Of a stretch of 64,000 nt of DNA, positions 1 through 64,000 are shown piece by piece; within the stretch, counting starts at the first letter, position 1; each line of letters starts with the position of its first letter. The translations under genes were made by a program, and so were the position numbers. The stretch covers positions 2,559,482 through 2,623,481 of the forward strand of contig NZ_CP127390.1 of NCBI RefSeq assembly GCF_030286045.1. Reading direction: 5' to 3'. The notes beneath the pieces were generated by a model that saw only the letters and a list, made by a program, of their open reading frames with translations, had not been told where the DNA came from and did no database searches. Source of the DNA: Propionimicrobium sp. PCR01-08-3. GTDB taxonomy: Bacteria > Actinomycetota > Actinomycetes > Propionibacteriales > Propionibacteriaceae.

Positions 1-1
1 C

Positions 2-604
2 GGCTTCGGTGGGGTCGACGGTCTGATCGACTACCTGCGCGCTAGTGAGATGGACGCAGTAGTGGACGCGACTCACCCGTTCGCGGCGAGGATGACCGCC
101 AACGCCGCTCAGGCGTGCGTGGCGACCGGCACCCCGCTGCTGCGGTTCACCCGCCCGAGCTGGGCCGATCGTCCGGATGCCGATAGCTGGACGTGGGTGC
201 CCGATCATGCCGCAGCCGCACGAGCCGCAGCAAAGGCCAGAGGCCGGATCTTGCTCACCGTAGGACGCCAGCCGCTGCCCGCCTACGGCGGATTGCCCGA
301 CGTGCTGGCAAGAGTGGCCGAGTGGCAGGGCGACCCGATTCCCGCAGGCTTCCGGATTCTGGAATCTCGCGGCCCGTTCGATCTCGACGACGAGCTCGCC
401 CTGCTGCGTGATGAACAGATCACGATGCTGGTCAGCAAGGATTCCGGGGGCGACGACAATGCCGCCAAGTTGGACGCCGCCACGTCCCTCCGCATCCCGG
501 TGGTGATGATCGCTCGCCCGCCCCTGCCCGACGGAATCGAACAGGTTACCAGCGTCGATAAAGCAGTCGTTTGGGTGACGGCGGTAGGTGGCGGTCGGGC
601 TTAA
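2..604 (+). CDS. cobK: Precorrin-6A reductase, 5' end outside window
   Basis: This is the C-terminal part of CobK/CbiJ, which reduces the corrin ring precursor (precorrin-6A, or its cobalt form) with NADPH. The frame is open from base 2, so the start lies upstream; a methionine at 50 is internal. The conserved DATHPFA segment sits near the start of the visible part, and a late block reads VSKDSGG followed by AAKLDAA, where the family binds substrate and NADPH. The visible 200 residues match the last four fifths of a family of about 250. It is co-directional with cbiT downstream but separated from it by cobA on the other strand. The 231 bases after it contain nothing I can identify. Confidence 0.9.
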   Translation, partial: GFGGVDGLIDYLRASEMDAVVDATHPFAARMTANAAQACVATGTPLLRFTRPSWADRPDADSWTWVPDHAAAARAAAKARGRILLTVGRQPLPAYGGLPDVLARVAEWQGDPIPAGFRILESRGPFDLDDELALLRDEQITMLVSKDSGGDDNAAKLDAATSLRIPVVMIARPPLPDGIEQVTSVDKAVVWVTAVGGGRA

Positions 605-835
605 TTCTGCCCCGTTCGATGCTGATGTCCTTGTGCCACCGGCCCGGGCAACGCCATGGTCGCATCCGTGAGGTCGCGCCGCAACGGCTTGTGGTTTATC
701 AGCAGTTGCCGGAGTTTCCGCACGCCACGCGCGCCCGTCTCCACTTACTCTCATCAAGCAGGCGCCGGACAAAGATGACCTGCTGGCCCTGCTATCAAGA
801 CAAGCACTTATCACCATTCCGACCGATCGTTCTTC

Positions 836-1609
836 TCAATTCTGTGCTTCGTCCACCTGAACCGCCTGCGCCAGTTCAAGCTCGGCGACCGCGCCGATGA
901 TGGTGATCGCGGGCGGTGTCACTCCCGCCCGCACGGCCAGGCCGGCGAGTTCGCTGACCGGGGCGCGCAGCGTCCGCATCTGATCCGAGCCCGCGTTCAT
1001 CACGATCGCGGCGGGCGTCCGATCGTCCAGACCGGCACCGAGCAGTTCGGCGACGATCTCGGGCAGGTACTTGACCCCCATCAGGATGACCAGCGTGGTG
1101 CCGGTTGTGGCCATCGCTCGCCAGTTCAAAGACGAGCGCGGATCACCCGGCGGCACATGGCCGCTGACGATGGTGACCCCTTGTGCCAAGCCACGATGCG
1201 TCACCGGGATACCGGCCAGCGCGGGTGCTGCGATCGATGAGCTCACACCGGGAATCAGGCGCACCGGGACGCCTGCGGCCGCGCACTCCAGCGCCTCCTC
1301 GCCGCCGCGGCCGAACAAGAAGTTGTCGCCACCCTTGAACCGGACGACCTTCTTGCCGGCCAGGGCATGCTCGATGAGCATCGCATTGATGTCGTCCTGG
1401 GAGGTCTGCGGGCCGCGCGGAATCTTGCCCACATCGACCTTCTCGGCGTCCGGCCTGGCCTCGTCGAGCACCTCGAGGGGCGCCAGCCGGTCATAGATGA
1501 TGACGTCGGCCTGCTGGATGGCGCGCAGCCCACCGACGGTGATCAGGTCGGGGTCTCCGGGGCCTCCACCCACCAGGACGACCGTGCCGGGCTCAAGCGG
1601 TTGTAACAT
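836..1609 (-). CDS. cobA: Uroporphyrinogen-III C-methyltransferase
   Basis: SUMT adds methyl groups from SAM at C2 and C20... of the uroporphyrinogen III periphery (C2 and C7), giving precorrin-2, the branch point to cobalamin and siroheme. The 257-residue protein has the SAM-binding GGGPGDPDLIT at the N-terminus, KGGDNFLFGRGGEE where the family has GGDPFVFGRGGEE, and the later PGVSSSIAAPALAGIPVTHR block. The frame is open 17 codons further upstream, but the ATG at 1609 is preceded by AAGGAG at good spacing, so I start there. It is a single-domain enzyme without a CysG or HemD fusion. It is divergent from cbiT across 74 bases, which probably hold both promoters. Confidence 0.93.
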   Translation of the reverse strand: MLQPLEPGTVVLVGGGPGDPDLITVGGLRAIQQADVIIYDRLAPLEVLDEARPDAEKVDVGKIPRGPQTSQDDINAMLIEHALAGKKVVRFKGGDNFLFGRGGEEALECAAAGVPVRLIPGVSSSIAAPALAGIPVTHRGLAQGVTIVSGHVPPGDPRSSLNWRAMATTGTTLVILMGVKYLPEIVAELLGAGLDDRTPAAIVMNAGSDQMRTLRAPVSELAGLAVRAGVTPPAITIIGAVAELELAQAVQVDEAQN

Positions 1610-1683
1610 CTTTCTCCTTATCAGAGATAGTTCGGACAGGCCGTGGCCTGCTGCGGTCATCCAGGATCCGAAACGTCCTCGCC

Positions 1684-2334
1684 GTGAGCGAGCCTATCTG
1701 TGCAGCCGCCGAGCCGGTACCCTCGTGGGTTGTGAGCACATCTGAGCTTCCCACGCCCGCCGAGCTTGCCGAATGCAGCACGACTCCCGGACTGCCCGAC
1801 GAGGCGTTCGAGCACGACGGCCTGATCACCAAACGGCACGTGCGGGCGAGCGCGTTCGCGTTCCTGCGTCCGGCCGCGGGCGAGCTGATGTGGGATGTCG
1901 GGCTGGGCTCGGGGGCAATGGCCATCGAATGGTGCCGAGCCGCGCCTGGCGCGACGGCGATCGGCCTCGAACGCAAGGCGGAGCGCGCAGAACGGGCCGT
2001 CCGCAATATCGAACGCATGGTTCCCGGACGCGTCCAAGTAGTCATTGGTGAGGCATCGAAAACCCTGGCCGGCTTGCCCGCGCCGGATGCGATCTTCATC
2101 GGCGGAGGGGTCACCGACGGCGTGCTGGACGGCTGTTGGCAGGCTCTCAAGCCGGGCGGACGCATCGTCGCGCACGGGGTCACGCTCGACACCGAAGCAC
2201 TGCTGGCCGAGCGATACCGAACATACGGCGGCTCACTCACCCGGCTCGCGATCGAGAACGCCGAGCCGCTGGGCCGGTTCCTCAGCTGGACGCCTGCCCG
2301 CGCGGTCACCCAGTGGGCGTGCACCAAGCAATAG
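1684..2334 (+). CDS. cbiT: Precorrin-6Y/cobalt-precorrin C15 decarboxylating methyltransferase
   Basis: CbiT methylates C15 and decarboxylates the C12 acetate side chain of the corrin precursor using SAM. It corresponds to the C-terminal half of CobL. The Rossmann methyltransferase motif I is DVGLGSGAMAIEW near residue 75, preceded by the typical GLPDEAFEHDGLITKRHVR segment, and IFIGGG and LKPGGRIV follow as motifs IV and V. The GTG start at 1684 gives 216 residues, about 20 longer than usual, so a later start is possible. The partner C5-methyltransferase cbiE is encoded separately at 13.1 kb, so the two CobL activities are split in this genome. Confidence 0.9.
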   Translation: MSEPICAAAEPVPSWVVSTSELPTPAELAECSTTPGLPDEAFEHDGLITKRHVRASAFAFLRPAAGELMWDVGLGSGAMAIEWCRAAPGATAIGLERKAERAERAVRNIERMVPGRVQVVIGEASKTLAGLPAPDAIFIGGGVTDGVLDGCWQALKPGGRIVAHGVTLDTEALLAERYRTYGGSLTRLAIENAEPLGRFLSWTPARAVTQWACTKQ

Positions 2335-2383
2335 GCGAGACCAGTCCGGCTGGTACCTCTCGTCACCGGGAAAGTAGCTATCT

Positions 2384-3202
2384 TCACGGCCGGCGCAAAC
2401 CCCTGGTATCCAAAGCCGACACGATCTCGTCCATCGTCCGGGGGCAGGAGTCGAGCCCGAGCCGGATCGCGAGTTCGAGCTGCCAAGGCTGCCGCAAGTG
2501 AGCCTGGCTCACTAGCTCGGTGTCGGAGAGCATCGCGGTGATCGCGCCCTGATGCACCTGCCCGGCGGCGACGACCGCCGCCTCATCCGCCCACGACAAG
2601 GCGAAATCCACATCGTGGGTGGCCAACGCGATAGTGGTGCCACGGGCGGTCAGCCGTTCCAGTGCCGAGCGGACGTCTTCGACACCCGCCGGGTCGAGAC
2701 CCGCGGTCGGCTCGTCCAACAGCAGCACGTCCGGACGCATGGCCACCGCGCCCGCGATGGTCACGCGCTTGCGCTCGCCGTAGGACAGTTGATGGGTGGG
2801 ACGATCGGCCAGGTGGGTGATGCCCAGCAGATCGAGGGCCTCGTCCACCCGGGCGCGCGCCTCGTCCTCGGCGAGTCCGAGATTCAGCGGGCCGAAGGCG
2901 ACATCCTGGGTGACGTCCGCCGAGAACAACTGATCGTCCGGATCTTGCAGAACCAGCTGGACGCGCCGGCGGTGATCTCGCAAACCGTGCTTGTTGTGCT
3001 TGAGCCTGACACCGGCGAGCAGGATCTCGCCCGCGTCGGGCTTATGAGCTCCCGACAAGCAGCGCAACAACGTGGTCTTGCCGGAACCATTCGCGCCGAG
3101 CAGCGCCAGCCGGGTGCCAACCTCAAGTTCGCAGCAGGCCTGCTTCAAGACCGGCTGGGCTCCGGGATAGGACGCCACGATGTCATGTGCGGCGAGGATC
3201 AT
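2384..3202 (-). CDS. cbiO: Cobalt ECF transporter ATPase CbiO
   Basis: This is the ATP-hydrolysing subunit of the CbiMNQO energy-coupling-factor cobalt importer. The 272-residue protein has Walker [10 protein letters not shown] near residue 38, a Q-loop [11 protein letters not shown], signature [14 protein letters not shown], Walker [14 protein letters not shown], and the H-loop THD. The frame stays open far upstream, but that part overlaps cbiQ in another frame. The ATG at 3202 overlaps the cbiQ stop as ATGA and is preceded by GGAAGG. It is the last gene of the riboswitch-controlled cbiM-cbiN-cbiQ-cbiO operon. Confidence 0.95.
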
Positions 3203-3981
3203 GAAAGAACCTTCCACAAGACTGTGATGAGCCAGATGCCTGCGATCAGCGCAGCAGAACGCACCAGGAACTTCGGGGAGGCGGGAAGCCTGCGCGGCAA
3301 CGTGACCAGGTCGCCTTCGATCCCCCGGGCGGCCAGGCCGTCGGTGAGCCGGCTCGCGCGATCCCAGGAGCGGATCAGCAAGGTGCCCATGGTGTTCGCC
3401 GCGGTGTCGAGGCGTCTCTTGAGTGGCCTCGGGCCTGCCGGGGCATTGCCCAGCCTGGCGACCTGCGCGGCGTGCATGGCGAGCGCGGTGTCGAGCAGCA
3501 CGAACAGCAGCCGGTAAATGAGCGATGCCACTTCGACCAGCGGCCCGGGTATGCCCTTCTGCCGGCACCAGCCGAGCAGGTCGACCATCGGGGTCGTGGT
3601 GGCCAGTAACAGCACCGCCAAGGTACCCGCCGATGACCGGGCGAACAGCTGCAATGCGGTCAGCGCCGAGGCCTGGTTCATCGAGAGCGGGCCCAGCGCG
3701 AACCAGGCGTCCGAGGGAGGGGTGCCGACCATGATGCCCACCGAGATCGAACCGATCAGGATGAAGACCAGCGGTGCACTGAACGCGATGGCCAATGTGC
3801 GAACCGGGATGCGTGCCGGACCGAGCGCCGAGACCACCGAGGCCAGCGCGACCGACGGCGCGGTGGGCCACGCCGGAGCGATCAGGGCCGTGAGAATCAG
3901 CCCGATGCCGAGCAGCAGCTTCTCGCCGACCCTGATGTGCCGCCACGGGGCTGCCCAGGCGGCATCATCGAGAGCGATCAT
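3199..3981 (-). CDS. cbiQ: Cobalt ECF transporter transmembrane protein CbiQ
   Basis: CbiQ is the T-component that couples CbiO ATP hydrolysis to the CbiM substrate-binding subunit. The 260-residue protein has several hydrophobic segments, for example around residues 25-60, 68-85 and 235-255. The cytoplasmic coupling region reads [20 protein letters not shown] near residue 205, containing the A-R-G motif that contacts the ATPase. It starts five bases after cbiN and its stop overlaps the cbiO start, so translation is probably coupled. Length and position fit the family well. Confidence 0.93.
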
Positions 3982-3986
3982 TGGAG

Positions 3987-4382
3987 CTATTCGACGGCCG
4001 GGGCCGGTTCGTCCTCGTGGGTTGGATCGGAATGAATCGCATCGGATGCCGGTGATGTGGACGCAGCACCTGCGCCCGCAAGCTCTTCTTTCTGCTTGGC
4101 GCGGCCACGCAGGTTGCCGAGCGCGAAACCGACGATGCCGGCGCCGAGGGCAGCCTGCAGAGCGAACAGCCCAGACTCGATCTCGCCCGAACCGGGCTCG
4201 AAGATCGGCTGGAACCAGGGTTCGGCGCCCTCATCCTCCAGAGTCTCCGAGACGATCGAGTCGGTACCGGCGAAGCTCTCTTCGTCCCCACTCGGCTTGG
4301 GAGCCATGACGAACGAGATCACGAAAATGGCGACAATCGCCGCGAGCAGGCCGAAGGTGATCCAGGGGTTCTTCTTAAGCAT
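3987..4382 (-). CDS. cbiN: Cobalt transport protein CbiN
   Basis: CbiN is the small auxiliary membrane subunit needed for metal insertion into CbiM. The protein has an N-terminal membrane segment (about residues 7-26, ending in [10 protein letters not shown]), an extracytoplasmic part with [12 protein letters not shown] and [16 protein letters not shown], and a second membrane segment near residues 70-90. I choose the ATG at 4382, which overlaps the end of cbiM by eight bases; the frame is open upstream but lies inside cbiM. At 131 residues it is longer than the usual 100 or so because of an acidic, alanine-rich C-terminal tail. Confidence 0.9.
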
Positions 4383-5097
4383 GGGTGGACTCCTCTGCCT
4401 CGAGGAGGCTGCCGGCCTTGGCAGTATCGGTCGTCTCGGGCTTGGGCGTGAGAAGGCCGCGGCGCTCCAGTTCGGGACGCACCACACCGGCCAGGAAGCG
4501 GAACAACAGCACCCCGACGAAGCCCTCGGCGATCGCCAGCGGAATCTGCGTGATGGCGAAGACGCTCAGGAACTTCGCCACCGCACCACCGAAGCCGGAG
4601 ACCGGATCGGGGTGGGCGATGGCCAGCTGCACCGAGGTGACACAGTAGGTGCTCAGATCAGCAAAGAACATGGCCGCGAAGATCGCCACCGATGGCCCGA
4701 GCTTGCGGCAGAGCTTGTAGGCGCCGTAACCGATCCAGGGTCCCGCGATCGCCATCGAGAAGACGTTCGCGCCCAGCGTGGTGATGCCGTCATGGGCCAG
4801 CAGCAGCGCCTGGAAGAGCAACACCACCGTGCCCAAGAAGGCCATCACCGGCGGTTTGAAGAGGACGGCGCCCACGCCCGTGCCGGTGGGATGCGAGGAG
4901 GAACCGGTGACCGAAGGCAGCTTGATGGCCGACAGCACGAAGGTGAAGGCGCCCGCGACGGCCAGCAGCATCTTGTTCTCGGTCGATTCGCGGGCCTCTT
5001 TGAGGACACAACGTGCGCCATGAATGACGAAGGGGGCGGCTGCCACATACCAGGCAGCGCATTGAAGTGGAGGCAGAAAGCCTTCGGCGATATGCAC
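4375..5097 (-). CDS. cbiM: Cobalt ECF transporter substrate-binding membrane protein CbiM
   Basis: CbiM is the metal-binding S-component of the cobalt importer. The mature N-terminus begins with HIAEGFLPP, and family knowledge places the Met-His start in the Co(II) site. That identifies the GTG at 5097 as the start; AAAAGGAGAGATTCC lies just upstream. The 240-residue protein then shows the conserved [18 protein letters not shown] loop and [12 protein letters not shown], with about seven membrane spans. It is the first gene of cbiMNQO, directly below a cobalamin riboswitch, so cobalt uptake should be shut down when cobalamin is plentiful. Confidence 0.95.
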
Positions 5098-5144
5098 GGA
5101 ATCTCTCCTTTTGAGATGACGCGTCCCAACAATTCGATGAAGCA

Positions 5145-5250
5145 CATCAAGACGAGTCTCTGACTCTCGTTCGGATAGAACGTTCACAGTGGCGCGACCG
5201 TGCTGGATCTTCCCAGCTTCCTCGTTACTTGACGCATATGCGATTCTAGG
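5145..5250 (-). promoter_or_regulatory. Cobalamin riboswitch upstream of cbiM
   Basis: Read on the minus strand, the leader between the divergent cbiC and cbiM genes contains GAGGAAGCTGGGAAGATCC, then AGCACGGTCGCGCCACTGTG, then AGAGTCAGAGACTCG. These match the conserved core and the B12 box (GCCACTG, complement at 5186-5193) of AdoCbl riboswitches. The exact ends are estimated. It lies 50-150 bases before the cbiM start, as expected for control of the cobalt importer by its pathway product. Confidence 0.85.
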
Positions 5251-5283
5251 ACACGACGTTTCGAGGCGACGAGGGGACCCCTA

Positions 5284-5940
5284 GTGAGCGTGACCTACGA
5301 GTATCTGACCGACGCAGCGGCAATCTATGACGAATCGTTCGCCACCATCCGCCGCGAAGCCGATCTGACGCGATTCCCCGACGATGTCGCGAAGGTCGTC
5401 GTCCGGATGATTCATGCCGCCGCTCAGACCGATCTGCCCGCAGATATCGCTTTCACGCCCGGGATCGTGTCGAGTGCCCGTGAGGCGCTGTGGAATGGTG
5501 CGCCCATCTTCTGCGATTCGACGATGACCGCCACCGGCATCATCCGTTCCCGACTGCCCAAGCAGAACGAGGTCGTCTGCCATCTCGGCGATCCCCGGCT
5601 GGCCGAGATGGCGAAAGAGCTCGGCACCACGAAGACGGCCGCGGCCGTCGATTTGTGGCTGCCGCGGCTGGATGGTGCGGTGGTTGCGATCGGAAACGCC
5701 CCCACCGCGTTGTTCCGGCTTCTTGAGGTGGTGCGCGACACTGGAGTGAAGCCCGCCGGAGTGATCGGGATTCCGGTCGGATTCGTCGGTGCCGCCGAGT
5801 CGAAGCAGGCGTTGATCGACAACCCGTTCGGGCTCGAATACCTGGTCTTGGCCGGACGCCGGGGTGGCTCTGCGATCACCGTTGCCGCCGTCAACGCCAT
5901 CGCCAGCACCGACGAACGGACGAACAAGGTTCAGGCCTGA
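5284..5940 (+). CDS. cbiC: Precorrin-8X methylmutase
   Basis: CbiC/CobH moves the methyl group from C11 to C12, making hydrogenobyrinic acid or its cobalt form, cobyrinate. The 218-residue protein contains the family's RMIHAAAQTD segment, where the catalytic histidine lies (about residue 43), DSTMTATGI, the LGDPRLAEMA block, and GIPVGFVGAAESKQAL. The GTG start at 5284 follows GAGGGG at nine bases. It is divergent from cbiM across 186 bases that hold the cbiM riboswitch on the opposite strand. Confidence 0.95.
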   Translation: MSVTYEYLTDAAAIYDESFATIRREADLTRFPDDVAKVVVRMIHAAAQTDLPADIAFTPGIVSSAREALWNGAPIFCDSTMTATGIIRSRLPKQNEVVCHLGDPRLAEMAKELGTTKTAAAVDLWLPRLDGAVVAIGNAPTALFRLLEVVRDTGVKPAGVIGIPVGFVGAAESKQALIDNPFGLEYLVLAGRRGGSAITVAAVNAIASTDERTNKVQA

Positions 5941-6002
5941 ACCTCAGTCTGCCGATTTCCGCCTGCTGCGCATCCCTGCGCAGCACAGTCGACTGAGACG
6001 AG

Positions 6003-6028
6003 AGGAGAGCAAGCTTGCTTGTTCTCCT
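6003..6028 (+). terminator. Hairpin after cbiC
   Basis: A 12-base-pair stem (AGGAGAGCAAGC with GCTTGTTCTCCT, one G-T pair) with a two-base TT loop lies 63 bases after the cbiC stop. No clean T-run follows, so it may be a terminator or an extragenic palindrome like those at 8.9 kb, which share the CTTG centre. Confidence 0.45.
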
Positions 6029-6110
6029 GAGGCGATTGAGGCTGTTGACGAACGAAGTGAGGAGCACGCTTGCTGGGCCCAGCCCAGGGCGCGGCGGCCC
6101 CGCTGTGCAA

Positions 6111-6698
6111 TCAGACGTCGCTTCGATCCTCGGCCTTCTGATGCACGCGGTCTATGACCAGCAATGTGCCGATGACCGCCAGCCGCACCTCGGGTGGGGC
6201 CTGCGGGTCAATGCTCACCGAGTAGGCCGAGTTTTCCGCAAGTGACGACCCTAATGCGCGCGTCGTTCTACGGATCCAGGCCGCCACCGTTTCAGGGGCG
6301 CGGATCTCGAACTGGCTGGCCAAACTATCGGCGTCCACCTCGAGAACCAGCCCACTGGCCATCGCGACCTTGAGCCTGACGTTCAGGAGGCTGAGTTTCT
6401 TGGTGGCTGTGGCCAACCGCTCCCCGTTGGGCAGGGTGAAACGGTATTTGTCGGGGCCGACACCTACCGGGTCACTGATGTGCAGTAGTGGTGTGCCGTC
6501 CGCATCGATCAAGTCGAATTCGCGGCTACCTGCCACGAATCGCACGGCGTTGGGCCCGACCGTGCTGATCTTTCCGATCTGACGGCCGCCTTCACCGACC
6601 GCGAAGAAGTCGAAGTCGTTGGAGATGAGTTCCGTCGTCTCCTTGACCGTGAACATGGTGTAGTCGAGCAGAGACCGCGCGTCCGGATCAGCATTCAT
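6111..6698 (-). CDS. LURP-one-related / Tubby-like domain protein
   Basis: This 195-residue soluble protein resembles the LURP-one/scramblase-like Tubby C-terminal fold family. Alternating beta-strand segments such as GRQIGKISTVGPNAVRFV, FDLIDADGTPLLHISDP and LRLKVAMASGLVLEVDADS fit a beta-barrel around a central helix, and QFEIRAPETVAAWIRRT near residue 130 fits that helix. The cellular role of bacterial members is poorly known and I do not assign one. It is co-directional with, and 42 bases after, the ArsB/NhaD permease. Confidence 0.6.
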   Translation of the reverse strand: MNADPDARSLLDYTMFTVKETTELISNDFDFFAVGEGGRQIGKISTVGPNAVRFVAGSREFDLIDADGTPLLHISDPVGVGPDKYRFTLPNGERLATATKKLSLLNVRLKVAMASGLVLEVDADSLASQFEIRAPETVAAWIRRTTRALGSSLAENSAYSVSIDPQAPPEVRLAVIGTLLVIDRVHQKAEDRSDV

Positions 6699-6740
6699 GG
6701 TTCCCCATTCTTGCGCGCGGGGGTCAGGGCATCGATCGGC

Positions 6741-8036
6741 CTACACGAAGGCGATGTAACGCAGGTAGACGTAGATCCAGGCGATCACGCAGCTGAAGAC
6801 GGTGGTGATGATGCCGTATTTGGTGAAATGCCAGAACGAGATCTTATGACCGGCGCGGGCGGCGAGCCCGATACCGACGACATTTGCACTGGCTGCCACG
6901 GCGGTACCGTTTCCTCCAAAATCAGCGCCCAATGCGAATGCCCACCACAGGTAACTACCATCATGGAAATCGGCCCCATAGTTGACCAGAACGTCGACGA
7001 TCGGGGCCATGGTGGCCGCATAGGGAATGTTGTCGAAGAATGCGCCCAGTGCCGCAGAACCGAATAGCAGCGTGCCCGCAGCAAGCGTGTAATCGTGCCC
7101 GACCGCGCCGATTGCCCACTGTCCGATCGCCTCGATGACGCCTGTATTGACCAGGCCGCCGACCATGATGAACAGACCGGCGAAGAAGACCAGAGTGGGC
7201 CACTCGACCTCGCCGATGATGTCCTTGATGTCGGTATCGGTCACCAGCACCATCACCAAGGCACCGATCAGCGCGATGATCGACGGCGCGATGTGCAACA
7301 CCGAGTGCAAGGTAAACCCGACGATGACAAGCCCCAATACCACCAGGCTCGTGACCAGGGTCCGCACATCGGTGATGGCGCGGCGCTCGTTCATGGCCAT
7401 AACCGAGTCAACGTATTCAGGATTAAAGTGAAACTCCTTGCGGAACATCACCCTGGTGAGCAACACGAAAAGCGCGAACGTGATGACCACGATCGGTGTC
7501 ATATGGACGATGAAGTCGTTGAATGTCAGATTCGCCCTATTAGCGATGATGATATTCGGCGGATCGCCGATAAGCGTAGCGGCGCCGCCGATATTCGAGG
7601 CGAGAATTTCGGCGATGATGTAGGGCTGCGCCGGAATGTGCAATCTATTGCAGACGACGATGGTGACGGGCACCACCAGCATGATGATGGTCACATTGTC
7701 GAGAATCGGGGAAGCGATAGCAGTGATCAACATGAGCATCACCATCAATCGGTAGGGATGCCCCTTGGATTTCTTAGCCGCCCAGACCCCGAGGAATTCA
7801 AATACGCCGGTTTGCCTGAGCACGCCGACGATGATCATCATGCCCATCAGCAGGAAGATGACATCCCACTCGATGCCGACCTCGTGCGAATAGAAGACCT
7901 CGTTGCCGGGCGCGACCCCGGTGACGATCATCAGCGCCGAGGCGACCAGCACCACCAGAACCTTGCTGATCTTCTCGGAGGCGATCATCACGAAGGCGGC
8001 AACGAAAATGCCGAGGGCAAGGAATTCGTGCATCAT
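6741..8036 (-). CDS. ArsB/NhaD-type ion permease
   Basis: A 431-residue membrane protein of the ion transporter superfamily, close to NhaD Na+/H+ antiporters and ArsB-like permeases. The halves carry the diagnostic repeats SPILDNVTIIMLVVPV with IGGAATLIGDPPNIIIA, and AALGAFFDNIPYAATMAPIV with GADFGGNGTAVAASANVVGIG; these re-entrant segments form the ion path. It has about 11-12 membrane spans. ATGATG at 8036/8033 gives two possible starts, preceded by GGGAG. The substrate (Na+, arsenite or organic anion) cannot be read from the sequence; no ArsR or ArsC neighbour supports an arsenic role. Confidence 0.8.
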   Translation of the reverse strand: MMHEFLALGIFVAAFVMIASEKISKVLVVLVASALMIVTGVAPGNEVFYSHEVGIEWDVIFLLMGMMIIVGVLRQTGVFEFLGVWAAKKSKGHPYRLMVMLMLITAIASPILDNVTIIMLVVPVTIVVCNRLHIPAQPYIIAEILASNIGGAATLIGDPPNIIIANRANLTFNDFIVHMTPIVVITFALFVLLTRVMFRKEFHFNPEYVDSVMAMNERRAITDVRTLVTSLVVLGLVIVGFTLHSVLHIAPSIIALIGALVMVLVTDTDIKDIIGEVEWPTLVFFAGLFIMVGGLVNTGVIEAIGQWAIGAVGHDYTLAAGTLLFGSAALGAFFDNIPYAATMAPIVDVLVNYGADFHDGSYLWWAFALGADFGGNGTAVAASANVVGIGLAARAGHKISFWHFTKYGIITTVFSCVIAWIYVYLRYIAFV

Positions 8037-8121
8037 AGGCGGGTCACTCCCATCCCCACCTCGCGCACACGGCCATCAACCCGACTCGTTGATGACCACG
8101 CCGCGCGCGTCCTCGCTTTGC

Positions 8122-8150
8122 GCGCCCGAAGTATGAAGCATTTCGGGCGC
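8122..8150 (-). terminator. Hairpin between the permease and CBS genes
   Basis: GCGCCCGAA pairs perfectly with TTCGGGCGC around an 11-base loop, 92 bases after the end of the minus-strand CBS gene and before the permease start. It could terminate the CBS transcript or belong to the permease leader. There is no convincing T-run. Confidence 0.4.
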
Positions 8151-8241
8151 GGCAACATGGTCGACGACTGACGTCGCGGGGATCCGGCCAGCAGTGAGGG
8201 GCACGAGGACGCGGGCCACGCGTCCGGAGCGAGGACGCGGG

Positions 8242-8691
8242 TTACACGTAGGGCAACGCGACCGCGGCCAGCAGCCCGTTCAACGTGATGCACCCCGTCA
8301 GCTTGCCGGTCTCGTCCACCACCGCGATGAGCGGAGTGCGCGACTTCGACATGGCGATGACAACGTCGAGCACTGTGGCATCGGTGCGCACCTTGGTGAA
8401 TTTCGGCTCGTCGGGTTCGAGACACTCCCCGAGAGACCGGGTGCCCATGTCCGACCAGAATTGATCGGCCGAGGCCTCGTCGATGGTGCGCGCCAGCGCG
8501 GAGTCGTCGAGATACTGGGAGACCATCAATCGCAGCACCTGGGCATCGGCCAGCACGTAGCGCGGCTTGTCGTCCCAATCTGTGACCACGAGGCCCGGCA
8601 GGCCCTCGTTGACCATGATCTTCACGGCGCGCGAAACCGGATCGCCCACCCTGACCGGGGGCAGCTTGATAGCCAGATCTTTTGCCTTCAT
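8242..8691 (-). CDS. CBS-domain pair protein
   Basis: A standalone 149-residue protein made of two CBS motifs. The first runs over about residues 5-55 (LPPVRVGDPVSRAVKIMV, then GLPGLVVTDWDDKPRYVLA); the second is near residues 97-145 (FTKVRTDATVLDVVIAMS, then TPLIAVVDETGKLTGCI). Such Bateman modules bind adenosine nucleotides or SAM and regulate partner proteins. The start at 8691 is chosen over 8727 because AAAGGA precedes it. The upstream position relative to the ion permease on the same strand suggests it might sense for that transporter, but that is inference. Confidence 0.8.
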   Translation of the reverse strand: MKAKDLAIKLPPVRVGDPVSRAVKIMVNEGLPGLVVTDWDDKPRYVLADAQVLRLMVSQYLDDSALARTIDEASADQFWSDMGTRSLGECLEPDEPKFTKVRTDATVLDVVIAMSKSRTPLIAVVDETGKLTGCITLNGLLAAVALPYV

Positions 8692-9098
8692 GGCAGCTTT
8701 CCTTTGTCCACAAGAACGAAGCGACAAACATAGATGAGGCTAGCAAGCCTGACATTGATTTGGGTCCCCTCCCCACCGAACGCTGACGACACCTTTGGCG
8801 CGGCAGGTACAGGTTAGCGGAAAAGTCGCATTCCCCGCTAGTGAGGATGCCTCAGTATGAGAGAGAGCGAGCAGCCGAACTTGTTCGAGCTGCCAGTCCA
8901 ACGAAGTAGTTGCAGCACGAAGCGCGAACAGTACGACGACGAGGTTCGAGCGCAATCGAGCTTGCTCGAATTGCCGAGGACGAGGAAGGCGTCGTAGGCG
9001 TGAAACGCCGAATACGATTAAGGCCGAGCGCAATCGACCTCGCCCACCATTCGGTGAGTGCAGGCGCTACAGCACGAGACGGTGGACCGGTCGCTGGA
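8692..9098. other. Gene-poor 407-base spacer with palindromes
   Basis: No credible gene is visible between cobF and the CBS gene. The spacer carries two small hairpins sharing an ACTTG/GCTTG centre: 8871-8893 (GCAGCCGAAC with GTTCGAGCTGC) and 8952-8974 (GCAATCGAGC with GCTCGAATTGC). Open frames crossing it have no family features. The hairpins resemble short extragenic palindromes, and related sequence recurs near 6.0 kb and 26.1 kb. Confidence 0.5.
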
Positions 9099-10085
9099 TC
9101 AGACTCGGCGCAGCAGGTAGGTGTCGAAGATCCAGCCGTTGGCCTCGGCAGCAGCCTTCCGGACGCGCAGGATCTCGTCCCGAACCTCATCCAACGGCCC
9201 GGAAATCAGAATCTCGTTCTCGGCGCCCAGGTAGGCACCCCAGTAGATATCGATGCCCGCCGGATCGATCTTCGAGAAGGTCTGCTTGCCGTCCAGCATC
9301 ACCACGACATCGTCCGTATCTTCGGGCATGCCGGCGGCGAGCAGTCTTGCCGGCGAGATTTCGACGGAGCGCCCCTGACGGTTGAGCGGAATCTTGAAGG
9401 CAGCGGCCAGGGCCAGCACGCAGCTGATACCGGGGATCACCCGCAAATCGATCGGACGACCGGCCTTGCCGGAGGCGTCCGCGAGCTTCTGGACGATCGC
9501 CAGTGTGCTCTCGTACAGGCTCGGATCGCCCCAGATCAGGAACCCACCGCTCGCCCCCCCGGGCAGCTCAGCGGCGACCGCCGAGCTCCACGACTCGAGG
9601 CGTTGCGCCCGCCATTTGGCGACCGCGGCCGGATAGTCCGGGGTGGTCTGCCAGGGCCGGGGCGGATCGCGCAATTCAACAGTCTTGAGCGGAGTGTCGC
9701 GGTGCCGCTCGATGATGACCCGGCGGGCCTCCACCAGGTCGTCGAGTTGATCCTCTTTGAGCACCACGAAGAGCACGTCGATCGTGCGGATCGCCCCGAT
9801 GGCTTCGAGCGTCACCCACTCCGGGTTGCCGGCTCCGATTCCGATCAGGATCAGTTCGCGGCGGCAGTCCCCCTCGGGCGGCTCTGTCGATGGGCTTTGG
9901 CGTACGGTCGACTCAGCCAAGTCCCCGGCGGGCGACTCCGTCGACGGGCGCCGATCTGCGGCAGCCACGGTGGAATCCCCTTCGGCAGCGTGGGGCGCGC
10001 GGCACTGGTCAGCGACTCCGGCAGCCCCGGGGGTTGTGGCTGCCGGCTCCCGGATACTCGAGTCGCTCTGCTCACCAGCGCTCAT
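9099..10085 (-). CDS. cobF: Precorrin-6A synthase, deacetylating
   Basis: CobF methylates C1 and removes the acetyl group in the aerobic corrin pathway. After a long low-complexity N-terminus, the methylase begins near residue 77 with ELILIGIGAGNPEWVTLEAI, followed by LIWGDPSLYES, VIPGISCVLALAAAFKIPLN, and MLDGKQTF with IYWGAYLGAENE, all CobF-like. The extra 75 residues are Ser/Thr/Pro-rich and contain a tandem repeat (RPSTESPAGD and SPSTEPPEGD); an internal start cannot be excluded. The start overlaps the cbiX stop. Its presence beside cbiG and cbiX is unexpected because CbiG should perform deacylation in the anaerobic route. Confidence 0.88.
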   Translation of the reverse strand: MSAGEQSDSSIREPAATTPGAAGVADQCRAPHAAEGDSTVAAADRRPSTESPAGDLAESTVRQSPSTEPPEGDCRRELILIGIGAGNPEWVTLEAIGAIRTIDVLFVVLKEDQLDDLVEARRVIIERHRDTPLKTVELRDPPRPWQTTPDYPAAVAKWRAQRLESWSSAVAAELPGGASGGFLIWGDPSLYESTLAIVQKLADASGKAGRPIDLRVIPGISCVLALAAAFKIPLNRQGRSVEISPARLLAAGMPEDTDDVVVMLDGKQTFSKIDPAGIDIYWGAYLGAENEILISGPLDEVRDEILRVRKAAAEANGWIFDTYLLRRV

Positions 10086-11308
10086 TGCGCCAACTCACCC
10101 AACGCCTTGACGGCGGCGCTGCGGGCATGCGCGGTGCGGTGCGGGTTGCGGTCTCCGACCACGCCCACCTTGAGCCCTGCCACCTCGCCGGTTGCGGGGG
10201 TCCAGGCGGTGCCGCCGGTCGCATCGTCACCACGGACGCAGAACACCCGCCGCGCCTCTGCCCAGGCGGCCACCTGAGCGTTGACCTCGGGAGCATCGGT
10301 GAGGGCCAGCACGTACCAGGCGCCGTCCAGATCATCCTCGGAAACTGCGCGTGGCGCCCACGCCACCTTGCCCTCGGTGGCCAGCGCGGTGATCTTCTCA
10401 CCGGCATCGGGTGCCACCACCTGCACGTCGGCTCCTGCCTCCAGCAGGTTGCCGATCCGGCGGCCGGCGACCGTTCCGGCACCAACGATCAGTACCTTGT
10501 GTCCGGTCAGCACCAATCCGCTCAGATAGACCTGCGGAGCCGGCCCGGTAGCCGGGCCTACCCAGCCGTCGCTGACCGCGCGAAAGCGGTCAACGACCAT
10601 CTGCGCCAGCGCATCGCAGTCACCGATCAGCTCGGAAACCCTGACCTCGGCATCGGGATGATTCTGCTGCCAGGCCGCGGACTGCTCCTTCGCCCACTTT
10701 TGCAGCAAACCGGGGAACAGGTAGTGCGGCATAACCACGACTTTGCGTCCACCATGGGCGTAGGCGCGGTCGAGTGCCGTTGTCAGATCGGGGTCGGAGA
10801 TCTGAATGAATCCGGTCACCACATCGGCGTAGCCGCCCTCTTCGCGCAGCAGCCGGCCCAGCCGCACATGGTCGGCGTTGGCCTCGGGCACCGAACAGCC
10901 GCGTCCGAGGAAGACCACGCTGGTCTCATCAGCGGTCCAGTCACCCAGCGCATCGGCGATCCGATCGCGGGCAGCTGCCCGCAGCAGCGGGTCGGGCCCG
11001 AGGTGACCGGCGTAGCTGACCGCCCCGACGCCGGCTTTGGCTCGTCCGGCCTCAATGCCGCCGGGAATGTCGTCGTGCACGTGCCCACCGGCGCCGATCA
11101 TCAGCGGCACCACCACGACGTGCTTGTCCGCAGATTCGGCGAGCGCAGTGGCGACCGCGTCTTCGATGGTCGGGGTGTCGAGCTCGACGTAGGCGTCGTA
11201 AACCTTCGTCTCCGGCAGCATGCCACGCACCCGATCGACCAGGGCGCGGCAGACCTGCTGGCCCTCGGCCAGCCTGGTGCCGTGCGCGGCGATGACCAAT
11301 GAACTCAT
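10082..11308 (-). CDS. cbiX: Sirohydrochlorin cobaltochelatase fused to precorrin-2 dehydrogenase
   Basis: The 408-residue protein joins two enzymes that act in sequence. Residues 1 to about 250 form two CbiX-type chelatase repeats: AAHGTRLAEG, VVVVPLMIGAGGHVHDDIP with candidate metal-binding histidines, then GRGCSVPEANADH and VVVMPHYLFPGLL. Residues about 265-408 are a Met8/CysG-type NAD domain with LTGHKVLIVGAGTVAGRR, which would oxidise precorrin-2 to sirohydrochlorin. Thus oxidation and cobalt insertion may be coupled. The start at 11308 overlaps the cbiGH stop as ATGA, so the longer upstream frame is rejected. Its stop overlaps the cobF start. Confidence 0.9.
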   Translation of the reverse strand: MSSLVIAAHGTRLAEGQQVCRALVDRVRGMLPETKVYDAYVELDTPTIEDAVATALAESADKHVVVVPLMIGAGGHVHDDIPGGIEAGRAKAGVGAVSYAGHLGPDPLLRAAARDRIADALGDWTADETSVVFLGRGCSVPEANADHVRLGRLLREEGGYADVVTGFIQISDPDLTTALDRAYAHGGRKVVVMPHYLFPGLLQKWAKEQSAAWQQNHPDAEVRVSELIGDCDALAQMVVDRFRAVSDGWVGPATGPAPQVYLSGLVLTGHKVLIVGAGTVAGRRIGNLLEAGADVQVVAPDAGEKITALATEGKVAWAPRAVSEDDLDGAWYVLALTDAPEVNAQVAAWAEARRVFCVRGDDATGGTAWTPATGEVAGLKVGVVGDRNPHRTAHARSAAVKALGELAQ

Positions 11309-13065
11309 TTCTTCTCCATCCAGCTGTAGTCGCGCGGGGTAACCATGGCCTGGCTTCCGACTCCGGTAGGTAGCATCTGGGTCGTCGACGAGCCGACGAT
11401 GACGATCGAATGCATGTCGACCCATTCCGGATCGAATTCGGCGATCGGCGCCACCCGATGGGTCTGCTCGGGGCGGCTGGCATCGCGCACCACGGCGACC
11501 GGGGTGCCGGCCGGGCGGTGGGCTGCCAGAATCTCCAGCGCCCGGGGCAGGTTCGCCAGCCGGGTGCGGCTGCGCGGGTTGTACATGGTGACCACGAAAT
11601 CGCCCTCGGCAGCGGCCTTGAGGCGTTTTTCGATCAGTGCCCAATCGGTGTGCAGATCCGACAGTGACAAGGTGACATGGTCGTGCCCGAGAGGTGCACC
11701 CAAGATGGCGGACGCGGCAAGTTCGGCGGTCACCCCGGGCACGATCTCGACATCGATGCCCTCGGTGCCCTGCTGCAGGGTGGGCGAGGCCATCGCATAG
11801 ATGGCGGGGTCGCCGCCGCAGACGATGGAAACCCGGCGCCCCTCACGGGCCTTCTCGATGGCCAGCGCGGTGCGCATGTCTTCGGTGCCCATGCCCGACG
11901 AGACGACCTCGGTGCCCGGACGCAGCACCTTGCGGATCTGCGCCACGTAGGGCCGGTAGCCGATCACGATGGCCGATTCGGCGAGCACCCTGCGGGCGCG
12001 CGGGGTGAGCAGGTCTTCGGCGCCCGGACCGAGGCCGACGACGGCGAGTTCACCGCGGGGCTCCAGCCTGCCGATGGCGATGGTTGCCTCGGGTGTCTTC
12101 TGCTTCTGGACGATCAGCCCGGCGCCCGAGGCCAGCACGGACGCCTCGCTCACGCTCGGGGTGCCGACCGCTTCTTGGGCGTGCTCGCTGGGGTTCGGCA
12201 CCTGCTGCGTGGCGAGTTCGTCGGCGGGATAGGTGACGAACGGCACGCCCAACTGGGCGGCCAGCTCGAGCAGGCCTTGCTCGTCGGCTTTCGCGTCCAC
12301 GCTGGTCAACATCGCAATGGACGACCTCGCCAGACCGTGTGCTTCGAAGGCGGCGTCGAGAAGACTCTGCAAAGACTCGACGGAGGTGCCGCGATTGCAG
12401 CCCATCCCCACCACCAGCGACGTGGGGTGCAGCACCACCGTCGGCAGATCAGTGGGAACGTTCGCCTTGTCGCTGAGCAGGATGCGGGCTTCGGGGTCGG
12501 GCGGCGGGGGCAGCACCTTGACATGGGTGCCGCGGCGCTCCACCCGCTCCACGCCTGGTTCGGTGACGTTGGCCGGAAGGGCAGGCATCGGCCACGGATG
12601 CTCGCGGACCAGCGCGACCGGGCGTCCGCCGATGACTGCGCCGGTCACTCCGGCGAGGTCGCCGGTGGTGTCCCAGCCGAGCGTGTCGAGGCCGGGCAGT
12701 CCGAGGGCGTCGGTGGCGGTGGTCAGCACCGCGGTGGCGCCGAGCCCATCTGCAACCTTTTTGGCGAGTTCGTTGGCTCCGCCGACATGGCCGCCGACCA
12801 GCGGCACCACAAACTTGCCGGCCTCGTCGACCACGACCACACCTGGGTCGGTCTTCTTGTTCACCAGCAGGCCAGCGATCAGCCGGGTGGTGGCGCCCAA
12901 GGCCAAGTGGCTGATAATCAGGTCACATTCGCCCCAGGCTTGTTTGAGGCCCTCGGCCGATGACGTGGTGTATCGCTTGGTCGCGCCGAGAAAGGCGTCG
13001 ATGGCGTCGGCCCGGGCCTGGCTCGCGGTGCTGGTGGCCACTTGGCCGATGATGGGTTCGCTCAC
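11305..13065 (-). CDS. cbiGH: CbiG-CbiH/CobJ fusion: lactone hydrolase and C17-methyltransferase
   Basis: Residues 1 to about 340 are CbiG, which opens the cobalt-precorrin-5A lactone and releases acetaldehyde: VVVVDEAGKFVVPLVGGHVGGAN is the conserved core (residues 77-99) and SLVVGMGCNRGTS begins the CobE-like C-terminal domain. From about residue 348 a complete CobJ/CbiH methyltransferase follows, with ELAVVGLGPGAEDLLTPRA, VCGGDPAIYAMAS and VTMYNPRSRTR. CbiH makes cobalt-precorrin-4 with ring contraction, the step before CbiF and CbiG. The 586 residues fit the sum of both families. It overlaps cbiE upstream and cbiX downstream by four bases. Confidence 0.93.
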   Translation of the reverse strand: MSEPIIGQVATSTASQARADAIDAFLGATKRYTTSSAEGLKQAWGECDLIISHLALGATTRLIAGLLVNKKTDPGVVVVDEAGKFVVPLVGGHVGGANELAKKVADGLGATAVLTTATDALGLPGLDTLGWDTTGDLAGVTGAVIGGRPVALVREHPWPMPALPANVTEPGVERVERRGTHVKVLPPPPDPEARILLSDKANVPTDLPTVVLHPTSLVVGMGCNRGTSVESLQSLLDAAFEAHGLARSSIAMLTSVDAKADEQGLLELAAQLGVPFVTYPADELATQQVPNPSEHAQEAVGTPSVSEASVLASGAGLIVQKQKTPEATIAIGRLEPRGELAVVGLGPGAEDLLTPRARRVLAESAIVIGYRPYVAQIRKVLRPGTEVVSSGMGTEDMRTALAIEKAREGRRVSIVCGGDPAIYAMASPTLQQGTEGIDVEIVPGVTAELAASAILGAPLGHDHVTLSLSDLHTDWALIEKRLKAAAEGDFVVTMYNPRSRTRLANLPRALEILAAHRPAGTPVAVVRDASRPEQTHRVAPIAEFDPEWVDMHSIVIVGSSTTQMLPTGVGSQAMVTPRDYSWMEKK

Positions 13066-13727
13066 GCTTGGGCTCCTCCTGCCAGAAATCCGCCGACGAT
13101 TGCCGTCTGCTCGCCGAGTGCGGCGGGGTCGTCCGGGTGATGGGCGAGCACGAGCACCACGTTCGGCTGAGCAGGCTCGGTGATCTTGCGGGCCTGGTCC
13201 TCGGTGAGGACGCGGACCTGCTCGTCCGACTCACCCAAGCGTTCGGCCAGCACATAGGTGCGGCCGAGGCCTGCGGTGGCATCCACGATCTGGGGTAGGC
13301 CGTGCTTGCCGTCGGTGAGCAGGCCGACCTTGGGATGGCTACGCAATACCTCGATCGCGGGAGCCGGATCATTGCCGTGCAGCGAGACCAGCAAGGCGTC
13401 GTCCCAGGGCAGCGCGACGGCGGCGAAGGCCAGCTGCAGCGAGGTGACCACGGGTATCACCCGCACCTTCAGTCCGGCCACCCTCATGCGCCGGACGACG
13501 CCGTAGAACAGCGGGTCGCCGGAGGCGATGACCACGACCTTCGCGGCGTCCGGAAGGGCCTGGATGGCTTCGATCGCCGGGGCGATAGCTCCCAGCACGA
13601 CGCGGCGCTCCTCGGGAATATTCAGCGCGTCGAGGTGACGGCGCCCACCGACGACCAGCGCCGCATCGGCGGCTGCGTCACGCAACTCGGCAGACGGTGA
13701 ACCGATATAGCCAAAGACGGTGATCAT
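13062..13727 (-). CDS. cbiE: Precorrin-6Y C5-methyltransferase
   Basis: CbiE methylates C5 of the corrin precursor and corresponds to the N-terminal half of CobL; its partner CbiT is at 1.7 kb. The 221-residue protein starts MITVFGYIGSPSAE and shows LVVGGRRHLDAL, VVIASGDPLFYGVVRRM, and VVTSLQLAFAAVALPWDD, the standard blocks of this SAM methylase family. The ATG at 13727 overlaps the stop of a 31-codon micro-ORF (ATGA), while its own stop overlaps the cbiGH start. The first codons and the upstream region are duplicated just upstream. Confidence 0.92.
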   Translation of the reverse strand: MITVFGYIGSPSAELRDAAADAALVVGGRRHLDALNIPEERRVVLGAIAPAIEAIQALPDAAKVVVIASGDPLFYGVVRRMRVAGLKVRVIPVVTSLQLAFAAVALPWDDALLVSLHGNDPAPAIEVLRSHPKVGLLTDGKHGLPQIVDATAGLGRTYVLAERLGESDEQVRVLTEDQARKITEPAQPNVVLVLAHHPDDPAALGEQTAIVGGFLAGGAQA

Positions 13728-13862
13728 GCCTGGGCTCCCTTCTCGGCAGGCTCCTTGGCGACTGCGGATTCGTGCAACTCAGCAGACAGTGATCTGACGG
13801 AACCGAAGACGGTGATCATGCCTGGGCTCCCCTCTCGGCGAGTTCTTTGGCGGCCGCTGGGT
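13679..13862. repeat. Tandem 92-base duplication across the cobM-cbiE junction
   Basis: About 92 bases (13679-13770 and 13771-13862) are repeated in tandem at roughly 80 per cent identity by eye. Each copy carries the junction sequence GGTGATCATGCCTGGGCTCC, which on the minus strand encodes the end GAQA, a TGA, and the overlapping start MITVFG. One copy holds the real cobM stop, the other the real cbiE start. Confidence 0.85.
13724..13819 (-). CDS. 31-residue bridging micro-ORF between cobM and cbiE
   Basis: This ORF starts inside the cobM stop (ATGA at 13816-13819) and stops inside the cbiE start (ATGA at 13724-13727), filling the spacer exactly. It begins MITVFGSVRS, a copy of the CbiE N-terminus, and ends PAEKGAQA, a copy of the CobM C-terminus, so it arose by the tandem duplication here. 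A functional peptide is unlikely; passing ribosomes from cobM to cbiE by termination-reinitiation is the more economical role. Confidence 0.6.
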   Translation of the reverse strand: MITVFGSVRSLSAELHESAVAKEPAEKGAQA

Positions 13863-14724
13863 CGGCGTCACGGTATTCGTGCCGGAATCCGGGATGGTAG
13901 AGGTGGCTGCGCTTGACCATCTTGGTCTCGGCCAGCGCGGGGCCCACCAAGATCACGGTGTGTTTCCAGAACTTGTGTTCCTTCATGGTGGCCGCCAACT
14001 GGTCGAGGGTGCAGCGCACCATGATCTCGTCCGGCCAGGTCACTTGGTGGCCGATGATGACCGGGGTGTCGGGGGCATATCCGCCTGCCAGCAGCTCTTC
14101 TTGCAGGGTGTGGCTTCGGGCCGCCGACAGATAGAGCGCCATGGTGGTGCCGTGGGTGGCGAACTCGCGGACGCTCTCGCGGGGCGGCATCGGGGTGCGG
14201 CCACCCTCCAGCCTGGTCAAGATCAGTGACTGTGAAACCTCGGGCAGCGTGATCTCCACATCGGAGCGGGCGGCTGCGGCCGAAAAAGCCGAAACCCCCG
14301 GGATCGATTCGTAGGCCACGCCGAGATCCCGCAGCACCTCGCGCTGCTCCGCGGTCGCGCCGTAGATGGCGGGGTCACCGGTGTGCACGCGGGCGATCAG
14401 CAGTCCCTCGTCGCGGACGCGTTCGTACAGCGGGGTGATGTCTTCGAGGGATTCGGTGGCCGAGTCGACCAGCAGCGCGTCCGGCTTGTGACCGGCCACT
14501 ATCTCCGGGCTGACCAGAGACGATGCCCAGATGATGATGTCAGCCTGGGCGATCACTCTGGCTCCGCGGACGGTGATCAGGTCGGGGGCGCCGGGTCCGG
14601 CGCCGACGAAGACGACCTTGCCCTGACCGGGTTCGCCGCCCGCCGGTGGAATCAGGGAATACTCGGCTTTGGAGCCGTTCGCCTCTTCCGAAGTGGACTT
14701 CGGCTCCGAGATTTCTTCGCTCAT
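13816..14724 (-). CDS. cobM: Precorrin-4 C11-methyltransferase
   Basis: CobM/CbiF methylates C11 of (cobalt-)precorrin-4. After about 33 polar residues (SEEISEPKSTSEEANG), the methylase starts with KVVFVGAGPGAPDLITVRGA. HTGDPAIYGA, IPGVSAFSAAAA, the LTRLEGGRTPMPPRE block and LVGPAL near the C-terminus follow; the last tract KRSHLYHPGFRHEYR is characteristic of the family. The 302 residues exceed the usual 250-260 because of the N-terminal extension. The start overlaps a 59-codon ORF upstream and the stop overlaps the 31-codon bridge to cbiE. Confidence 0.93.
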   Translation of the reverse strand: MSEEISEPKSTSEEANGSKAEYSLIPPAGGEPGQGKVVFVGAGPGAPDLITVRGARVIAQADIIIWASSLVSPEIVAGHKPDALLVDSATESLEDITPLYERVRDEGLLIARVHTGDPAIYGATAEQREVLRDLGVAYESIPGVSAFSAAAARSDVEITLPEVSQSLILTRLEGGRTPMPPRESVREFATHGTTMALYLSAARSHTLQEELLAGGYAPDTPVIIGHQVTWPDEIMVRCTLDQLAATMKEHKFWKHTVILVGPALAETKMVKRSHLYHPGFRHEYRDADPAAAKELAERGAQA

Positions 14725-14900
14725 GCCGGCTTCTCCTCGTCTGCTCTGGTTGGTGTGTCCATCGCAACTGCAGCTTGCGCCAGCCGGAGCCTGAGCTCCC
14801 GCTCGGCTGCGTGGCGCGGATGACTCTCTCGACCCAGCTTGTATTTGCGCTCAGCCATCTGATTCATACGGCCTGTCGCGTTCGAGTTGTCCGGAGTCAC
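14721..14900 (-). CDS. 59-residue bridging ORF between cobI and cobM
   Basis: Starting at GTG 14900, which overlaps the cobI stop as GTGA, this ORF ends at 14721 overlapping the cobM start as ATGA, so it exactly fills the spacer. The product is hydrophilic and basic in the middle (AERKYKLGRESHPRHAAERE) with an Ala-rich stretch, and I recognise no family. Internal ATGs at 14867 and 14858 are alternatives without a strong ribosome site. It could be a genuine small protein of the cobalamin operon or a translation-coupling bridge like the others in this window. Confidence 0.55.
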   Translation of the reverse strand: MTPDNSNATGRMNQMAERKYKLGRESHPRHAAERELRLRLAQAAVAMDTPTRADEEKPA

Positions 14901-15658
14901 AGCCGTTGTCCTCGTCCGCTGCGCTTGGCCGGCCACAGCACGCTGGTGAAATACGGGGCGTTCTCGAGTTCGCTGACCTGGCTCAGCTGCTCGTTCGGCA
15001 GGCCTATGTTGATGCCTGCGATGGCGTCCTCACCGATCTCGGCGAGGTGGTCCTTCAACTCCGGAAGGTGGCGTCCGGCCTTGTAGATCACGCAGGTGTC
15101 GGCGGCTTCAGCCACCTTCAGTAGGGGCTGGATGCTCTTCTTGAGCGGCACCAACGCCAAGATCTCGTCGCCTTCGACCAGCGGGGTACGCGACGCGGCC
15201 GCCAGTGCCTGCATCGCGGTGATGCCGGGAATGACCTCGACCTGCACGTCGGCGATCTGCTCGCGCACCGACGACGCCAGGTAGCTGAAGGTCGAGTAGA
15301 CCGACGGGTCGCCGATGGTCGCGAACCCGATCGCGGTGGCACCCTCGTTGAACGAGGCGACAGCCTGGTCGGCCGACGCCTGCCACGAGTCGGCGCGGCG
15401 CTTGGTCACCCCGGTGCGGTCGGCCATCGAGAACGGGATGCGGACGATCTTGTCGGCGACCTCGGGGCAGGCGGCCAGCACGATCGTCTCTGCGCGTCCC
15501 GAATCGGACCCGCTGGCCTCGGTCGCGGGCACCAAGATGGCGTCGCAGCCACGCAAGGCGTTGACCGCTTTCACGGTGATCAGTTCGGGATCGCCGGGTC
15601 CGACTCCGATACCGAAAAGAATGTGGGGGTTCGTTGCGTGCTCAGCGGATTCGCTCAA
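14897..15658 (-). CDS. cobI: Precorrin-2 C20-methyltransferase
   Basis: CobI/CbiL methylates C20 of (cobalt-)factor II/precorrin-2, the first dedicated corrin step after SUMT. Motifs include LFGIGVGPGDPELITVKAV, ATIGDPSVYSTFSYLA, VIPGITAMQALAAASRTPL and the EILALVPLKKS block. The frame is open to a GTG at 15733, but that part lies in the riboswitch. AAGGAG at 15665-15670 followed by TTG at 15658 gives a 253-residue protein of normal family length, so I choose the TTG. It heads the long cobI-cobM-cbiE-cbiGH-cbiX-cobF operon, all joined by short overlaps or micro-ORFs. Confidence 0.9.
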   Translation of the reverse strand: MSESAEHATNPHILFGIGVGPGDPELITVKAVNALRGCDAILVPATEASGSDSGRAETIVLAACPEVADKIVRIPFSMADRTGVTKRRADSWQASADQAVASFNEGATAIGFATIGDPSVYSTFSYLASSVREQIADVQVEVIPGITAMQALAAASRTPLVEGDEILALVPLKKSIQPLLKVAEAADTCVIYKAGRHLPELKDHLAEIGEDAIAGINIGLPNEQLSQVSELENAPYFTSVLWPAKRSGRGQRL

Positions 15659-15689
15659 CTCAACTCCTTGCGGCCCCTCTGCCGGGAGC

Positions 15690-15840
15690 CCTCGCTGCAG
15701 GGTGCGAGGGCCAGTCGACCGGGCTTGCCACACGCTGCTTATGCAGCGAGCGGACCACCGTTGCGGGACAGCACCGGAATCTCACCGGCTTTCGCATGGC
15801 ACCTCACTCCGGTCAAGCTGACCGGCCCGGTCAGCTTATC
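15690..15840 (-). promoter_or_regulatory. Cobalamin riboswitch upstream of cobI
   Basis: On the minus strand the cobI leader reads GGTGCCATGCGAAAGCC, GGTGAGATTCCGGTGCTGTC and CCGCAACGGTGG (complement 15756-15800), the classic actinobacterial AdoCbl riboswitch core. A stem flanks its 5' side at 15817-15835 (GCTGACC with GGTCAGC). The ends are estimated. The whole cobI-to-cobF operon should therefore be repressed by cobalamin, like cbiMNQO. Confidence 0.88.
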
Positions 15841-16087
15841 GCCCCTGCCGGACGCGCCACAATGCGCGCTCCGGAGTTGCAGATGAGCACCGGCTTTTCA
15901 TCGGCCAGGTCCTCAGCCCGTGCGAAACCTTCCGCAACTGTTGGGCTAGATCGATCCAAGCAGCCCAATCGCCGCGTTCTGCAGCGAATCGCGGAAGATT
16001 TCGCACGCCCTCCACATGTGTCCCCACTCTGCACTTCGATCACTATGCTCCTATACTCAGGCTCGATGACTTTCCTTAACAGTGTTA

Positions 16088-17416
16088 ATGATCATGAGTG
16101 CTGACGCCGCCAGGGCGGGCAGGGATCTCTACACAGGCCATGCGACCACCAACCCGACGGACAGGGATCTCGACGCAAGTCATGCGGCTGCCAACTCAAG
16201 CCCCAGCGAAGCCACCACCCCTGACCCGAGCCCCCTCGATTCCGCATCCCCTTACCGAGAGACGGTCGATGTCGCTGCGGCCGCTGACCCGGTTGCGGCC
16301 TTCTGGGACGCCCACCGACGTGGGTTGAAGATCGCCGTGCACACCTCAGGAACCACCGGAACACCGCGGACGATCTGGCGCAGCACCGACTCATGGGTGG
16401 ATTCATTCGCCCCGGCAGCCGCGAGGCTGGGGTTGACCCCGGCCGGCAGATTCCATATCCCCGGTCCGCTCAGCGCGACCATGGACCTTTTCGCCGCCTG
16501 CCTGGCCGACTGGGTGGGCGCCTCGTGGTCAGCCGATCCCGAAGGTGCCACGCATTGCACCATGACACCATCCGGGTTGGCCCGGGCGCTGCGTTCCGGG
16601 CGGTTTGCAACTCCAGGACGCTTTGCAGGTTCAGACAACAACCCTCAAGCTCTCCCAGCCCGATCTGCGAAAATGGCAGGCGCAGAGCAATCCACTGATC
16701 GACACAAAGGCCTTCCACGCCAGCCCGAAAACGCAACCCAACCAGGGCTACCGACTTCGATGCACCTCACTGTGCTGGTGGCGGGTGACGGCTTGAGTCG
16801 CCAACTACGTGACGAGGCGCTCGAAGCCGGATTGCGGATTGAGCACTACTACGGCGCGACCGAACTTTCGCTGGTGGCGTGGGGCAGCTGCCTTGATGAC
16901 CTGCACCTGTTCGATCAGGTCGAGGCGCGCATCATCGATGGACGCATCTGGGTACGCTCCCCCTGGGTCTCCGACGGTCCGGCTCCCGGTTCGCCGGTGG
17001 GCCCGTGGCAGGCCTCGGACGACGGCTTCGTGAGCATCGGCGATCGCGGCTCACTCCTGGGCGACCGCCTGCACATCGACGGACGCGACGGTTCGATCAC
17101 CACCGGTGGCGTGACTATTGAGCTGACCTCGCTTGCCGGACGGCTGCGCGAGCAGGCCCGCGGCGAGGTCTATCTGGTCGGCATCCCGCACGAATCCCTG
17201 GGCAAGGTGTTGGGCTGCGCGCTCACGCGGCCGGCCGACGTCCAGAAGCTGCGCGGTTGGGCCCAGGCCAATCTGGCTCCGGCCGAGCGTCCCAGATCGT
17301 GGGCCGTGATTGGCGAACCACCGCTCACCCCGGCGGGCAAAGTGGACGAAGACAAACTGATTTCACTCATTCGGCGACACCGGACCCAGCCAACTGTTGA
17401 GGAAAGGCCCTCGTGA
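16088..17416 (+). CDS. AMP-forming acyl-CoA ligase, MenE-like
   Basis: This is a short member of the adenylate-forming ligase superfamily. The P-loop-like AMP motif is HTSGTTGTPRTIW (about residue 85), followed by EHYYGATELS as motif A5, SIGDRGSLLGDRLHIDGRDG as A7/A8, and a late PAGKVDEDKL with the catalytic lysine. The N-terminus is a low-complexity tract with a 42-base internal duplication (RDLYTGHA and RDLDASHA), and an odd polar insertion of about 45 residues lies between the first half and A5. The start is uncertain (ATG 16088 or 16094). It overlaps a thiolase by four bases, so acyl-CoA metabolism is more likely than menaquinone synthesis; no other men genes are visible. Confidence 0.7.
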   Translation: MIMSADAARAGRDLYTGHATTNPTDRDLDASHAAANSSPSEATTPDPSPLDSASPYRETVDVAAAADPVAAFWDAHRRGLKIAVHTSGTTGTPRTIWRSTDSWVDSFAPAAARLGLTPAGRFHIPGPLSATMDLFAACLADWVGASWSADPEGATHCTMTPSGLARALRSGRFATPGRFAGSDNNPQALPARSAKMAGAEQSTDRHKGLPRQPENATQPGLPTSMHLTVLVAGDGLSRQLRDEALEAGLRIEHYYGATELSLVAWGSCLDDLHLFDQVEARIIDGRIWVRSPWVSDGPAPGSPVGPWQASDDGFVSIGDRGSLLGDRLHIDGRDGSITTGGVTIELTSLAGRLREQARGEVYLVGIPHESLGKVLGCALTRPADVQKLRGWAQANLAPAERPRSWAVIGEPPLTPAGKVDEDKLISLIRRHRTQPTVEERPS

Positions 17417-18558
17417 ACGATCTCCCGGTCATCATCGATGCGATCCGCACACCCATCGGCACCGAGCACGGGGCACTGAAATCCGTCACGGTCGACCAGC
17501 TGGCGTCTCCCCTGATAGCCGAACTAGCTCGGCGCTGCCCCGCCCCCGAACAGATCAGCCAGGTCATCTTGGGCAATCTGCGCGGGCCGGGCGGCAACCT
17601 GGCCCGCTACTGCGCCCTGGACGCGGGGCTTCCGCAACAGGTCACCGGTCTGACCGTCGACCAGCAATGTGGCGCCGGCCTGGCTGCGGTGGCCTGTGCC
17701 CGCGGTGCCCTCGCCCTGGACGCGGGGATCATCCTGGCCGGCGGAGCACAGTCCGCGTCCACTCAGCCGAGGACGTTTTGGCCGGGCGCCAGCACCGACA
17801 CTCCGGCAGAAGACCTCGAAGAGTTCACCAAAGCACCATTCGTCCCCGAACGCCTGGACGACCCAGGGATGGGACTGGCCGCCGATCTGCTCGCCGACGA
17901 GCAGCAGATCGGCCGTGACCGGCAGGATGCCTATGCCGCGCGCTCCCACCAGAGTGCCGTGCGCTCCATTGATGACGGCATCTTCGACAACGAGATCTGG
18001 CCCATCGCGGGAGTCGGCCACGACGAGCGTCCCCGCCGAGGCTTCACCGAGCAACGGCTGGCGAGGTTCCGCCCGGTCTTCCGCGCGAACGGCACGGTTA
18101 CCGCTGCGAACTCCTGCGGAGTGAATGACGGCGCATCCCTGGTGATGGTGGCCGACGCCGAGACCCACGCGAGGCTGGGCGTCCCAGGCTTGCGGATCCT
18201 CGACATGGTGACCGTTGGCGGCACACCCGCTCGTCCGGGATTCGGCATCGTGCCCGCGGTCGAGAAGCTTTACCGGCACACCGGGCTCGGCCCCGCCGAC
18301 TTCGACGCCATCGAGTTCAACGAAGCATTCGCCGGCCAGGTCCTGGCGTGTTTGGACGCGGTCGGCATCGCGGACGACCGCAACTGCCTCCAGGGCGGTG
18401 CCTTGGCGCTCGGACATCCCTGGGCGGCAACCGGCGCCATACTGCTGACCCGGCTGTTCACTCAGCTGGTGCGGCAGGGCCGAGGAAGGCGGGGACTGGC
18501 AGCGATCGCCATCGCCGGAGGCATGGGCACCGCCGTGGCCGTCGAGGTCTGTCAGTGA
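17413..18558 (+). CDS. Thiolase-family protein, second active-site Cys absent
   Basis: A 381-residue thiolase (acetyl-CoA acetyltransferase family). The nucleophile block VDQQCGAGLAAVACARGAL holds Cys near residue 86; NSCGVNDGAS, EFNEAFAGQVLA and GGALALGHPWAATGA with the conserved His follow. The C-terminal block, usually with a Cys as in CIGGGQG, reads IAIAGGMGTA, so that Cys is Ala here. Activity may be altered or condensation-impaired. The GTG start overlaps the ligase stop, so the pair forms a small acyl-CoA operon. It lies 57 bases before hemA on the same strand and may share its transcript. Confidence 0.82.
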   Translation: MNDLPVIIDAIRTPIGTEHGALKSVTVDQLASPLIAELARRCPAPEQISQVILGNLRGPGGNLARYCALDAGLPQQVTGLTVDQQCGAGLAAVACARGALALDAGIILAGGAQSASTQPRTFWPGASTDTPAEDLEEFTKAPFVPERLDDPGMGLAADLLADEQQIGRDRQDAYAARSHQSAVRSIDDGIFDNEIWPIAGVGHDERPRRGFTEQRLARFRPVFRANGTVTAANSCGVNDGASLVMVADAETHARLGVPGLRILDMVTVGGTPARPGFGIVPAVEKLYRHTGLGPADFDAIEFNEAFAGQVLACLDAVGIADDRNCLQGGALALGHPWAATGAILLTRLFTQLVRQGRGRRGLAAIAIAGGMGTAVAVEVCQ

Positions 18559-18615
18559 GCCCGGACGAGGATCCCGCCACGCACCGTTGACGATTCAAGC
18601 TATACGCTAAGCACC

Positions 18616-19845
18616 GTGCCAGTCCTAGCCATCGGTCTCAGCCATCACCAGGTGAGTTCCGATGCCCTGACCCAATTCACCGCAGCGGCCGAGCGGGCCG
18701 GCGAGCAGCTACGCGAGGCCCATGGCGTCCATGGGTTGATCACGCTTGCCACCTGTAATCGCTGCGAGCTTTTTGTCGATTCGGAGAACTTCCACCAGAC
18801 CGTCCGGTTGGCCCGGGATCTGCTCGGCAAGGCCGGCGTTCCCGATCTGGCTCCGATAACCGATGTCTATGGTCTGCGCAACGCGGTGCGGCATCTGTTC
18901 GAGGTGGCCTGCGGGCTGGATTCGATGGTCGTCGGCGAGGCCGAGATCGCCGGCCAGGTGCGCAAGGCGCTTCGCCGTTCGTCCGAGCAGGCATCTCCCC
19001 CGCTGCACCGGCTCTTTCAGATGGCGCTGGGCACGTCGAAGCAGGTCGCGAATGCCACCATGCTCGGCGCGATGGGACGATCGGTCGCCTCGGTGGCTCT
19101 CGATCTCGCCGAATCCAGGCATGGCGCGCTGCGTGGCAAGCAAGCGCTGCTGATCGGCACCGGCGCCTACGCGGGCGTCGTCACCGCCGATCTGCTGCGG
19201 CGAGGTGCCGAGGTTTCGGTCTACTCATCGTCCGGACGCGCGGCCGCCTTCGCCACAACCCATCCGGTCACGCCGCTCACCGATGCCGAACTTCCGGCCG
19301 CGCTCGGCACCACCCAGGCATTGATCGCCTGCAGCGGACGCGGCCGCACCGCCTATCACCTCACCTCACGCCAGCTGACCGAGGCCCGCGGCCAGGCTGC
19401 CGAACTTCTGCCCGTGGTCGATCTCGCGCTCGGACGAGACGTCTCCCCCGAGCTCGCCACCACGCCCGGCATCGACCTCATCGACCTCGACGTGGTCGGC
19501 CAGTGCACGCCGAATGACCATGTGGAGTCGCTGGAACGGGCGCGCAAGCTGATCGATGTGGCGGTCGAGAACTATCTGCAGGCGGAGCGCACCAGGCTGG
19601 CTGATCCCGCGATCGTGGCGGTGCGCTCCTACGTCAATCAGATCGTCGCCCAGGAACTGGGCGACGTGACCGCCCACAACTCCCCCGAGCAGACGGCCCT
19701 GGTCGCCCGCTCGCTGCGCAGGGTCGCCAACACCCTGCTGCATCAGCCGAGCGTGCGCGCCCAAGAATCCGCTCGCAATGGCGAGCTCGGCGATTTCATG
19801 TCAGCCTTGGAGGAAGTCTTCGGAATCGAGGTGACCGGACAATGA
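18616..19845 (+). CDS. hemA: Glutamyl-tRNA reductase
   Basis: HemA reduces glutamyl-tRNA to glutamate-1-semialdehyde, the first committed step of the C5 heme/cobalamin precursor route. The catalytic cysteine lies in LATCNRCELF (about residue 48); GLDSMVVGEAEIAGQVRKA, the NADPH fold at GKQALLIGTGAYAG, and the C-terminal dimerisation helix with SLRRVANTLLHQPSVRAQE follow. GTG start, 409 residues, normal for actinobacteria. It overlaps hemC by four bases. The products feed both heme and the cobalamin genes upstream. Confidence 0.96.
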   Translation: MPVLAIGLSHHQVSSDALTQFTAAAERAGEQLREAHGVHGLITLATCNRCELFVDSENFHQTVRLARDLLGKAGVPDLAPITDVYGLRNAVRHLFEVACGLDSMVVGEAEIAGQVRKALRRSSEQASPPLHRLFQMALGTSKQVANATMLGAMGRSVASVALDLAESRHGALRGKQALLIGTGAYAGVVTADLLRRGAEVSVYSSSGRAAAFATTHPVTPLTDAELPAALGTTQALIACSGRGRTAYHLTSRQLTEARGQAAELLPVVDLALGRDVSPELATTPGIDLIDLDVVGQCTPNDHVESLERARKLIDVAVENYLQAERTRLADPAIVAVRSYVNQIVAQELGDVTAHNSPEQTALVARSLRRVANTLLHQPSVRAQESARNGELGDFMSALEEVFGIEVTGQ

Positions 19846-20750
19846 GCACGACCAACACTGCACCACTCAAACTCGGCACGCGCGGCTCATTGCTCGCCCG
19901 CACCCAATCCCAGATGGTGGCCGAGGCCATCAACGAGGCCACGGGCCGGCAGGTCGAGTTGACCATCATCCGCACCGAGGGCGATGACGTGTCAATCCCC
20001 CTGGACGCGCCCTCGCGTCCGGGAGCCTTCGCGGCCACGCTGCGCGATGCGCTGCTCGATGGACGCGTCGACCTGGCGGTGCACTCCTTCAAGGACCTGC
20101 CCAGTGCCCCGCTTCCGGGGCTATCCATCGCCGCGATTCCACGCAGATCCGACCCCAGGGACGCGTGGTGTTCGCGTGACGGCGTCCGGTTGGAGGACCT
20201 GCCCGCCGGTGCGAAGGTGGGCACCTCCAGCCCCAGGCGCGCGGTCGGCATCGAGCGCGCCCGGGCCGATCTGCAAATCGTCCCCATCAGGGGAAACGTC
20301 GACACCCGGCTGCGCAAGGTTGCCGAAGGCGAAGTGGACGCAGCGGTGCTCGCCGCCGCCGGATTGCTGCGGCTGGGCCACGAAGATGCCATCACCGAAT
20401 ACATCGACCCTGGCACGCTGCTCCCCGCCCCGGCGCAGGGAGCACTGGCGGTCGAATGCCGCACCGGAGAACTTGCCGCCGAGATGGCTGCTATCGACAA
20501 TGAGGACACCCGGCTGGCAGTGGTCGCCGAACGCGCCATACTCGCGGGCATCGGTGCCACCTGCACCACCGCGGTCGGAGCACTGGCCAGCTGGCTGCAC
20601 GACGACCGTATGAATCTGGTGGTCGAGGTCACCGCCCATCGTGGCATCGTCTACGACCGCATTTCGCGTACCGGCCATGTCAGCACCGAGGACGAGGCCC
20701 GGGCGCTGGGCCTGTCGATCTGCGACGAGCTCTTGGACCAGATGGGCTAG
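19842..20750 (+). CDS. hemC: Porphobilinogen deaminase
   Basis: HemC polymerises four porphobilinogens into hydroxymethylbilane. The 302-residue protein shows KLGTRGSLLARTQSQMVAE, HSFKDLPSAPLPGL, GTSSPRRAVG, RGNVDTRLRKV and PAPAQGALAVECR, the standard blocks for substrate and cofactor binding. The dipyrromethane-anchoring cysteine is probably in GATCTTAVGAL near residue 235. The ATG overlaps the hemA stop. Downstream, about 180 bases separate it from hemD; they contain a 54-codon ORF that ends on the hemD start. Confidence 0.96.
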   Translation: MSTTNTAPLKLGTRGSLLARTQSQMVAEAINEATGRQVELTIIRTEGDDVSIPLDAPSRPGAFAATLRDALLDGRVDLAVHSFKDLPSAPLPGLSIAAIPRRSDPRDAWCSRDGVRLEDLPAGAKVGTSSPRRAVGIERARADLQIVPIRGNVDTRLRKVAEGEVDAAVLAAAGLLRLGHEDAITEYIDPGTLLPAPAQGALAVECRTGELAAEMAAIDNEDTRLAVVAERAILAGIGATCTTAVGALASWLHDDRMNLVVEVTAHRGIVYDRISRTGHVSTEDEARALGLSICDELLDQMG

Positions 20751-20767
20751 TAGCCAACGTGGTATCG

Positions 20768-20932
20768 ATGGTTATCGTCCGAAAGACGGCATCGGCTTCG
20801 CAGCACTGTGGCTATCGCACCGAACCCGGCATTTGGCCCTTTCACACGCTCGTCACCAGGCACTCTTTCCGGATGCATAGTTCGGCTGATCTCAACTTCT
20901 TTTGCAGGCTCGGGATGTCGGTGAATCCATGA
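20768..20932 (+). CDS. 54-residue ORF between hemC and hemD
   Basis: An ORF from ATG 20768 (or GTG 20759) runs to a TGA that overlaps the hemD ATG as ATGA at 20929-20932. It does not overlap hemC, whose stop is 17 bases before the ATG. The translation (MVIVRKTASASQ...) matches no family I know and its codon use looks unlike neighbouring genes. It may serve only to deliver ribosomes to hemD, which has no strong ribosome site of its own. Confidence 0.35.
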   Translation: MVIVRKTASASQHCGYRTEPGIWPFHTLVTRHSFRMHSSADLNFFCRLGMSVNP

Positions 20933-21807
20933 GACCGATTCTTCTGGTGCGTCCCGATCACAATCGGTCGGATGCCGAGGCGCTCGCGGCGGCAGGCATC
21001 GATTCGGTTATCTGCCCGTTGTTGCAGGTCGTTCCGGTCGCCGATCCGGACCCGGCAAGGGAACTGGCCAAGCGGTTGAGCGCAGGGTCGCTATCGTCTA
21101 CCGAGTCCGGATTAGCCAATGACCATCTGAGCCCTGACCTGAATCAGCCAAAGCCGGCCTCTGCCGGCTTGCCTGATAGCCAGGCAACTGGTGGAACTGG
21201 TTCGGCAACCTGGGTCGTGGTGACCTCGCCACGCACCTGGGAGATGTGGCAGCGAACCATTAATGAGTTGGACTCACTACTCGCCGAGGGCTTGGCACAT
21301 GGCCTCAAGATAGCGACCGTGGGAGCACGCACGGCATCCTCGCTCCCCGAATTCGCCCGTGAGTGCATCGTCACCCCACCGGGCATCAGCGCCGAACACC
21401 TTCTCGCATTCCTTCTTGAACATGGCGAAGGCACTTCGCGCCCAACTGTGCTGCTCCCGCACTCGGCACGGGCCAGGCGGCTCCTTCCCGACGGGCTGAG
21501 CGAGGCGGGCTGGCATGTGTTGGAGGCAGCGATCTATGACACCGTGCCCATCCCGGGCGTCCGGTTGCCCGATCTGACGAAACTCGGGGGCGTGCTGCTG
21601 CGCTCACCCAGCGCCGCGTCCGCTCTGGCTTCGCTGGCACCCGAGCTTCCCTCCGAGCTGACCGTGTTCGCCGTGGGCCCGATCACCGCTGCGCGCTGCC
21701 GCGAACTCGGCTGGCGTCCGGTAGAGATCGATTCCACCAATCCGGACGCGATCGCCACTGCCGTCGCCCAGCGCAGTGGCTCAGACAGGGGCATGCTTGA
21801 GTCATGA
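20929..21807 (+). CDS. hemD: Uroporphyrinogen-III synthase
   Basis: HemD closes hydroxymethylbilane with D-ring inversion to uroporphyrinogen III, the precursor shared by heme and by CobA. The family is poorly conserved, but RPILLVRPDHNRSDAEAL, the WVVVTSPRTWEM segment, KIATVGARTASSL, GVLLRSPSAASAL and FAVGPITAARCRELGWRPVE give the bilobed HemD pattern. ATG 20929 gives 292 residues; a TTG at 20902 is an alternative. An insertion of about 40 polar residues lies after the first beta-alpha segments and contains a perfect DNA palindrome (21151-21170). It overlaps the universal stress gene by four bases. Confidence 0.9.
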   Translation: MRPILLVRPDHNRSDAEALAAAGIDSVICPLLQVVPVADPDPARELAKRLSAGSLSSTESGLANDHLSPDLNQPKPASAGLPDSQATGGTGSATWVVVTSPRTWEMWQRTINELDSLLAEGLAHGLKIATVGARTASSLPEFARECIVTPPGISAEHLLAFLLEHGEGTSRPTVLLPHSARARRLLPDGLSEAGWHVLEAAIYDTVPIPGVRLPDLTKLGGVLLRSPSAASALASLAPELPSELTVFAVGPITAARCRELGWRPVEIDSTNPDAIATAVAQRSGSDRGMLES

Positions 21808-22334
21808 ACGAGACACCGCAGCCGGGCGTCGAACGCATCACGCCGTTCGCCAGGAATGCGCTGGTCGTCGGCATCGAACCCGGCCAGCCCGAGATCGTCG
21901 TCGTCACTGCGGCCAGGCTGGCCGAGACCCTGCACGCCAAGGTCTACTTCGCCTACGCCGACCCGGAGCGCATCACCGAGCGCGAGTTTCCCGACGGCAC
22001 CGTGCAGCACGGCGGTCTCGATCCGGACTTCTCCGGCGACGAGATCTGGCAGGCCAAGCGGGACAAGCTGATTGCTGCGCTGCGCAACACCCTGCTGAGT
22101 TCTCCTGTTGACTGGGAATTCCGCTATCTGGCCGGGCGCGCCGACCGTGCCCTGACCCACCTGGCCAGGGCCGTGGACGCCAGCATGATCGTGGTCGGCA
22201 CCAGGCGTCCGGGCGGCGGCCGGGTGAAGCGGCTTCTCGAGGGGACGCTCGGCAGGCATCTGGCGCACCATCAACATCGTCCGGTGCTGATAATCCCGAC
22301 CACGGTCGTCGACTGGAAGATCCCTCTCGAATGA
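21804..22334 (+). CDS. Universal stress protein, single domain
   Basis: A 176-residue UspA-fold protein. It has the N-terminal strand ALVVGIEP, a late IVVGTRRPGGGRVKRLLEGT where the ATP-binding type has GxxG(S/T), and a C-terminal RPVLIIPT. The ATP-binding G-2x-G-9x-G-S/T pattern is partly kept (GTRRPGGG...GTLGRH). The role is unknown; the four-base overlap with hemD places it in the heme operon. Its stop overlaps a 47-codon micro-ORF leading to the first fluoride channel gene. Confidence 0.8.
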   Translation: MNETPQPGVERITPFARNALVVGIEPGQPEIVVVTAARLAETLHAKVYFAYADPERITEREFPDGTVQHGGLDPDFSGDEIWQAKRDKLIAALRNTLLSSPVDWEFRYLAGRADRALTHLARAVDASMIVVGTRRPGGGRVKRLLEGTLGRHLAHHQHRPVLIIPTTVVDWKIPLE

Positions 22335-22474
22335 GCATCACGCCAACCAGCTCGCACAGCCCGGATTCGCCGACGCGTGGTTACCAAGTGGCACCAGTCG
22401 ATCGGCCCCAGATCGGCCACGCCGCCGCCACCAGCCGGACGCTCGGCCACTGCCTCGGGATCACCGGCGCATGA
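22331..22474 (+). CDS. 47-residue bridging micro-ORF between usp and fluC1
   Basis: The ATG at 22331 overlaps the stress-protein stop (ATGA) and the TGA at 22472-22474 overlaps the first fluC start (ATGA), so the ORF fills the spacer exactly. The predicted peptide (MSITPTSSHSPDSPTRG...) is polar and unlike any family I know. I regard it as a likely translational bridge; a real small protein cannot be excluded. Confidence 0.5.
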   Translation: MSITPTSSHSPDSPTRGYQVAPVDRPQIGHAAATSRTLGHCLGITGA

Positions 22475-22923
22475 CCGAGAACCGAACGCCGCAGGTGAGA
22501 CCGCCTCACTTGTGTCCACTACTGATCATTCTGGTGATGGTAGGCGGCGCCTGCGGAACCGCGATACGCAATGCGATCGAGAACGCGTTCACTGCGTCCG
22601 GCGATCATCTACTGCCCTGGGCGACGTTCGCCATCAACATCTCCGGAGCGTTTCTGCTCGGGCTGCTCAGCGAGCTTCTCACCTTGCTGATCGCGGACGA
22701 GGAGAAGCGCCGCAAACTGCAACTGACCTTCGGCACCGGAGTTTTGGGCGGATTTACCACTTACTCAACCTTCGTTCTGGAAACCGTGCGGTTGGGCGAG
22801 ACCAGTCACCTGATAGCGGCGTTTTGTTACGCGGCGATCAGTATCGCCCTCGGCTTCGCCGTCGCCTACCTGGCGATGATCGGAACCCGGTGGACGCTAG
22901 CTCAGAAGGGTCAACGACGATGA
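22471..22923 (+). CDS. fluC: Fluoride channel subunit FluC (CrcB), first copy
   Basis: FluC/CrcB proteins export fluoride as dual-topology or paired four-helix membrane proteins. This 150-residue copy shows WATFAINISGAFLLGLLSE in the second helix (the conserved Asn) and GTGVLGGFTTYSTFVLE in the third, with the Thr/Ser pair and Phe residues of the fluoride path. It has about four membrane spans after a polar 15-residue start. A second fluC follows, so the two may form a heterodimer, as known where the genes occur in pairs. No fluoride riboswitch is evident upstream. Confidence 0.92.
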   Translation: MTENRTPQVRPPHLCPLLIILVMVGGACGTAIRNAIENAFTASGDHLLPWATFAINISGAFLLGLLSELLTLLIADEEKRRKLQLTFGTGVLGGFTTYSTFVLETVRLGETSHLIAAFCYAAISIALGFAVAYLAMIGTRWTLAQKGQRR

Positions 22924-23060
22924 CGTTAGACCTTATTCTCAATCCACCCGTTTACTGCGCGCCCAACGGCGGATTCAGGCTTATCACTGCGACACGTTCG
23001 CTCAACACCCACGATTTTCCGCGGACATCGCAGGGTCACTATTCGAGGAGCGGATCATGA
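22920..23060 (+). CDS. 46-residue bridging micro-ORF between the two fluC genes
   Basis: It starts in the first fluC stop (ATGA at 22920) and ends in the second fluC start (ATGA at 23057), exactly filling the spacer. The peptide MTLDLILNPPVYCAPNGG... has no recognisable domain, and its third codon positions are clearly less GC-rich than those of neighbouring genes. GAGGAG near its end can also serve as the ribosome site of the second fluC. A coupling role is more likely than a conserved peptide. Confidence 0.5.
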   Translation: MTLDLILNPPVYCAPNGGFRLITATRSLNTHDFPRTSQGHYSRSGS

Positions 23061-23425
23061 TCGCGCTCTGGGTGGCGATCTGCGGCGGACTCGGCGCCGG
23101 TGCCAGGTTCACCCTCGACGGCTGGCTCACCGGACGCGTCCGCGGTCCCGTCCCGCTCGCCACCTTCACCATCAACGCCATCGGCTCGTTCATCCTCGGA
23201 CTTCTGACGGGCTGGATCGCAGCAGGTGGTCCGGCTGATGTGAAAGCGATAGCCGGGGTGGGGTTCTGTGGCGGCTTCACCACCTTCAGCACCGCCAGTG
23301 TCGAGTTGGCGAGATTGGTGCGATCCGGACGACACCTCGCCGCCCTCGGCCTGGGCGCCGCAATGTTCGCCATCAGCCTCGCGGCCGCGCTCGGGGGCAT
23401 CGTCCTGGGTCGACTGCTCGGCTAA
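23057..23425 (+). CDS. fluC: Fluoride channel subunit FluC (CrcB), second copy
   Basis: The 122-residue partner of the preceding channel gene. Helix 1 has GGLGAGARFTLDGWLTGR with the conserved Arg, helix 2 ATFTINAIGSFILGLL with the Asn, and helix 3 GFCGGFTTFSTASVELARL with the Phe-Thr-Thr-Phe-Ser motif. Four membrane spans fit the family length of 115-130. Two unequal copies in a row suggest an antiparallel heterodimer. GAGGAG lies nine bases before the ATG. Confidence 0.93.
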   Translation: MIALWVAICGGLGAGARFTLDGWLTGRVRGPVPLATFTINAIGSFILGLLTGWIAAGGPADVKAIAGVGFCGGFTTFSTASVELARLVRSGRHLAALGLGAAMFAISLAAALGGIVLGRLLG

Positions 23426-23591
23426 GTCGTCCCATCCATTTGGCCCTTACGAGCCCTCGCTTTGACTGCCTTGCCCCTGCGCGATGAACGCCCGTCCGTA
23501 ACACTTTGATCTCTTGCCGTAGTGGCTGCTGCAACCACTTATCAGCACGACAAGCTCACGTTCTATGCTCATGGGGAGCGTTTATTGAATC

Positions 23592-24593
23592 GTGAAGGAG
23601 CCCGTCTTGTCCCTTGTTCAGCGTCCCCGCAGGTTACGTCAGAGCGCTGCCGTGCGGCGGCTGGTCGCGGAGACCAGGGTTGATCCGGCCGATCTGGTGC
23701 TGCCGATGTTCGTCGTCGAGGGGCTGGACGAGCCCCGCCCGATCGCCGCGATGCCGGGCGTCCACCAGCACACTCTCGCAAGCCTGGCCCAGGCGGCCCT
23801 CGAAGCGGCAGCGGCGGGCACCGGCGGGCTTATGCTCTTCGGCATCCCGCTGCACAAGGACGCCACCGGTTCCGAGGCCACCAATCCCGACGGCATTTTG
23901 GCCAAGGGTGTGCGGGTACTGGCCGAGACCGTGCCCGATATGCCGATCATCGCCGACCTGTGTTTGGACGAGTTCACCGACCACGGGCATTGCGGCGTGC
24001 TGACCCCGGGCGGACGTGTCGACAACGACGCAACCCTCGTCCGCTATCAGGAGATGGCACTCGTGCTGGCCCGCGCGGGCGCGACCATGGTCGGCACCTC
24101 GGGGGCGATGGACGGCCAGGTTGCTGCCTGCCGGTCCGCTCTTGACGAGCAAGGATTCACCGACACGATGATCATGGCCTACGGCGCGAAGTACGCGTCC
24201 GCCTTCTTCGGGCCCTTCCGCGAAGCCGTCGACTCGTCGCTGCAGGGTGACCGCAAGGCCTACCAGATGGACCCGGCCAACGGCGTCGAGGCACTGCGCG
24301 AGGTGCAGCTCGATGTGGACGAGGGCGCCGACATCGTGATGGTCAAGCCCGGTCTGCCCTATCTCGACATTTTGGCCCAGACCGCCGCCCAGGTGAGCAT
24401 CCCGGTAGCCAGCTATGTCGTGTCGGGCGAGTATTCGATGATCGAGGCAGCCGCGGCGAACGGCTGGATCGACCGCAAGAAGACCATTCTCGAAGCGCTG
24501 ACCAGCGTGAAACGGGCCGGAGGTTCGATCATCGTGACCTACTGGGCGACCGAAGTTGCCGACTGGCTGAATGACCGCTCAGACAGGTCATGA
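23592..24593 (+). CDS. hemB: Delta-aminolevulinic acid dehydratase (porphobilinogen synthase)
   Basis: HemB condenses two 5-aminolevulinates into porphobilinogen. The 333-residue TIM barrel shows [16 protein letters not shown] at the metal site (about residues 119-134), [18 protein letters not shown] with a Schiff-base Lys, and [11 protein letters not shown] with the second active Lys. The site has Cys-Asp-Cys spacing rather than the three Cys of zinc-only enzymes. The GTG at 23592 is followed immediately by AAGGAG, so a slightly later start (TTG, residue 6) is possible. The stop overlaps a micro-ORF leading to hemL. Confidence 0.95.
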
Positions 24594-24715
24594 GCGGCAA
24601 CCGTCACCGCCTTCCCGCTCTTGGCTCGACCGTCATCCGGGCACTCGTCCCGCGTATCCCACTGGCGGTAGCCGACCCCATTCGCGCCACATCTCAAAAA
24701 GGACTGAAGAAATGA
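24590..24715 (+). CDS. 41-residue bridging micro-ORF between hemB and hemL
   Basis: The ATG overlaps the hemB TGA (24590-24593) and the terminal TGA overlaps the hemL ATG (24712-24715), filling the 118-base gap exactly. The peptide [18 protein letters not shown]... is basic with no recognised family. AAAAGGACTGAAGAA near its 3' end is the hemL ribosome site, so hemL can start both independently and by reinitiation. Confidence 0.5.
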
Positions 24716-26007
24716 CCAGCAACGAAGAACTCTTCGCCCGCGCCAAGAACGTCATGCCCGGCGGCGTCTCGTCACCGGTGCGCGCCTATGGCGCCGTCGG
24801 CGGGACGCCGAGATTCGCGGCGAAGGCCGAGGGTGCCTGGATCACCGACGCCGAAGGCAAGCAGTACGTCGATCTGGTCGGCAGCTGGGGGCCGATGATT
24901 TTGGGGCATGCGCATCCGGCCGTGTTGGAGGCCATTCAGCGCACCGCCGAGCGCTCGTCCTCTTTCGGAGCGCCCTGCCTGCCCGAACTGGCGCTGGCCG
25001 AGAAGATCGTGACGATGGTGCAGCCGGTCGACCGGGTGCGGTTCACCTCGAGCGGCACCGAGGCCGTGATGACGGCGGTGCGGCTGGCCCGTGGGGCGAC
25101 CGGACGCGACAAGATCATCAAGTTCGCCGGCTGCTATCACGGGCACAGCGACTCGCTGCTGGCCGCGGCGGGTTCGGGGGTGGCGACGCTCGGGCTGCCT
25201 GACTCTCCCGGAGTGACCAGGGGCACCGCAGCGGACACGATCGTGCTGCCCTATGGACGCCTCGACCTGGTCGAAGAGGCATTCACTGCCGATGACGGTC
25301 AGGTCGCCGCGGTGGTGACCGAGGCGGTGCCCGCGAATATGGGCGTGATCGTGCCGCCCGAGGGATTCAACAAGGGCCTGCGAGAGATCTGCAGCCGCCA
25401 CGGCGCGAAGCTGATCATGGACGAGGTACTCACCGGGTTCCGGGTCGGCCCGACCGGTTACTTCGGTGCTGCCGTCAAGGACGAGGGCTGGGCACCCGAT
25501 CTGCTCACCTATGGCAAGGTCGTGGGCGGTGGCGTGCCGATGTCGGCGGTCGCCGGTGGTGCCGAGCTGATGGATCTGCTGGCCCCTGCCGGACCGGTCT
25601 ATCAAGCGGGAACGCTGAGCGGAAACCCCGTTGCGTCCGCTGCCGGGTTGGCGACTCTGGAGAACGCGACGCCAGAGGTCTATGAGCATTTGGACAGGGC
25701 CAGCGAGCGGCTTCGTGCGCTGATCGCCGACGCGCTGAGCACCGAAGGCGTGCCGCACCGGATCAACAATTGGGGCAACCTGTTCAGCGTCTTCTTCACC
25801 GCGGACGAGGTCACCGATTACGACTCGGCCAAGACTCAAGACACCGCAGCTTTCGGACGCTTCTTCCACACCCTGCTGGACGAAGGCGTCTGGATCGCAC
25901 CGAGTTCGTTCGAGGCCTGGTTCGTCTCGGACGCCCTGGGCGATCGTGAGTTCGACGTGCTGGCGGCCGCCCTACCGAAGGCCGCGAAGGCGGCCGCACG
26001 CGGCTGA
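24712..26007 (+). CDS. hemL: Glutamate-1-semialdehyde 2,1-aminomutase
   Basis: HemL converts glutamate-1-semialdehyde to 5-aminolevulinate using PLP. The 431-residue protein shows VMPGGVSSPVRAYGAVGG at the N-terminus, FTSSGTEAVMTAVRLARG, KFAGCYHGHSDSLL, IMDEVLTGFRVG, and YGKVVGGGVPMSAVAG, whose Lys binds PLP. ATG 24712 is preceded by AAAAGGA and begins the conserved N-terminus; the frame continues upstream without family similarity. It completes the hemA, B, C, D, L set in this block and is followed by a strong hairpin. Confidence 0.96.
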   Translation: MTSNEELFARAKNVMPGGVSSPVRAYGAVGGTPRFAAKAEGAWITDAEGKQYVDLVGSWGPMILGHAHPAVLEAIQRTAERSSSFGAPCLPELALAEKIVTMVQPVDRVRFTSSGTEAVMTAVRLARGATGRDKIIKFAGCYHGHSDSLLAAAGSGVATLGLPDSPGVTRGTAADTIVLPYGRLDLVEEAFTADDGQVAAVVTEAVPANMGVIVPPEGFNKGLREICSRHGAKLIMDEVLTGFRVGPTGYFGAAVKDEGWAPDLLTYGKVVGGGVPMSAVAGGAELMDLLAPAGPVYQAGTLSGNPVASAAGLATLENATPEVYEHLDRASERLRALIADALSTEGVPHRINNWGNLFSVFFTADEVTDYDSAKTQDTAAFGRFFHTLLDEGVWIAPSSFEAWFVSDALGDREFDVLAAALPKAAKAAARG

Positions 26008-26239
26008 TCACCGTGTCGGGAGAGTCCTTCGGAGGCTGCTTTGCCGGCATCCGTCGTGGGCGTATTGGGCGGCACCCTGAGGAGGGCCGAGTGCAATCGA
26101 GCTTGCCCAGATCGCGAGGCCAACAAACAGGCTGCGCCGAATCGCGCGAGCGGGTTGGAAGCCGTTGAGCGTGGGGGAACGCGAGGCCAGCCCACCTGGC
26201 AGAGACGCTAGATGGGCAGAACTCAGGCGAGAAACAAAG

Positions 26240-26275
26240 AACCGGTGGAGTTGGATAGGTCCAACTCCACCGGTT
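26240..26275. terminator. Strong bidirectional terminator between hemL and the two-domain usp
   Basis: A perfect 16-base-pair stem (AACCGGTGGAGTTGGA with its complement) and a four-base TAGG loop lie between convergent genes. On the minus strand TCTTTGTTTCTC follows the stem; the plus side has a weaker T content. It probably ends the stress-protein transcript and also the heme operon. Confidence 0.85.
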
Positions 26276-26415
26276 CGGTCTGTTAAGACCCTCTGGTCAA
26301 GCTCTAAGGCCGCCAGGGAATGACTGCTGCGTGTCGCACTCGACGCACCGATTCCCTGCCAGACCCTTACCGGATCACCCGCTGCGAACGGTTGATCTCC
26401 ATCTCAAGAATCGCA

Positions 26416-27399
26416 TCAGCGGAATCCTGCTGCGGGCGGAAAGGGGTCCACCGGAACCGCACCCGAGCGTCCCTTCTGATCCTTCCAGCCGCCGACAGCG
26501 CGGGTGATCACCACGGGGCAGTAGGACTCGCGCAGTACGTGCCGGCTCGTGGAGCCGAGCAGCAGCCGCGCGAAGCCGCCGCGTCCACGAGATCCGATCA
26601 CCACCAGGCCGGCCGTCCGGGATGCCTCGATCAACGCGGCCTCGGGGCGTCCGCGTACGGCACGCACCTCGACCTGCACATCCGGGAACTCCTTCACCTT
26701 GTCAGCGATCAGTTGATCGGCGGCCTCGACCATCATCTTGGTCATGTCGTCGATGCTGTACTCCCACTGTTCGGCATTGAACGCGTCGTATGGGCCGTAG
26801 TCCCAGGCCGTGATCGCGATCAGCGGGACGCCTCGCAGCGATGCTGCCTGGAATGCGCGAGCAACGGCCAAGTTGCCCTGCGGCGAATCGTCCAAACCGA
26901 CGACGACCGGGGCGCCCTCGTGATCCTCGGCCTGATCGGGCACCACAGCAATCGCGCCCTGCGCTTGGGCGACTACGTAATCAGACGTGCCACCGAGCAT
27001 CTTCACCAGCGCCGGCGCGCCGGAACCACGGGCACCGACAACGATCTGGTCAGCATCCTTGCCCGCCTCGGCGAGGATGTCCGCCGGATGTCCCTCGACC
27101 ACTGCCGTCTCGACCTGAAGCTTCGGGTACTCGGTGCGGACCCGCTCGGCGACATCACCGACGATCCTCTTCGCCTTGTCCCGGACCATCTCCGCATAGG
27201 AGCGCCCCTCACTCTGAGCGACGGCCGCCGCCTCACGCGAAGGGATCGGCGACTCCGGAATGGCGTGGATGATCAACAAAGGCACTGGTGTCGTGCGCTC
27301 GGACGCGTGCTTTGCCGCCCACATCACCGCTTTCTCGGCGCGCAACGAGCCGTCGGTTCCGACGACCCAGCGACCAGCAGTTTCTAGCTTTTCAGACAT
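26416..27399 (-). CDS. Universal stress protein, two tandem Usp domains
   Basis: A 327-residue protein with two UspA domains. The first starts VVGTDGSLRAEKAVMWAAKH and ends with IVVGARGSGAPALVKMLGGTS. The second starts VVVGLDDSPQGNLAVARAF and ends with VVIGSRGRGGFARLLLGSTSRHVL, which keeps the ATP-binding G-2x-G-9x-G-S pattern. ATG 27399 follows AGGAGG by six bases (an adjacent ATG at 27402 is also possible). This architecture is common in actinobacteria under hypoxia or dormancy control. No partner gene is evident. Confidence 0.9.
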   Translation of the reverse strand: MSEKLETAGRWVVGTDGSLRAEKAVMWAAKHASERTTPVPLLIIHAIPESPIPSREAAAVAQSEGRSYAEMVRDKAKRIVGDVAERVRTEYPKLQVETAVVEGHPADILAEAGKDADQIVVGARGSGAPALVKMLGGTSDYVVAQAQGAIAVVPDQAEDHEGAPVVVGLDDSPQGNLAVARAFQAASLRGVPLIAITAWDYGPYDAFNAEQWEYSIDDMTKMMVEAADQLIADKVKEFPDVQVEVRAVRGRPEAALIEASRTAGLVVIGSRGRGGFARLLLGSTSRHVLRESYCPVVITRAVGGWKDQKGRSGAVPVDPFPPAAGFR

Positions 27400-27616
27400 C
27401 ATTGCCCTCCTCGATATGCGCTGCCTCGCACCAGGGACGGCGCCCTGATGACCCTCAAGCCTACCGCGAGGAAGCGAAACGGTTGAGGGCAAAGCCCGAA
27501 CACGGCGACGCTGATCGAGAGAAGCGAGGCCCTGGGTTCTCTTCCGAGGGCAACCGCGGACGAAGCACTACGCGCAAGTTGGCGTCCGCTTGGGGGTTGC
27601 GGCTAGGATGCTCGGC

Positions 27617-27704
27617 GGAGGATTCGCCTAGAGGCCTATGGCGCTCGCTTGGAAAGCGGGTTGGGTTCACGCCCTCACGAGTTCGAATCTCGTATCCTCC
27701 GCCA
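27617..27704 (+). tRNA. tRNA-Ser (anticodon GGA)
   Basis: A complete 88-base class II tRNA. Acceptor GGAGGAT pairs with ATCCTCC; the anticodon arm CTCGC-TTGGAAA-GCGGG gives anticodon GGA (serine, UCC/UCU); a long variable arm follows, and the T arm ACGAG-TTCGAAT-CTCGT precedes discriminator G and an encoded CCA. It marks the transition from conserved to accessory genes. Confidence 0.96.
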
Positions 27705-27709
27705 AGTCG

Positions 27710-27736
27710 AATCCTTCACCAATCTGGTGAAGGATT
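27710..27736 (+). terminator. Terminator after tRNA-Ser
   Basis: A perfect 12-base-pair stem (AATCCTTCACCA with TGGTGAAGGATT) and a three-base loop follow the tRNA by five bases, with a partly T-rich tail TCTGCTTG. Confidence 0.8.
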
Positions 27737-27813
27737 TCTGCTTGTCAGAACGCGGAGGACGCCTCGCTCGCGACTTGCGGAAGTTCGGGAGTCGTGCCTG
27801 ACACAATGGCGGC

Positions 27814-28086
27814 ATGGGTGCATTTGAACATCGGTGTGAGGTGTGCGGCACCACGGCGCTGCTCACCCCGGACGAAGCGTTTGACTCCGGCTGGGATTAT
27901 CCGCCACGAATGGGCATGTGGGGCGTCATTTCACCGCGCACCTGTGGACATTGCTCGATCGCGGATACGCTCTGGTGGGCCATCCAACAAGGAGAACTGG
28001 ACCTAGCCGATCCGATGGGCTGGCCCGAAGATCGCCGTACGACACTCGCCCAGATCCTGAATGAATCACAAGAAGGTTTGCGCTGA
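27814..28086 (+). CDS. Small zinc-ribbon-like protein
   Basis: A 90-residue protein with CEVCG near residue 8 and CGHC near residue 44, so a two-knuckle zinc site is likely. The rest is acidic with several Trp residues (SGWDYPPRMGMWG, TLWWAIQQGELD). I recognise no named family or function. It stands alone between the tRNA terminator and a convergent regulator gene. GC content and third-position use look normal for the genome. Confidence 0.6.
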   Translation: MGAFEHRCEVCGTTALLTPDEAFDSGWDYPPRMGMWGVISPRTCGHCSIADTLWWAIQQGELDLADPMGWPEDRRTTLAQILNESQEGLR

Positions 28087-28135
28087 CTCTCTGATGGCCG
28101 ACCACTCCTACTGACGAACGATTTCATCCAGGCCC

Positions 28136-28450
28136 TCATCGGTATTCATCCGAACCGATGAGTTCCTTCAGCGCCTTGATGTGTCCCAAGTAGGCGCGTC
28201 GTCCGGCCGTCGTCAAGCTGACCCAGGTGCGCGGACGACCTGTCCGTTGGGGACGCTTGTCGAGCTTGACGTATCCCGCGTCAACGAGGACTCGGAGTTG
28301 CTTCGACAATAGGGACGTCGAGATCTGCAGCGCCTCCTCAAGGGCGTTGAACTCCATATCGGTAGCCGTCGCCAAAGCGGCCGTGATTCTCAGTCTCGTC
28401 GGCATGTGAATCAGCTCATCGAAGCGCGGCGTGATTGGCTCCCAGCTCAT
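28136..28450 (-). CDS. Winged-helix transcriptional regulator
   Basis: A 104-residue DNA-binding protein of the small winged-helix group. It shows PTRLRITAALATATDMEFNAL, the recognition helix SLLSKQLRVLVDAGYVKLDK, and the wing RTGRPRTWVSLTTAGRRAYLG. It overlaps the upstream membrane protein gene by four bases, an arrangement typical of regulators that control their own operon with a membrane partner. The palindrome at 28948-28974 is the likely operator. The signal sensed is unknown. Confidence 0.8.
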   Translation of the reverse strand: MSWEPITPRFDELIHMPTRLRITAALATATDMEFNALEEALQISTSLLSKQLRVLVDAGYVKLDKRPQRTGRPRTWVSLTTAGRRAYLGHIKALKELIGSDEYR

Positions 28451-28935
28451 ACCAAGTCGTATGGGTCGTAGTCACCGGCGGCCAGCCGACGGGCCTGGTA
28501 CCGCTCGTCCAATCGCAGGTAGGCGAAACCGCTGATCATTATGAACACGCCAACACCAATCGACACCGGCAGCGACCACCCGTCGTCGGGTCTCAGCATC
28601 CCTGACAAAACGATAGGGGCATACGCCATCAAGAACATCAGCATGTTCTTGCCGACCGATCGCTCATCAACAATGCGGCCCTTGCGCCTCACCCATCGGC
28701 GGCTGGCCAGGGCATACACAATGGCGATCAGCGTCAGGCATCCCAGCGCTATGGGCACTGACGGCAACTTCGGGCCGATATTCGCCACTACCATCACGAT
28801 TCCGACCCCGACGCAAAACGAGGCGTCCAACCAGACCGGACGCGCCTTCACTTTCGCCGCTTTGTCCCTGCTTTGAGCAACAGTATCCAGGCTGGCCTGC
28901 GCGTCCTCGCGCGAGATCTGCCGCTTCTCGTCCAT
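28447..28935 (-). CDS. Membrane protein in operon with winged-helix regulator
   Basis: A 162-residue integral membrane protein with about four hydrophobic segments in two pairs (ASFCVGVGIVMVVANIG, PIALGCLTLIAIVYALA, LMFLMAYAPIVLSGML, SIGVGVFIMISGFAYL) between a polar N-terminus and a basic C-terminus. I do not recognise a characterised family. ATGATG at 28938/28935 follows GAGG. Small membrane proteins paired with winged-helix regulators often act in membrane stress or drug response, but nothing here shows the role. Confidence 0.65.
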   Translation of the reverse strand: MDEKRQISREDAQASLDTVAQSRDKAAKVKARPVWLDASFCVGVGIVMVVANIGPKLPSVPIALGCLTLIAIVYALASRRWVRRKGRIVDERSVGKNMLMFLMAYAPIVLSGMLRPDDGWSLPVSIGVGVFIMISGFAYLRLDERYQARRLAAGDYDPYDLV

Positions 28936-28947
28936 CATGACCTCGAC

Positions 28948-28974
28948 AGTTAGTTGACGATTGTTCAACTAACT
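28948..28974. promoter_or_regulatory. Palindromic operator upstream of the membrane protein-regulator operon
   Basis: A perfect inverted repeat AGTTAGTTGA - 7 bases - TCAACTAACT lies 10-40 bases upstream of the operon start. Its size and position fit a dimeric winged-helix repressor, most likely the product of the second gene of the operon. Confidence 0.7.
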
Positions 28975-29036
28975 TACCTCGAACATAGCCCACTCGCGTG
29001 CAATCAGGGCAAGTGACCGAGACCAGTTCCATAGCC

Positions 29037-29131
29037 AAGATTTGGGGGCAGTTTGGCCCCGTCATCACCGGATCTAAGCGTCCCCACGAGGCCGGACGAA
29101 CCAGTCAGGCGCATAGACCAGCTCCGACGAG
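29037..29131. repeat. Diverged direct repeat, copy 1, upstream of vapBC
   Basis: About 95 bases starting near GGGGGCAGTTTGGCCCCGTC recur at 29880-29975 in the same orientation at roughly 70 per cent identity by eye. Together the copies bracket the VapBC module. Neither copy has a convincing gene, although the plus-strand translations (KIWGQFGPV and KTRGQIDPVMGS) are similar to each other. Confidence 0.65.
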
Positions 29132-29245
29132 GGGGCAGTCTGCTCTTCAGCTTGACGGTCAGATGATTGACCTCACCACTTCGACGAGCGCGCCAGACCA
29201 CGCTCACTCTTTGAGTCCCAGCACTAGCGGCTCCATAATGGCTCC

Positions 29246-29476
29246 ATGCCGAACATCCAGATCAAGAATGTGCCTGAGCAGACGCACTCCGTCTTTCAGC
29301 AGCGGGCAGCCAAGGCGCATCAATCGCTGCAGGAATACCTGCTGGCCAAACTGATCGCAGAGGCCGGTCAGCCAACAGTCGATGAGGTAATGGACACGGT
29401 CGCCACGCACGCAGGGGGCAGGTTGTCATTAGAGGATGCCGCCCTGGCAGTGAGGGACGAGCGTGCTGGTCATTGA
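29246..29476 (+). CDS. vapB: VapB/FitA-type antitoxin
   Basis: A 76-residue ribbon-helix-helix antitoxin. The N-terminal PNIQIKNVPEQTHSVFQQRA with QSLQEYLLAKLIAEAG is the FitA-like DNA-binding fold, and the acidic C-terminal tail (about residues 55-76) should wrap the toxin. The stop overlaps the toxin start region by 14 bases, giving coupled translation. Autoregulation by the toxin-antitoxin complex is usual for the family. Confidence 0.88.
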   Translation: MPNIQIKNVPEQTHSVFQQRAAKAHQSLQEYLLAKLIAEAGQPTVDEVMDTVATHAGGRLSLEDAALAVRDERAGH

Positions 29477-29861
29477 TGCCAGCGTGCTGGCGGTGGCATT
29501 GACCGACGACGGTACGGATGGTGATGCCGCGCGCGGCAGACTCCGCGGTGAAACGCTTGCCGCCCCCGCATTGATCGACCTGGAAGTCGTGTCGGTCTGG
29601 CGAGGGCTGGTCCGTGGGCATCTGCTTGATCCCGAACGGGCCGAACAGGCCATAGCAGATCTGCAGGCGCTTCCGATGCAACGAGTCGAACACGTCAGGC
29701 TCCTGGACCGCTGCTGGGAGCTACGCGACGACCTGACAACCTATGACGCCGCCTACGTCGCATTAGCCGAACTCCTGAACGCAACCCTGCTCACCGGAGA
29801 CACCCGGCTGGCCAGGGCGAACGGGCCCCGCTGCACGATTGAAACCATCCGCTGTCGCTGA
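29463..29861 (+). CDS. vapC: VapC-type PIN-domain toxin
   Basis: A 132-residue PIN ribonuclease toxin. The acidic metal-binding residues are seen as D in VIDASVLAVAL (residue 5), E in ALIDLEVVSVWRGL, D in TTYDAAYVALAE and D in LLTGDTRLARA, so the nuclease site looks intact. VapC toxins cut specific tRNA or rRNA loops; the target here cannot be predicted. It lies with vapB between two diverged direct repeats. Confidence 0.92.
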   Translation: MLVIDASVLAVALTDDGTDGDAARGRLRGETLAAPALIDLEVVSVWRGLVRGHLLDPERAEQAIADLQALPMQRVEHVRLLDRCWELRDDLTTYDAAYVALAELLNATLLTGDTRLARANGPRCTIETIRCR

Positions 29862-29879
29862 GTCTCCTTATCGAAGCAA

Positions 29880-29975
29880 GACTCGGGGGCAGATTGACCC
29901 CGTCATGGGCTCCAAACACCCGCACGAGAACGGACGAAGCAGCCAGACACATAACCAGCGCCCAACTCCGAGGAT
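29880..29975. repeat. Diverged direct repeat, copy 2, downstream of vapC
   Basis: The second copy of the repeat at 29037-29131, starting GGGGGCAGATTGACCCCGTC. It occupies the first part of the 387-base spacer between vapC and the peptide transporter. In the rest (29976-30248) I see no gene; it is somewhat AT-richer near 30,040-30,220 and probably holds the transporter promoter. Confidence 0.65.
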
Positions 29976-30248
29976 GCGGCCGGTCTACCTTCACGCGGAG
30001 CATCAGGCAGCTCGACCCACTCACCCCAACACAGCCGCAAGGATATATAACTCCGGGCTAAGTGCTGCTCTGGCCAGACGCCTGGATCGAGACTCTGCAA
30101 CAGCCCGCGCACACGTGAGTATTTGCGGTGACGCCGCACCCTGCTCTGTCTTTAGCGCACGGATCGTGATAATCTGCCGCGGGTTCGCGGTAAAAACTGC
30201 GGCAAACCTAGACGACGACCCACAGGGTCACAGACGAGGAATGACATC

Positions 30249-31742
30249 GTGTCATCAACCACTTCCGAATCAACGCCGGCTTCCGCGGGCAACGACGCGT
30301 CCAAGGGGCATGGCGGCTTCTTCGGGCACCCCTGGGGCCTGGCAAACCTGGCGGGCGTCGAGTTGTGGGAGCGCTTCAGCTTCTACGGCATGCAGAGCCT
30401 GCTGGCCTTCTATATCTACTACTCGGTCAGCGACGGCGGGCTCGGGCTGTCGGAGATGGCAGCCACATCGATCGTCGGCGCCTACGGCGGCCTGGTCTAC
30501 CTCTCGTCCGTGCTCGGTGGCTGGATCGCCGACCGGGTGCTGGGCTCCGAGAAGACCCTGCTGTCGTCCGCCGTCTCGGTGATGATCGGCCACCTGGCGC
30601 TGGCCTTCTTGCCCGGCATCCCGGGGCTCGCGATCGGTCTGATCTGCGTAGCGGTGGGCGCCGGATCGCTGAAGACCACGACCTCGACGACCCTGGGCGA
30701 CCTCTACTCGCCTGGTGACAACCGCCGCGACGCCGCCTTCTCGATCTATTACATGGCCGTCAACATCGGCGCCCTGATCGGCCCGCTCGGCACCAGCGCG
30801 CTGTGGGGCTGGCGCGGCTTCCACTGGGGCTTCGGCCTGGCTGCGGTCGGCATGGCGGCCGGCCTGATTCAATACATCGCGATGCGCCACCACACCCTGA
30901 GTGAGGCGAGCTCCAAGCCGACCAATCCGCTCAGCTCCAAAGAGAAGCGCAACTGGACGATTGGCCTGGTCGTCGTCCTGGCTGTTCTCATTGCGATCAT
31001 CGTTTCCGGCCTGATCCAGGCCGAATACCTGTCGACCATCGTCGTGGTGCTCACCTCGATCGCCGCGGTCGTGCTGTTCGTCGTCATCCTGACCAGCAAG
31101 AACGTCGAGTCGGACGAACGCAGCCGAGTCTTCTCGTTCATTCCGATGTTCATCGCGTCCTCGGTCTTCTGGTCACTGTTCCAGCAGCAGTTCACCGTCA
31201 TGGCGATCTACTCCGACCAGCGGCTGAACCGCCACGTCTTCGGGATGGACCTGCCGCCGAGCGTGGTCAACTCGATCAACCCGGTCTTCATCATCATCTT
31301 CGCGGGTGTCTTCGCGGCTCTGTGGACGACGCTGGGCGACCGTCAGCCAACCGCGCCGGTGAAGTTCTCGCTGGGCACCGTCATCATGGGTGTCGCCTTC
31401 CTGCTCTTCATCCCGTTCGCGGGAGGCGCCGACGGCACCGTGCCGTTCTGGGCGATCGTGCTGATCCTCTTCTTCTTCACCCTCGCCGAACTGTGCCTGT
31501 CGCCGGTCGGGCAATCACTGTCGACAAAGCTGGCACCGAACGCCTACCACTCGCAGATGGTGGCGCTCTACTTCTTGTCGGTCTCGCTCGGCTCGGCGAT
31601 GGCCGGAACACTGTCGTCGCTCTACGACACCACCAACGAGATTCCCTACTTCCTGGGTGTCGGCGGCGGCTCGATCGTGGTAGGCGTCGTGTTGTTCCTG
31701 GCCCGCAAGCCGATCGTGCGTCTGATGCGCGGAGTGAAATAG
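30249..31742 (+). CDS. dtpT: POT-family proton-coupled peptide transporter
   Basis: A 497-residue MFS protein of the PTR2/POT family that imports di- and tripeptides with protons. The family signature LWERFSFYGMQSLLAFYIYY lies in the first helix (the E-x-x-E-R-F motif), with GGWIADRVLGSEKT after helix 2 and FSIYYMAVNIGALIGPL as the second signature. About 12-14 membrane spans are visible. The GTG start follows a GAGGA site. It stands alone. The DNA-level composition is normal for the core genome. Confidence 0.92.
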   Translation: MSSTTSESTPASAGNDASKGHGGFFGHPWGLANLAGVELWERFSFYGMQSLLAFYIYYSVSDGGLGLSEMAATSIVGAYGGLVYLSSVLGGWIADRVLGSEKTLLSSAVSVMIGHLALAFLPGIPGLAIGLICVAVGAGSLKTTTSTTLGDLYSPGDNRRDAAFSIYYMAVNIGALIGPLGTSALWGWRGFHWGFGLAAVGMAAGLIQYIAMRHHTLSEASSKPTNPLSSKEKRNWTIGLVVVLAVLIAIIVSGLIQAEYLSTIVVVLTSIAAVVLFVVILTSKNVESDERSRVFSFIPMFIASSVFWSLFQQQFTVMAIYSDQRLNRHVFGMDLPPSVVNSINPVFIIIFAGVFAALWTTLGDRQPTAPVKFSLGTVIMGVAFLLFIPFAGGADGTVPFWAIVLILFFFTLAELCLSPVGQSLSTKLAPNAYHSQMVALYFLSVSLGSAMAGTLSSLYDTTNEIPYFLGVGGGSIVVGVVLFLARKPIVRLMRGVK

Positions 31743-31786
31743 GTCTCGCTTCGGCGATCACTGAACACTTGGCTCCACTAATCACC

Positions 31787-31862
31787 CGCGGAGATCCGGT
31801 GTGCAGTTGATACACGTCGAGAACCCGCGGACATCCTCCGGCCTGAAGTTAAAGAATCGCAG
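31787..31862. repeat. Dispersed 76-base repeat, copy 1
   Basis: The segment with CACGTCGAGAACCCGCGG and CTCCGGCC recurs at 34640-34718 in the same orientation, at roughly 75 per cent identity by eye. Both copies lie just upstream of a plus-strand gene (hydrolase here, histidine kinase there). Confidence 0.6.
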
Positions 31863-31892
31863 CCCCCCAATGCGTGGCGCTAGTGTGACAGC

Positions 31893-32744
31893 ATGCAGGA
31901 TCCGTCTCAGCTTGTCGTTCATGCGGCCGATGGACGCGTGCTGACAGGAAGGTCGTTCGGGCCCGCCACCGGCGCCCCGGTACTGTTCATCGCTGGTGCT
32001 GGTACCGGAAAGAGCATGTGCTTCGGAGAAGACCTACTCGATAGTGCTCACGTCCGTTTGCTCACTATGGATCGTCCCGGCATGGAGGGTTCGGACCTGC
32101 ATGCGCAGCGCACGCTCGCGACCACCGTTGACGACTATCGCGTCTTCGTCGAGGCCGCCATCGGCGAGCCGTCGGTTCCGGTCGTTGCGAATTCGCAGGG
32201 AAGCGTGTTCGGGTTGGGAGCGGCCGTAGCCGGCTGGGCTTCGCAGTTGGTACTCGTGTCACCTGCCGACGAGGTCGCGCACCCTGCGATACAAGCGATG
32301 CTGCCCGCAGAGGCCGCGCAGCTGGCCGTGCTCGCGGACGAACACCCCGCCGAAGCCGCCCGAGTCTTTCAGTCCTTCACCCCCGAGGCGATGGAGCAGA
32401 TGGTCCTTGCAGGAGCGTGCCATTCGGATCGGGCGCTTTATTCCGATCGCAGATTCCTGTCTCTCTACCGGGAGGCTCTGGAGGAGGGCTTTGCCAACGG
32501 CGGTGCCGGGTACGTTCGCGACACTCTCATCGCTATGCGGCCCTGGGCGCTGTCGCTTGATCAGATCCGTATCCCGGTGACGGTGCTGTTCGGGGAGAAA
32601 GATCAAAGCCACTCGCCCGATCATGGACAGATCTTGGCACAACGAATTCGCGGAGCCCGCAGGCGGGTTATCCCCGGGGTCGGTGGCGCTTTGCTGTGGA
32701 CGCGCGCGCAGGCCGTGCTTGAGGCGACTCAACGCCGGGAGTGA
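31893..32744 (+). CDS. Alpha/beta-hydrolase fold protein
   Basis: A 283-residue alpha/beta-hydrolase. The strand-turn VLFIAGAGTGKSMC forms the oxyanion region, MDRPGMEGSD is a typical second turn, and the nucleophile elbow reads VVANSQGSVFGLG with Ser in A-N-S-Q-G. FGEKDQSHSPDHG holds the acid residue. Where the catalytic His is expected the sequence reads VIPGVGGALLWTR, so His is missing and activity is doubtful unless another His substitutes. Substrate unknown. It stands alone between repeat elements. Confidence 0.75.
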   Translation: MQDPSQLVVHAADGRVLTGRSFGPATGAPVLFIAGAGTGKSMCFGEDLLDSAHVRLLTMDRPGMEGSDLHAQRTLATTVDDYRVFVEAAIGEPSVPVVANSQGSVFGLGAAVAGWASQLVLVSPADEVAHPAIQAMLPAEAAQLAVLADEHPAEAARVFQSFTPEAMEQMVLAGACHSDRALYSDRRFLSLYREALEEGFANGGAGYVRDTLIAMRPWALSLDQIRIPVTVLFGEKDQSHSPDHGQILAQRIRGARRRVIPGVGGALLWTRAQAVLEATQRRE

Positions 32745-32766
32745 TACTAACCAGCAAGACGCATGC

Positions 32767-32865
32767 GCGAGCATTATCGATGCAACCTTCTTCGTGACCG
32801 TGACGATCTCACTTGCTGCGGCGACCCACCACGACCGTCGTCCCGAACAGAAGGCATCGACGTAA
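32767..32865 (+). pseudogene. Remnant similar to the 283-residue membrane protein at 37.9 kb
   Basis: A short reading frame contains SIIDATFFVTVTISLAAA, closely matching GIIDATFFATVVVSLAAT of the membrane protein encoded at 37939-38790; the DNA is also similar. Only about 20 residues match, and nothing upstream continues it. It is probably the residue of a lost copy of that gene family. Confidence 0.5.
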
Positions 32866-32893
32866 CGCAGTATCTTGATCGGAGGAAGCCATC

Positions 32894-33493
32894 ATGACGC
32901 GCCCTGTCATCACGACCCAACGTCTTGAGCTGAGACCGATGACGCCCGAGCATCTGCCACTACACCGTGAGCTGGACACTGACCCTGCGGTGATGCGATA
33001 TCTACTTGGCCGATCCCGGACCGCTGCGGAAAGCGACGAATTCTGGGCTCCGCGCTGCGCCGAAAAGATCGCCGATGCCGCGGGCCTCGGCTGGTGGGTC
33101 GGATTCGTGGACGATAGCTTCGTCGGATGGTGGGACCTCGGTCGAAGCGATTCCGAGCCCGGCGATGGCGTGAAGCTCGGCGAAGCGGAGATCGGCTGGC
33201 GGGTGCTGCGCTCACAATGGGGCAAGGGTCTGGCACCCGAAGGCGCCACTGCCCTGCTGCACTACGCTTTCGAAACTGTCGGGCTGGATCGCGCCTGGGC
33301 AGAAACGATGGCGGTGAACACTCCCTCGCGCCGAGTCATGGAGAAAATCGGGATGCAACATATCGCAACCGAAGTCCGCGACTGGGACGACCCGCTTCCC
33401 GGAAGTGAACTCGGTGAAGTCACCTACGAGATCACGAAGGCGGACTGGACTCACCCCTGGCCTCAGATCATCTCCATCACCGGGCCGCGATGA
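32894..33493 (+). CDS. GNAT acetyltransferase, RimJ/RimL type
   Basis: A 199-residue GNAT-fold acetyltransferase. TQRLELRPMTPEHLPLHREL is the typical RimJ/L start, EAEIGWRVLRSQWGKGLAPE forms the acetyl-CoA pyrophosphate loop (Q-x-x-G-K/R-G-x-A region), and VNTPSRRVMEKIGMQH is motif B. The acceptor may be a protein N-terminus or an amine-bearing drug. GGAGGAAG lies before the ATG. Its 3' end overlaps the convergent PheRS-like gene by 31 bases. Confidence 0.85.
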   Translation: MTRPVITTQRLELRPMTPEHLPLHRELDTDPAVMRYLLGRSRTAAESDEFWAPRCAEKIADAAGLGWWVGFVDDSFVGWWDLGRSDSEPGDGVKLGEAEIGWRVLRSQWGKGLAPEGATALLHYAFETVGLDRAWAETMAVNTPSRRVMEKIGMQHIATEVRDWDDPLPGSELGEVTYEITKADWTHPWPQIISITGPR

Positions 33494-34581
33494 GCAGCTC
33501 GGTAGATGATGTTGCGCAGCATGTTGGCCTCGTCCGCGGTGAGCGTGCGGTCAATCGGACGGAGGATGATCCGCAGCAACAAGTTGACCTGTCCGGGTCT
33601 GGTCTGCAAACGTGAGCGTGCGGCCTCGGGCAGGTCTTCATGCGCGGTGCGGCCGAGCACGTCGACCGACTCGATCACGTCCGCCTCGTCTCCGAGCGCA
33701 GTCCTGATCCGGTCCCCGATGATTTCTTCGTCAGCTTCGTTCTCGACAACGACGGAGATGTCGCGCCTGGCCGATGGGAGCAACGACACGCTCCGCCAGG
33801 GCTCCAGGTTCAGCATCTGCGTGCTGACTCTCGGGTCATTCGCACGAAGATAGCGGATGTCGGGGATCGCCTTGCGGAGCATGAGGGCGCGCTCAAGTCC
33901 CATGCCTAGTGCAAGGCCCGACCAATGCTCGGGGTCGAGACCGGAACCGCGCAGGACGCTGGGATGGATACGACCGCATTCCGCGAGTTCGAGCCACTGC
34001 CCCTCATGCCGAACATCAATCTGCCGGCCCCCGAGGGTGTAGGGGTGCTGGGCTCGGGTGACCGTCCACTCGGCACCCGGCAGCACGACGTCGACCAGTT
34101 CCTGAATCATGCTGAGCATCTCTTCATCGCTGGTGTGACCCGTACTGCGGATGCGCCACAGGTCGACCTGATGGGGCTCCCCGACATGGCTACGATCGAC
34201 GGTGTCGCGCCGGTACACCAGTCCCGGCGCGACGATCAACTCATCGACGTCATGGCTTGCCGCATATGCATCCAGAGCGGCCGGCAGTTCCGCACTCATG
34301 TGACTTCGCAGCATCGTCGTCGGGCTGAGGTATCGCGTATAGCGGCGATCGCGTGTTACGTCCCCGGGGTCGTAGCCGAGGCGATCGTAGTTCGCCGTGA
34401 TCGACACGATGGGCGAGCTGCGCACTATGCGGACGGTGCTGCCCCACTTGCGTGTAAGCCGGGAGACGACAGCGTCCAGAAGCAGCTGGATCGCGTGCTC
34501 TCCTTGGTCGGGATCGGTCAGGTCACGAAGTGTCAGTGAGCGGTGCAGTTCATCGGGGGTCAGGTAGTCGGCATGAGGCAT
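33463..34581 (-). CDS. Standalone PheRS-like class II synthetase with anticodon-binding domain
   Basis: A 372-residue protein with the catalytic core of phenylalanyl-tRNA synthetase alpha fused to an FDX-ACB domain. Motif 2-like VYRRDTVDRSHVGEPHQVDL is near residue 124 and motif 3-like GLALGMGLERALMLRK near 228. LEPWRSVSLLPSARRDISVV opens the FDX-ACB domain (about residue 276 to the end). Bacterial PheRS is normally an alpha2-beta2 enzyme with FDX-ACB on the beta subunit; this layout resembles the monomeric mitochondrial form. It has no N-terminal coiled coil and no pheT neighbour. It could be a paralogue protecting against a PheRS inhibitor or with a non-translation role. GGAG precedes the ATG. 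Confidence 0.8.
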   Translation of the reverse strand: MPHADYLTPDELHRSLTLRDLTDPDQGEHAIQLLLDAVVSRLTRKWGSTVRIVRSSPIVSITANYDRLGYDPGDVTRDRRYTRYLSPTTMLRSHMSAELPAALDAYAASHDVDELIVAPGLVYRRDTVDRSHVGEPHQVDLWRIRSTGHTSDEEMLSMIQELVDVVLPGAEWTVTRAQHPYTLGGRQIDVRHEGQWLELAECGRIHPSVLRGSGLDPEHWSGLALGMGLERALMLRKAIPDIRYLRANDPRVSTQMLNLEPWRSVSLLPSARRDISVVVENEADEEIIGDRIRTALGDEADVIESVDVLGRTAHEDLPEAARSRLQTRPGQVNLLLRIILRPIDRTLTADEANMLRNIIYRAAHRGPVMEMI

Positions 34582-34639
34582 GAGAGAGTCTCCAGAAAGT
34601 TTGCGGGCGAGCGAGAAGAACGAAACTTCCCCGGCCGCG

Positions 34640-34718
34640 CCTGCGGAGTCCCGGTGAGCTACTGACGCACGTCGAGAACCCCGCGGCCGTTCTCCGGCCG
34701 GGGGTTGAGAAATCGCTG
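34640..34718. repeat. Dispersed repeat, copy 2
   Basis: Second copy of the 31787-31862 repeat, with the stronger hairpin AACCCCGCGGCCG paired imperfectly with CCGGCCGGGGGTT. It lies in the divergent spacer between the PheRS-like gene and the histidine kinase and could be a leader element for either. Confidence 0.6.
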
Positions 34719-34816
34719 CTGATAGCGCATGACACGTAATCTAGCAGCCTGCATCGGTGCGTCGCGTCACCCGTCCGGGTGATGCAGCGAGAACGGATCT
34801 CCCGGATACTGGAATC

Positions 34817-36019
34817 GTGAGGTTCAGTGACGCGTCTTCGACTCGGCGGCCCCCGCGGGCCGTATCGGGGGAGGTCGTCGCTGCCGCGATCATGACGATC
34901 CTCGCACTGCCACTATCAGTAGTCGGGCTCGTCCAGGCGCCGTCCGCATCGATCCCCTCTGGCGAAGCCGCGTGGCTGATCGGTGTGTGCGTCGCACTGC
35001 ACGCGACCGGGCTCCTCTGCGCCTGGCGCCCTACGGTCGCCTTCGCCGCGGGATCGGTGCTGATGCTCGTCCTCGCGTTCACGGTGATCCCGGGGATAGG
35101 AAGCGCGGCGATGCTGCCCTCCAGCATCGTGTACCTGCTCCTGGTGTGGAAACTCGCATCGGGAGAGGGTCGCCGGATCTCGATCCTTGCACTGGTAGTC
35201 GGGCTTGTCGGAGCCGGGGTCATCGCTGTGGCCAGTGCCGGCCAGACTGGCGAGCAGGATCCTATGTGGCTGCTGTTCGAGGGCGCTACGTTGGTCGCCG
35301 GGGTGGTCGCAGCCTGGGCGCTCGGCGTGCTCACGCGACGGTACCGCCGTGCTGAGGCCAGCCGAGTGGAGGAATCGATGCGGCGCGCCGTGGCCGAAGA
35401 GCGGACGATGATCAGTCGCGACCTGCACGATGTTGTCTCGCACGCCCTGACCGTGATGATCGCGCAGGCGGAAGCCGCACGGATCGTGATCGGGGCTGAC
35501 GGTTCGGGCATCACACCTACGGGCGACGCTGCGCTGGAAAAGGTTGCCGAGACCGGTCGCGAAGCCATGCGCGGCCTGCGCAGCATGATCCGTACCCTCG
35601 ACGAATCGGACGCTGCACCGCTCACCCCAACATCCGGGATCGCTGCCGTTGGCACCCTTGTCGAGAACGCGCGCAGCACAGAGCACACGATCACACTCAC
35701 CGCCCAGGGTATGCCGGAGTGTCTTGCTCTTGACGCGGACCTGGCTGCATTCCGCGTCGTCCAAGAAGGAGTCACGAACTCGATCCGCCATGTGAAACCG
35801 CCGGTAGGTATCCAGGTCACCGTCGACTGGAGTGACACCGCGGTCGTGATCACTGTGCGCGACGATGGCGGCAGCGGAGTGAAAGAACCGTCCGACGCCG
35901 AAGGAACCGGTCTGATCGGATTGGCCGAGCGAGTCGAGCGTGCTGGAGGCACCCTCGATGTCAGCACTAGCAACGGCTGGTGCGTGCGAGCTGTACTCCC
36001 GACGGAGGTGACCTCATGA
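34817..36019 (+). CDS. NarL-type sensor histidine kinase
   Basis: A membrane-bound sensor of the HisKA_3 group. About six hydrophobic segments fill the first 180 residues. Then the dimerisation/phospho-acceptor helix RTMISRDLHDVVSHALTVMI carries the phosphorylated His, and the ATPase has FRVVQEGVTNSIRH and TVRDDGGSG with GTGLIGLAERVERAGG. The GTG at 34817 is chosen; the frame is open to 34757. No obvious extracytoplasmic sensor exists, so it may sense a membrane signal. It overlaps the response regulator as ATGA and is followed by three membrane protein genes that it probably controls. Confidence 0.87.
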   Translation: MRFSDASSTRRPPRAVSGEVVAAAIMTILALPLSVVGLVQAPSASIPSGEAAWLIGVCVALHATGLLCAWRPTVAFAAGSVLMLVLAFTVIPGIGSAAMLPSSIVYLLLVWKLASGEGRRISILALVVGLVGAGVIAVASAGQTGEQDPMWLLFEGATLVAGVVAAWALGVLTRRYRRAEASRVEESMRRAVAEERTMISRDLHDVVSHALTVMIAQAEAARIVIGADGSGITPTGDAALEKVAETGREAMRGLRSMIRTLDESDAAPLTPTSGIAAVGTLVENARSTEHTITLTAQGMPECLALDADLAAFRVVQEGVTNSIRHVKPPVGIQVTVDWSDTAVVITVRDDGGSGVKEPSDAEGTGLIGLAERVERAGGTLDVSTSNGWCVRAVLPTEVTS

Positions 36020-36702
36020 CCACACCCAGTACGGTGCTCCTCGCCGATGATCAAGTTCTGCTCCGGGAAGCACTGGCCACGGTGCTCGGAGCGGACCCAC
36101 ACATCACTGTGGTCGGCGGTGTCGACGATGGTGCGGCCGCAATCGGGTTTATCCGCACGCACCGTGTCGATGTCGTGCTCATGGATATCCGGATGCCGGG
36201 GATGGACGGCATCGCCGCCACCGCGGAGGTTCTCCGAATCAGTCCGCACACACGGGTGCTGATTCTCACCACCTTCGATATCGACGAGTACGTGTTCGCC
36301 GCGATCCGTGCCGGGGCCAGCGGTTTCCTCACCAAAGACACCCGGCCGGCAGAGCTGTGCGATGCCGTGCACCGGGTCGCCGCCGGAGATGCGGCCGTCG
36401 CCCCACGTGCCGCCGCAGCGCTGCTCACACACGTGCGCCGCCAGGTACTGCCGACCGACGGCCTCCTCGACCCGCTCACCCCGCGCGAGCAGGAGGTGTT
36501 CGCTCTGCTCGCCCGCGGCGCCTCCAACAGTGAGATCGCCGCGAAGCTGTTCCTCAGCGACAACACAGTGAAGACGCACGTGAAGGCAGTGCTCGCGGGG
36601 CTCTGCCTCTCCGACCGGATCCAAGTCGTGATCTGGGCGTACGAGCATGGCCTCGTGCAACCCGGGGAAAAACTCAGAGACGAAGATCACCCGCTCGGGT
36701 GA
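36016..36702 (+). CDS. NarL/LuxR-type response regulator
   Basis: A 228-residue regulator. The receiver (residues 1-125) has VLLADDQ, the phospho-acceptor Asp in VDVVLMDIRMPGMDGI, Thr in LILTTF and Lys in GFLTKDTRP. The C-terminal LuxR helix-turn-helix reads LTPREQEVFALLARGASNSE and AAKLFLSDNTVKTHVKAVL. It pairs with the overlapping kinase gene. The likely target is the three-gene membrane protein set that follows 58 bases later. Confidence 0.92.
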   Translation: MTTPSTVLLADDQVLLREALATVLGADPHITVVGGVDDGAAAIGFIRTHRVDVVLMDIRMPGMDGIAATAEVLRISPHTRVLILTTFDIDEYVFAAIRAGASGFLTKDTRPAELCDAVHRVAAGDAAVAPRAAAALLTHVRRQVLPTDGLLDPLTPREQEVFALLARGASNSEIAAKLFLSDNTVKTHVKAVLAGLCLSDRIQVVIWAYEHGLVQPGEKLRDEDHPLG

Positions 36703-36760
36703 GCCGCCTTCGCCCAGCAGAGCGATGATCTCCGCCGTCCCTCCCGGAAGACTGGACGGT

Positions 36761-37915
36761 ATGACCACCACAACCCACTTTCCACCACAGGAGCGGAGCC
36801 TCCGAGCGCTGAACTGGATCGGCACCGCGCTCGCGGTCATTGTGCTCTCTGCGAGCCTGGTCTGGCTGGCCGCCCCGCAGCTCAGCCCGTACGCTGCTGG
36901 ACCGAACCCCGCACCGATCCACCATCTGTTCGGGGCCGCCACAATGGGCCAACCGGCCGCCGCTTTACTGCAAGCTGCGGTCAGCGCCGCGGCGTCGGTC
37001 GTCGGACTTATCGCGCTGTTCGGCCGCAGAGAACATAACACGCTCATCGGCACGGTCGCGGTGGTATCCGGTGTACTCGCAGCGGTCGGCCTGGTCGGCC
37101 TGAACGGGCTCGCGATCTCCGGCTACACGCTCTCGCACGCCCTGCCGTTCGGCATCATCGCACTTCTCGTCTTCGTGGTCAGAGCACCGGTGGCGCGGAT
37201 CATCGTCGCCATCGCGGGTGCAGCCGCAGCGGTGTTCCTCGTCGTCGGACCGACACCATTGTCCGTCCTGTACCGCCAGTTCGGCGACTACCTGGTCACA
37301 GACCCGGCACGTTCCGCCTCACCGCTGTTGCTGCTCCTGTTCTCCGGGGTGTGGGTGCTCACTGGTGCCATGCTCCTGCAACGCACTCCCGGAATGCCCG
37401 GACGCTTCGTCCTCAAACACCGGGTCGCGATCACGATCGCCGCCGCGTGCTGCGCGTTGCCGTACGTCATTGCGCGATTGAGCTGGCTGACCCCGTGGCC
37501 GCTCGCCGGAGACCCCGGCGACTACGCCGACGACACGTTGACGATGGCGACCGGCCTCATCCTCGGCTCGGGGATGCTCACTGGAGGGATCCTGACGCTT
37601 GGACTCATCTTGCCTTGGGGCAGTCGATTCCCGACCTGGTTCGGACGAGTGGGCGGCAGACCGGTCCCGACCCCACTAGCCGTGGTCCCCTCCTCGATCG
37701 TCGCCATCCTGTTCACCACAGCGGGTCTCGACTCACTGCTGCTCGCAGGCACCGATGGAATCGGATTCCCCGTCCTGGTCACCGCCGTAGTCTTCCCGTT
37801 CTGGTTGTGGGGGCCGCTCCTTGCTCTCGCGACGTGGGGCTACGCGCTGCACCGCAGTACCGAAGCGCAATGCATGCCTACGGCCGCCAGCAGGCCGTAC
37901 TCGACACAACACTGA
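36761..37915 (+). CDS. Polytopic membrane protein, first of three
   Basis: A 384-residue protein with about ten predicted membrane spans; a short polar N-terminus precedes the first (residues 18-37). Loops such as AAPQLSPYAAGPNPAPIHH and LTPWPLAGDPGDYADD face one side. I do not recognise a named family. ATG 36761 is in frame with a longer upstream ORF that overlaps the response regulator. It begins a set of three membrane protein genes behind a two-component system; such sets often form export or cell-envelope stress machinery, but no ATPase is present. Confidence 0.7.
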   Translation: MTTTTHFPPQERSLRALNWIGTALAVIVLSASLVWLAAPQLSPYAAGPNPAPIHHLFGAATMGQPAAALLQAAVSAAASVVGLIALFGRREHNTLIGTVAVVSGVLAAVGLVGLNGLAISGYTLSHALPFGIIALLVFVVRAPVARIIVAIAGAAAAVFLVVGPTPLSVLYRQFGDYLVTDPARSASPLLLLLFSGVWVLTGAMLLQRTPGMPGRFVLKHRVAITIAAACCALPYVIARLSWLTPWPLAGDPGDYADDTLTMATGLILGSGMLTGGILTLGLILPWGSRFPTWFGRVGGRPVPTPLAVVPSSIVAILFTTAGLDSLLLAGTDGIGFPVLVTAVVFPFWLWGPLLALATWGYALHRSTEAQCMPTAASRPYSTQH

Positions 37916-37938
37916 AAAGAAGAACACTGGGAAGAGAA

Positions 37939-38790
37939 ATGACTCAAAGAATGAATCGTGAACGCCGCGCTTCGTCCGTTGCGAGTTGGGTGTCGCTCGG
38001 CATCGGCGCCGCCTCCGGCGTCATCGCCCTCCTGCACTCCGCTGCTAGCTATGTCGCAGATAACTCGCCGAGCTGGTTCGTGCTCGCCGGAATCGTCGTC
38101 GCCGTCGTGTTCCGCCTGCTTGCTCGGACGACCGGCCAGCGGTACACCGGGCTGCTACTCGCGACGGTGCTCCTGCTGCCGACCGCATGCACACTACTGG
38201 TACTGCACCTGCTCAGGCTCGTGGGCGTCATCCCATTCCCTGTCGATCCGATCTCTACGTGTGTCTCCGTCGGTGCCGCGATCGCACTGTTCAGCCTGTG
38301 GTTCGTCCCCAACCCGCTCGCACCCGAGCGCGAAGCGCGCGTACCGGTGCCCATGTGGGTGCCGATCGTGGGGATCGCGGCATCGCTGATCTACCCGGTG
38401 CTGAAGGTAATCTGGGCGATCGGGATCGCTGTTGCGGCGCCTCCGGAGACCCTCGGTATCATTGATGCGACATTCTTCGCAACCGTCGTGGTCTCCCTTG
38501 CTGCGACGCCTGCTCTGGTCATTGCGATGCGGTGGTGGAGCCGCCCGGCCCCCGCCTGGGTACGCCCCGTTGCACTCGTCGGCGGCTTCCTCCTCGTTGC
38601 CCTCGGTGCTTCGGGTCTCTGGGCCGTCGCGCAGGATCCGGCCGGTGCGGCCACTGGACTGCTCGTGTACGGCGGCTGGCTGATCTGGGGAACCACAGTC
38701 CTCGCGACAGCCGGACGGCTCTCACCGGGGAACCGGCAGAACGCGCCGAAGCGGCCTGCCGCAGCTGAACGAAAGGCGTACGCAAGATGA
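37939..38790 (+). CDS. Polytopic membrane protein, second of three
   Basis: A 283-residue integral membrane protein with about seven or eight spans; no recognised family. The segment GIIDATFFATVVVSLAATPA matches a remnant at 32.8 kb, so related genes exist or existed nearby. The start ATG 37939 follows GGGAAGAG; the stop overlaps the next gene by four bases. The upstream frame extension is non-coding overlap with the preceding gene. Confidence 0.68.
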   Translation: MTQRMNRERRASSVASWVSLGIGAASGVIALLHSAASYVADNSPSWFVLAGIVVAVVFRLLARTTGQRYTGLLLATVLLLPTACTLLVLHLLRLVGVIPFPVDPISTCVSVGAAIALFSLWFVPNPLAPEREARVPVPMWVPIVGIAASLIYPVLKVIWAIGIAVAAPPETLGIIDATFFATVVVSLAATPALVIAMRWWSRPAPAWVRPVALVGGFLLVALGASGLWAVAQDPAGAATGLLVYGGWLIWGTTVLATAGRLSPGNRQNAPKRPAAAERKAYAR

Positions 38791-39398
38791 TGACCCCTAC
38801 CCGAACCCGAGTCACGGCGCGGATGCCCCAATGGATCATCGTGTGCGCCTGGGCGTCGTTCTTCGTCGCCCTGCCCACAGCTCTCTGGAGGATCCTCCCA
38901 GCCATCGGGGTGCCGCTCGGAACACCAGAAGCGTGGAGAGCGTTCCAGGACTTCCCCGGAAGCGGCACCTGGTACGCGCTCGGCCTCTCGGCCCTCCAGC
39001 TCGCCGCAGCTGGCTGCTGCCTGCTCCTCTCCCTCAATATCCAGCGGGTACTCCCCCCTCGAACCCCACCAAGGGTGGCCCGCACCGCACCGATCATCGG
39101 GGGCATCGCAGGACTTGTCGGAGCCGCCATCCTCGCATATCTCGTCGTCGCGTCGATCATTAACTGGCCCCTGGTCGATCCATTCGGTGGGCAACCATAT
39201 GACGGCTGGGCATGGCTCTGCGCGGCCTGCTATCTGACGGCCGTGCCCTGGCCAGTCTTAACCGCTGCCGCGTCCGTCGGCTATCTGGCGAGACGAGGTC
39301 GGGCTGAAGCTACAGACGACACAATGGGCAGGCGCAGACCTGGGACGACGGGTCGACGTATGCCGGTGAGGCACTACGGCCCAGATCCGCAGCTATGA
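38787..39398 (+). CDS. Polytopic membrane protein, third of three
   Basis: A 203-residue membrane protein with about four spans (IIVCAWASFFVALPTALW, YALGLSALQLAAAGCCLLL, IGGIAGLVGAAILAYLVV, LCAACYLTAVPWPVL). The C-terminal 25 residues are basic. No family recognised. It is translationally coupled to the previous gene. The last bases overlap a methyltransferase remnant in another frame, so the natural 3' end may have been altered by that junction. Confidence 0.65.
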   Translation: MMTPTRTRVTARMPQWIIVCAWASFFVALPTALWRILPAIGVPLGTPEAWRAFQDFPGSGTWYALGLSALQLAAAGCCLLLSLNIQRVLPPRTPPRVARTAPIIGGIAGLVGAAILAYLVVASIINWPLVDPFGGQPYDGWAWLCAACYLTAVPWPVLTAAASVGYLARRGRAEATDDTMGRRRPGTTGRRMPVRHYGPDPQL

Positions 39399-39518
39399 GT
39401 GGCGGCACTCGCTGTCAGAGATCATCGGATCGCTCCTCGCCGCGGGCCTGGTGCTGAAGCGCTTCGACGAGGCAAGACACTTCCGTTGCCGGTGCGGGGT
39501 AGGACCCAACACTTGACC
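39385..39518 (+). pseudogene. Methyltransferase C-terminal remnant
   Basis: In frame +1 the translation reads SYEWRHSLSEIIGSLLAAGL followed by VLKRFDE, the typical end of small SAM-dependent methyltransferases that have a W-x-H-S-L segment. It then runs into unrelated residues and stops. Its upstream part is missing; a matching N-terminal remnant lies at 42138. Confidence 0.6.
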
Positions 39519-39607
39519 GGCGGCCCGGCCGGGGCTTGTTTTTGGTTTGATCTGTCTGCCTCGCGGCGGTCCTGGAGCGCTGACTGGCCGGGCATGACCT
39601 CATAGGA

Positions 39608-39724
39608 GCGCCAGCAGCGCTCGTCTTCGCAGAGTGGGCGATACGAACGCTCGCCCAGGCAGGGATCAATACTGAAGAAGCCTTTGAGACACACATTCTG
39701 CTCTTCACGCAGGCGCGAGGCTGA
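39608..39724 (+). pseudogene. TetR-family C-terminal remnant
   Basis: A 38-codon tail, PAALVFAEWAIRTLAQAGI followed by NTEEAFETHILLFTQARG and a stop, resembles the C-terminal ligand-binding domain of TetR-type regulators. The DNA-binding half is absent. It is on the opposite strand to, and just downstream of, the intact tetR. Confidence 0.45.
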
Positions 39725-39747
39725 ACGGCACGCGCGGTCACGATTCG

Positions 39748-40338
39748 CTACGGTTCGCCAAACACGGCTCGGGCGCGAGCCAATCCGTCGATCAGTGCCG
39801 TCAGGCCGAAGTCGAACTCCCGGTCGCGTTCCGGATCGCTCGCACTGCCGGCCTCTGCCGCCTGTTCCTCCAGCACGACGCCGACGGTGTATCGGCTGAC
39901 CGCGATCAGGGCGCTGACTGCTGTCTGCTCATCGAATCCTTGCGACACGAGAAGCCCAATCTGCCGGTCAGGTGCATCAGTTCCCTCGTCAGTGTCGTCG
40001 TCGGATGGTCTGCGGTGATGCTCGGCGTGGAGGCGTGCGCCGTCGCGGACCGCGTGTAATGCGTTCCGGAAGCTTCTCGCGTTGCGAAGCAGAAATGCGT
40101 CCCATTTCTCCTCGGGCTCGGGAAAAGAGGCGTGGTGCTCCCGGTCAAGCACATCGCTGGCCAGCGCAGCGAGGAGGTCGGCCTTCGTGCGGAAGTGCCA
40201 GTAGAGGGCGGGCTGCTGTACCTGGAGGTGAGCGGCCAGCGCGCGAGTCGTGAAGCCGTCGATCCCCGTCTCGTCGAGTACCTGCCGCGCCCCGCGCAGT
40301 ACCGCCGCGCGGTCGAGACGTGTCCGGTGCTGAGCCAT
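39748..40338 (-). CDS. tetR: TetR-type repressor of tetracycline efflux
   Basis: A 196-residue repressor of the TetR class proper. The helix-turn-helix is GFTTRALAAHLQVQQPALYW followed by HFRTKADLL; the C-terminal domain ends REFDFGLTALIDGLARARA. Family knowledge: tetracycline-Mg binding releases it from tet operators. It is divergent from the tetA-like gene, with two operator-like palindromes in the 38-base gap. ATG 40338. Confidence 0.9.
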   Translation of the reverse strand: MAQHRTRLDRAAVLRGARQVLDETGIDGFTTRALAAHLQVQQPALYWHFRTKADLLAALASDVLDREHHASFPEPEEKWDAFLLRNARSFRNALHAVRDGARLHAEHHRRPSDDDTDEGTDAPDRQIGLLVSQGFDEQTAVSALIAVSRYTVGVVLEEQAAEAGSASDPERDREFDFGLTALIDGLARARAVFGEP

Positions 40339-40347
40339 GGTTGCACT

Positions 40348-40360
40348 TTATCATCGATAA
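40348..40360. promoter_or_regulatory. tet-like operator 1
   Basis: The palindrome TTATCATCGATAA lies 10 bases upstream of tetR. It resembles the classical tet operator core (CTATCA-N-TGATAG). Its centre is 15 bases from the second operator. Confidence 0.8.
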
Positions 40361-40362
40361 CT

Positions 40363-40375
40363 TTATCTTAGATAA
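40363..40375. promoter_or_regulatory. tet-like operator 2
   Basis: The palindrome TTATCTTAGATAA directly abuts the tetA GTG start. With operator 1 it should let TetR repress both divergent genes. Confidence 0.8.
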
Positions 40376-40376
40376 G

Positions 40377-41570
40377 GTGATTGTTCGCCTCTCCCACCGG
40401 GGAACCCTGACGACCGTGCTCATCACGGCGGCCCTCGACGCCGCAGGGCTCGGCCTCGTGATGCCGATTCTGCCCACCCTGCTCGACCAGATCGGCGCCC
40501 CGGACGACATGATCCCTCTGCACGTCGGGCTGCTGACCGCGCTCTACGCCGTCATGCAATTCCTCTGCGCCCCAATCCTCGGCAAACTCTCTGACCGTTT
40601 CGGACGACGCCGCGTGCTTGTCGCCTCGCTCGCGGGAGCGACGATCGACTACCTCGTGCTGGCACTGACGAGCACACTGTGGGTCTTCTACCTCGTCCGC
40701 GCGGTCGCCGGGGTCACCGGTGCCACGAACGCCGTCACTGCGACGGTGATCGCCGACATCACTCCGCCTGATCAGCGTGCGAAGCGGTACGGGTGGCTCG
40801 GTGCCTGCTACGGCGGTGGCATGATCGCCGGCCCCGCCATCGGTGGCTTCTTCGGTGGGATCTCGCCGCATCTGCCATTCCTCGTCGCCGCCGCGCTGAC
40901 CGGTATCATCCTCGCACTCAGCTTGAGTCTGTTGCGAGACACGCGGCCACAGGGTGGCGACGGCACGGTGGCACCAGATCCCAGTACGGCGAAGCTCACC
41001 GCGGCGCCAGGGATGCTGCTCCTTCTCGCCGTCTTCGGCATGGTGCAGTTCATCGGCCAAGCACCAGGCTCCAGCTGGGTGCTCTTCACGCAGCAACGCC
41101 TCGACTGGAGCCCCGTCGAAGTTGGCGTCTCACTGTCCATTTTCGGGCTGGTGCAGGTGTTCGTGCAGGCGGCACTGACCGGACGCATCGTGTCCCGGGT
41201 CGGCGAGACCCGAGCGATCCTCGTCGGCATCGTCGCCGACGCCGTCGGCCTTATCGGCCTCGCCCTTATCATCAACGCGTGGGCGATGCTGCCGATCCTC
41301 GCGGCTCTCGGACTCGGCGGTATCACCATGCCCGCACTGCAGACGCTGCTCTCCGGACGCGTCCCCGACCAGCGGCAGGGGCACCTGCAGGGGACGCTTG
41401 CGAGCCTGAATAGCCTCACCTCGATCATCGGCCCCGTCACCTTCACCGGCATCTTCGCGCTCACTCGAATGGGTGCCGACGGCACTCTCTGGCTTTGCGC
41501 CGCAGCGCTATATGTTCCCTGCGCGCTCCTGATGATCCGTGAGGCGTACGCTTCACGGGGATACAGATGA
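40377..41570 (+). CDS. tetA: Tetracycline efflux MFS transporter
   Basis: A 397-residue, 12-span drug/proton antiporter of the TetA group. Signatures: ITAALDAAGLGLVMPILPTL in helix 1 (motif with the conserved Asp), GKLSDRFGRRRVL as MFS motif A, VRAVAGVTGATNAVTATVIAD, and GWLGACYGGGMIAGPAIGGF as motif C. The closest relatives I know are the actinobacterial Tet(33)/Tet(Z) type, but the exact class needs alignment. The GTG start at 40377 sits immediately after operator 2, so the mRNA leader must be very short or absent. It is an expected tetracycline-resistance determinant. Confidence 0.9.
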   Translation: MIVRLSHRGTLTTVLITAALDAAGLGLVMPILPTLLDQIGAPDDMIPLHVGLLTALYAVMQFLCAPILGKLSDRFGRRRVLVASLAGATIDYLVLALTSTLWVFYLVRAVAGVTGATNAVTATVIADITPPDQRAKRYGWLGACYGGGMIAGPAIGGFFGGISPHLPFLVAAALTGIILALSLSLLRDTRPQGGDGTVAPDPSTAKLTAAPGMLLLLAVFGMVQFIGQAPGSSWVLFTQQRLDWSPVEVGVSLSIFGLVQVFVQAALTGRIVSRVGETRAILVGIVADAVGLIGLALIINAWAMLPILAALGLGGITMPALQTLLSGRVPDQRQGHLQGTLASLNSLTSIIGPVTFTGIFALTRMGADGTLWLCAAALYVPCALLMIREAYASRGYR

Positions 41571-41610
41571 CCTCGTTGAGGCATCATCCTAAGCAGATTG
41601 CGGGATGCGG

Positions 41611-42137
41611 GCGATTCAAGAATCGCCGTGTAGTCGAAGCTCTCGTCTCTCTCGAGCTCGAGAACTGATGCAGTTAGGGCGAAGCTACCTCTCATCAACC
41701 GGGCGAAGCGACAGTGTGGCCGCCACGTCGACAGAGGACGGCCCTCCTGGGAAGCCGGCCTGAGAGATAAGCACGGCGCCGAAGACCGCGCTCCAGAATG
41801 TCTTCGCCGCCCGGCCGACACCTTGGTCTGTCGTCCATCCGTGTTCGCCAAGTTCTTTCTCCAGGAACCGCTCGGAGTGGCGAAACAGGAGGTTGAGTCC
41901 AGTCTCGACCGTCGGCTGCACCGCGGGGTTCCCGCGCGCGAGGGCGAGCGCGCTCACCACGACGGTCGTAGATGGCATGGTGAGAGCAGTTCGGGCGAGC
42001 ACCTCGCGCAGACCATCAGGTGTGGACACTCTACGACCTGCCTTCTTGAGGCGTTCGGTGTCTCGCAGCAGAAGCCCGAATGCGGCGTCGATATACAGCG
42101 CGTCCTTGGAGCCGAAGTGGTGGGTGATTTGGTTGGG
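41611..42137. repeat. 527-base direct repeat, copy 1
   Basis: This segment recurs at 58671-59197 in the same orientation, shifted by 17,060 bases, with only two mismatches that I can see (near 41637-41640). It starts inside a hairpin (GCGATTCAAGAATCGC) and ends within a TetR-family gene. In this copy the TetR gene is cut off at the repeat end; in copy 2 it is whole. Confidence 0.95.
41685..42137 (-). pseudogene. TetR-family regulator, N-terminus lost
   Basis: The frame matches residues from about 48 to the end of the intact TetR at 58745-59341, without changes. The DNA-binding first part is missing because the repeat ends at 42137, where unrelated methyltransferase sequence begins. An internal ATG at 42029 would give only a 114-residue ligand-domain piece, which cannot bind DNA. 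Confidence 0.9.
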
Positions 42138-42410
42138 AAACAGCCCGCGATGTCAATCGTGCACTCTGGGAGGATCGCGCACTGCTGCACGAGGACCTCT
42201 ACGATACCCACGCCCTTGCTGCCGATCCCGACGCGATCAGCACCGTGGTCCGTGACGGGCATCCGGCGCTGCTGATGCTGGACGAGAAGGCCGACACCCC
42301 GGTCGTGGGAATTCGACCCGGAATGGCGAGACAAGATCCCCTGCACCTTCACGATCGTGGCCCGAAAACCCCTCGAGAGCCCCAAGCCGATTGAGCAGGC
42401 GCCCTTTTGC
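42138..42410 (+). pseudogene. Methyltransferase remnant, N-terminal and C-terminal pieces
   Basis: Directly after the repeat, a frame reads ETARDVNRALWEDRALLHED followed by LYDTHALAADPDAISTVVRD, like the start of small SAM-dependent methyltransferases. In a shifted frame near 42308 the text EFDPEWRDKIPCTFTIVARK resembles the end of the same family. The SAM-binding middle is missing. The block at 39385 could supply a further C-terminal part, so one gene seems to have been broken up. Confidence 0.6.
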
Positions 42411-42612
42411 GCCGCTCACAGCCCGGCACTGTAGAGTGCAGGACATGTCGAGTCCCGAGTCAGACAGGTCCGGGGTTGTCGGTCACACCGCCAGCCCCTT
42501 GAATTACTGATCTCGACGCCCGCAATCTCCGTGGGCGTGTGTCTGGCATTCCCGGGCCTGGCCGTGGTGACAAGAAGAACCATTTTCTTGATCTCTCACT
42601 TCGGAGTACTCG

Positions 42613-43779
42613 ATGCCTTTTCCCCTCTACATGCTTGCTCTGGCAGTTTTCGTCATGGGCACATCAGAATTCATGCTCGCGGGACTGCTCCCCGCGATCG
42701 CGACCGAACTTGACGTATCGGTTGGCACGGCGGGTCTGCTGACCTCCGCATTCGCGGTCGGTATGGTCATCGGCGCACCAGTGATGGCGGCGTTTGCTCG
42801 CCAGTGGCCACCGCGGCTCACACTGGTCGCCTGCCTGCTCTTATTCGCGGGAAGTCACGCCATCGGAGCGGCGACCCCCGCCTTCTCACTCCTCCTCATC
42901 ACCAGAGTGCTCAGCGCTCTTGCAAACGCCGGATTCCTCGCCGTAGCGCTGAGCACGGCCACGACCCTCGTTCCACCAAACCAGAAAGGGCGCGCACTGT
43001 CGATCCTGCTCTCCGGCACGACGATCGCAACCATCGCAGGCGTCCCCGCCGGCGCGCTGCTCGGCACCGCGCTGGGCTGGCGAACCACGTTCTGGGCGAT
43101 CGCCATCCTCTGTGTTCCAGCGTTCTTCGGAATCATCCGCGGCATCACGAACAAGGCCAGGCAGTCCGCCACAAGTGCGTCCTCACCAAAGCTGAGTGCT
43201 GAGCTCAGCGAATTGGCGCGACCACGGCTGATTCTGGCCATGGTGCTCGGAGCGTTGACCAACGGCGGAACTTTTGCGGCATTCACCTTCCTCGCCCCAG
43301 TCGTGACCGAGATTGCGGGTCTGGCCGAAGGTTGGGTGTCCGTTGCGCTGGTGATGTTCGGCACAGGATCGTTCCTTGGCGTCACGACCGCCGGACGACT
43401 GTCGGATCAACGCCCCGGCCTCGTGCTCGCAGTCGGAGGGCCGCTGCTGTTGACGGGCTGGATCGTGTTGGCCTTGCTCGCGTCGAATCCCGTTGCGCTG
43501 GTCGTCCTCGTGTTCGTTCAGGGATTCCTCTCATTCGGTGTCGGCAGCACTTTGATCACGCGTGTGCTGTACGCCGCGTCAGGTGCGCCAACGATGAATG
43601 GTTCGTACGCAACCGCAGCACTGAACATCGGAGCTGCCGCGGGACCTGTACTTGGTGCGTTCGGGCTGGTAACTGGGCTCGGGCTGCTTGCGCCGGTTTG
43701 GGTGGCCGCGGCGCTGACAACGACCGCTCTCGCCATCATGGTTCTCACCTGGCGGTCTCTCACAGTCATACGCAACTGA
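42613..43779 (+). CDS. cmx: Cmx/CmrA-type chloramphenicol efflux MFS transporter
   Basis: A 388-residue, 12-span MFS drug exporter. The N-terminus PLYMLALAVFVMGTSEFMLA, then GLLTSAFAVGMVIGAPVMAA and ITRVLSALANAGFLAVALST, closely follow the layout of the actinobacterial Cmx/Cml chloramphenicol exporters; late ATAALNIGAAAGPVLGAFGL is the motif-C-like repeat. ATG 42613 has no strong ribosome site. A longer upstream leader (42,430-42,612) has a short ORF but I cannot show attenuation. Chloramphenicol is the likely substrate from family knowledge; other drugs are possible. Confidence 0.82.
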   Translation: MPFPLYMLALAVFVMGTSEFMLAGLLPAIATELDVSVGTAGLLTSAFAVGMVIGAPVMAAFARQWPPRLTLVACLLLFAGSHAIGAATPAFSLLLITRVLSALANAGFLAVALSTATTLVPPNQKGRALSILLSGTTIATIAGVPAGALLGTALGWRTTFWAIAILCVPAFFGIIRGITNKARQSATSASSPKLSAELSELARPRLILAMVLGALTNGGTFAAFTFLAPVVTEIAGLAEGWVSVALVMFGTGSFLGVTTAGRLSDQRPGLVLAVGGPLLLTGWIVLALLASNPVALVVLVFVQGFLSFGVGSTLITRVLYAASGAPTMNGSYATAALNIGAAAGPVLGAFGLVTGLGLLAPVWVAAALTTTALAIMVLTWRSLTVIRN

Positions 43780-43829
43780 TCCCCAGCTGGATAGCGCCCG
43801 ACCGCCGGAAGGAGGTAACACGCCGTTGA

Positions 43830-44102
43830 GGAACCGAAGCAGCAGCGACGGTGGCGTTCAAGAACGAGACTTCCGTGTCGTGCGGCGAGCGAGAGCGAGC
43901 AGGTGAAGACCGCCCGGGCCAACGCTGGATAGGTTGCCGCTGCCGCGGTGTTCGCGGCGATGAAGTAGGTCAGGAAGTCATCAGCGCCTGCTCCAGGAGT
44001 TCTCACCCGCCACACATCCTCTACCTCGAAGTCGGGAGCGAGCTCATGAATACGCCACTGCTGCGAGGTGTGATCGGCGACGGAAAGTCTACGCTTCACC
44101 AT
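43830..44102 (-). pseudogene. DUF2867-type protein, truncated
   Basis: From ATG 44102 the minus strand reads HTSQQWRIHELAPDFEVEDV followed by WRVRTPGAGADDFLTYF, the typical N-terminus of DUF2867 proteins. After about 65 residues the match fades into unrelated sequence running into the end of the efflux gene. The gene has lost its 3' half, with the junction close to 43,830. Confidence 0.6.
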
Positions 44103-44249
44103 GTATCTAACTCTGACGCCGGAGAGACTTGAACTGATCACCCCGACGGCTGAGCGTTTCTCAACCGCCAGGGTGATCTTCGCGCGCCCACGCGTCGGGC
44201 GGGCCACGGTTAGATCAACCGGGCGCGCCCGAGCTGGGAAGTGTCGTCT

Positions 44250-45416
44250 TTAGCGCAATGGACGCAGGAATTCACGTACGTCGTCAAGAAGCAGATCCGG
44301 CTCTTCCATCGCCGCGAAGTGTCCTCCTCGGTCTTCGACGTCGGTCCATCGAACAATGTGGTTCGCCTTCTCCTCTGCGAACCGCAGTCCGACATCGTGC
44401 GCGAACACGATCACCGCGGTAGGCACGCCGGAGCTCTCCGGTTGCGTACCCCACGCGGCGTCTTGCGCGTACCCCACGTAGGCGGACGTGCCACCGGAGG
44501 CAGTGAACCAATAGAGGCCTGCGTTCTCGAATATGAAGCGCTCACCGAGGATGTCGGCGGCCGGACGCTCCGCAGGGTGTGTCCAGGCCTGCAGTTTGTC
44601 GAGGATCCACGCGAACTGTGCTGCGGGACTGTCCGCGAGCATCTGGCCGACGAGACCGGGGCGCGTGGACTGGATAGCGATGTACCCGAATTCGCGCTGC
44701 ATGAATTCCCCGACACGACGCAGACGGTCCTGCTCGACAGGGGTGAGCGCAGCTCTCGTCTCCTCATCGACGCCGCCTACGAACGATCCGAGTGAGCCGT
44801 TCACGTGCACACCGATGACTCTTTCAGGTGTGAGTCGGCCGATCTCCGGTGCGACTCCCGCCCCGACATCACCGCCCTGCACCGCGAAGCGTTCGTAACC
44901 CAGGCGCGACATCAGCTCAAGCATCACGGCTGCGATGTCGCCTCGTTGCCAGTCAGTGCCCACCAGCGGCATCGAGAAACCGAATCCCGGATGCGACGGA
45001 ATCACAACGTCGAAAGCGTCGGACGCATCTCCGCCATAGGCTGGCGGATCCGTGAGCGGACCGATCAGCGACTCAAACTCGAGGAACGAGCCGGGCCACC
45101 CGTGCATCAAGAGCAGCGGCACCGCATCGGGATGCGGTGAGCGTACGTGCACGGCGTGGATGTTCTGACCATCGATATTCGTGAGGATATGCGGCAGAGC
45201 GTTGAGGCGATCCTCAGTGGCTTGCCAGTCGTGCTCGGCCCAGCGCGCCAGGAGTTCGGCGAGTTCGTTGGACGGGATACCGGTCGTCCAGTCATCGACC
45301 GGGAGGGGCGCGGCATGTCGTGTGCCTCGGACTCGGCGACGGAAGTCTTCCACCTGCTCGTCACCGAACTCGATGTGGAAGGGGTGGACTCTGGGATCTA
45401 CTTCTGTGTTTGTCAT
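44250..45416 (-). CDS. Epoxide hydrolase, EHN-domain type
   Basis: A 388-residue microsomal-type epoxide hydrolase. The N-terminal EHN domain (residues 10-115) is followed by the alpha/beta core with oxyanion motif HGWPGSFLEF, the nucleophile in AVQGGDVGAGVAP (Asp; the usual following Trp is Val), and the base in DRGGHFAAMEEPDLLLDD (His). SHPGFGFSMPL is also typical. It would open epoxides to diols, possibly for detoxification. It is divergent from a WYL regulator across 61 bases. Confidence 0.88.
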   Translation of the reverse strand: MTNTEVDPRVHPFHIEFGDEQVEDFRRRVRGTRHAAPLPVDDWTTGIPSNELAELLARWAEHDWQATEDRLNALPHILTNIDGQNIHAVHVRSPHPDAVPLLLMHGWPGSFLEFESLIGPLTDPPAYGGDASDAFDVVIPSHPGFGFSMPLVGTDWQRGDIAAVMLELMSRLGYERFAVQGGDVGAGVAPEIGRLTPERVIGVHVNGSLGSFVGGVDEETRAALTPVEQDRLRRVGEFMQREFGYIAIQSTRPGLVGQMLADSPAAQFAWILDKLQAWTHPAERPAADILGERFIFENAGLYWFTASGGTSAYVGYAQDAAWGTQPESSGVPTAVIVFAHDVGLRFAEEKANHIVRWTDVEDRGGHFAAMEEPDLLLDDVREFLRPLR

Positions 45417-45432
45417 ATCTTCACTCTGACGC

Positions 45433-45451
45433 CATATGCGGCCATAATATG
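45433..45451. promoter_or_regulatory. Possible operator between epoxide hydrolase and WYL regulator genes
   Basis: The inverted repeat CATAT - 9 bases - ATATG lies midway between the divergent starts, with GCCATA repeated in it. Short arms make this tentative. Confidence 0.35.
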
Positions 45452-45477
45452 ACCGGATAGTAAAAGAGGATGCTGGC

Positions 45478-46443
45478 ATGACACGGACCACAGGACGCAC
45501 TCTTGAACTCCTCGCCCTCCTCCAGTCGCGTCGCGACTGGTCTGGGGCAGAACTGCGGGAGCGGCTGGAAGTGAGCGACCGCACACTGCGACGAGACATC
45601 GACGATCTCCGAGAGCGCGGATATGGCATCGGGGCAACTCGGGGGCGCGGAGGCGGCTACCGGATGGGCGCAGGGGCGGCCGTCCCGCCTCTATCTCTGA
45701 CCGTCGACGAGTGCGTAGCCATCGCCGTGGGTCTGCGCGCCGCCGCCAGTGGCGCTGTCACCGGAATCGAAGAGCCCGCAGCACGAGCGCTGGCGAAGTT
45801 GGAACGGTCCCTCGCCCCGTCAACACGACACCAGATCACCGACGTCGAGCAGGCAATGATTCCACTAACGACCCGGCGCGACGACGTCGACATTACAGTT
45901 GTGACAACCATTACCAACGCCATCTCTGCGCGGTCACGGATGCGAATTCACTATGTGCGGCACGATGGTGAGGAAGTGCGGCGGGTCGTGGAACCGCATC
46001 GGATCGTGCACACCGCCGAACGCTGGTACCTCGTCGCGTGGAACCCTGAGCATGCCGCATGGCGCACACTGCGAATCGACCGAATTCGGCGGCCCGTGAT
46101 CCTCCCCGAGAAATTCGCGCGACGAGAAATCCCGGAAGAGGAGGTGCGCAAGTTCACGGTACACAGCATCACGACCGCGCCGTATCGCTTTCGCGCCCGC
46201 GTGCGCTTTCACGCTCCGGCGGATATCGTCGCCGGTCACTTCGATCAGACGATCGCACAGGTCGTCGATGCTGGCGATGGCACAAGCATCCTGACGGCTG
46301 GTTCGAATACCCCCGAGGAGTTTGCACTGTACGTCGGACTATCGGGCCTCGAATTCGAAGTGCTTGAGAGTGAAGAACTCCGGGACGCCCTAACCGACCT
46401 TGCAGCCCGAGCGCTGCGAGCCGTTCAAGCGGGTGTCAGGTGA
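45478..46443 (+). CDS. WYL-domain transcriptional regulator
   Basis: A 321-residue regulator. The N-terminal helix-turn-helix (RTLELLALLQSRRDWSGAEL, then RTLRRDIDDLRERGYGI) precedes the WYL ligand domain with RMRIHYVRHDGEEVRRVVEP and HTAERWYLVAWNPEHAAWRT, then a WCX-like C-terminal part. It is divergent from the epoxide hydrolase gene and probably controls it. An IS256-type element is inserted exactly at its 3' end: the stop codon lies in the 9-base target duplication, so the protein stays intact. Confidence 0.88.
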   Translation: MTRTTGRTLELLALLQSRRDWSGAELRERLEVSDRTLRRDIDDLRERGYGIGATRGRGGGYRMGAGAAVPPLSLTVDECVAIAVGLRAAASGAVTGIEEPAARALAKLERSLAPSTRHQITDVEQAMIPLTTRRDDVDITVVTTITNAISARSRMRIHYVRHDGEEVRRVVEPHRIVHTAERWYLVAWNPEHAAWRTLRIDRIRRPVILPEKFARREIPEEEVRKFTVHSITTAPYRFRARVRFHAPADIVAGHFDQTIAQVVDAGDGTSILTAGSNTPEEFALYVGLSGLEFEVLESEELRDALTDLAARALRAVQAGVR

Positions 46444-46446
46444 GCG

Positions 46447-47870
46447 GAGTTATTGTCAAATCCTGTGGACGGCACCTTTTAGGCGGCCTGGTTTTGGTTG
46501 TCTGTGTCGGGTTGGTCGAGGATGCCGTTGGTGAAGGTGGCTCCGGCTCTCACGAGTGGCACCAGGTGGGGTGCGTTGACTGCCCGCCACCGGGTTTCGG
46601 CGGTTTGGACGAGTTTGAACGCCATCGCGATACCAGCCGACCGGGAGCCGGGGCCTTTCGTGGTTTTCTGGCGTAGCCGGACGGTCGCGAACGTGGACTC
46701 GATCGGGTTCGTGGTGCGCAGGTGCACCCAATGCTCGGCCGGGTAGTGGTAGAACTCGAGCAGCACGTCCAGCTCGTCGGTGATCTTGGCTGCTGCTTTC
46801 GGATACTTCGCCCCATACACGTGCTGGAACGCTTTCGCAGCCTTGCGGGCGTGGGCTTCGTCCTCGGCGTTGTAGATTTCTTGCATCGCTTTGACCGCGT
46901 TCGGCTGCGCCGATTTCGGGAGACAGGCGAGAACGTTGGCCTGTTTGTGGAACCAGCAACGCTGCTCCCGGGTGGCCGGGAACACATCCCGGACGGCTTT
47001 CCAGAAGCCGAGCGCTCCATCCCCTGCCGCGAGTACCGGGGCTTGCATGCCGCGCCGTTTGCAGGAGCGCAGCAGATCGGCCCACGACTCGGCCGATTCC
47101 CGATACCCGTCCGCCAGGGCGATCAGCTCCTTGCGGCCATCGGTGCGGACTCCGATCATCACGAGCAGGCAGAGTTTCTCCTGGGCAAGACGTACTTTGA
47201 GATGGATGCCATCGACCCACATGTACACGTAATCGCTGTCGGAAAGATCACGCTCAGAAAAAGCCTGGGCCTCGGTCTGCCATTGCTTCGTCAACCGGGT
47301 GATGACCGCCGGGGACAGACCCTCACTGGTGCCCCAGAACTGTTCCAGGGCCGGCCCGAAATCATTGGTCGACAGGCCGTGCAAATACAGCAAGGGCAGC
47401 ACCGTGGTGATATCGCCGCTCTTACGGGCCCAAGCCGGCAGAATCTTCGACGAAAACCGGCGGCGCTCCCCGGTCACCGCATCCGTGCGTTTGTCGTTGA
47501 CCCGGGGCGCTCTCACCTCGATCGCGCCGGCAGCAGTCACCACCTGGCGTGGCTGGTGGGAGCCGTTACGCACCACCAGCCGGTGCCCATCCCCATCTGT
47601 TTGATCGGCGTGCTGGTCGATATAGGCGGCGACTTCGGCCTGCTACGCCGCCGCCAGCATCTGCCGCGCCCCATCCCGCACGATCTGATCCAACAACGAC
47701 CGGCCATCACCATCGGGGTTGGAACCAACATTGATATCAACTACGTTAAGCACAGGAGTGCCTTCCCGCCAGCGCGGCAACGCTGACTTGATCAAGAACT
47801 GGAACTGACAGTGATCATTATGCGGGAAGGCACACCCTCCCCCCAGATCCACAAGTCTTGATTATTTCTC
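46447..47870. mobile_element. IS256-family insertion sequence
   Basis: A 1,424-base element. The terminal inverted repeats (46447-46472 and 47845-47870) share GAG..AT..TCAA...TGTGGA as imperfect copies. The flanking AGGTGAGCG occurs at 46438-46446 and 47871-47879, a 9-base target duplication as expected for IS256. It carries one transposase gene on the minus strand, interrupted by an amber codon. The clean target duplication suggests a fairly recent insertion. Confidence 0.85.
46479..47753 (-). pseudogene. IS256-family transposase with in-frame amber stop
   Basis: The frame from GTG 47753 reads NVVDINVGSNPDGDGRSLLD and RQMLAAA, then TAG at 47643-47645, then QAEVAAYIDQHADQTDGDGH and on without a break for 387 codons. 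The DDE core is present: VYMWVDGIHLKVRL (first Asp), VLAAGDGALGFWKAV (second), and TTNPIESTFATVRLR (Glu). Only the single stop spoils it, so it is either recently inactivated or rescued by readthrough. An N-terminally shortened product from GTG or ATG near 47576 would lack the DNA-binding part. Confidence 0.85.
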
Positions 47871-47928
47871 AGGTGAGCGGAAGTTGTAATACCGTTCAGA
47901 ACTCGAAGTGTGAAGCGCTCAGCAGTAG

Positions 47929-48212
47929 TTAGAGTGCGTGTCCGCCCGCGACCTGGAGTACTTGGCCAGTGATCCACCGCGCCTGGTGTGAGGCCAGGAA
48001 GACACATGCATCGGCGATGTCCTCCGGCGTGCCGGCGCGCCCCAGCGGGATCGCTGTCACGGCTTCACGGACGAGGTTCTCACTCATCCACCCTGTCTGT
48101 ACCGGACCAGGGGCGACCGCATTGACGCGGAGTCCTTGGGGGCCGAGATCAATGGCCACACCTCTGGTCAGTGCTTCAAGAGCCGCTTTCGATGACCCGT
48201 AACCGACTTTTG
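47929..48212 (-). pseudogene. SDR oxidoreductase, C-terminal half only
   Basis: The frame begins at the active-site Y-x-x-x-K (YGSSKAALEALTRGVAIDLG) and continues LRVNAVAPGPVQTGWMSE, AGTPEDIADACVFLAS and ITGQVLQVAGGHAL, the C-terminal half of a classical short-chain dehydrogenase. The cofactor-binding N-terminal half is gone; an IS481-type fragment adjoins at about 48212. Confidence 0.8.
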
Positions 48213-48292
48213 GGCGATGGGTTTGGTCTTACAGCGTTCGATCAATCGTCGGCGCCCCTCGTTCGTCAGCGACTCGTACGGGTAATTCTTCT
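48213..48292 (-). pseudogene. IS481-type transposase N-terminal fragment
   Basis: The minus strand reads YPYESLTNEGRRRLIERCKT followed by KPIAQ, like the start of IS481-family transposases (typically ...LTPEGRRRLIERC-TRPIAHVA). It lies directly after the MFS stop and against the SDR fragment, so it marks a deletion or insertion scar. Confidence 0.5.
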
Positions 48293-49510
48293 TCAGCCTG
48301 CCTTCGGCGTCTCGTCGGTATGGTCTGATCCGTAGCCGTCGTCGTGTCGCGTTCTCGTGACCGTGCGCCGGCTCAGCGTCCAGGTGAGTAGTCCGCAGAC
48401 GGCGAAGCTTGCCCCGAGAATGGCGCATCCGGTCCATCCTGACGTGGAGTAGATCATGGCTGTGGCCGTCGCTCCGAGGGCGGAGCCGAGCGAGTAGAAG
48501 ATCATATAACCGCCGATGGTGCTGCTGGTCTGACCAGAGTAGGCGTTGGTGAGAAGAGTCTGGTTGCTGACGTGCGCGACCTGGACCGCGAAGTCCAGGA
48601 CGATGACCCCGACGACGACGAGCCAGAGCGACCAGGTGGCCTGCCCCGATGCGATCCAGGAGAGGGCCAGCAGTGCCAGTGCGGTACCGGTCACGGGGTT
48701 GGCTCGGCCGATATCGGCCCATCGACCTGCCCGTGCAGCTCCCAGTGCGCCCGCGAGCCCGGCGATTCCGAACAAGCCGATCTGGGCGGTGCTCAGCTGC
48801 CACGGCTCGGCAGCAAGTGGTAGCGCGAGTCCGCTCCAGAGCGTGCCGAAGGAAGCGAAGAGGAAGAACGCGATCAGTCCGCGCGAGATGTACAGCGGTT
48901 CACGGAAGAGGTGTCCGAGGGAGGTCAGCGCGTCGCCGTAGGTCCTGCGATTCGATCGGCGGTCTGCCGGCAGCTGATTCAGCACCGCGATCGAGAGCGC
49001 GACGAGAAGCAGCATGAGCGTGAGGTAGATACTTCGCCACCCCCACAGGCCGGCGAGAGCCCCCGCCAGGACGCGCGCCCCAAGGATTCCGATGATGACA
49101 CCGGAAGTGACGATTCCGAGCGTGCGGCCACGCTCGGTAGGCGTGGACAGATCAGCGGCGAATGCGACGGTGGTCTGCACGACGACGGCGAACAGACCTG
49201 TCGCGGCGAGACCGATGAGCAACAGCCACAGACCAGGGGCGACCGCGGCCACCAGCATGCCGACCGCGGCGAGGAGGAGTTGGCCCCCGATGAGCTTGCG
49301 CCGGTCCAGCACGTCTCCCAACGGGACCAGGACAACCAAGCCGACCATGTAGCCGATCTGCCCAGCTGTCACGATCCACCCCAGGTCAGACTCTGGCACT
49401 CCTAACTCTCGCCCGATCCGCGCGAGTACTGGCTGGGCGACGTAGATCGTCGCGACAGCGACTGAGCAGACCATCGCGAGCAGCGTCCTTCGACCATGCG
49501 TAAGTCTCAC
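48293..49510 (-). CDS. MFS transporter
   Basis: A 405-residue, 12-span major facilitator. ATIYVAQPVLARIGRELGVP leads helix 1; VLVPLGDVLDRRKLIGGQLL is motif A, and SGVIIGILGARVLAGALAGL holds the motif-C region. The GTG at 49510 follows GGGGGTGGT, better than the TTG at 49531. The group exports small drugs or metabolites. It is divergent from an HxlR regulator whose likely binding region lies between. The last codons abut an IS481-type remnant. Confidence 0.82.
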   Translation of the reverse strand: MRLTHGRRTLLAMVCSVAVATIYVAQPVLARIGRELGVPESDLGWIVTAGQIGYMVGLVVLVPLGDVLDRRKLIGGQLLLAAVGMLVAAVAPGLWLLLIGLAATGLFAVVVQTTVAFAADLSTPTERGRTLGIVTSGVIIGILGARVLAGALAGLWGWRSIYLTLMLLLVALSIAVLNQLPADRRSNRRTYGDALTSLGHLFREPLYISRGLIAFFLFASFGTLWSGLALPLAAEPWQLSTAQIGLFGIAGLAGALGAARAGRWADIGRANPVTGTALALLALSWIASGQATWSLWLVVVGVIVLDFAVQVAHVSNQTLLTNAYSGQTSSTIGGYMIFYSLGSALGATATAMIYSTSGWTGCAILGASFAVCGLLTWTLSRRTVTRTRHDDGYGSDHTDETPKAG

Positions 49511-49547
49511 ACCACCCCCAATCAGTAGCAATATGCAACTGATTTAA

Positions 49548-49571
49548 GTATGGCAGAAAGTATGGCAGAAT
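49548..49571. promoter_or_regulatory. Tandem 12-base repeat in the MFS-HxlR intergenic region
   Basis: GTATGGCAGAAA and GTATGGCAGAAT stand in tandem (12-base period), with GCAACT boxes on both sides (49535-49540 and 49583-49588). This is a probable binding region for the HxlR regulator controlling both divergent genes. Confidence 0.5.
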
Positions 49572-49602
49572 GGTTTCAATCTGCAACTCATCGGGAGGCG
49601 TG

Positions 49603-50058
49603 ATGAACTCAGTCGTGCATGTTGACGACGTGACCTGGACCGACCCGGCGTGCCCGGTCGCGCGGACGCTCGACCTTGTCGGAGACCGGTGGAGCCTGCT
49701 GATCATTCGCGACGCGATGGACAATGCTCGGTCGTTCACTGACTTCCAGCAACGCACCGGGGTCGCGCGCAACATCCTCACCGACCGGCTTCGTCGCCTC
49801 GTCGATCATGCCATCCTCAAGCGAGAGACGGCAATATCTGGACGCCGCCAGGTCTACGTCCTCACCGACTCGGGCCGCGACCTCTTCACGGTCATCGTGG
49901 CCTTGCGTCAGTGGGGTGAGCGACACGCCTTCGCCGACGACGAAGCGCACTCCACTCTCGTGGACGAGAGTGGCCACCCACTCGCACAACTGCGCCCGAC
50001 CGACGCGCACGGCCACCGGGTCGACGTCGACTCCACCGAAGTCACGCAAAACAACTGA
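49603..50058 (+). CDS. HxlR-family transcriptional regulator
   Basis: A 151-residue winged-helix regulator. The conserved CPVARTLDLVGDRWSLLIIR with its Cys opens the HxlR domain, followed by FTDFQQRTGVARNILTDRLR and RRQVYVLTDSGRDLF. ATG 49603 follows GGGAGGCG. HxlR proteins often sense electrophiles or quinones through the Cys, here Cys near residue 15. The divergent MFS gene is the likely target. The C-terminal 40 residues are polar and extend beyond the core fold. Confidence 0.88.
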   Translation: MNSVVHVDDVTWTDPACPVARTLDLVGDRWSLLIIRDAMDNARSFTDFQQRTGVARNILTDRLRRLVDHAILKRETAISGRRQVYVLTDSGRDLFTVIVALRQWGERHAFADDEAHSTLVDESGHPLAQLRPTDAHGHRVDVDSTEVTQNN

Positions 50059-50226
50059 TCGAGACGCTCCTGGGGTGACCGCATAGGCCGGCGAACGTCA
50101 TCAACCTGCGGTTCGGCAACATGAAGTGTGGCAACATGATCTCACCCTGGAGGGTGATTCCCACTCCCTGAATCTCACTCCGCAGAGTCTGTCGGTGGGA
50201 GCGGCAACGAAATAGCGTCGTGTCTC

Positions 50227-50994
50227 ATGCATCAACGTTTCATCGCTTCAGCAGCATCCGTCGCAATCTGCCTCGCTGCGCTCACAGGGTGCAGTCAGGC
50301 CTACACCGGCCCGTCAACCACACAGGAGCGGGAGATCGAGATGGTCAGCGCCGTAGAGCTCGATACTTCGGGAGAGTTGAACGTGACGAGGGGCGGCCAT
50401 ACCGCGCTCACCGTGACGGCTGGTGAGAACGTGATTGACCGCCTCACCTCAGAAGTCAAGGATGAAGTCCTGCACCTGGGCATCGATGGCGAACCGCTCG
50501 CCTGGGGCGGGGACATCCGATACGAACTCACCGTGCCCACGGTCGACGCAATCAGCGTGCTCGGTTCCGGAGAGGCGACGGTCGACTTCACCGGTGCAGC
50601 CGAGCCGATCATCCTGGTGGAGGGCTCAGGCAGTGTTCACGCCAACGGAATTGCAGCCGACAGCGCCTCGATGACCGTCAATGGATCAGGATCGATCGCC
50701 GCCCAAGACATCGATGCCCAGAAGCTGGCCACGAAGATCGATGGAGCAGGCGAGATTACTGTCAACGGAAGGACAGACGAACACGAAGTCGAAGTCCGCG
50801 GATCCGGTGGCTATTACGCGCATGATCTCGAAAGTACGAATGCCCGCGTCGTGATCGGCGGGTCCGGTACGGCAGATGTCTTCGTCAGCGGGGCGCTCGA
50901 TGCCACAATCGATGGGAGCGGTGAAATCCGCTACGCAGGCAGCCCCGAGATTATGCAGGACATTTCGGGCTCAGGCGAAGTGGTGCCACGGTGA
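50227..50994 (+). CDS. DUF2807 lipoprotein
   Basis: A 255-residue secreted lipoprotein. The signal peptide ends in the lipobox LTGC at about residue 22. The rest is a repeating beta-helix with GSGEATVDFTGAA, EGSGSVHANGIAAD, NGSGSIAAQDIDAQ, DGAGEITVNGRTD and RGSGGYYAHDLEST, the Gly-Ser-Gly pattern of the DUF2807 (GIN-type head) family. It likely sits on the outer face of the membrane. Function is unknown for the family. It stands alone with a 168-base upstream spacer. Confidence 0.85.
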   Translation: MHQRFIASAASVAICLAALTGCSQAYTGPSTTQEREIEMVSAVELDTSGELNVTRGGHTALTVTAGENVIDRLTSEVKDEVLHLGIDGEPLAWGGDIRYELTVPTVDAISVLGSGEATVDFTGAAEPIILVEGSGSVHANGIAADSASMTVNGSGSIAAQDIDAQKLATKIDGAGEITVNGRTDEHEVEVRGSGGYYAHDLESTNARVVIGGSGTADVFVSGALDATIDGSGEIRYAGSPEIMQDISGSGEVVPR

Positions 50995-51041
50995 CAGCGC
51001 ACTCTTTACAAAGAGAACGTGAATGAGCGAGAAGATAACAC

Positions 51042-51564
51042 ATGACTATCGACATACGTACGCCTGATGTCTCGGAACTCAGTGTCGTGGCATGGATGCT
51101 GGCGGGCTGGCAGCATGACGACGGCGCGATACAACTGCACCCTGGCGACCTGGGTTGGTATTCCACCAACGGCATGAATGCAAACTGCGAGAGCGCTCCG
51201 GACCTGGTCAGCAGGAGAAGAAATTCTGGCTGTGGGACTTCTGGATGGACCACGACTTCTCCGCCTGGGAGTTCACCCCGAACTGCACGACAATGACCAG
51301 TTTGCCCATCAACCAGTGAGCGACGTCGAGGATCCGCGGCAGGGCGTATTGCCGGTCGGTGCCGCTACGATCGAGACACGGGGAACCCACTCGTTCTTAG
51401 AAGCACTGTCAGAGCACGGGTGGCAACTTGATGAGCCATGGATCCCGTTATTCATAGACCTGTCTGGACCTGTTCCAGAACCAGAAGTTCGGGTCGAACC
51501 CATCGGCCCGGACAGAGCCGAAGACTGGGTGTCAGTACATTGGTCCGCTTTTCGCGGTACGCCG
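51042..51564 (+). pseudogene. GNAT-family gene, 5' part, frameshifted
   Basis: The start MTIDIRTPDVSELSVVAWML runs to about 51175, then the coding shifts frame and continues RTWSAGEEILAVGLLDGPRL to WVSVHWSAFRGTP. The frame is cut at 51564 by an IS21-type element. The 3' part resumes at 53700, so two lesions (one frameshift, one insertion) inactivate it. Confidence 0.8.
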
Positions 51565-51631
51565 TGTCGACGCCGCTTGAAAACTGAACAGTTTCGCCGG
51601 TGAAAAGTGGACACCCGACATCATCGGAAGG

Positions 51632-52846
51632 GTGATCACTATGGAGGATTGGGCATTGATCAGGAGGCTGGCCGCGGAGGAGGTTCCGCATGCGGCGATC
51701 GCGAGGCGGTTGGGTATCTCGCGGACGACGGTGATCAAGGCGGTGAAGTCGGACGGGCCGCCGAAGTACGAGCGTCGATCAGCGGTGACGTCGTTCTCGG
51801 CGGTCGAGGCGAGGGTGCGCGGCTTGTTGAGCGACACGCCTGATATGCCGGCGACGGTGCTCGCGGAGCGGGTGGGCTGGACGGGGTCGTCGTCGTGGTT
51901 CCGGGATAACGTGTCCCGGATCCGGCCGGAGTACCAGCCGCGGGACCCGGCCGACCGGATCGTGTGGGAGGCCGGGGACGCGGCTCAATGTGATTTGTGG
52001 TTTCCGCCGCGGAAGATCCCGCTGGAGAACGGCATGGCCAGCTTATTGCCGGTGCTGGTGATCACCTTGGCGTACTCCCGGTTCGTGTTGGGCCGGATGA
52101 TCCCGACCAAGACCACCGAGGACCTGCTGCTGGGCACCTGGCTTCTGCTCCAGCAGCTCGGCCGGGTACCCCGGCGCCTGATCTGGGACAACGAGCGCGG
52201 CATCGGCCGTGGCCGGCACCGCTCCGAAGGGGTGCCGGCGTTCATGGGCACTTTGGCCACTCGGCTGGTGCTGCTACCGCCCCGGGATCCCGAATCAAAG
52301 GGAGTCGTGGAACGGCGTAACGGCTGGTTCGAGACCTCGTTCATGCCCGGGCGGACGTTCCTGTCCCCGGCCGACTTCAACGCCCAGTTCACCGATTGGC
52401 TGGCCACCGCGAACACCCGGATGGTACGCACGATCCGGGCCCGGCCGCACGACCGGCTCGAGACCGACAAGGCCGCAATGCTCGCCCTGCCGCCGGTGCC
52501 ACCTGTGGTCGGGTGGCGCAGCCAGGTCCGGCTGGGCCGCGACTACTACGTGCGGATCGCGTCAAACGACTACTCCGTCGATCCGACCGCGATCGGCCGC
52601 ATGGTCGCGGCCCGCGCCGACCTCGACCGGGTCCAGGTGAAGCTGGACGACAGGCTCGTCGCCGAGCATCCTCGCCTGTGGGCCCGGGGTCTGACCGTCA
52701 CCGACACCGCTCACGTCGAGACCGCCGCCCGGCTGCGACGCGAGTTCCAACAACCCCGTCCGCGACCCACCGTTGATGAGTTGGTTCGTGACCTGGCCGA
52801 CTACGACAAGGCGTTCGGGATCGACACCCAGGCAGGCCCACGATGA
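51632..52846 (+). CDS. istA: IS21-family transposase IstA
   Basis: A 404-residue DDE transposase. The N-terminal helix-turn-helix is EVPHAAIARRLGISRTTVIK; the catalytic core shows AAQCDLWFPP (Asp), PRRLIWDNERGIG (Asp) and RDPESKGVVERRNGWFETSF (Glu), then a C-terminal beta domain with RLGRDYYVRIASNDYSVDP. The GTG at 51632 or ATG at 51641 starts it. It overlaps istB by four bases. The gene appears intact. Confidence 0.95.
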   Translation: MITMEDWALIRRLAAEEVPHAAIARRLGISRTTVIKAVKSDGPPKYERRSAVTSFSAVEARVRGLLSDTPDMPATVLAERVGWTGSSSWFRDNVSRIRPEYQPRDPADRIVWEAGDAAQCDLWFPPRKIPLENGMASLLPVLVITLAYSRFVLGRMIPTKTTEDLLLGTWLLLQQLGRVPRRLIWDNERGIGRGRHRSEGVPAFMGTLATRLVLLPPRDPESKGVVERRNGWFETSFMPGRTFLSPADFNAQFTDWLATANTRMVRTIRARPHDRLETDKAAMLALPPVPPVVGWRSQVRLGRDYYVRIASNDYSVDPTAIGRMVAARADLDRVQVKLDDRLVAEHPRLWARGLTVTDTAHVETAARLRREFQQPRPRPTVDELVRDLADYDKAFGIDTQAGPR

Positions 52847-53637
52847 CCACCAAAACCGGCGACACCACCAAGCAGCTGACCTGGCTGGCCGGCGCCCTCA
52901 AAGCACCCCGGATCCTGGAATCCGCGACCCGGCTGGCCGACCAGGCCAGGGATGCCGGCTGGACGTTCGAGGACTACCTGGCCGCCGTGCTGGAACGCGA
53001 AGTATCAGCACGTAACGCCTCCGGCGCCGACATGCGCATCCGGGCGGCCGGGTTCGGCGCCCGCAAGACCCTCGACGACTTCGACTTCGACGCCCAACCC
53101 GCGATACGCCAGCAGGTTGCTGCGCTCGGCGGAGGTGGGTTCCTGACCGAGGCCCGCAACGTCGTCCTGCTCGGCCCGCCCGGCACCGGCAAGACCCACC
53201 TCGCGATCGGCCTGGGCATCAAGGCCGCCCACTACGGCCACCGCGTCCTGTTCGCGACCGCGACCGACTGGGTCACCCGGCTCACCGACGCCCACCACGC
53301 CGGGAAACTACCCGCTGAGCTCACCCGGCTGCGCCGCTACGGACTGATCATCGTCGACGAGGTCGGCTACCTCCCCTTCGAGCAGGACGCCGCGAACCTG
53401 TTCTTCCAACTCGTGTCCAGCCGGTACGAACACGCCAGCCTGATCCTCACCTCCAACCTGCCATTCTCCGGCTGGGGAGGCGTCTTCGGCGACCAAGTCG
53501 TGGCTGCAGCGATGATCGACCGCATCGTCCACCACGCCGACGTCCTCACCCTCAAAGGAGCCAGCTACCGACTCCGCAACCGAGGCATCGACAGCCTGCC
53601 CAGCATCAGAACAACAACCGACAACAACCAGGGCTAA
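52843..53637 (+). CDS. istB: IS21-family helper ATPase IstB
   Basis: A 264-residue AAA+ helper of the transposase. Walker A GPPGTGKTHLAIGLG lies near residue 108 and Walker B LIIVDEVGYLPFEQ near 165, followed by sensor-1 LILTSNLPFSGWGGVF. The N-terminal region includes AADFGARKTL-like spacing typical of IstB (here GFGARKTLDDFDF). IstB assembles on DNA and recruits IstA for target selection. Intact. Confidence 0.95.
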   Translation: MTTKTGDTTKQLTWLAGALKAPRILESATRLADQARDAGWTFEDYLAAVLEREVSARNASGADMRIRAAGFGARKTLDDFDFDAQPAIRQQVAALGGGGFLTEARNVVLLGPPGTGKTHLAIGLGIKAAHYGHRVLFATATDWVTRLTDAHHAGKLPAELTRLRRYGLIIVDEVGYLPFEQDAANLFFQLVSSRYEHASLILTSNLPFSGWGGVFGDQVVAAAMIDRIVHHADVLTLKGASYRLRNRGIDSLPSIRTTTDNNQG

Positions 53638-53699
53638 ACTGCCCACAACCGTTCACTTTTCGACCAGCAAAACCGACCAGAGTTCGAGCGGCACCGACA

Positions 53700-53979
53700 C
53701 GCCGTTCACCGAGGAAGATCGCCGTCGGCGACTGAACGCCTGGATGAACATGGCGGCAAGTCCCTTCTACACGTCAGCACGCAGTCTGGCAGCATTCGAT
53801 GACCACAACGAGTTCATGGCAGGGCAATCACTATCGCCGCCGCCAACAACCTGCGTGAGATGGTGGCCTCCAGCGCCATCGTTTGCGCGGAGAACTCCAA
53901 TGTGGCCGCGGTATCCACGTACAAGGCTGCAGGGTTCGCTGTTCGCTTGCCAGTTGCGGACACGCACCGACCCGATTGA
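53700..53979 (+). pseudogene. GNAT-family gene, 3' part
   Basis: After the IS the frame resumes FTEEDRRRRLNAWMNMAASP and YTSARSLAAFDDHNEF. There is another frame change near 53,815, then AITIAAANNLREMVASSAIV and AENSNVAAVSTYKAAGF, the typical GNAT motif-B end, to a stop at 53979. The acetyl-CoA loop between these parts has been deleted. Confidence 0.8.
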
Positions 53980-54121
53980 GATATGTGCGGCCGCACTTCC
54001 GGATCCGAAAGGAAATGGGATCCGCGATGCTTCGGCATGCTCGGATCATTGAGCCGCAGCTCCAAGGACGCATCGCGATGAGCATGTCGCGCACATTGCG
54101 AACGTCAGTGGCCGCCTGGTC

Positions 54122-54916
54122 TTAGATATCGCGACTGTCACTTCTGTACGCACTCGGTGCGAGGCCGAGGACCTTACGGAAGTCTGCGGCGAGGTGGGCA
54201 TGATCCGCGTACCCGAGTTCTGCCGAGACATGTGCAATGTTAAGTGAGGGGTCTTGCCGCAAGCGCAGAGCGGCCTCTTGGAGGCGGTACCGGCGAATAA
54301 TCGCGAGCGGTGGGAGACCCACATAGCGTCGCGCGAGACGCTGCACTGCGCGGATCGATATTCCCAGGTGCGTTGCGACCTGATCGACACGAACGATGGT
54401 CCGGTCTGAGGAGATGAGGTTCTCCATCTCATTGGCCAGCATGGCATTCGCGTCCGCAGCCTGGAAGCGCTCTGCAGCCCACTCTGTGAATGCAACGATG
54501 GCGTGCTCCAAACCGTTTGTGTCTTTCCCTTTTCCCATGGCAGCAGTCACGGTCGTATGCAGCTCGGGAGCGTCAAAGGCAATCTCGGAGTTTTTGATAC
54601 CGTGTGGATCTGCATGCAGTGATGCGATTCCGGCTGGACGGAGCGACGCACCGACCGCCCACCCGCGGCCGCGGAGATCCTGGTGCGACGTGCCGGTGGT
54701 GGGGCCATGGAGCTTCACTCCGTCGCTTTGAACGACCAGGTTCGACGCCGGAAACGGAAGCACTCTCTGCCGAGATGTTCGCCCTGGAGGAAGCTCCCAG
54801 CGCGGCACCCAGAACCAGCGGATCCATGCGTCGATGCCTTCCTCTGCTCGTTCTCTGTGGAAGGACGGGAGTTTGGTCGGGTACAGGATGCCTCGTCCGT
54901 CAGTGAGCTCAGTCAT
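54122..54916 (-). CDS. AraC-family transcriptional regulator
   Basis: A 264-residue regulator with a C-terminal AraC DNA-binding domain: VDQVATHLGISIRAVQRLAR is the first helix-turn-helix and LNIAHVSAELGYADHAHLAA the second, followed by FRKVLGLAPSAYR. The N-terminal half has the DUF6597-like layout (WIRWFWVPRWELPPG). ATG 54916 with GGAGGTGCC upstream is chosen; the longer frame to 55051 overlaps the divergent VOC gene. It probably regulates that gene. Confidence 0.87.
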   Translation of the reverse strand: MTELTDGRGILYPTKLPSFHRERAEEGIDAWIRWFWVPRWELPPGRTSRQRVLPFPASNLVVQSDGVKLHGPTTGTSHQDLRGRGWAVGASLRPAGIASLHADPHGIKNSEIAFDAPELHTTVTAAMGKGKDTNGLEHAIVAFTEWAAERFQAADANAMLANEMENLISSDRTIVRVDQVATHLGISIRAVQRLARRYVGLPPLAIIRRYRLQEAALRLRQDPSLNIAHVSAELGYADHAHLAADFRKVLGLAPSAYRSDSRDI

Positions 54917-54985
54917 GGCACCTCCGTTCCCACCTCGTCGTGAATCTTCAAGCCACCGTGGCCGTCGCGCGAATACGCTCGAAGC

Positions 54986-55507
54986 ATGACCGAAAACAAC
55001 TTGCACCAACCTGGCGTTTCTGGCAACCACACTACCGATGGCATCCCGCACGGGTCGACCAGCCTGACCCCGTTCCTCGCGGTCACCGGTACCACCGATG
55101 CTGTCGAATTCTACCGCTCAGTATTCGGCGCTCGCCTCGTCGACGCCACCGAGATCAACGGTATCGTGGTCCATGCCGAGCTGGACTTCGGTAACGGCAA
55201 ACTGCAGCTCGGCGAGCCCAGCCCTGATTACGGGCTCGTGCCAGCTCCGTCGGGAGACAACGTGTGCTATTCGATGGGCCTGTACTGCGCGGACATCGAC
55301 GCGACAGTAGAACGAGCCGAACATGCCGGAGCCACTATTCGTGAAGCGACGAGCACGTTCGTCTCTGGCGACCGCTTCACCTCCATTCATGATCCATTCG
55401 GAGTGCGCTGGTCGGTCATGTCCCGTGTCGAAGATCTCTCCGAAGCCGAAAGCATGGAACGAGTCGCCGCCTGGGCGGCGGGCCAGGAAACCGGCGAGAC
55501 GCAGTAA
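54986..55507 (+). CDS. VOC-family protein, PhnB type
   Basis: A 173-residue glyoxalase/bleomycin-resistance fold protein. SLTPFLAVTGTTDAVEFYRS and FGARLVDATEINGIVVHAEL form the first beta-alpha-beta unit, and AGATIREATSTFVSGDRFTS with IHDPFGVRWSVMSRVEDL form the second, the PhnB-like pattern. Metal ligands are not obvious, so it may bind a small molecule rather than act as an enzyme. It is divergent from the AraC regulator. Substrate unknown. Confidence 0.85.
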   Translation: MTENNLHQPGVSGNHTTDGIPHGSTSLTPFLAVTGTTDAVEFYRSVFGARLVDATEINGIVVHAELDFGNGKLQLGEPSPDYGLVPAPSGDNVCYSMGLYCADIDATVERAEHAGATIREATSTFVSGDRFTSIHDPFGVRWSVMSRVEDLSEAESMERVAAWAAGQETGETQ

Positions 55508-55591
55508 CCGACGCCCAGCGGCGGATCGGTCGACCCGATCCGCCGCCTGGATCGTGGATGAAAGGGTGATTGAAGAAAAGAGGTCACGCAC

Positions 55592-56116
55592 ATGGAGCAT
55601 GCAGCTCTGCTGCGCGGGGTGAACGTCGAGGGCATCACGATCCGTTCGGCGGATCTCAAAGGACTCTTCGTTGGGCTCGGCTTCGAAGATGTGCGCACAT
55701 ATCTCGCCAGTGGTAACGCGCGCTTCACTTCGGACGCCGCAGATCGCGCGGAACTCAAAGCAACGATCGAGCGGGCACTTACGGCGCGATTCGGCTACGA
55801 GGCCTGGAGCGTGCTCGTCACCCTCGATGAGCTCCGCCGAGCCCGTGATGAACTGCCCTTCGACCCTGCCGACACGACCCATAATTCCTATGTGATTTTC
55901 GGCGCGGACGGAGCGACGAGGGATGCACTGATGCAGAAGTACCATGATCTTCCGCACGGGGAGGATTGCGTACTGCCCGGACCGGGCGTGATCTACTGGA
56001 ACGTGCCCGTGACCGACACGACCAGTTCTCCGTTCGGCAAGGAACTTGGCCGCACCGCCTGGAAGCGTACGACTACGAATCGCAACATCCGTACCGTCAG
56101 CAGGATCACGGTCTGA
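55592..56116 (+). CDS. DUF1697 protein
   Basis: A 174-residue protein of the DUF1697 family, with ALLRGVNVEGITIRSADLKG and FEDVRTYLASGNARFTS typical of the N-terminus, and GVIYWNVPVTDTTSSPFGKE with RTAWKRTTTNRNIRTV at the end. The function is unknown. It is preceded by GAAAAGAGG and may be co-transcribed with the VOC gene 84 bases upstream. Its end overlaps the convergent AraC gene by 11 bases. Confidence 0.88.
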   Translation: MEHAALLRGVNVEGITIRSADLKGLFVGLGFEDVRTYLASGNARFTSDAADRAELKATIERALTARFGYEAWSVLVTLDELRRARDELPFDPADTTHNSYVIFGADGATRDALMQKYHDLPHGEDCVLPGPGVIYWNVPVTDTTSSPFGKELGRTAWKRTTTNRNIRTVSRITV

Positions 56117-57116
56117 GCAGCGACAATGAGGATCGCACCGGCGTGATCACACCCCCAGAGATCGCGCTTTGTTCGCGGCGCACTGCCCCCGGTGTCCGTC
56201 CGATGATGCGTGTGAAGGCACGGTTGAATGCTGCTTCGGAGCGGTAGCCGAGTTCGGTGGCGAGTCGGGCCGCGGTGGTGTTCTCTTCACGGAGCCGGTT
56301 GTGGGCGATGTTCATTCTCCAGCGGGTGAGGTATGCGATCGGTGCTTCTCCAACGAGCTCGGTGAAGCGGGTGCTGAATGATGAGCGCGACATCGTTGCG
56401 AGGTGTGCGAGTCGTTCGAGTGTCCATTCGCGACCGGGGTCGGCGTGGATTGCTTCGAGCGCTCTGCCGATTCGTTCGTCCTGCATGGCGAGCAACCATC
56501 CGGTCCCGGTGTCGGGATCGGCGGCGAGCCAGGTGCGGATCGCTTGGATGACGAGGATGTCGGCGAGCCTGGTGGCCACGGCCTCGCCGCCGGGCTGCGT
56601 GCGTGCGAGTTCGCCGGCCATGAAGCGCAGGGTGTCACGGATCGGTTCCGCGGCGGAGGCGGTATCGCCACCGACGAACAATAGTTGCGGCAGCGCACGC
56701 ATGAGCTCCCGTGCTGCCGCGTCGTCGAACGAGACGATGCCGCAGATCAGTTGACCGCGCCGACCATCACCTCCGTACTGCAGGAGTGAGTAGCGGTCGG
56801 TGAGGTACTGCTGCGGCAGCAGATCGACGCGGGGGCCGGGTGGCGCGTCTGGCGCACTGGCCAAGAAATGTCCGAGCCCGTGAGGCACCAACACCAGGTC
56901 TCCTGCTCGTAGTTCGCGGGACTCGCCGCCCGGCAGGCGGAGCCAACAGGTGCCGGCGGTGACGACATGAAAGCTGATCGAGTCGACGATGGCCGGCATC
57001 TCGAGCGCCCAGGGCTCAGTGAGCTGGGCATGGCAGTAGAACGTGCTGCGCATTCGCAGCGTGTGCAGCACTCGGGCCAGCCGATCGGTACTGCCGGGGA
57101 CAACAGCATCTTCCAT
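56106..57116 (-). CDS. AraC-family regulator with cupin domain
   Basis: A 336-residue regulator. The N-terminal cupin (about residues 10-190) has VDSISFHVVTAGTCWLRLPG and LVLVPHGLGHFL; the C-terminal AraC domain reads ERLAHLATMSRSSFSTRFTE and ARLATELGYRSEAAFNRAFT with IIGRTPGAVRR. ATG 57116 begins the conserved part; the upstream frame is not. It is divergent from the NAD(P)-binding protein and DUF1772 genes, a common grouping, so those are its likely targets. Confidence 0.9.
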   Translation of the reverse strand: MEDAVVPGSTDRLARVLHTLRMRSTFYCHAQLTEPWALEMPAIVDSISFHVVTAGTCWLRLPGGESRELRAGDLVLVPHGLGHFLASAPDAPPGPRVDLLPQQYLTDRYSLLQYGGDGRRGQLICGIVSFDDAAARELMRALPQLLFVGGDTASAAEPIRDTLRFMAGELARTQPGGEAVATRLADILVIQAIRTWLAADPDTGTGWLLAMQDERIGRALEAIHADPGREWTLERLAHLATMSRSSFSTRFTELVGEAPIAYLTRWRMNIAHNRLREENTTAARLATELGYRSEAAFNRAFTRIIGRTPGAVRREQSAISGGVITPVRSSLSLLRP

Positions 57117-57262
57117 GCGCACAGCCTTCCATGGATGATCACGATAGTTCCGACCAAAGCAGATGAATGAGCAAGAAACTCGAATGTTCAGGCATAGATC
57201 CACCGTCGTCAACATCGTACGGTCGGACTGGTAAGAGCGCTATACGACCGAAAGGAAACGCT

Positions 57263-58126
57263 ATGTACGTCGTTGCCGGGGCAACAGGCAGAGTCGGATC
57301 GGCTGTAGCAAGGCAACTGTTGTCCGAGGATGCGGAAGTGCGGGCACTCGTGCGTCGTCAGGTCGATGCCGATGGCTGGGAGGCGCAGGGTGCCGGAGCA
57401 CGCATCGTCTCATTGGACGACCGTTCCACGCTGACTGAAGCGCTCGCAGGTTGCGCTGGGTTCTTCGCGCTGCTGCCGTTCGACCTCACCACCAATGATC
57501 TCAACGAGCACACGGAGCGTTTGGTCGAATCGATCGCGGGCGCCGTGGCCGGTGCCGCCGTGCCGCATGTGGTGCTGCTCTCGTCCGGCGGCGCGGACCT
57601 CGCCGAGGGCACCGGCCCGATCGCCGGGCTGCACTGCGCGGAAGTGGCTCTGCGTGCGACGGGCACGGTGCTCAGTGCGTTACGCTCGGTTCATTTCCAG
57701 GAGAAGCTCGCCGATGTGCTCGATACGGCTCGCGAGAGCGGCATCTACCCGGTGTTCGCCGGTTCGGCGGATGTGTCGGTTCCGATGGTCGCCACTGCTG
57801 ATCTTGGAGCAGTCGCCGCCGACGTCCTGCAATCACCTCCCAGCGTGAGTGAAGCAATTGATGTTCTCGGCCCTTCGTATTCGGAGCGAGCTGTTGCTGC
57901 GGTGCTGGGTCGCGCACTGGGCCAGGAATTGACGGTCGAGGTTATTCCGGAAGAAGTGTGGGCGGACGTGCTTACCGAAGCAGGCTTCCGGCCGCGTATC
58001 GCAGCAAGCCTTGCCGAACTGTATCGAGCTGATCAACAGGGGCTGCTCGCGCCTCGCGGCGACCGCCAGGTCAGCGGGCATACGCCGATCGATGTCACGA
58101 TCGACCGCCTCCTCGCGGCAAGCTGA
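57263..58126 (+). CDS. NAD(P)-binding NmrA-like protein
   Basis: A 287-residue Rossmann protein of the atypical SDR group. YVVAGATGRVGSAVARQLLS gives the Gly-rich cofactor motif, with ALVRRQ after the second strand and VVLLSSGGADLAEGTGP later; the catalytic Tyr/Lys pair is not obvious, as in NmrA/HSCARG-type sensors. AAAGGAAACGCT precedes the ATG. It probably reduces a small metabolite or senses NADPH. It forms an operon with the DUF1772 gene 13 bases downstream. Confidence 0.85.
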   Translation: MYVVAGATGRVGSAVARQLLSEDAEVRALVRRQVDADGWEAQGAGARIVSLDDRSTLTEALAGCAGFFALLPFDLTTNDLNEHTERLVESIAGAVAGAAVPHVVLLSSGGADLAEGTGPIAGLHCAEVALRATGTVLSALRSVHFQEKLADVLDTARESGIYPVFAGSADVSVPMVATADLGAVAADVLQSPPSVSEAIDVLGPSYSERAVAAVLGRALGQELTVEVIPEEVWADVLTEAGFRPRIAASLAELYRADQQGLLAPRGDRQVSGHTPIDVTIDRLLAAS

Positions 58127-58138
58127 CCAGGCAGCCAG

Positions 58139-58618
58139 ATGTGCGTTTTTCTGACGAGCTTGCTCTCGGTCGCCACCGTCACCAATGGGCTGCTCGCAGG
58201 AGTGTTCTTCGTATTCTCCTGTGCCGTCGTTCCCGGCCTCCGGCGTGTAGATGATCGTACATTCGCGTGTGCGTTCCAGGCGATCAACCGGGCGATCCTC
58301 AACAGCTGGTTCCTGAGCGTCTTCATCGCGGCACCCGTCACCGGGGTCGCCTGCGCCGCACTCACTATCTGGAAGGTGTCGTTCATGCCGACACTCATCG
58401 GTGCGGCTGCGGGCGGGTCATTGCTCACCTTCGCTATCACGGCGGTGAAGAACGTGCCACTGAACAATCAGCTCGATCGCGCGACGCTCAGCAGCCCGGA
58501 GGGTCTCCGAGTGGCGCGTCAAGCCTTTGAACGACCGTGGACGCGCTGGAACCTGGCACGCACGCTCACCAGTCTCGTCGCGTTCGGCTGCTTTGTCGTT
58601 GCCGGGATCCTCGCATAG
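58139..58618 (+). CDS. DUF1772 membrane protein
   Basis: A 159-residue protein with four hydrophobic segments, of the DUF1772 (anthrone oxygenase-like) family: TNGLLAGVFFVFSCAVVPGL at the start, FACAFQAINRAILNSWFLSV, and VPLNNQLDRATLSSPE with RWNLARTLTSLVAFGCFV at the end match the family pattern. Its activity is not established. It follows the NmrA-like gene in one operon under the cupin-AraC regulator. Confidence 0.85.
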   Translation: MCVFLTSLLSVATVTNGLLAGVFFVFSCAVVPGLRRVDDRTFACAFQAINRAILNSWFLSVFIAAPVTGVACAALTIWKVSFMPTLIGAAAGGSLLTFAITAVKNVPLNNQLDRATLSSPEGLRVARQAFERPWTRWNLARTLTSLVAFGCFVVAGILA

Positions 58619-58670
58619 CCTGGCGCGAATCCACCGGTGTTCTGAGGGGAAGCGCAACACCTTCTACGGC

Positions 58671-59197
58671 GCGATTCAAGAATCGCCGTGTAGTCGAGGT
58701 TCTCGTCTCTCTCGAGCTCGAGAACTGATGCAGTTAGGGCGAAGCTACCTCTCATCAACCGGGCGAAGCGACAGTGTGGCCGCCACGTCGACAGAGGACG
58801 GCCCTCCTGGGAAGCCGGCCTGAGAGATAAGCACGGCGCCGAAGACCGCGCTCCAGAATGTCTTCGCCGCCCGGCCGACACCTTGGTCTGTCGTCCATCC
58901 GTGTTCGCCAAGTTCTTTCTCCAGGAACCGCTCGGAGTGGCGAAACAGGAGGTTGAGTCCAGTCTCGACCGTCGGCTGCACCGCGGGGTTCCCGCGCGCG
59001 AGGGCGAGCGCGCTCACCACGACGGTCGTAGATGGCATGGTGAGAGCAGTTCGGGCGAGCACCTCGCGCAGACCATCAGGTGTGGACACTCTACGACCTG
59101 CCTTCTTGAGGCGTTCGGTGTCTCGCAGCAGAAGCCCGAATGCGGCGTCGATATACAGCGCGTCCTTGGAGCCGAAGTGGTGGGTGATTTGGTTGGG
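58671..59197. repeat. 527-base direct repeat, copy 2
   Basis: Identical, apart from two bases I can see, to 41611-42137 and in the same orientation. Here the hairpin CTACGGCGCGATTC-AA-GAATCGCCGTGTAG is complete, whereas copy 1 has lost its outer left arm, and the TetR gene runs on past the repeat end. This copy is therefore closer to the source. Confidence 0.95.
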
Positions 59198-59341
59198 GTA
59201 GACGCCGGCGGCCTTGGCCAACACACTCACCGTGACGTCGGTGAACGTGCGGTCTCGGAAGAGGGCCATCGCGGCCTCGCGAATCCTCCAACGCGTGCCT
59301 GCACCACGAACGGATTGCCTGTGCTGATTCTTGTCGGCCAC
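58745..59341 (-). CDS. TetR-family regulator of the ketosynthase gene
   Basis: A 198-residue regulator. The N-terminal RWRIREAAMALFRDRTFTDV with VSVLAKAAGVYPNQITHHFG is the TetR helix-turn-helix; the C-terminal ligand domain includes LNLLFRHSERFLEKELGEHG and WSAVFGAVLISQAGFPG. The start is GTG 59341. It is divergent from the fabF-like gene over 58 bases carrying two identical palindromes, so it very likely represses both. Its last two thirds are duplicated at 41685-42137. Confidence 0.9.
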   Translation of the reverse strand: MADKNQHRQSVRGAGTRWRIREAAMALFRDRTFTDVTVSVLAKAAGVYPNQITHHFGSKDALYIDAAFGLLLRDTERLKKAGRRVSTPDGLREVLARTALTMPSTTVVVSALALARGNPAVQPTVETGLNLLFRHSERFLEKELGEHGWTTDQGVGRAAKTFWSAVFGAVLISQAGFPGGPSSVDVAATLSLRPVDER

Positions 59342-59348
59342 CTCTTAA

Positions 59349-59363
59349 TTGTATGTGATACAA
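59349..59363. promoter_or_regulatory. TetR operator 1 (TTGTAT-N3-ATACAA)
   Basis: The perfect palindrome TTGTATGTGATACAA lies eight bases before the regulator start. Its centre is 21 bases, about two helical turns, from operator 2. Confidence 0.88.
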
Positions 59364-59369
59364 ATGTAG

Positions 59370-59384
59370 TTGTATACGATACAA
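59370..59384. promoter_or_regulatory. TetR operator 2 (TTGTAT-N3-ATACAA)
   Basis: The palindrome TTGTATACGATACAA has the same arms as operator 1 and lies 15 bases before the ketosynthase ATG. It should block transcription of the ketosynthase. Confidence 0.88.
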
Positions 59385-59399
59385 GACAGGAGAACGCTG

Positions 59400-60617
59400 A
59401 TGCGGATTGCGATGACCGGCCACGGAGCGGTGACCCCGCTGGGAGCCAACGTGGACACCCTGTGGTCAGGCCTGATCGAGGGGCGCTCGGCAGCACGCGA
59501 ACTGGACGAGCTGGACGCGTCATGGGCTGACCTCCCGGTTCGTGTCGCCGCTCCCGTGACGACCGATCTCGAAACGGTTCTTGGCCGCGTCCGGGCACGG
59601 CAGCTCGACCGGAGTCAACAGTTGGCACTTGTCGCAGCCAACGAGGCGTGGCAGCAGGCGGGGCTTCGCGACATCGAGCCCGAACGCCTGGCGGTGGCCG
59701 TCGGGACCGGAATAGGAGGCATTCAGACGCTGCTCGGCCAAGATGACACTCTTGAGAGCGGCGGTCCGCGGCGAGTGTCACCGCGCACCGTGCCCATGCT
59801 GATGCCCAACGGCGCGTCAGCCCAGATCAGCATTGAGTACGCCGCGAAGGCCGGAGTCTTTACCCCCACGTCGGCCTGTGCATCGGGAGCGGAGGCCATC
59901 GCGATGGGTGCGCGACTCATCCAAGAGGGCGAGGCGGACGTGGTGATCGCAGGCGGAGCCGAGGCGGCGATCACTCCTTTGACCCTCGCCGGGTTCGCCC
60001 AAGCCCAGGCTCTCGCCAAACCGGACGGAGGGCCGGTCGATCGACTCTCCCGGCCGTTCGACACCGACCGCCGAGGCTTCGTACTCGGTGAGGGAGCCGG
60101 CATCGTGATTCTCGAAAGCGAGAGCCACGCCGCCGCACGTGGCGGCCACATCCATGCCTGGCTTTCCGGATGGGGCATCACCTCGGACGCACACCACATC
60201 ACCGGCACCGAGCCGGGCGGAATCGGCCAGGTCCGTGCCATCCGCAAGGCACTCGCGAGCGGTGGTCTCACCCCGAACGATGTCGGCCACGTGAATGCCC
60301 ATGCGACCGGGACGATCATCGGTGACCGCGCCGAGGCGCAGGCGCTCGTTGAAGTATTCGGCGACGGTGTGAACGTCACTGCTCCGAAGGGCGCGCTGGG
60401 CCACCTCGTCGGAGGAGCGGGGGCCGTCGAAGCGATCATCACGGCACGGACCATTGAATCAGGGATCATTCCCGCGACCGCCAATCTGCAGACCATCGAC
60501 CCCGAAATCCAGCTGGACGTCGTCAAAAAGACCCGCCGCTCGCCCGTGCGGGCCGCGATCAGCAACTCATTTGGATTCGGCGGGCAGAACGTGACACTCG
60601 TCATTTGTGCTGCCTAG
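59400..60617 (+). CDS. fabF: Standalone FabF-like beta-ketoacyl-ACP synthase II
   Basis: A 405-residue ketosynthase. The active Cys lies in TPTSACASGAEAIAMGARLI (about residue 159), the first His in VNAHATGTIIGDRAEAQA and the second in GALGHLVGGAGAVEAI, so the Cys-His-His triad is complete. GIGGIQTLL and NSFGFGGQNVTLV fit FabF. ACAGGAG precedes the ATG. There is no acyl carrier protein, malonyltransferase or ketoreductase nearby, and the gene is under a dedicated TetR, so it looks like an inducible extra copy. Resistance to a fatty-acid synthesis inhibitor is one possibility; membrane lipid adjustment is another. Confidence 0.9.
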   Translation: MRIAMTGHGAVTPLGANVDTLWSGLIEGRSAARELDELDASWADLPVRVAAPVTTDLETVLGRVRARQLDRSQQLALVAANEAWQQAGLRDIEPERLAVAVGTGIGGIQTLLGQDDTLESGGPRRVSPRTVPMLMPNGASAQISIEYAAKAGVFTPTSACASGAEAIAMGARLIQEGEADVVIAGGAEAAITPLTLAGFAQAQALAKPDGGPVDRLSRPFDTDRRGFVLGEGAGIVILESESHAAARGGHIHAWLSGWGITSDAHHITGTEPGGIGQVRAIRKALASGGLTPNDVGHVNAHATGTIIGDRAEAQALVEVFGDGVNVTAPKGALGHLVGGAGAVEAIITARTIESGIIPATANLQTIDPEIQLDVVKKTRRSPVRAAISNSFGFGGQNVTLVICAA

Positions 60618-60712
60618 AGGAGGCAGTCCGTGCGAACCAAGCCTTCGATCAGAGCTACCAGGCTGAAATCGAACTCCCGGCCACGTTCCGCAGGCGACAG
60701 GGTGTTCGAGGA
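60614..60712 (-). pseudogene. Remnant of a tetR 3' end
   Basis: The minus strand reads ERGREFDFSLVALIEGLVRT and stops, matching ERDREFDFGLTALIDGLARA at the end of the tetR encoded at 39748. Only this tail remains. It abuts the ketosynthase stop, so a second tet-like repressor gene once lay here. Confidence 0.65.
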
Positions 60713-60747
60713 AATCTTGGGCCTGACAGACGTGAATGCGCCCCTGT

Positions 60748-61320
60748 TCAGGCTTCACGAGGTCCACGCACAATAGAGGAGCAGTACCCGATTCCTGCAA
60801 CGAGGTGGAGGGCCGCTCCGATAATGCAGAGCGCTTGCCCCGCGAGGCCGAGTTGATCGAGTTCCGGGATCGCTCCGAGCCCGACCAGCACGATGCCTGC
60901 CATCAGCACGGCTGTGCGAATCTTTCCGATCCAAGACACTCCAGGAGCATGGCTCGGTCGCACGATGAGGTAGGTCACAGCGAGGGTGACGTCGACTGCC
61001 GCGATGCCCAGAACGACCCAGATGGCTAGCTGACCGGCGACGACGAGCGCTAACGCGATCACTGCGACACCCATGCGATCTGCGATCGGGTCGAGCACAG
61101 CACCTGTTCTGCTGGACTGACCGAGTTTGCGCGCGAGGTAGCCGTCGACCCAGTCGCTGGCCCCGAAGACGATCAACAGGACCACGGCCAGCACGTGCTG
61201 TGACCTGTTGACGATCAGGATCGCAACGGGGATGACGAGCGCGAGCCGGACGAGGGTGATGGCATTGGGGATGGTTGCCCAGTCGTGAGCGCGGGCACGT
61301 TTGGTGGTGAGGTGGCTCAT
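60748..61320 (-). CDS. CDP-alcohol phosphatidyltransferase
   Basis: A 190-residue membrane enzyme that transfers a phosphatidyl group from CDP-diacylglycerol to an alcohol. The family signature D-G-x2-A-R-x8-G-x3-D-x3-D is present as WVDGYLARKLGQSSRTGAVL followed by DPIADR. Six hydrophobic segments surround it. PgsA-like enzymes make phosphatidylglycerol phosphate; others make inositol or cardiolipin products, and the acceptor here is not clear. ATG 61320 overlaps the DedA gene stop, so the two form an operon for membrane lipid metabolism. Confidence 0.87.
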   Translation of the reverse strand: MSHLTTKRARAHDWATIPNAITLVRLALVIPVAILIVNRSQHVLAVVLLIVFGASDWVDGYLARKLGQSSRTGAVLDPIADRMGVAVIALALVVAGQLAIWVVLGIAAVDVTLAVTYLIVRPSHAPGVSWIGKIRTAVLMAGIVLVGLGAIPELDQLGLAGQALCIIGAALHLVAGIGYCSSIVRGPREA

Positions 61321-61925
61321 AGGTGGACCTTCTTTCGGCGGCGAGCGAATAGCCGGCTCGCCACGACAACGGCGAGTACCGTCAGAGTGGGCAATGTGTA
61401 GTGTTCGACCGCGTCCAGGAGCGCGGTGCCGATAGTGGCGCCGCCGACGACCCAGAGTGTCGCCCAAAGAACAGACGCAATTCCGCAGGCTGCGGCGAAC
61501 CTTGAATAGGGCATGGTGGAGGAACCTGCTGCGGCGGCGACAAAGGTGCGGATGCCAGGGAGCAGTCGCGCAAGGATTATTGTCCAGAATCTGCCCGAGA
61601 CATATTGGCGAGCAGTGTTCCATCGGTGTATTCCAAGCCGTCGAATAACTCTGGTGTCTCCCAGTTGCGATCCGAGCCCACGGCCTACCGCGAAGCCGAT
61701 GTGGTCGCCGATGAAGGCCCCTACGGCGGCGGTGGCTACGGCGAGGGCGATAAGTTCGGCACGATCGGACAGGGCGATCGCGGCCAGCACGATCCCAGTT
61801 TCTCCAGGCAGGATGGCGCCTATGCCAAGAGCTGCGTCCATCGCGGCGGCCAGCAGGACACATACCAGCACTAGTGCGACATGTGCACTGGCTTGTTCGA
61901 GGATCGTGCGCAGAAGATCGATCAT
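61317..61925 (-). CDS. DedA-family membrane protein
   Basis: A 202-residue DedA/SNARE-associated (VTT) protein. The signature regions are ILPGETGIVLAAIALS near residue 38, GAFIGDHIGFAVGRGLG, and RFWTIILARLLPGIRTFVAA with the conserved Arg and Gly in the re-entrant loop. Family members flip or recycle lipid carriers such as undecaprenyl phosphate or phosphatidylethanolamine. It is coupled to a CDP-alcohol transferase gene. Confidence 0.9.
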   Translation of the reverse strand: MIDLLRTILEQASAHVALVLVCVLLAAAMDAALGIGAILPGETGIVLAAIALSDRAELIALAVATAAVGAFIGDHIGFAVGRGLGSQLGDTRVIRRLGIHRWNTARQYVSGRFWTIILARLLPGIRTFVAAAAGSSTMPYSRFAAACGIASVLWATLWVVGGATIGTALLDAVEHYTLPTLTVLAVVVASRLFARRRKKVHL

Positions 61926-62034
61926 GCCTGTGAGGCTAGGTTCACCGAGCCGCTTCTCAGCAGTGCCGAAAGTCTGTCATTGATGTTCACTATCGTTAAT
62001 GTCCCGGCCGAAACGGCGTCTGTAGGTTGGGGCC

Positions 62035-63450
62035 ATGAGCGAACGCTTCAGGAATCGTATGGCCGGTCATGGTCGGCAGACGATTGTGGCCTGCATCGCC
62101 GGCGCTTGCGCGGGTGCGTCCACGCGCTGGTTGGCGGACGCCCCTGTGCTCATCCTGACTCTCGTCGCAATTGTTGCGGTTGCACTCGTATTGACGACCC
62201 CTCGTGCGCCGGTGTCTGGCGTGACTGCGGGGTCGATATCGGCGGCGGTCGCGGTCCAACTTCCACTCCTACAGATTGAGCCGGTTTTCCAGGGCCTGCT
62301 CTACGGACTACTGACGGCCCTGACACTCGCCGGCCCGTTGACGATTCGTCGCGCCCTTCACCAGCGGCGAGAGTTCCAACGCCGAGGCTGGCAGCTTGCC
62401 GCCACCGAGTCACAGCGACGGGCCAGCGAGACCCGGGCTGCGGTGCAGCGGGAACGGATGACGCTCGCAGCGGAGATGCACGATGGTCTCGGCCACTCCC
62501 TCACGCTCATCGCCGTACGGCTCGGGCAGCTGTCTGTCACGGCGTCCCTATCGGACGATGACCGGGCCGAGGTCGCCAATATTCGCGAGCTCGCGGCGGA
62601 CGCGGCCGATAACCTTGGACTCGCGGTTCGATTGCTTCGCGAGTCGGACAACGCCGCTGCAAGCTGGGCACCGCAGACGATCGAGGACTCTGTCGAGGGC
62701 GCTCGCCGGGCGGGCATGCACGTGGATGCGAAGGTCGATGACACTCTGAGAGAAAAAGCCAGTGAAGAAACAGCGAACGCCGTGGCGCGGGTAGTTCAGG
62801 AGGGGCTCACCAACGCGGCCAAGCATGCTTCGGGTCAGCCCGTCACCATTCGTGTCGAAACTCATGGCGAGACCGTGATCGCACGCATCAGCAACCCCTT
62901 GCCCGAGCGGCAGGCTGAATCGACCGGGCCCGGGTTCGGGCTGACCGGCCTGCGTCATCGGGCGAGGATGCTTGATGGTCACCTCTCCGTCGATAGCACA
63001 GCGGCCGCGTACTCGATCACTCTCACTCTGCCGCTCCACGCACGCGTCTCAGGAGACAGGGCACCGGACGACCTGGTCATTGTCGAGGCCGAAAACGAAG
63101 CGGCCAGTCTGCGCGCCAACGCCGCGCGGAAGGCGATCACGGTGCCCTTGGCCCTTGCGAGCGCACTCGCATTCGTTGTTGCTGGCTACTTCGTCCTCGC
63201 GAACACGCTGCCGGTGCTGAGTAGCTCTCAGTTCGCCGCGATCGCGGTGGGCGATGACAGGGCGAGCGTCGAACAGGTGCTTCCGGCCCTGGACATGCTC
63301 GATGCGCCCCGAGATGAGTTCCCCGCGCGATCGGCAGAGGAATGCCGCTACTTCGAAGCCGAGGTCAGCTTCTTCGAACGCGTCGATGTCTACGTTGTCT
63401 GTTTCGCCTCTGAGCAGGTGAGTAGAACAGGAACGGTACCCGCGTCATGA
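62035..63450 (+). CDS. Sensor histidine kinase with C-terminal membrane anchor and extra domain
   Basis: A 471-residue HisKA_3 kinase. The N-terminus has about four membrane spans; then RMTLAAEMHDGLGHSLTLIA carries the phosphorylated His, and the ATPase has VARVVQEGLTNAAKHASGQP and GPGFGLTGLRHRARMLDGHL. Unusually, about 130 more residues follow: a membrane span (PLALASALAFVVAGYFVLAN) and a probably external domain with FAAIAVGDDRASVEQVLPAL and two Cys (EECRYFEA, YVVCFASE). That part resembles small BamE/SmpA-type lipoprotein domains. It overlaps the response regulator as ATGA. Confidence 0.85.
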   Translation: MSERFRNRMAGHGRQTIVACIAGACAGASTRWLADAPVLILTLVAIVAVALVLTTPRAPVSGVTAGSISAAVAVQLPLLQIEPVFQGLLYGLLTALTLAGPLTIRRALHQRREFQRRGWQLAATESQRRASETRAAVQRERMTLAAEMHDGLGHSLTLIAVRLGQLSVTASLSDDDRAEVANIRELAADAADNLGLAVRLLRESDNAAASWAPQTIEDSVEGARRAGMHVDAKVDDTLREKASEETANAVARVVQEGLTNAAKHASGQPVTIRVETHGETVIARISNPLPERQAESTGPGFGLTGLRHRARMLDGHLSVDSTAAAYSITLTLPLHARVSGDRAPDDLVIVEAENEAASLRANAARKAITVPLALASALAFVVAGYFVLANTLPVLSSSQFAAIAVGDDRASVEQVLPALDMLDAPRDEFPARSAEECRYFEAEVSFFERVDVYVVCFASEQVSRTGTVPAS

Positions 63451-64000
63451 CCGCCCGTGAGAATGATCCCGCAGCGCGAACACGAATCCTGATCGCCGAC
63501 GACGACCGGCTCGTCCGCACCGGAATCGCCGCGATCCTCACCTCTGCGTCAGACATGGAAGTCACCGCGCAAGCAGCCGACGGCCATGAAGCTGTCCGCG
63601 AAGCAGCTAGGCATCGCCTCGATGTCGCCCTTCTGGACATCCAGATGCCACGTTTCGACGGCATTCAGGCTCTGCGTGAAATCCGGCGGCAGCAGCCAAA
63701 GCTTCCGATCGCGATGCTGACGACCTTCTCCGATGATCACCTCATCTCGGACGCGCTTGGCGCCGGCGCACTTGGCTTCCTCCTGAAGTCCGACGATCCC
63801 CAGCAGCTCATCACCAGTGTCCGAGCACTCGCACAAGGCGGCGGCGCATTTTCACCGCGGGTCGCGCGCTGGCTCGCTTCCCGCGAACATGACAGCCAGC
63901 GGGCCGAAGGTGCCCGAAAGCACCTCACCGATGCTCTCACGCCCCGCCAGATCGAACTCCTCACCCACATTGGCCACGGACTTTCGAACTCCCAAATCGC
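63447..64000 (+). CDS. NarL/LuxR-type response regulator, 3' end outside window
   Basis: The receiver has ILIADDDRLVRTGIAAILTS, phospho-acceptor Asp in DVALLDIQMPRFDGI, Thr in AMLTTFSDD, and Lys in GFLLKSDDPQQL. The LuxR helix-turn-helix begins LTPRQIELLTHIGHGLSNSQ and is cut by the window end. It partners the overlapping kinase gene. Confidence 0.92.
   Translation, partial: MTARENDPAARTRILIADDDRLVRTGIAAILTSASDMEVTAQAADGHEAVREAARHRLDVALLDIQMPRFDGIQALREIRRQQPKLPIAMLTTFSDDHLISDALGAGALGFLLKSDDPQQLITSVRALAQGGGAFSPRVARWLASREHDSQRAEGARKHLTDALTPRQIELLTHIGHGLSNSQI

Follow-up and report, generated by a model that had tools for sequence, protein, structure and literature searches.

Organization of the locus

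The window, i.e. the whole stretch of 64,000 nucleotides that was analysed, harbors a gene for a FabF-type beta-ketoacyl-ACP synthase of 405 amino acids (KS; 59400..60617, + strand), which is oriented divergently from a gene for a TetR-family repressor of 198 amino acids with a GTG start (58745..59341, - strand). A preceding sequence-only reading had described this divergent pair together with a complete Cys-His-His active site, and both observations hold. The KS gene extends from an ATG at 59400 to a stop at 60617 and is preceded by a sequence-predicted AGGAG ribosome-binding site (59388..59392, + strand); the TTG at 59370, which is the start of the mechanically called reading frame, was rejected because it falls within an operator. 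The catalytic residues Cys160 (59877..59879; E. coli C163), His301 (60300..60302; E. coli H303) and His335 (60402..60404; E. coli H340) are all present, as is Lys330 (60387..60389; E. coli K335), each encoded on the + strand. Both ketoacyl-synthase domains score far above their cut-offs (PF00109, 177 bits; PF02801, 104 bits). The protein passes the NCBIfam subfamily model NF005589 for beta-ketoacyl-ACP synthase II (432 bits, cut-off 387) and stays below the strict FabF equivalog TIGR03150 (441.5 bits, cut-off 493.75). Judged by these profiles, the KS is FabF-like and lies outside the strict equivalog. Its structure model is poor (mean pLDDT 72.9), and the geometry of the pocket was not drawn from it.

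The repressor combines the helix-turn-helix domain PF00440 (TetR_N) with the helical ligand domain PF16914 (TetR_C_12), and its confident structure model (pLDDT 90.5) is helical for the most part, in agreement with the composition of a TetR repressor. The closest solved structure is 2HKU (28% identity, Z 18.4, rmsd 3.5 over 180 residues), a TetR-family protein of Rhodococcus sp. RHA1 to which no function or ligand has been assigned. The next structural matches, among them KstR, EilR, FadR and QacR, score alike and their ligands range from acyl-CoA to dyes; the structure comparison singled out no solved homologue whose ligand would be informative.

The intergenic gap between the two genes comprises 58 bp and contains both predicted operators. 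Operator 1 (TTGTATGTGATACAA; 59349..59363) precedes the TetR start by 8 bp, and the centre of operator 2 (TTGTATACGATACAA; 59370..59384) lies 21 bp from that of operator 1. The duplicated palindrome TTGTAT-N3-ATACAA with a centre spacing of 21 bases, as previously described, is thus represented by two perfect sites; by chance, the window would be expected to contain 0.14 sites when up to two mismatches are tolerated. A scan of the complete 3.29-Mb genome retrieved no further site with at most one mismatch, and this uniqueness of the operator pair suggests that the predicted TetR regulon consists of the TetR and KS genes. A promoter-like element for tetR (TATACA-17-TACAAT; 59348..59376, - strand), which is a consensus match only and of which 0.3 are expected per shuffle, spans both operators. 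On the KS strand a TTGTAT-18-TATACG pair, found by eye and of weak consensus, also spans both of them.

Genomic surroundings

The neighborhood contains no other fatty-acid genes, in agreement with the sequence-only reading; the next genes after the KS, on the opposite strand, encode a CDP-alcohol phosphatidyltransferase and a DedA-type protein. The same reading had placed the pair among drug-resistance genes. Two such genes are indeed present at a distance of 15-19 kb on the upstream side: one for tetracycline efflux (40320-41570), accompanied by its repressor, and one for a chloramphenicol exporter of the Cmx/CmrA type (42613-43779). Given this distance, and transposases of IS256 and IS21 in between, the statement applies in a loose sense only. 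This linkage with tet and cmx was found in the present genome only.

The proposed partial duplication of the regulator is evident from a 531-bp stretch directly behind the tetracycline efflux gene (41608-42137, - strand), which copies 58667-59197 at 99.4%. The copy retains TetR residues 45-198; the greater part of the DNA-binding portion is missing, so that its product should not bind DNA. Conversely, the remnant of the C-terminus of a tetracycline-type repressor is located just behind the KS gene (60632..60690, - strand), with 81% identity over 59 bp and 58% over 26 amino acids to the tet repressor gene of the window. With a piece of tet repressor after the KS and a piece of the TetR after tet, the two loci have thus exchanged parts.

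The tetracycline efflux gene itself scores above the TetA/B/C family model and below every named class model listed, the closest of which is Tet(65) with 625 of 800 bits; with the tet(Z) region of pAG1 it shares about 85% DNA identity. By these scores it perhaps represents an unnamed tet class. The exporter gene shares about 86% DNA identity with cmx, which is widespread on plasmids of Corynebacterium and Pseudomonas, and its score of 710 falls short of the 800 demanded by the Cmx model; by these values it is a diverged relative. A reading frame at 48168-48803 (- strand) overlaps the end of an MFS gene and ends in an IS481-transposase-like stretch (EGRRRLIERCKTKPIAQ).

Additional FabF-like genes

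The genome contains three FabF-like genes including the window KS. The housekeeping FabF, about 48% identical to the window KS, is encoded in a fabD-fabH-acpP-fabF locus whose genes were identified by their translated sequence, and the existence of this separate locus shows that the window KS is an extra copy. The fabF count that the sequence-only reading had proposed accordingly disposes of its own counter-scenario, namely that the window KS might be the only FabF of the genome. The third KS gene belongs to a small undescribed cluster (L058:3408-9487), which also encodes an ACP-like protein and an ABC transporter. Separate FabF-like genes are present in every carrier of the TetR-KS pair that was searched, and an extra target copy beside the housekeeping one is a constellation that target replacement would require.

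A recurring two-gene cassette in actinobacteria

Homologous TetR-KS cassettes were found in Propionibacteriaceae, Streptomyces, Kitasatospora and Pseudarthrobacter, 29 in total after removal of overlaps, six of them on plasmids. The divergent KS and the twin operators are kept in 29/29 cassettes, whose TetR homologues exhibit about 38% identity or more. A predicted palindromic operator at the repressor's own divergent promoter is thus a constant trait of all 29. Their distribution is patchy: three cassettes were detected in 395 genomes of Actinomycetes, three in 198 genomes of the own family and 19 in 296 Streptomyces species, and six TetR homologues are present among 72,556 plasmids. The 19 Streptomyces carriers form a group at 82-97% identity, with no intermediates down to an E value of 1e-15 in the 296 species.

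The KSs of the cassettes are 57-68% identical to the window KS. In the KS tree all 28 cassette members (28/28) form a single clade without outsiders (local support 0.88), while its deeper placement is not settled. An identical copy of the operator 1 15-mer is present in most other cassettes, and a counterpart of operator 2 was found in all of them, at a distance of 21 bp in Propionibacteriaceae and of 27-30 bp in the others; in the two closest relatives of the window cassette (G483 and G935) the second operator is altered in one arm. The median dN/dS values of 0.19 for the KS and 0.21 for TetR indicate that both genes are maintained by purifying selection. A remote TetR_C_12 protein of genome G187 (27% identity) has no adjoining KS and was treated as an outgroup rather than a cassette member.

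Viral contigs contain no relative of the TetR. Two matches of the twin operators in AT-rich phage DNA are accompanied by neither TetR nor KS and were judged to be chance hits, and the phage records among the matches listed are ordinary host-like FabFs only (31-45% identity). A PADLOC search gave no match. A search of the open literature retrieved no paper on a TetR/FabF cassette, which does not prove its absence.

According to this comparison the pair is a recurring two-gene unit, newly recognised here and more general than the reading of a single locus could reveal. Its inducible layout is well supported by the DNA of the carriers. The 29/29 pairing, the genome-unique operators and the housekeeping FabF located elsewhere lend strong support to the central claim of the sequence-only reading, namely that an extra FabF is inducible through a TetR dedicated to it.

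Mobility of the cassette

Unrelated flanks surround the Streptomyces cassettes, one sister pair excepted. In most copies the similarity at the DNA level (median 84-91%) ends close to both stop codons. An IS481-type transposase gene, named by reading its translated sequence, is located after several Streptomyces cassettes. At locus L055 it is found downstream of the KS and open over more than 200 residues, and at others it is progressively shortened to remnants. The silent-site distances of the cassettes do not follow those of their hosts, as documented by the comparison with the housekeeping fabF (rank correlation 0.18, p 0.36; 28 pairs from eight hosts). One example is the pair G340 and G685, with a distance of 0.084 for the cassette and 0.399 for the housekeeping fabF.

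Two of the six plasmid-borne cassettes are located on plasmids typed as conjugative. Two plasmid carriers belong to Pseudarthrobacter; one of these cassettes adjoins genes for chlorophenol-type catabolism and the other originates from creosote-polluted soil. The occurrence in unrelated surroundings and on plasmids is that of a mobile cassette. A megablast search with positions 54000-62000 of the window retrieved no plasmid match, and a comparison of the region with other genomes of the genus revealed no DNA-level matches beyond weak ones to FabF.

Residues with a possible bearing on inhibitor resistance

Positions are given in E. coli FabF numbering without the first Met. The gate residues Phe398/Phe400 and Thr270 of the KS are as in E. 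coli FabF, as is Phe229, and Phe202 is conserved. Family-specific residues are located beside the catalytic site (Gly306, Leu/Ile338, Gln403) and in or near the acyl pocket (Thr198, Ala205, Arg132), the latter differing from housekeeping FabFs. From general knowledge of the fold we take these positions to line the pocket. The conserved changes at 306, 338 and 403 are compatible with an altered binding of inhibitors and represent candidates for it.

The comparison with known resistant FabF variants, by which the sequence-only reading wanted to see a possible insensitivity examined, did not bear it out in the expected form. Ile108, the site of the I108F exchange in cerulenin-resistant FabF (PMC3996569), is retained, and none of the textbook exchanges that confer resistance is common to the family. 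Pro272 is replaced by Thr only in the window KS and its two closest relatives (G483, G935). By our own numbering it matches KasA Pro280, which is located at the end of a loop beside the isoprenoid pocket of thiolactomycin (PMC9519891). The loss of Pro272 and Pro308 was considered as a resistance mark of the family and rejected: Pro272 is kept in 25/28 and Pro308 in 24/28 cassette KSs. Resistance through other changes or through dosage is possible. In M. smegmatis the overexpression of KasB was by itself sufficient for a ninefold rise of the platensimycin MIC (PMC2707616), which documents that dosage alone can protect.

Proposed function and alternative explanations

As far as can be read from the DNA, the cassette consists of two genes and their operators, conserved as a unit, with an extra FabF and a mobile history. 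Rarity, mobility and self-regulation of a spare gene for a known antibiotic target make up the pattern of an inducible target bypass. A mobile TetR-FabF unit that serves this purpose against a KS inhibitor is our leading hypothesis, for which we see about an even chance. We infer repression by TetR, FabF activity of the KS, a ligand and insensitivity. TetR, bound to the twin operators over the divergent promoter region, would silence both itself and the accessory KS. Binding of a small molecule would release the repressor and allow the KS to be made, and chain elongation in type II fatty-acid synthesis would then be carried out, or supplemented, by the KS. As trigger we consider most likely a natural product that inhibits KSs, or else some effect of a blocked FabF; the KS may then act as a less sensitive, or simply as an additional, target. 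Target replacement against a KS inhibitor is a plausible hypothesis, and mobility, plasmid carriage and rarity fit. Against it stand the E. coli-like state of Ile108, Phe398, Phe400, Phe229 and Thr270, the restriction of the Pro272 loss to three members and of the tet/cmx linkage to this genome, and the finding of no evident KAS-inhibitor cluster around the cassettes with annotated neighbors.

More tentatively, and with somewhat less than an even chance, we propose that the cassette represents a horizontally moving unit of KS-inhibitor resistance with a ligand-sensing TetR, twin operators and a less sensitive FabF, spread by transposition and conjugative plasmids. If so, the TetR would be a natural sensor for an antibiotic class, possibly one not yet described, and KS-inhibitor resistance would already circulate in environmental actinobacteria, plasmids included, before the wide use of FabF inhibitors. 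The repressor and its simple palindrome would provide an immediate reporter tool for the molecule that calls for the spare FabF.

A membrane-lipid switch is the most serious alternative, albeit a rather unlikely one. In this scenario the signal sensed by the TetR would be a membrane-active compound, an acyl-CoA or a free fatty acid, and the membrane lipids would change in chain length or branching through the KS, with no drug target being replaced. The acyl-CoA-binding regulators KstR and FadR are among the structural neighbors of the TetR, the differences of the KS at T198, R132 and A205 in or near the acyl pocket could alter chain preference, and the chlorophenol-type catabolism neighborhood and the creosote-polluted soil of the two Pseudarthrobacter plasmid carriers are in line with such a signal. 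However, KstR, EilR and QacR score alike, so that the fold does not point to acyl-CoA, and the operators are found nowhere else in the genome, which argues against co-regulation of any other lipid gene. The patchy distribution and the mobility are also less like lipid homeostasis. Should the trigger nevertheless be a lipid or membrane signal, the cassette would represent an unusual transferable switch for membrane composition.

It is improbable that the KS serves specialised metabolism with a partner ACP encoded elsewhere and a pathway-type TetR. Standalone KSs are abundant in Streptomyces, a KS with 54% identity to the window KS adjoins an ACP gene on a plasmid, and the third KS of the genome also adjoins an ACP-like gene, but the annotated cassettes contain no ACP, reductase or other conserved partner. 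Common flanks are absent except in sister species, and the unit comprises two genes only; this explanation is disfavored because no partner gene travels with the KS. A chance layout or a decayed passenger, i.e. TetR and KS carried by transposition without a dedicated function, might be suspected from the transposases and broken gene copies in the surroundings, but it is practically excluded by the conservation of partner, orientation and operators in 29/29 cassettes across several families and by dN/dS values near 0.2.

Comparison with known systems

A precedent for the preferred reading, an inducible target bypass, is the self-resistance of Streptomyces platensis to platensimycin and platencin via PtmP3/PtnP3 and an insensitive housekeeping FabF; PtmP3 is a FabB/F homologue that confers platensimycin resistance by target replacement (PMC6332302, PMC6804068). 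Common to the cassette and to PtmP3/PtnP3 is that a condensing enzyme of the FabB/F type is present in addition to the housekeeping one. In contrast, PtmP3 is located in the biosynthetic cluster of the producer and also replaces FabH, whereas the cassette stands free of any recognised cluster and consists of just two genes, including its own TetR. Extra FabB/F genes, e.g. tlmF and tueF, are also present in thiotetronate clusters, and a role in self-resistance has been proposed for them (PMC5518548). The likeness lies in extra KAS I/II genes proposed as protection against a KAS inhibitor. The difference is that these are producer clusters, for which the parts of the source available to us describe no dedicated divergent TetR, and that the resistance itself is a proposal. 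In the literature surveyed, protective spare FabF genes are known or proposed only within the clusters of producers.

Duplicated resistant targets of other kinds have been reported for actinomycetes, namely an indolmycin-resistant TrpRS and a novobiocin-resistant gyrB (PMC6804068). They resemble the cassette in the presence of a spare target enzyme beside the sensitive housekeeping one and differ from it in their targets; the spare gene of the cassette is, moreover, mobile and has a TetR of its own, with twin operators.

Independent pairs of equivalent layout were found on the Streptomyces plasmids of NBC_01267 and NBC_00984, where a standalone KS (about 53% identical) is likewise divergent from a TetR (PF17926). 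Pairs of this type are located at L065:4260-6203, L066:4203-6203 and L121:1483-3483, the last of which is probably chromosomal. The pairs of NBC_01267 and NBC_00984 differ from the cassette by another TetR subfamily and another palindrome (CCAACCA...TGGTTGG); the TetR/KS layout thus arose more than once.
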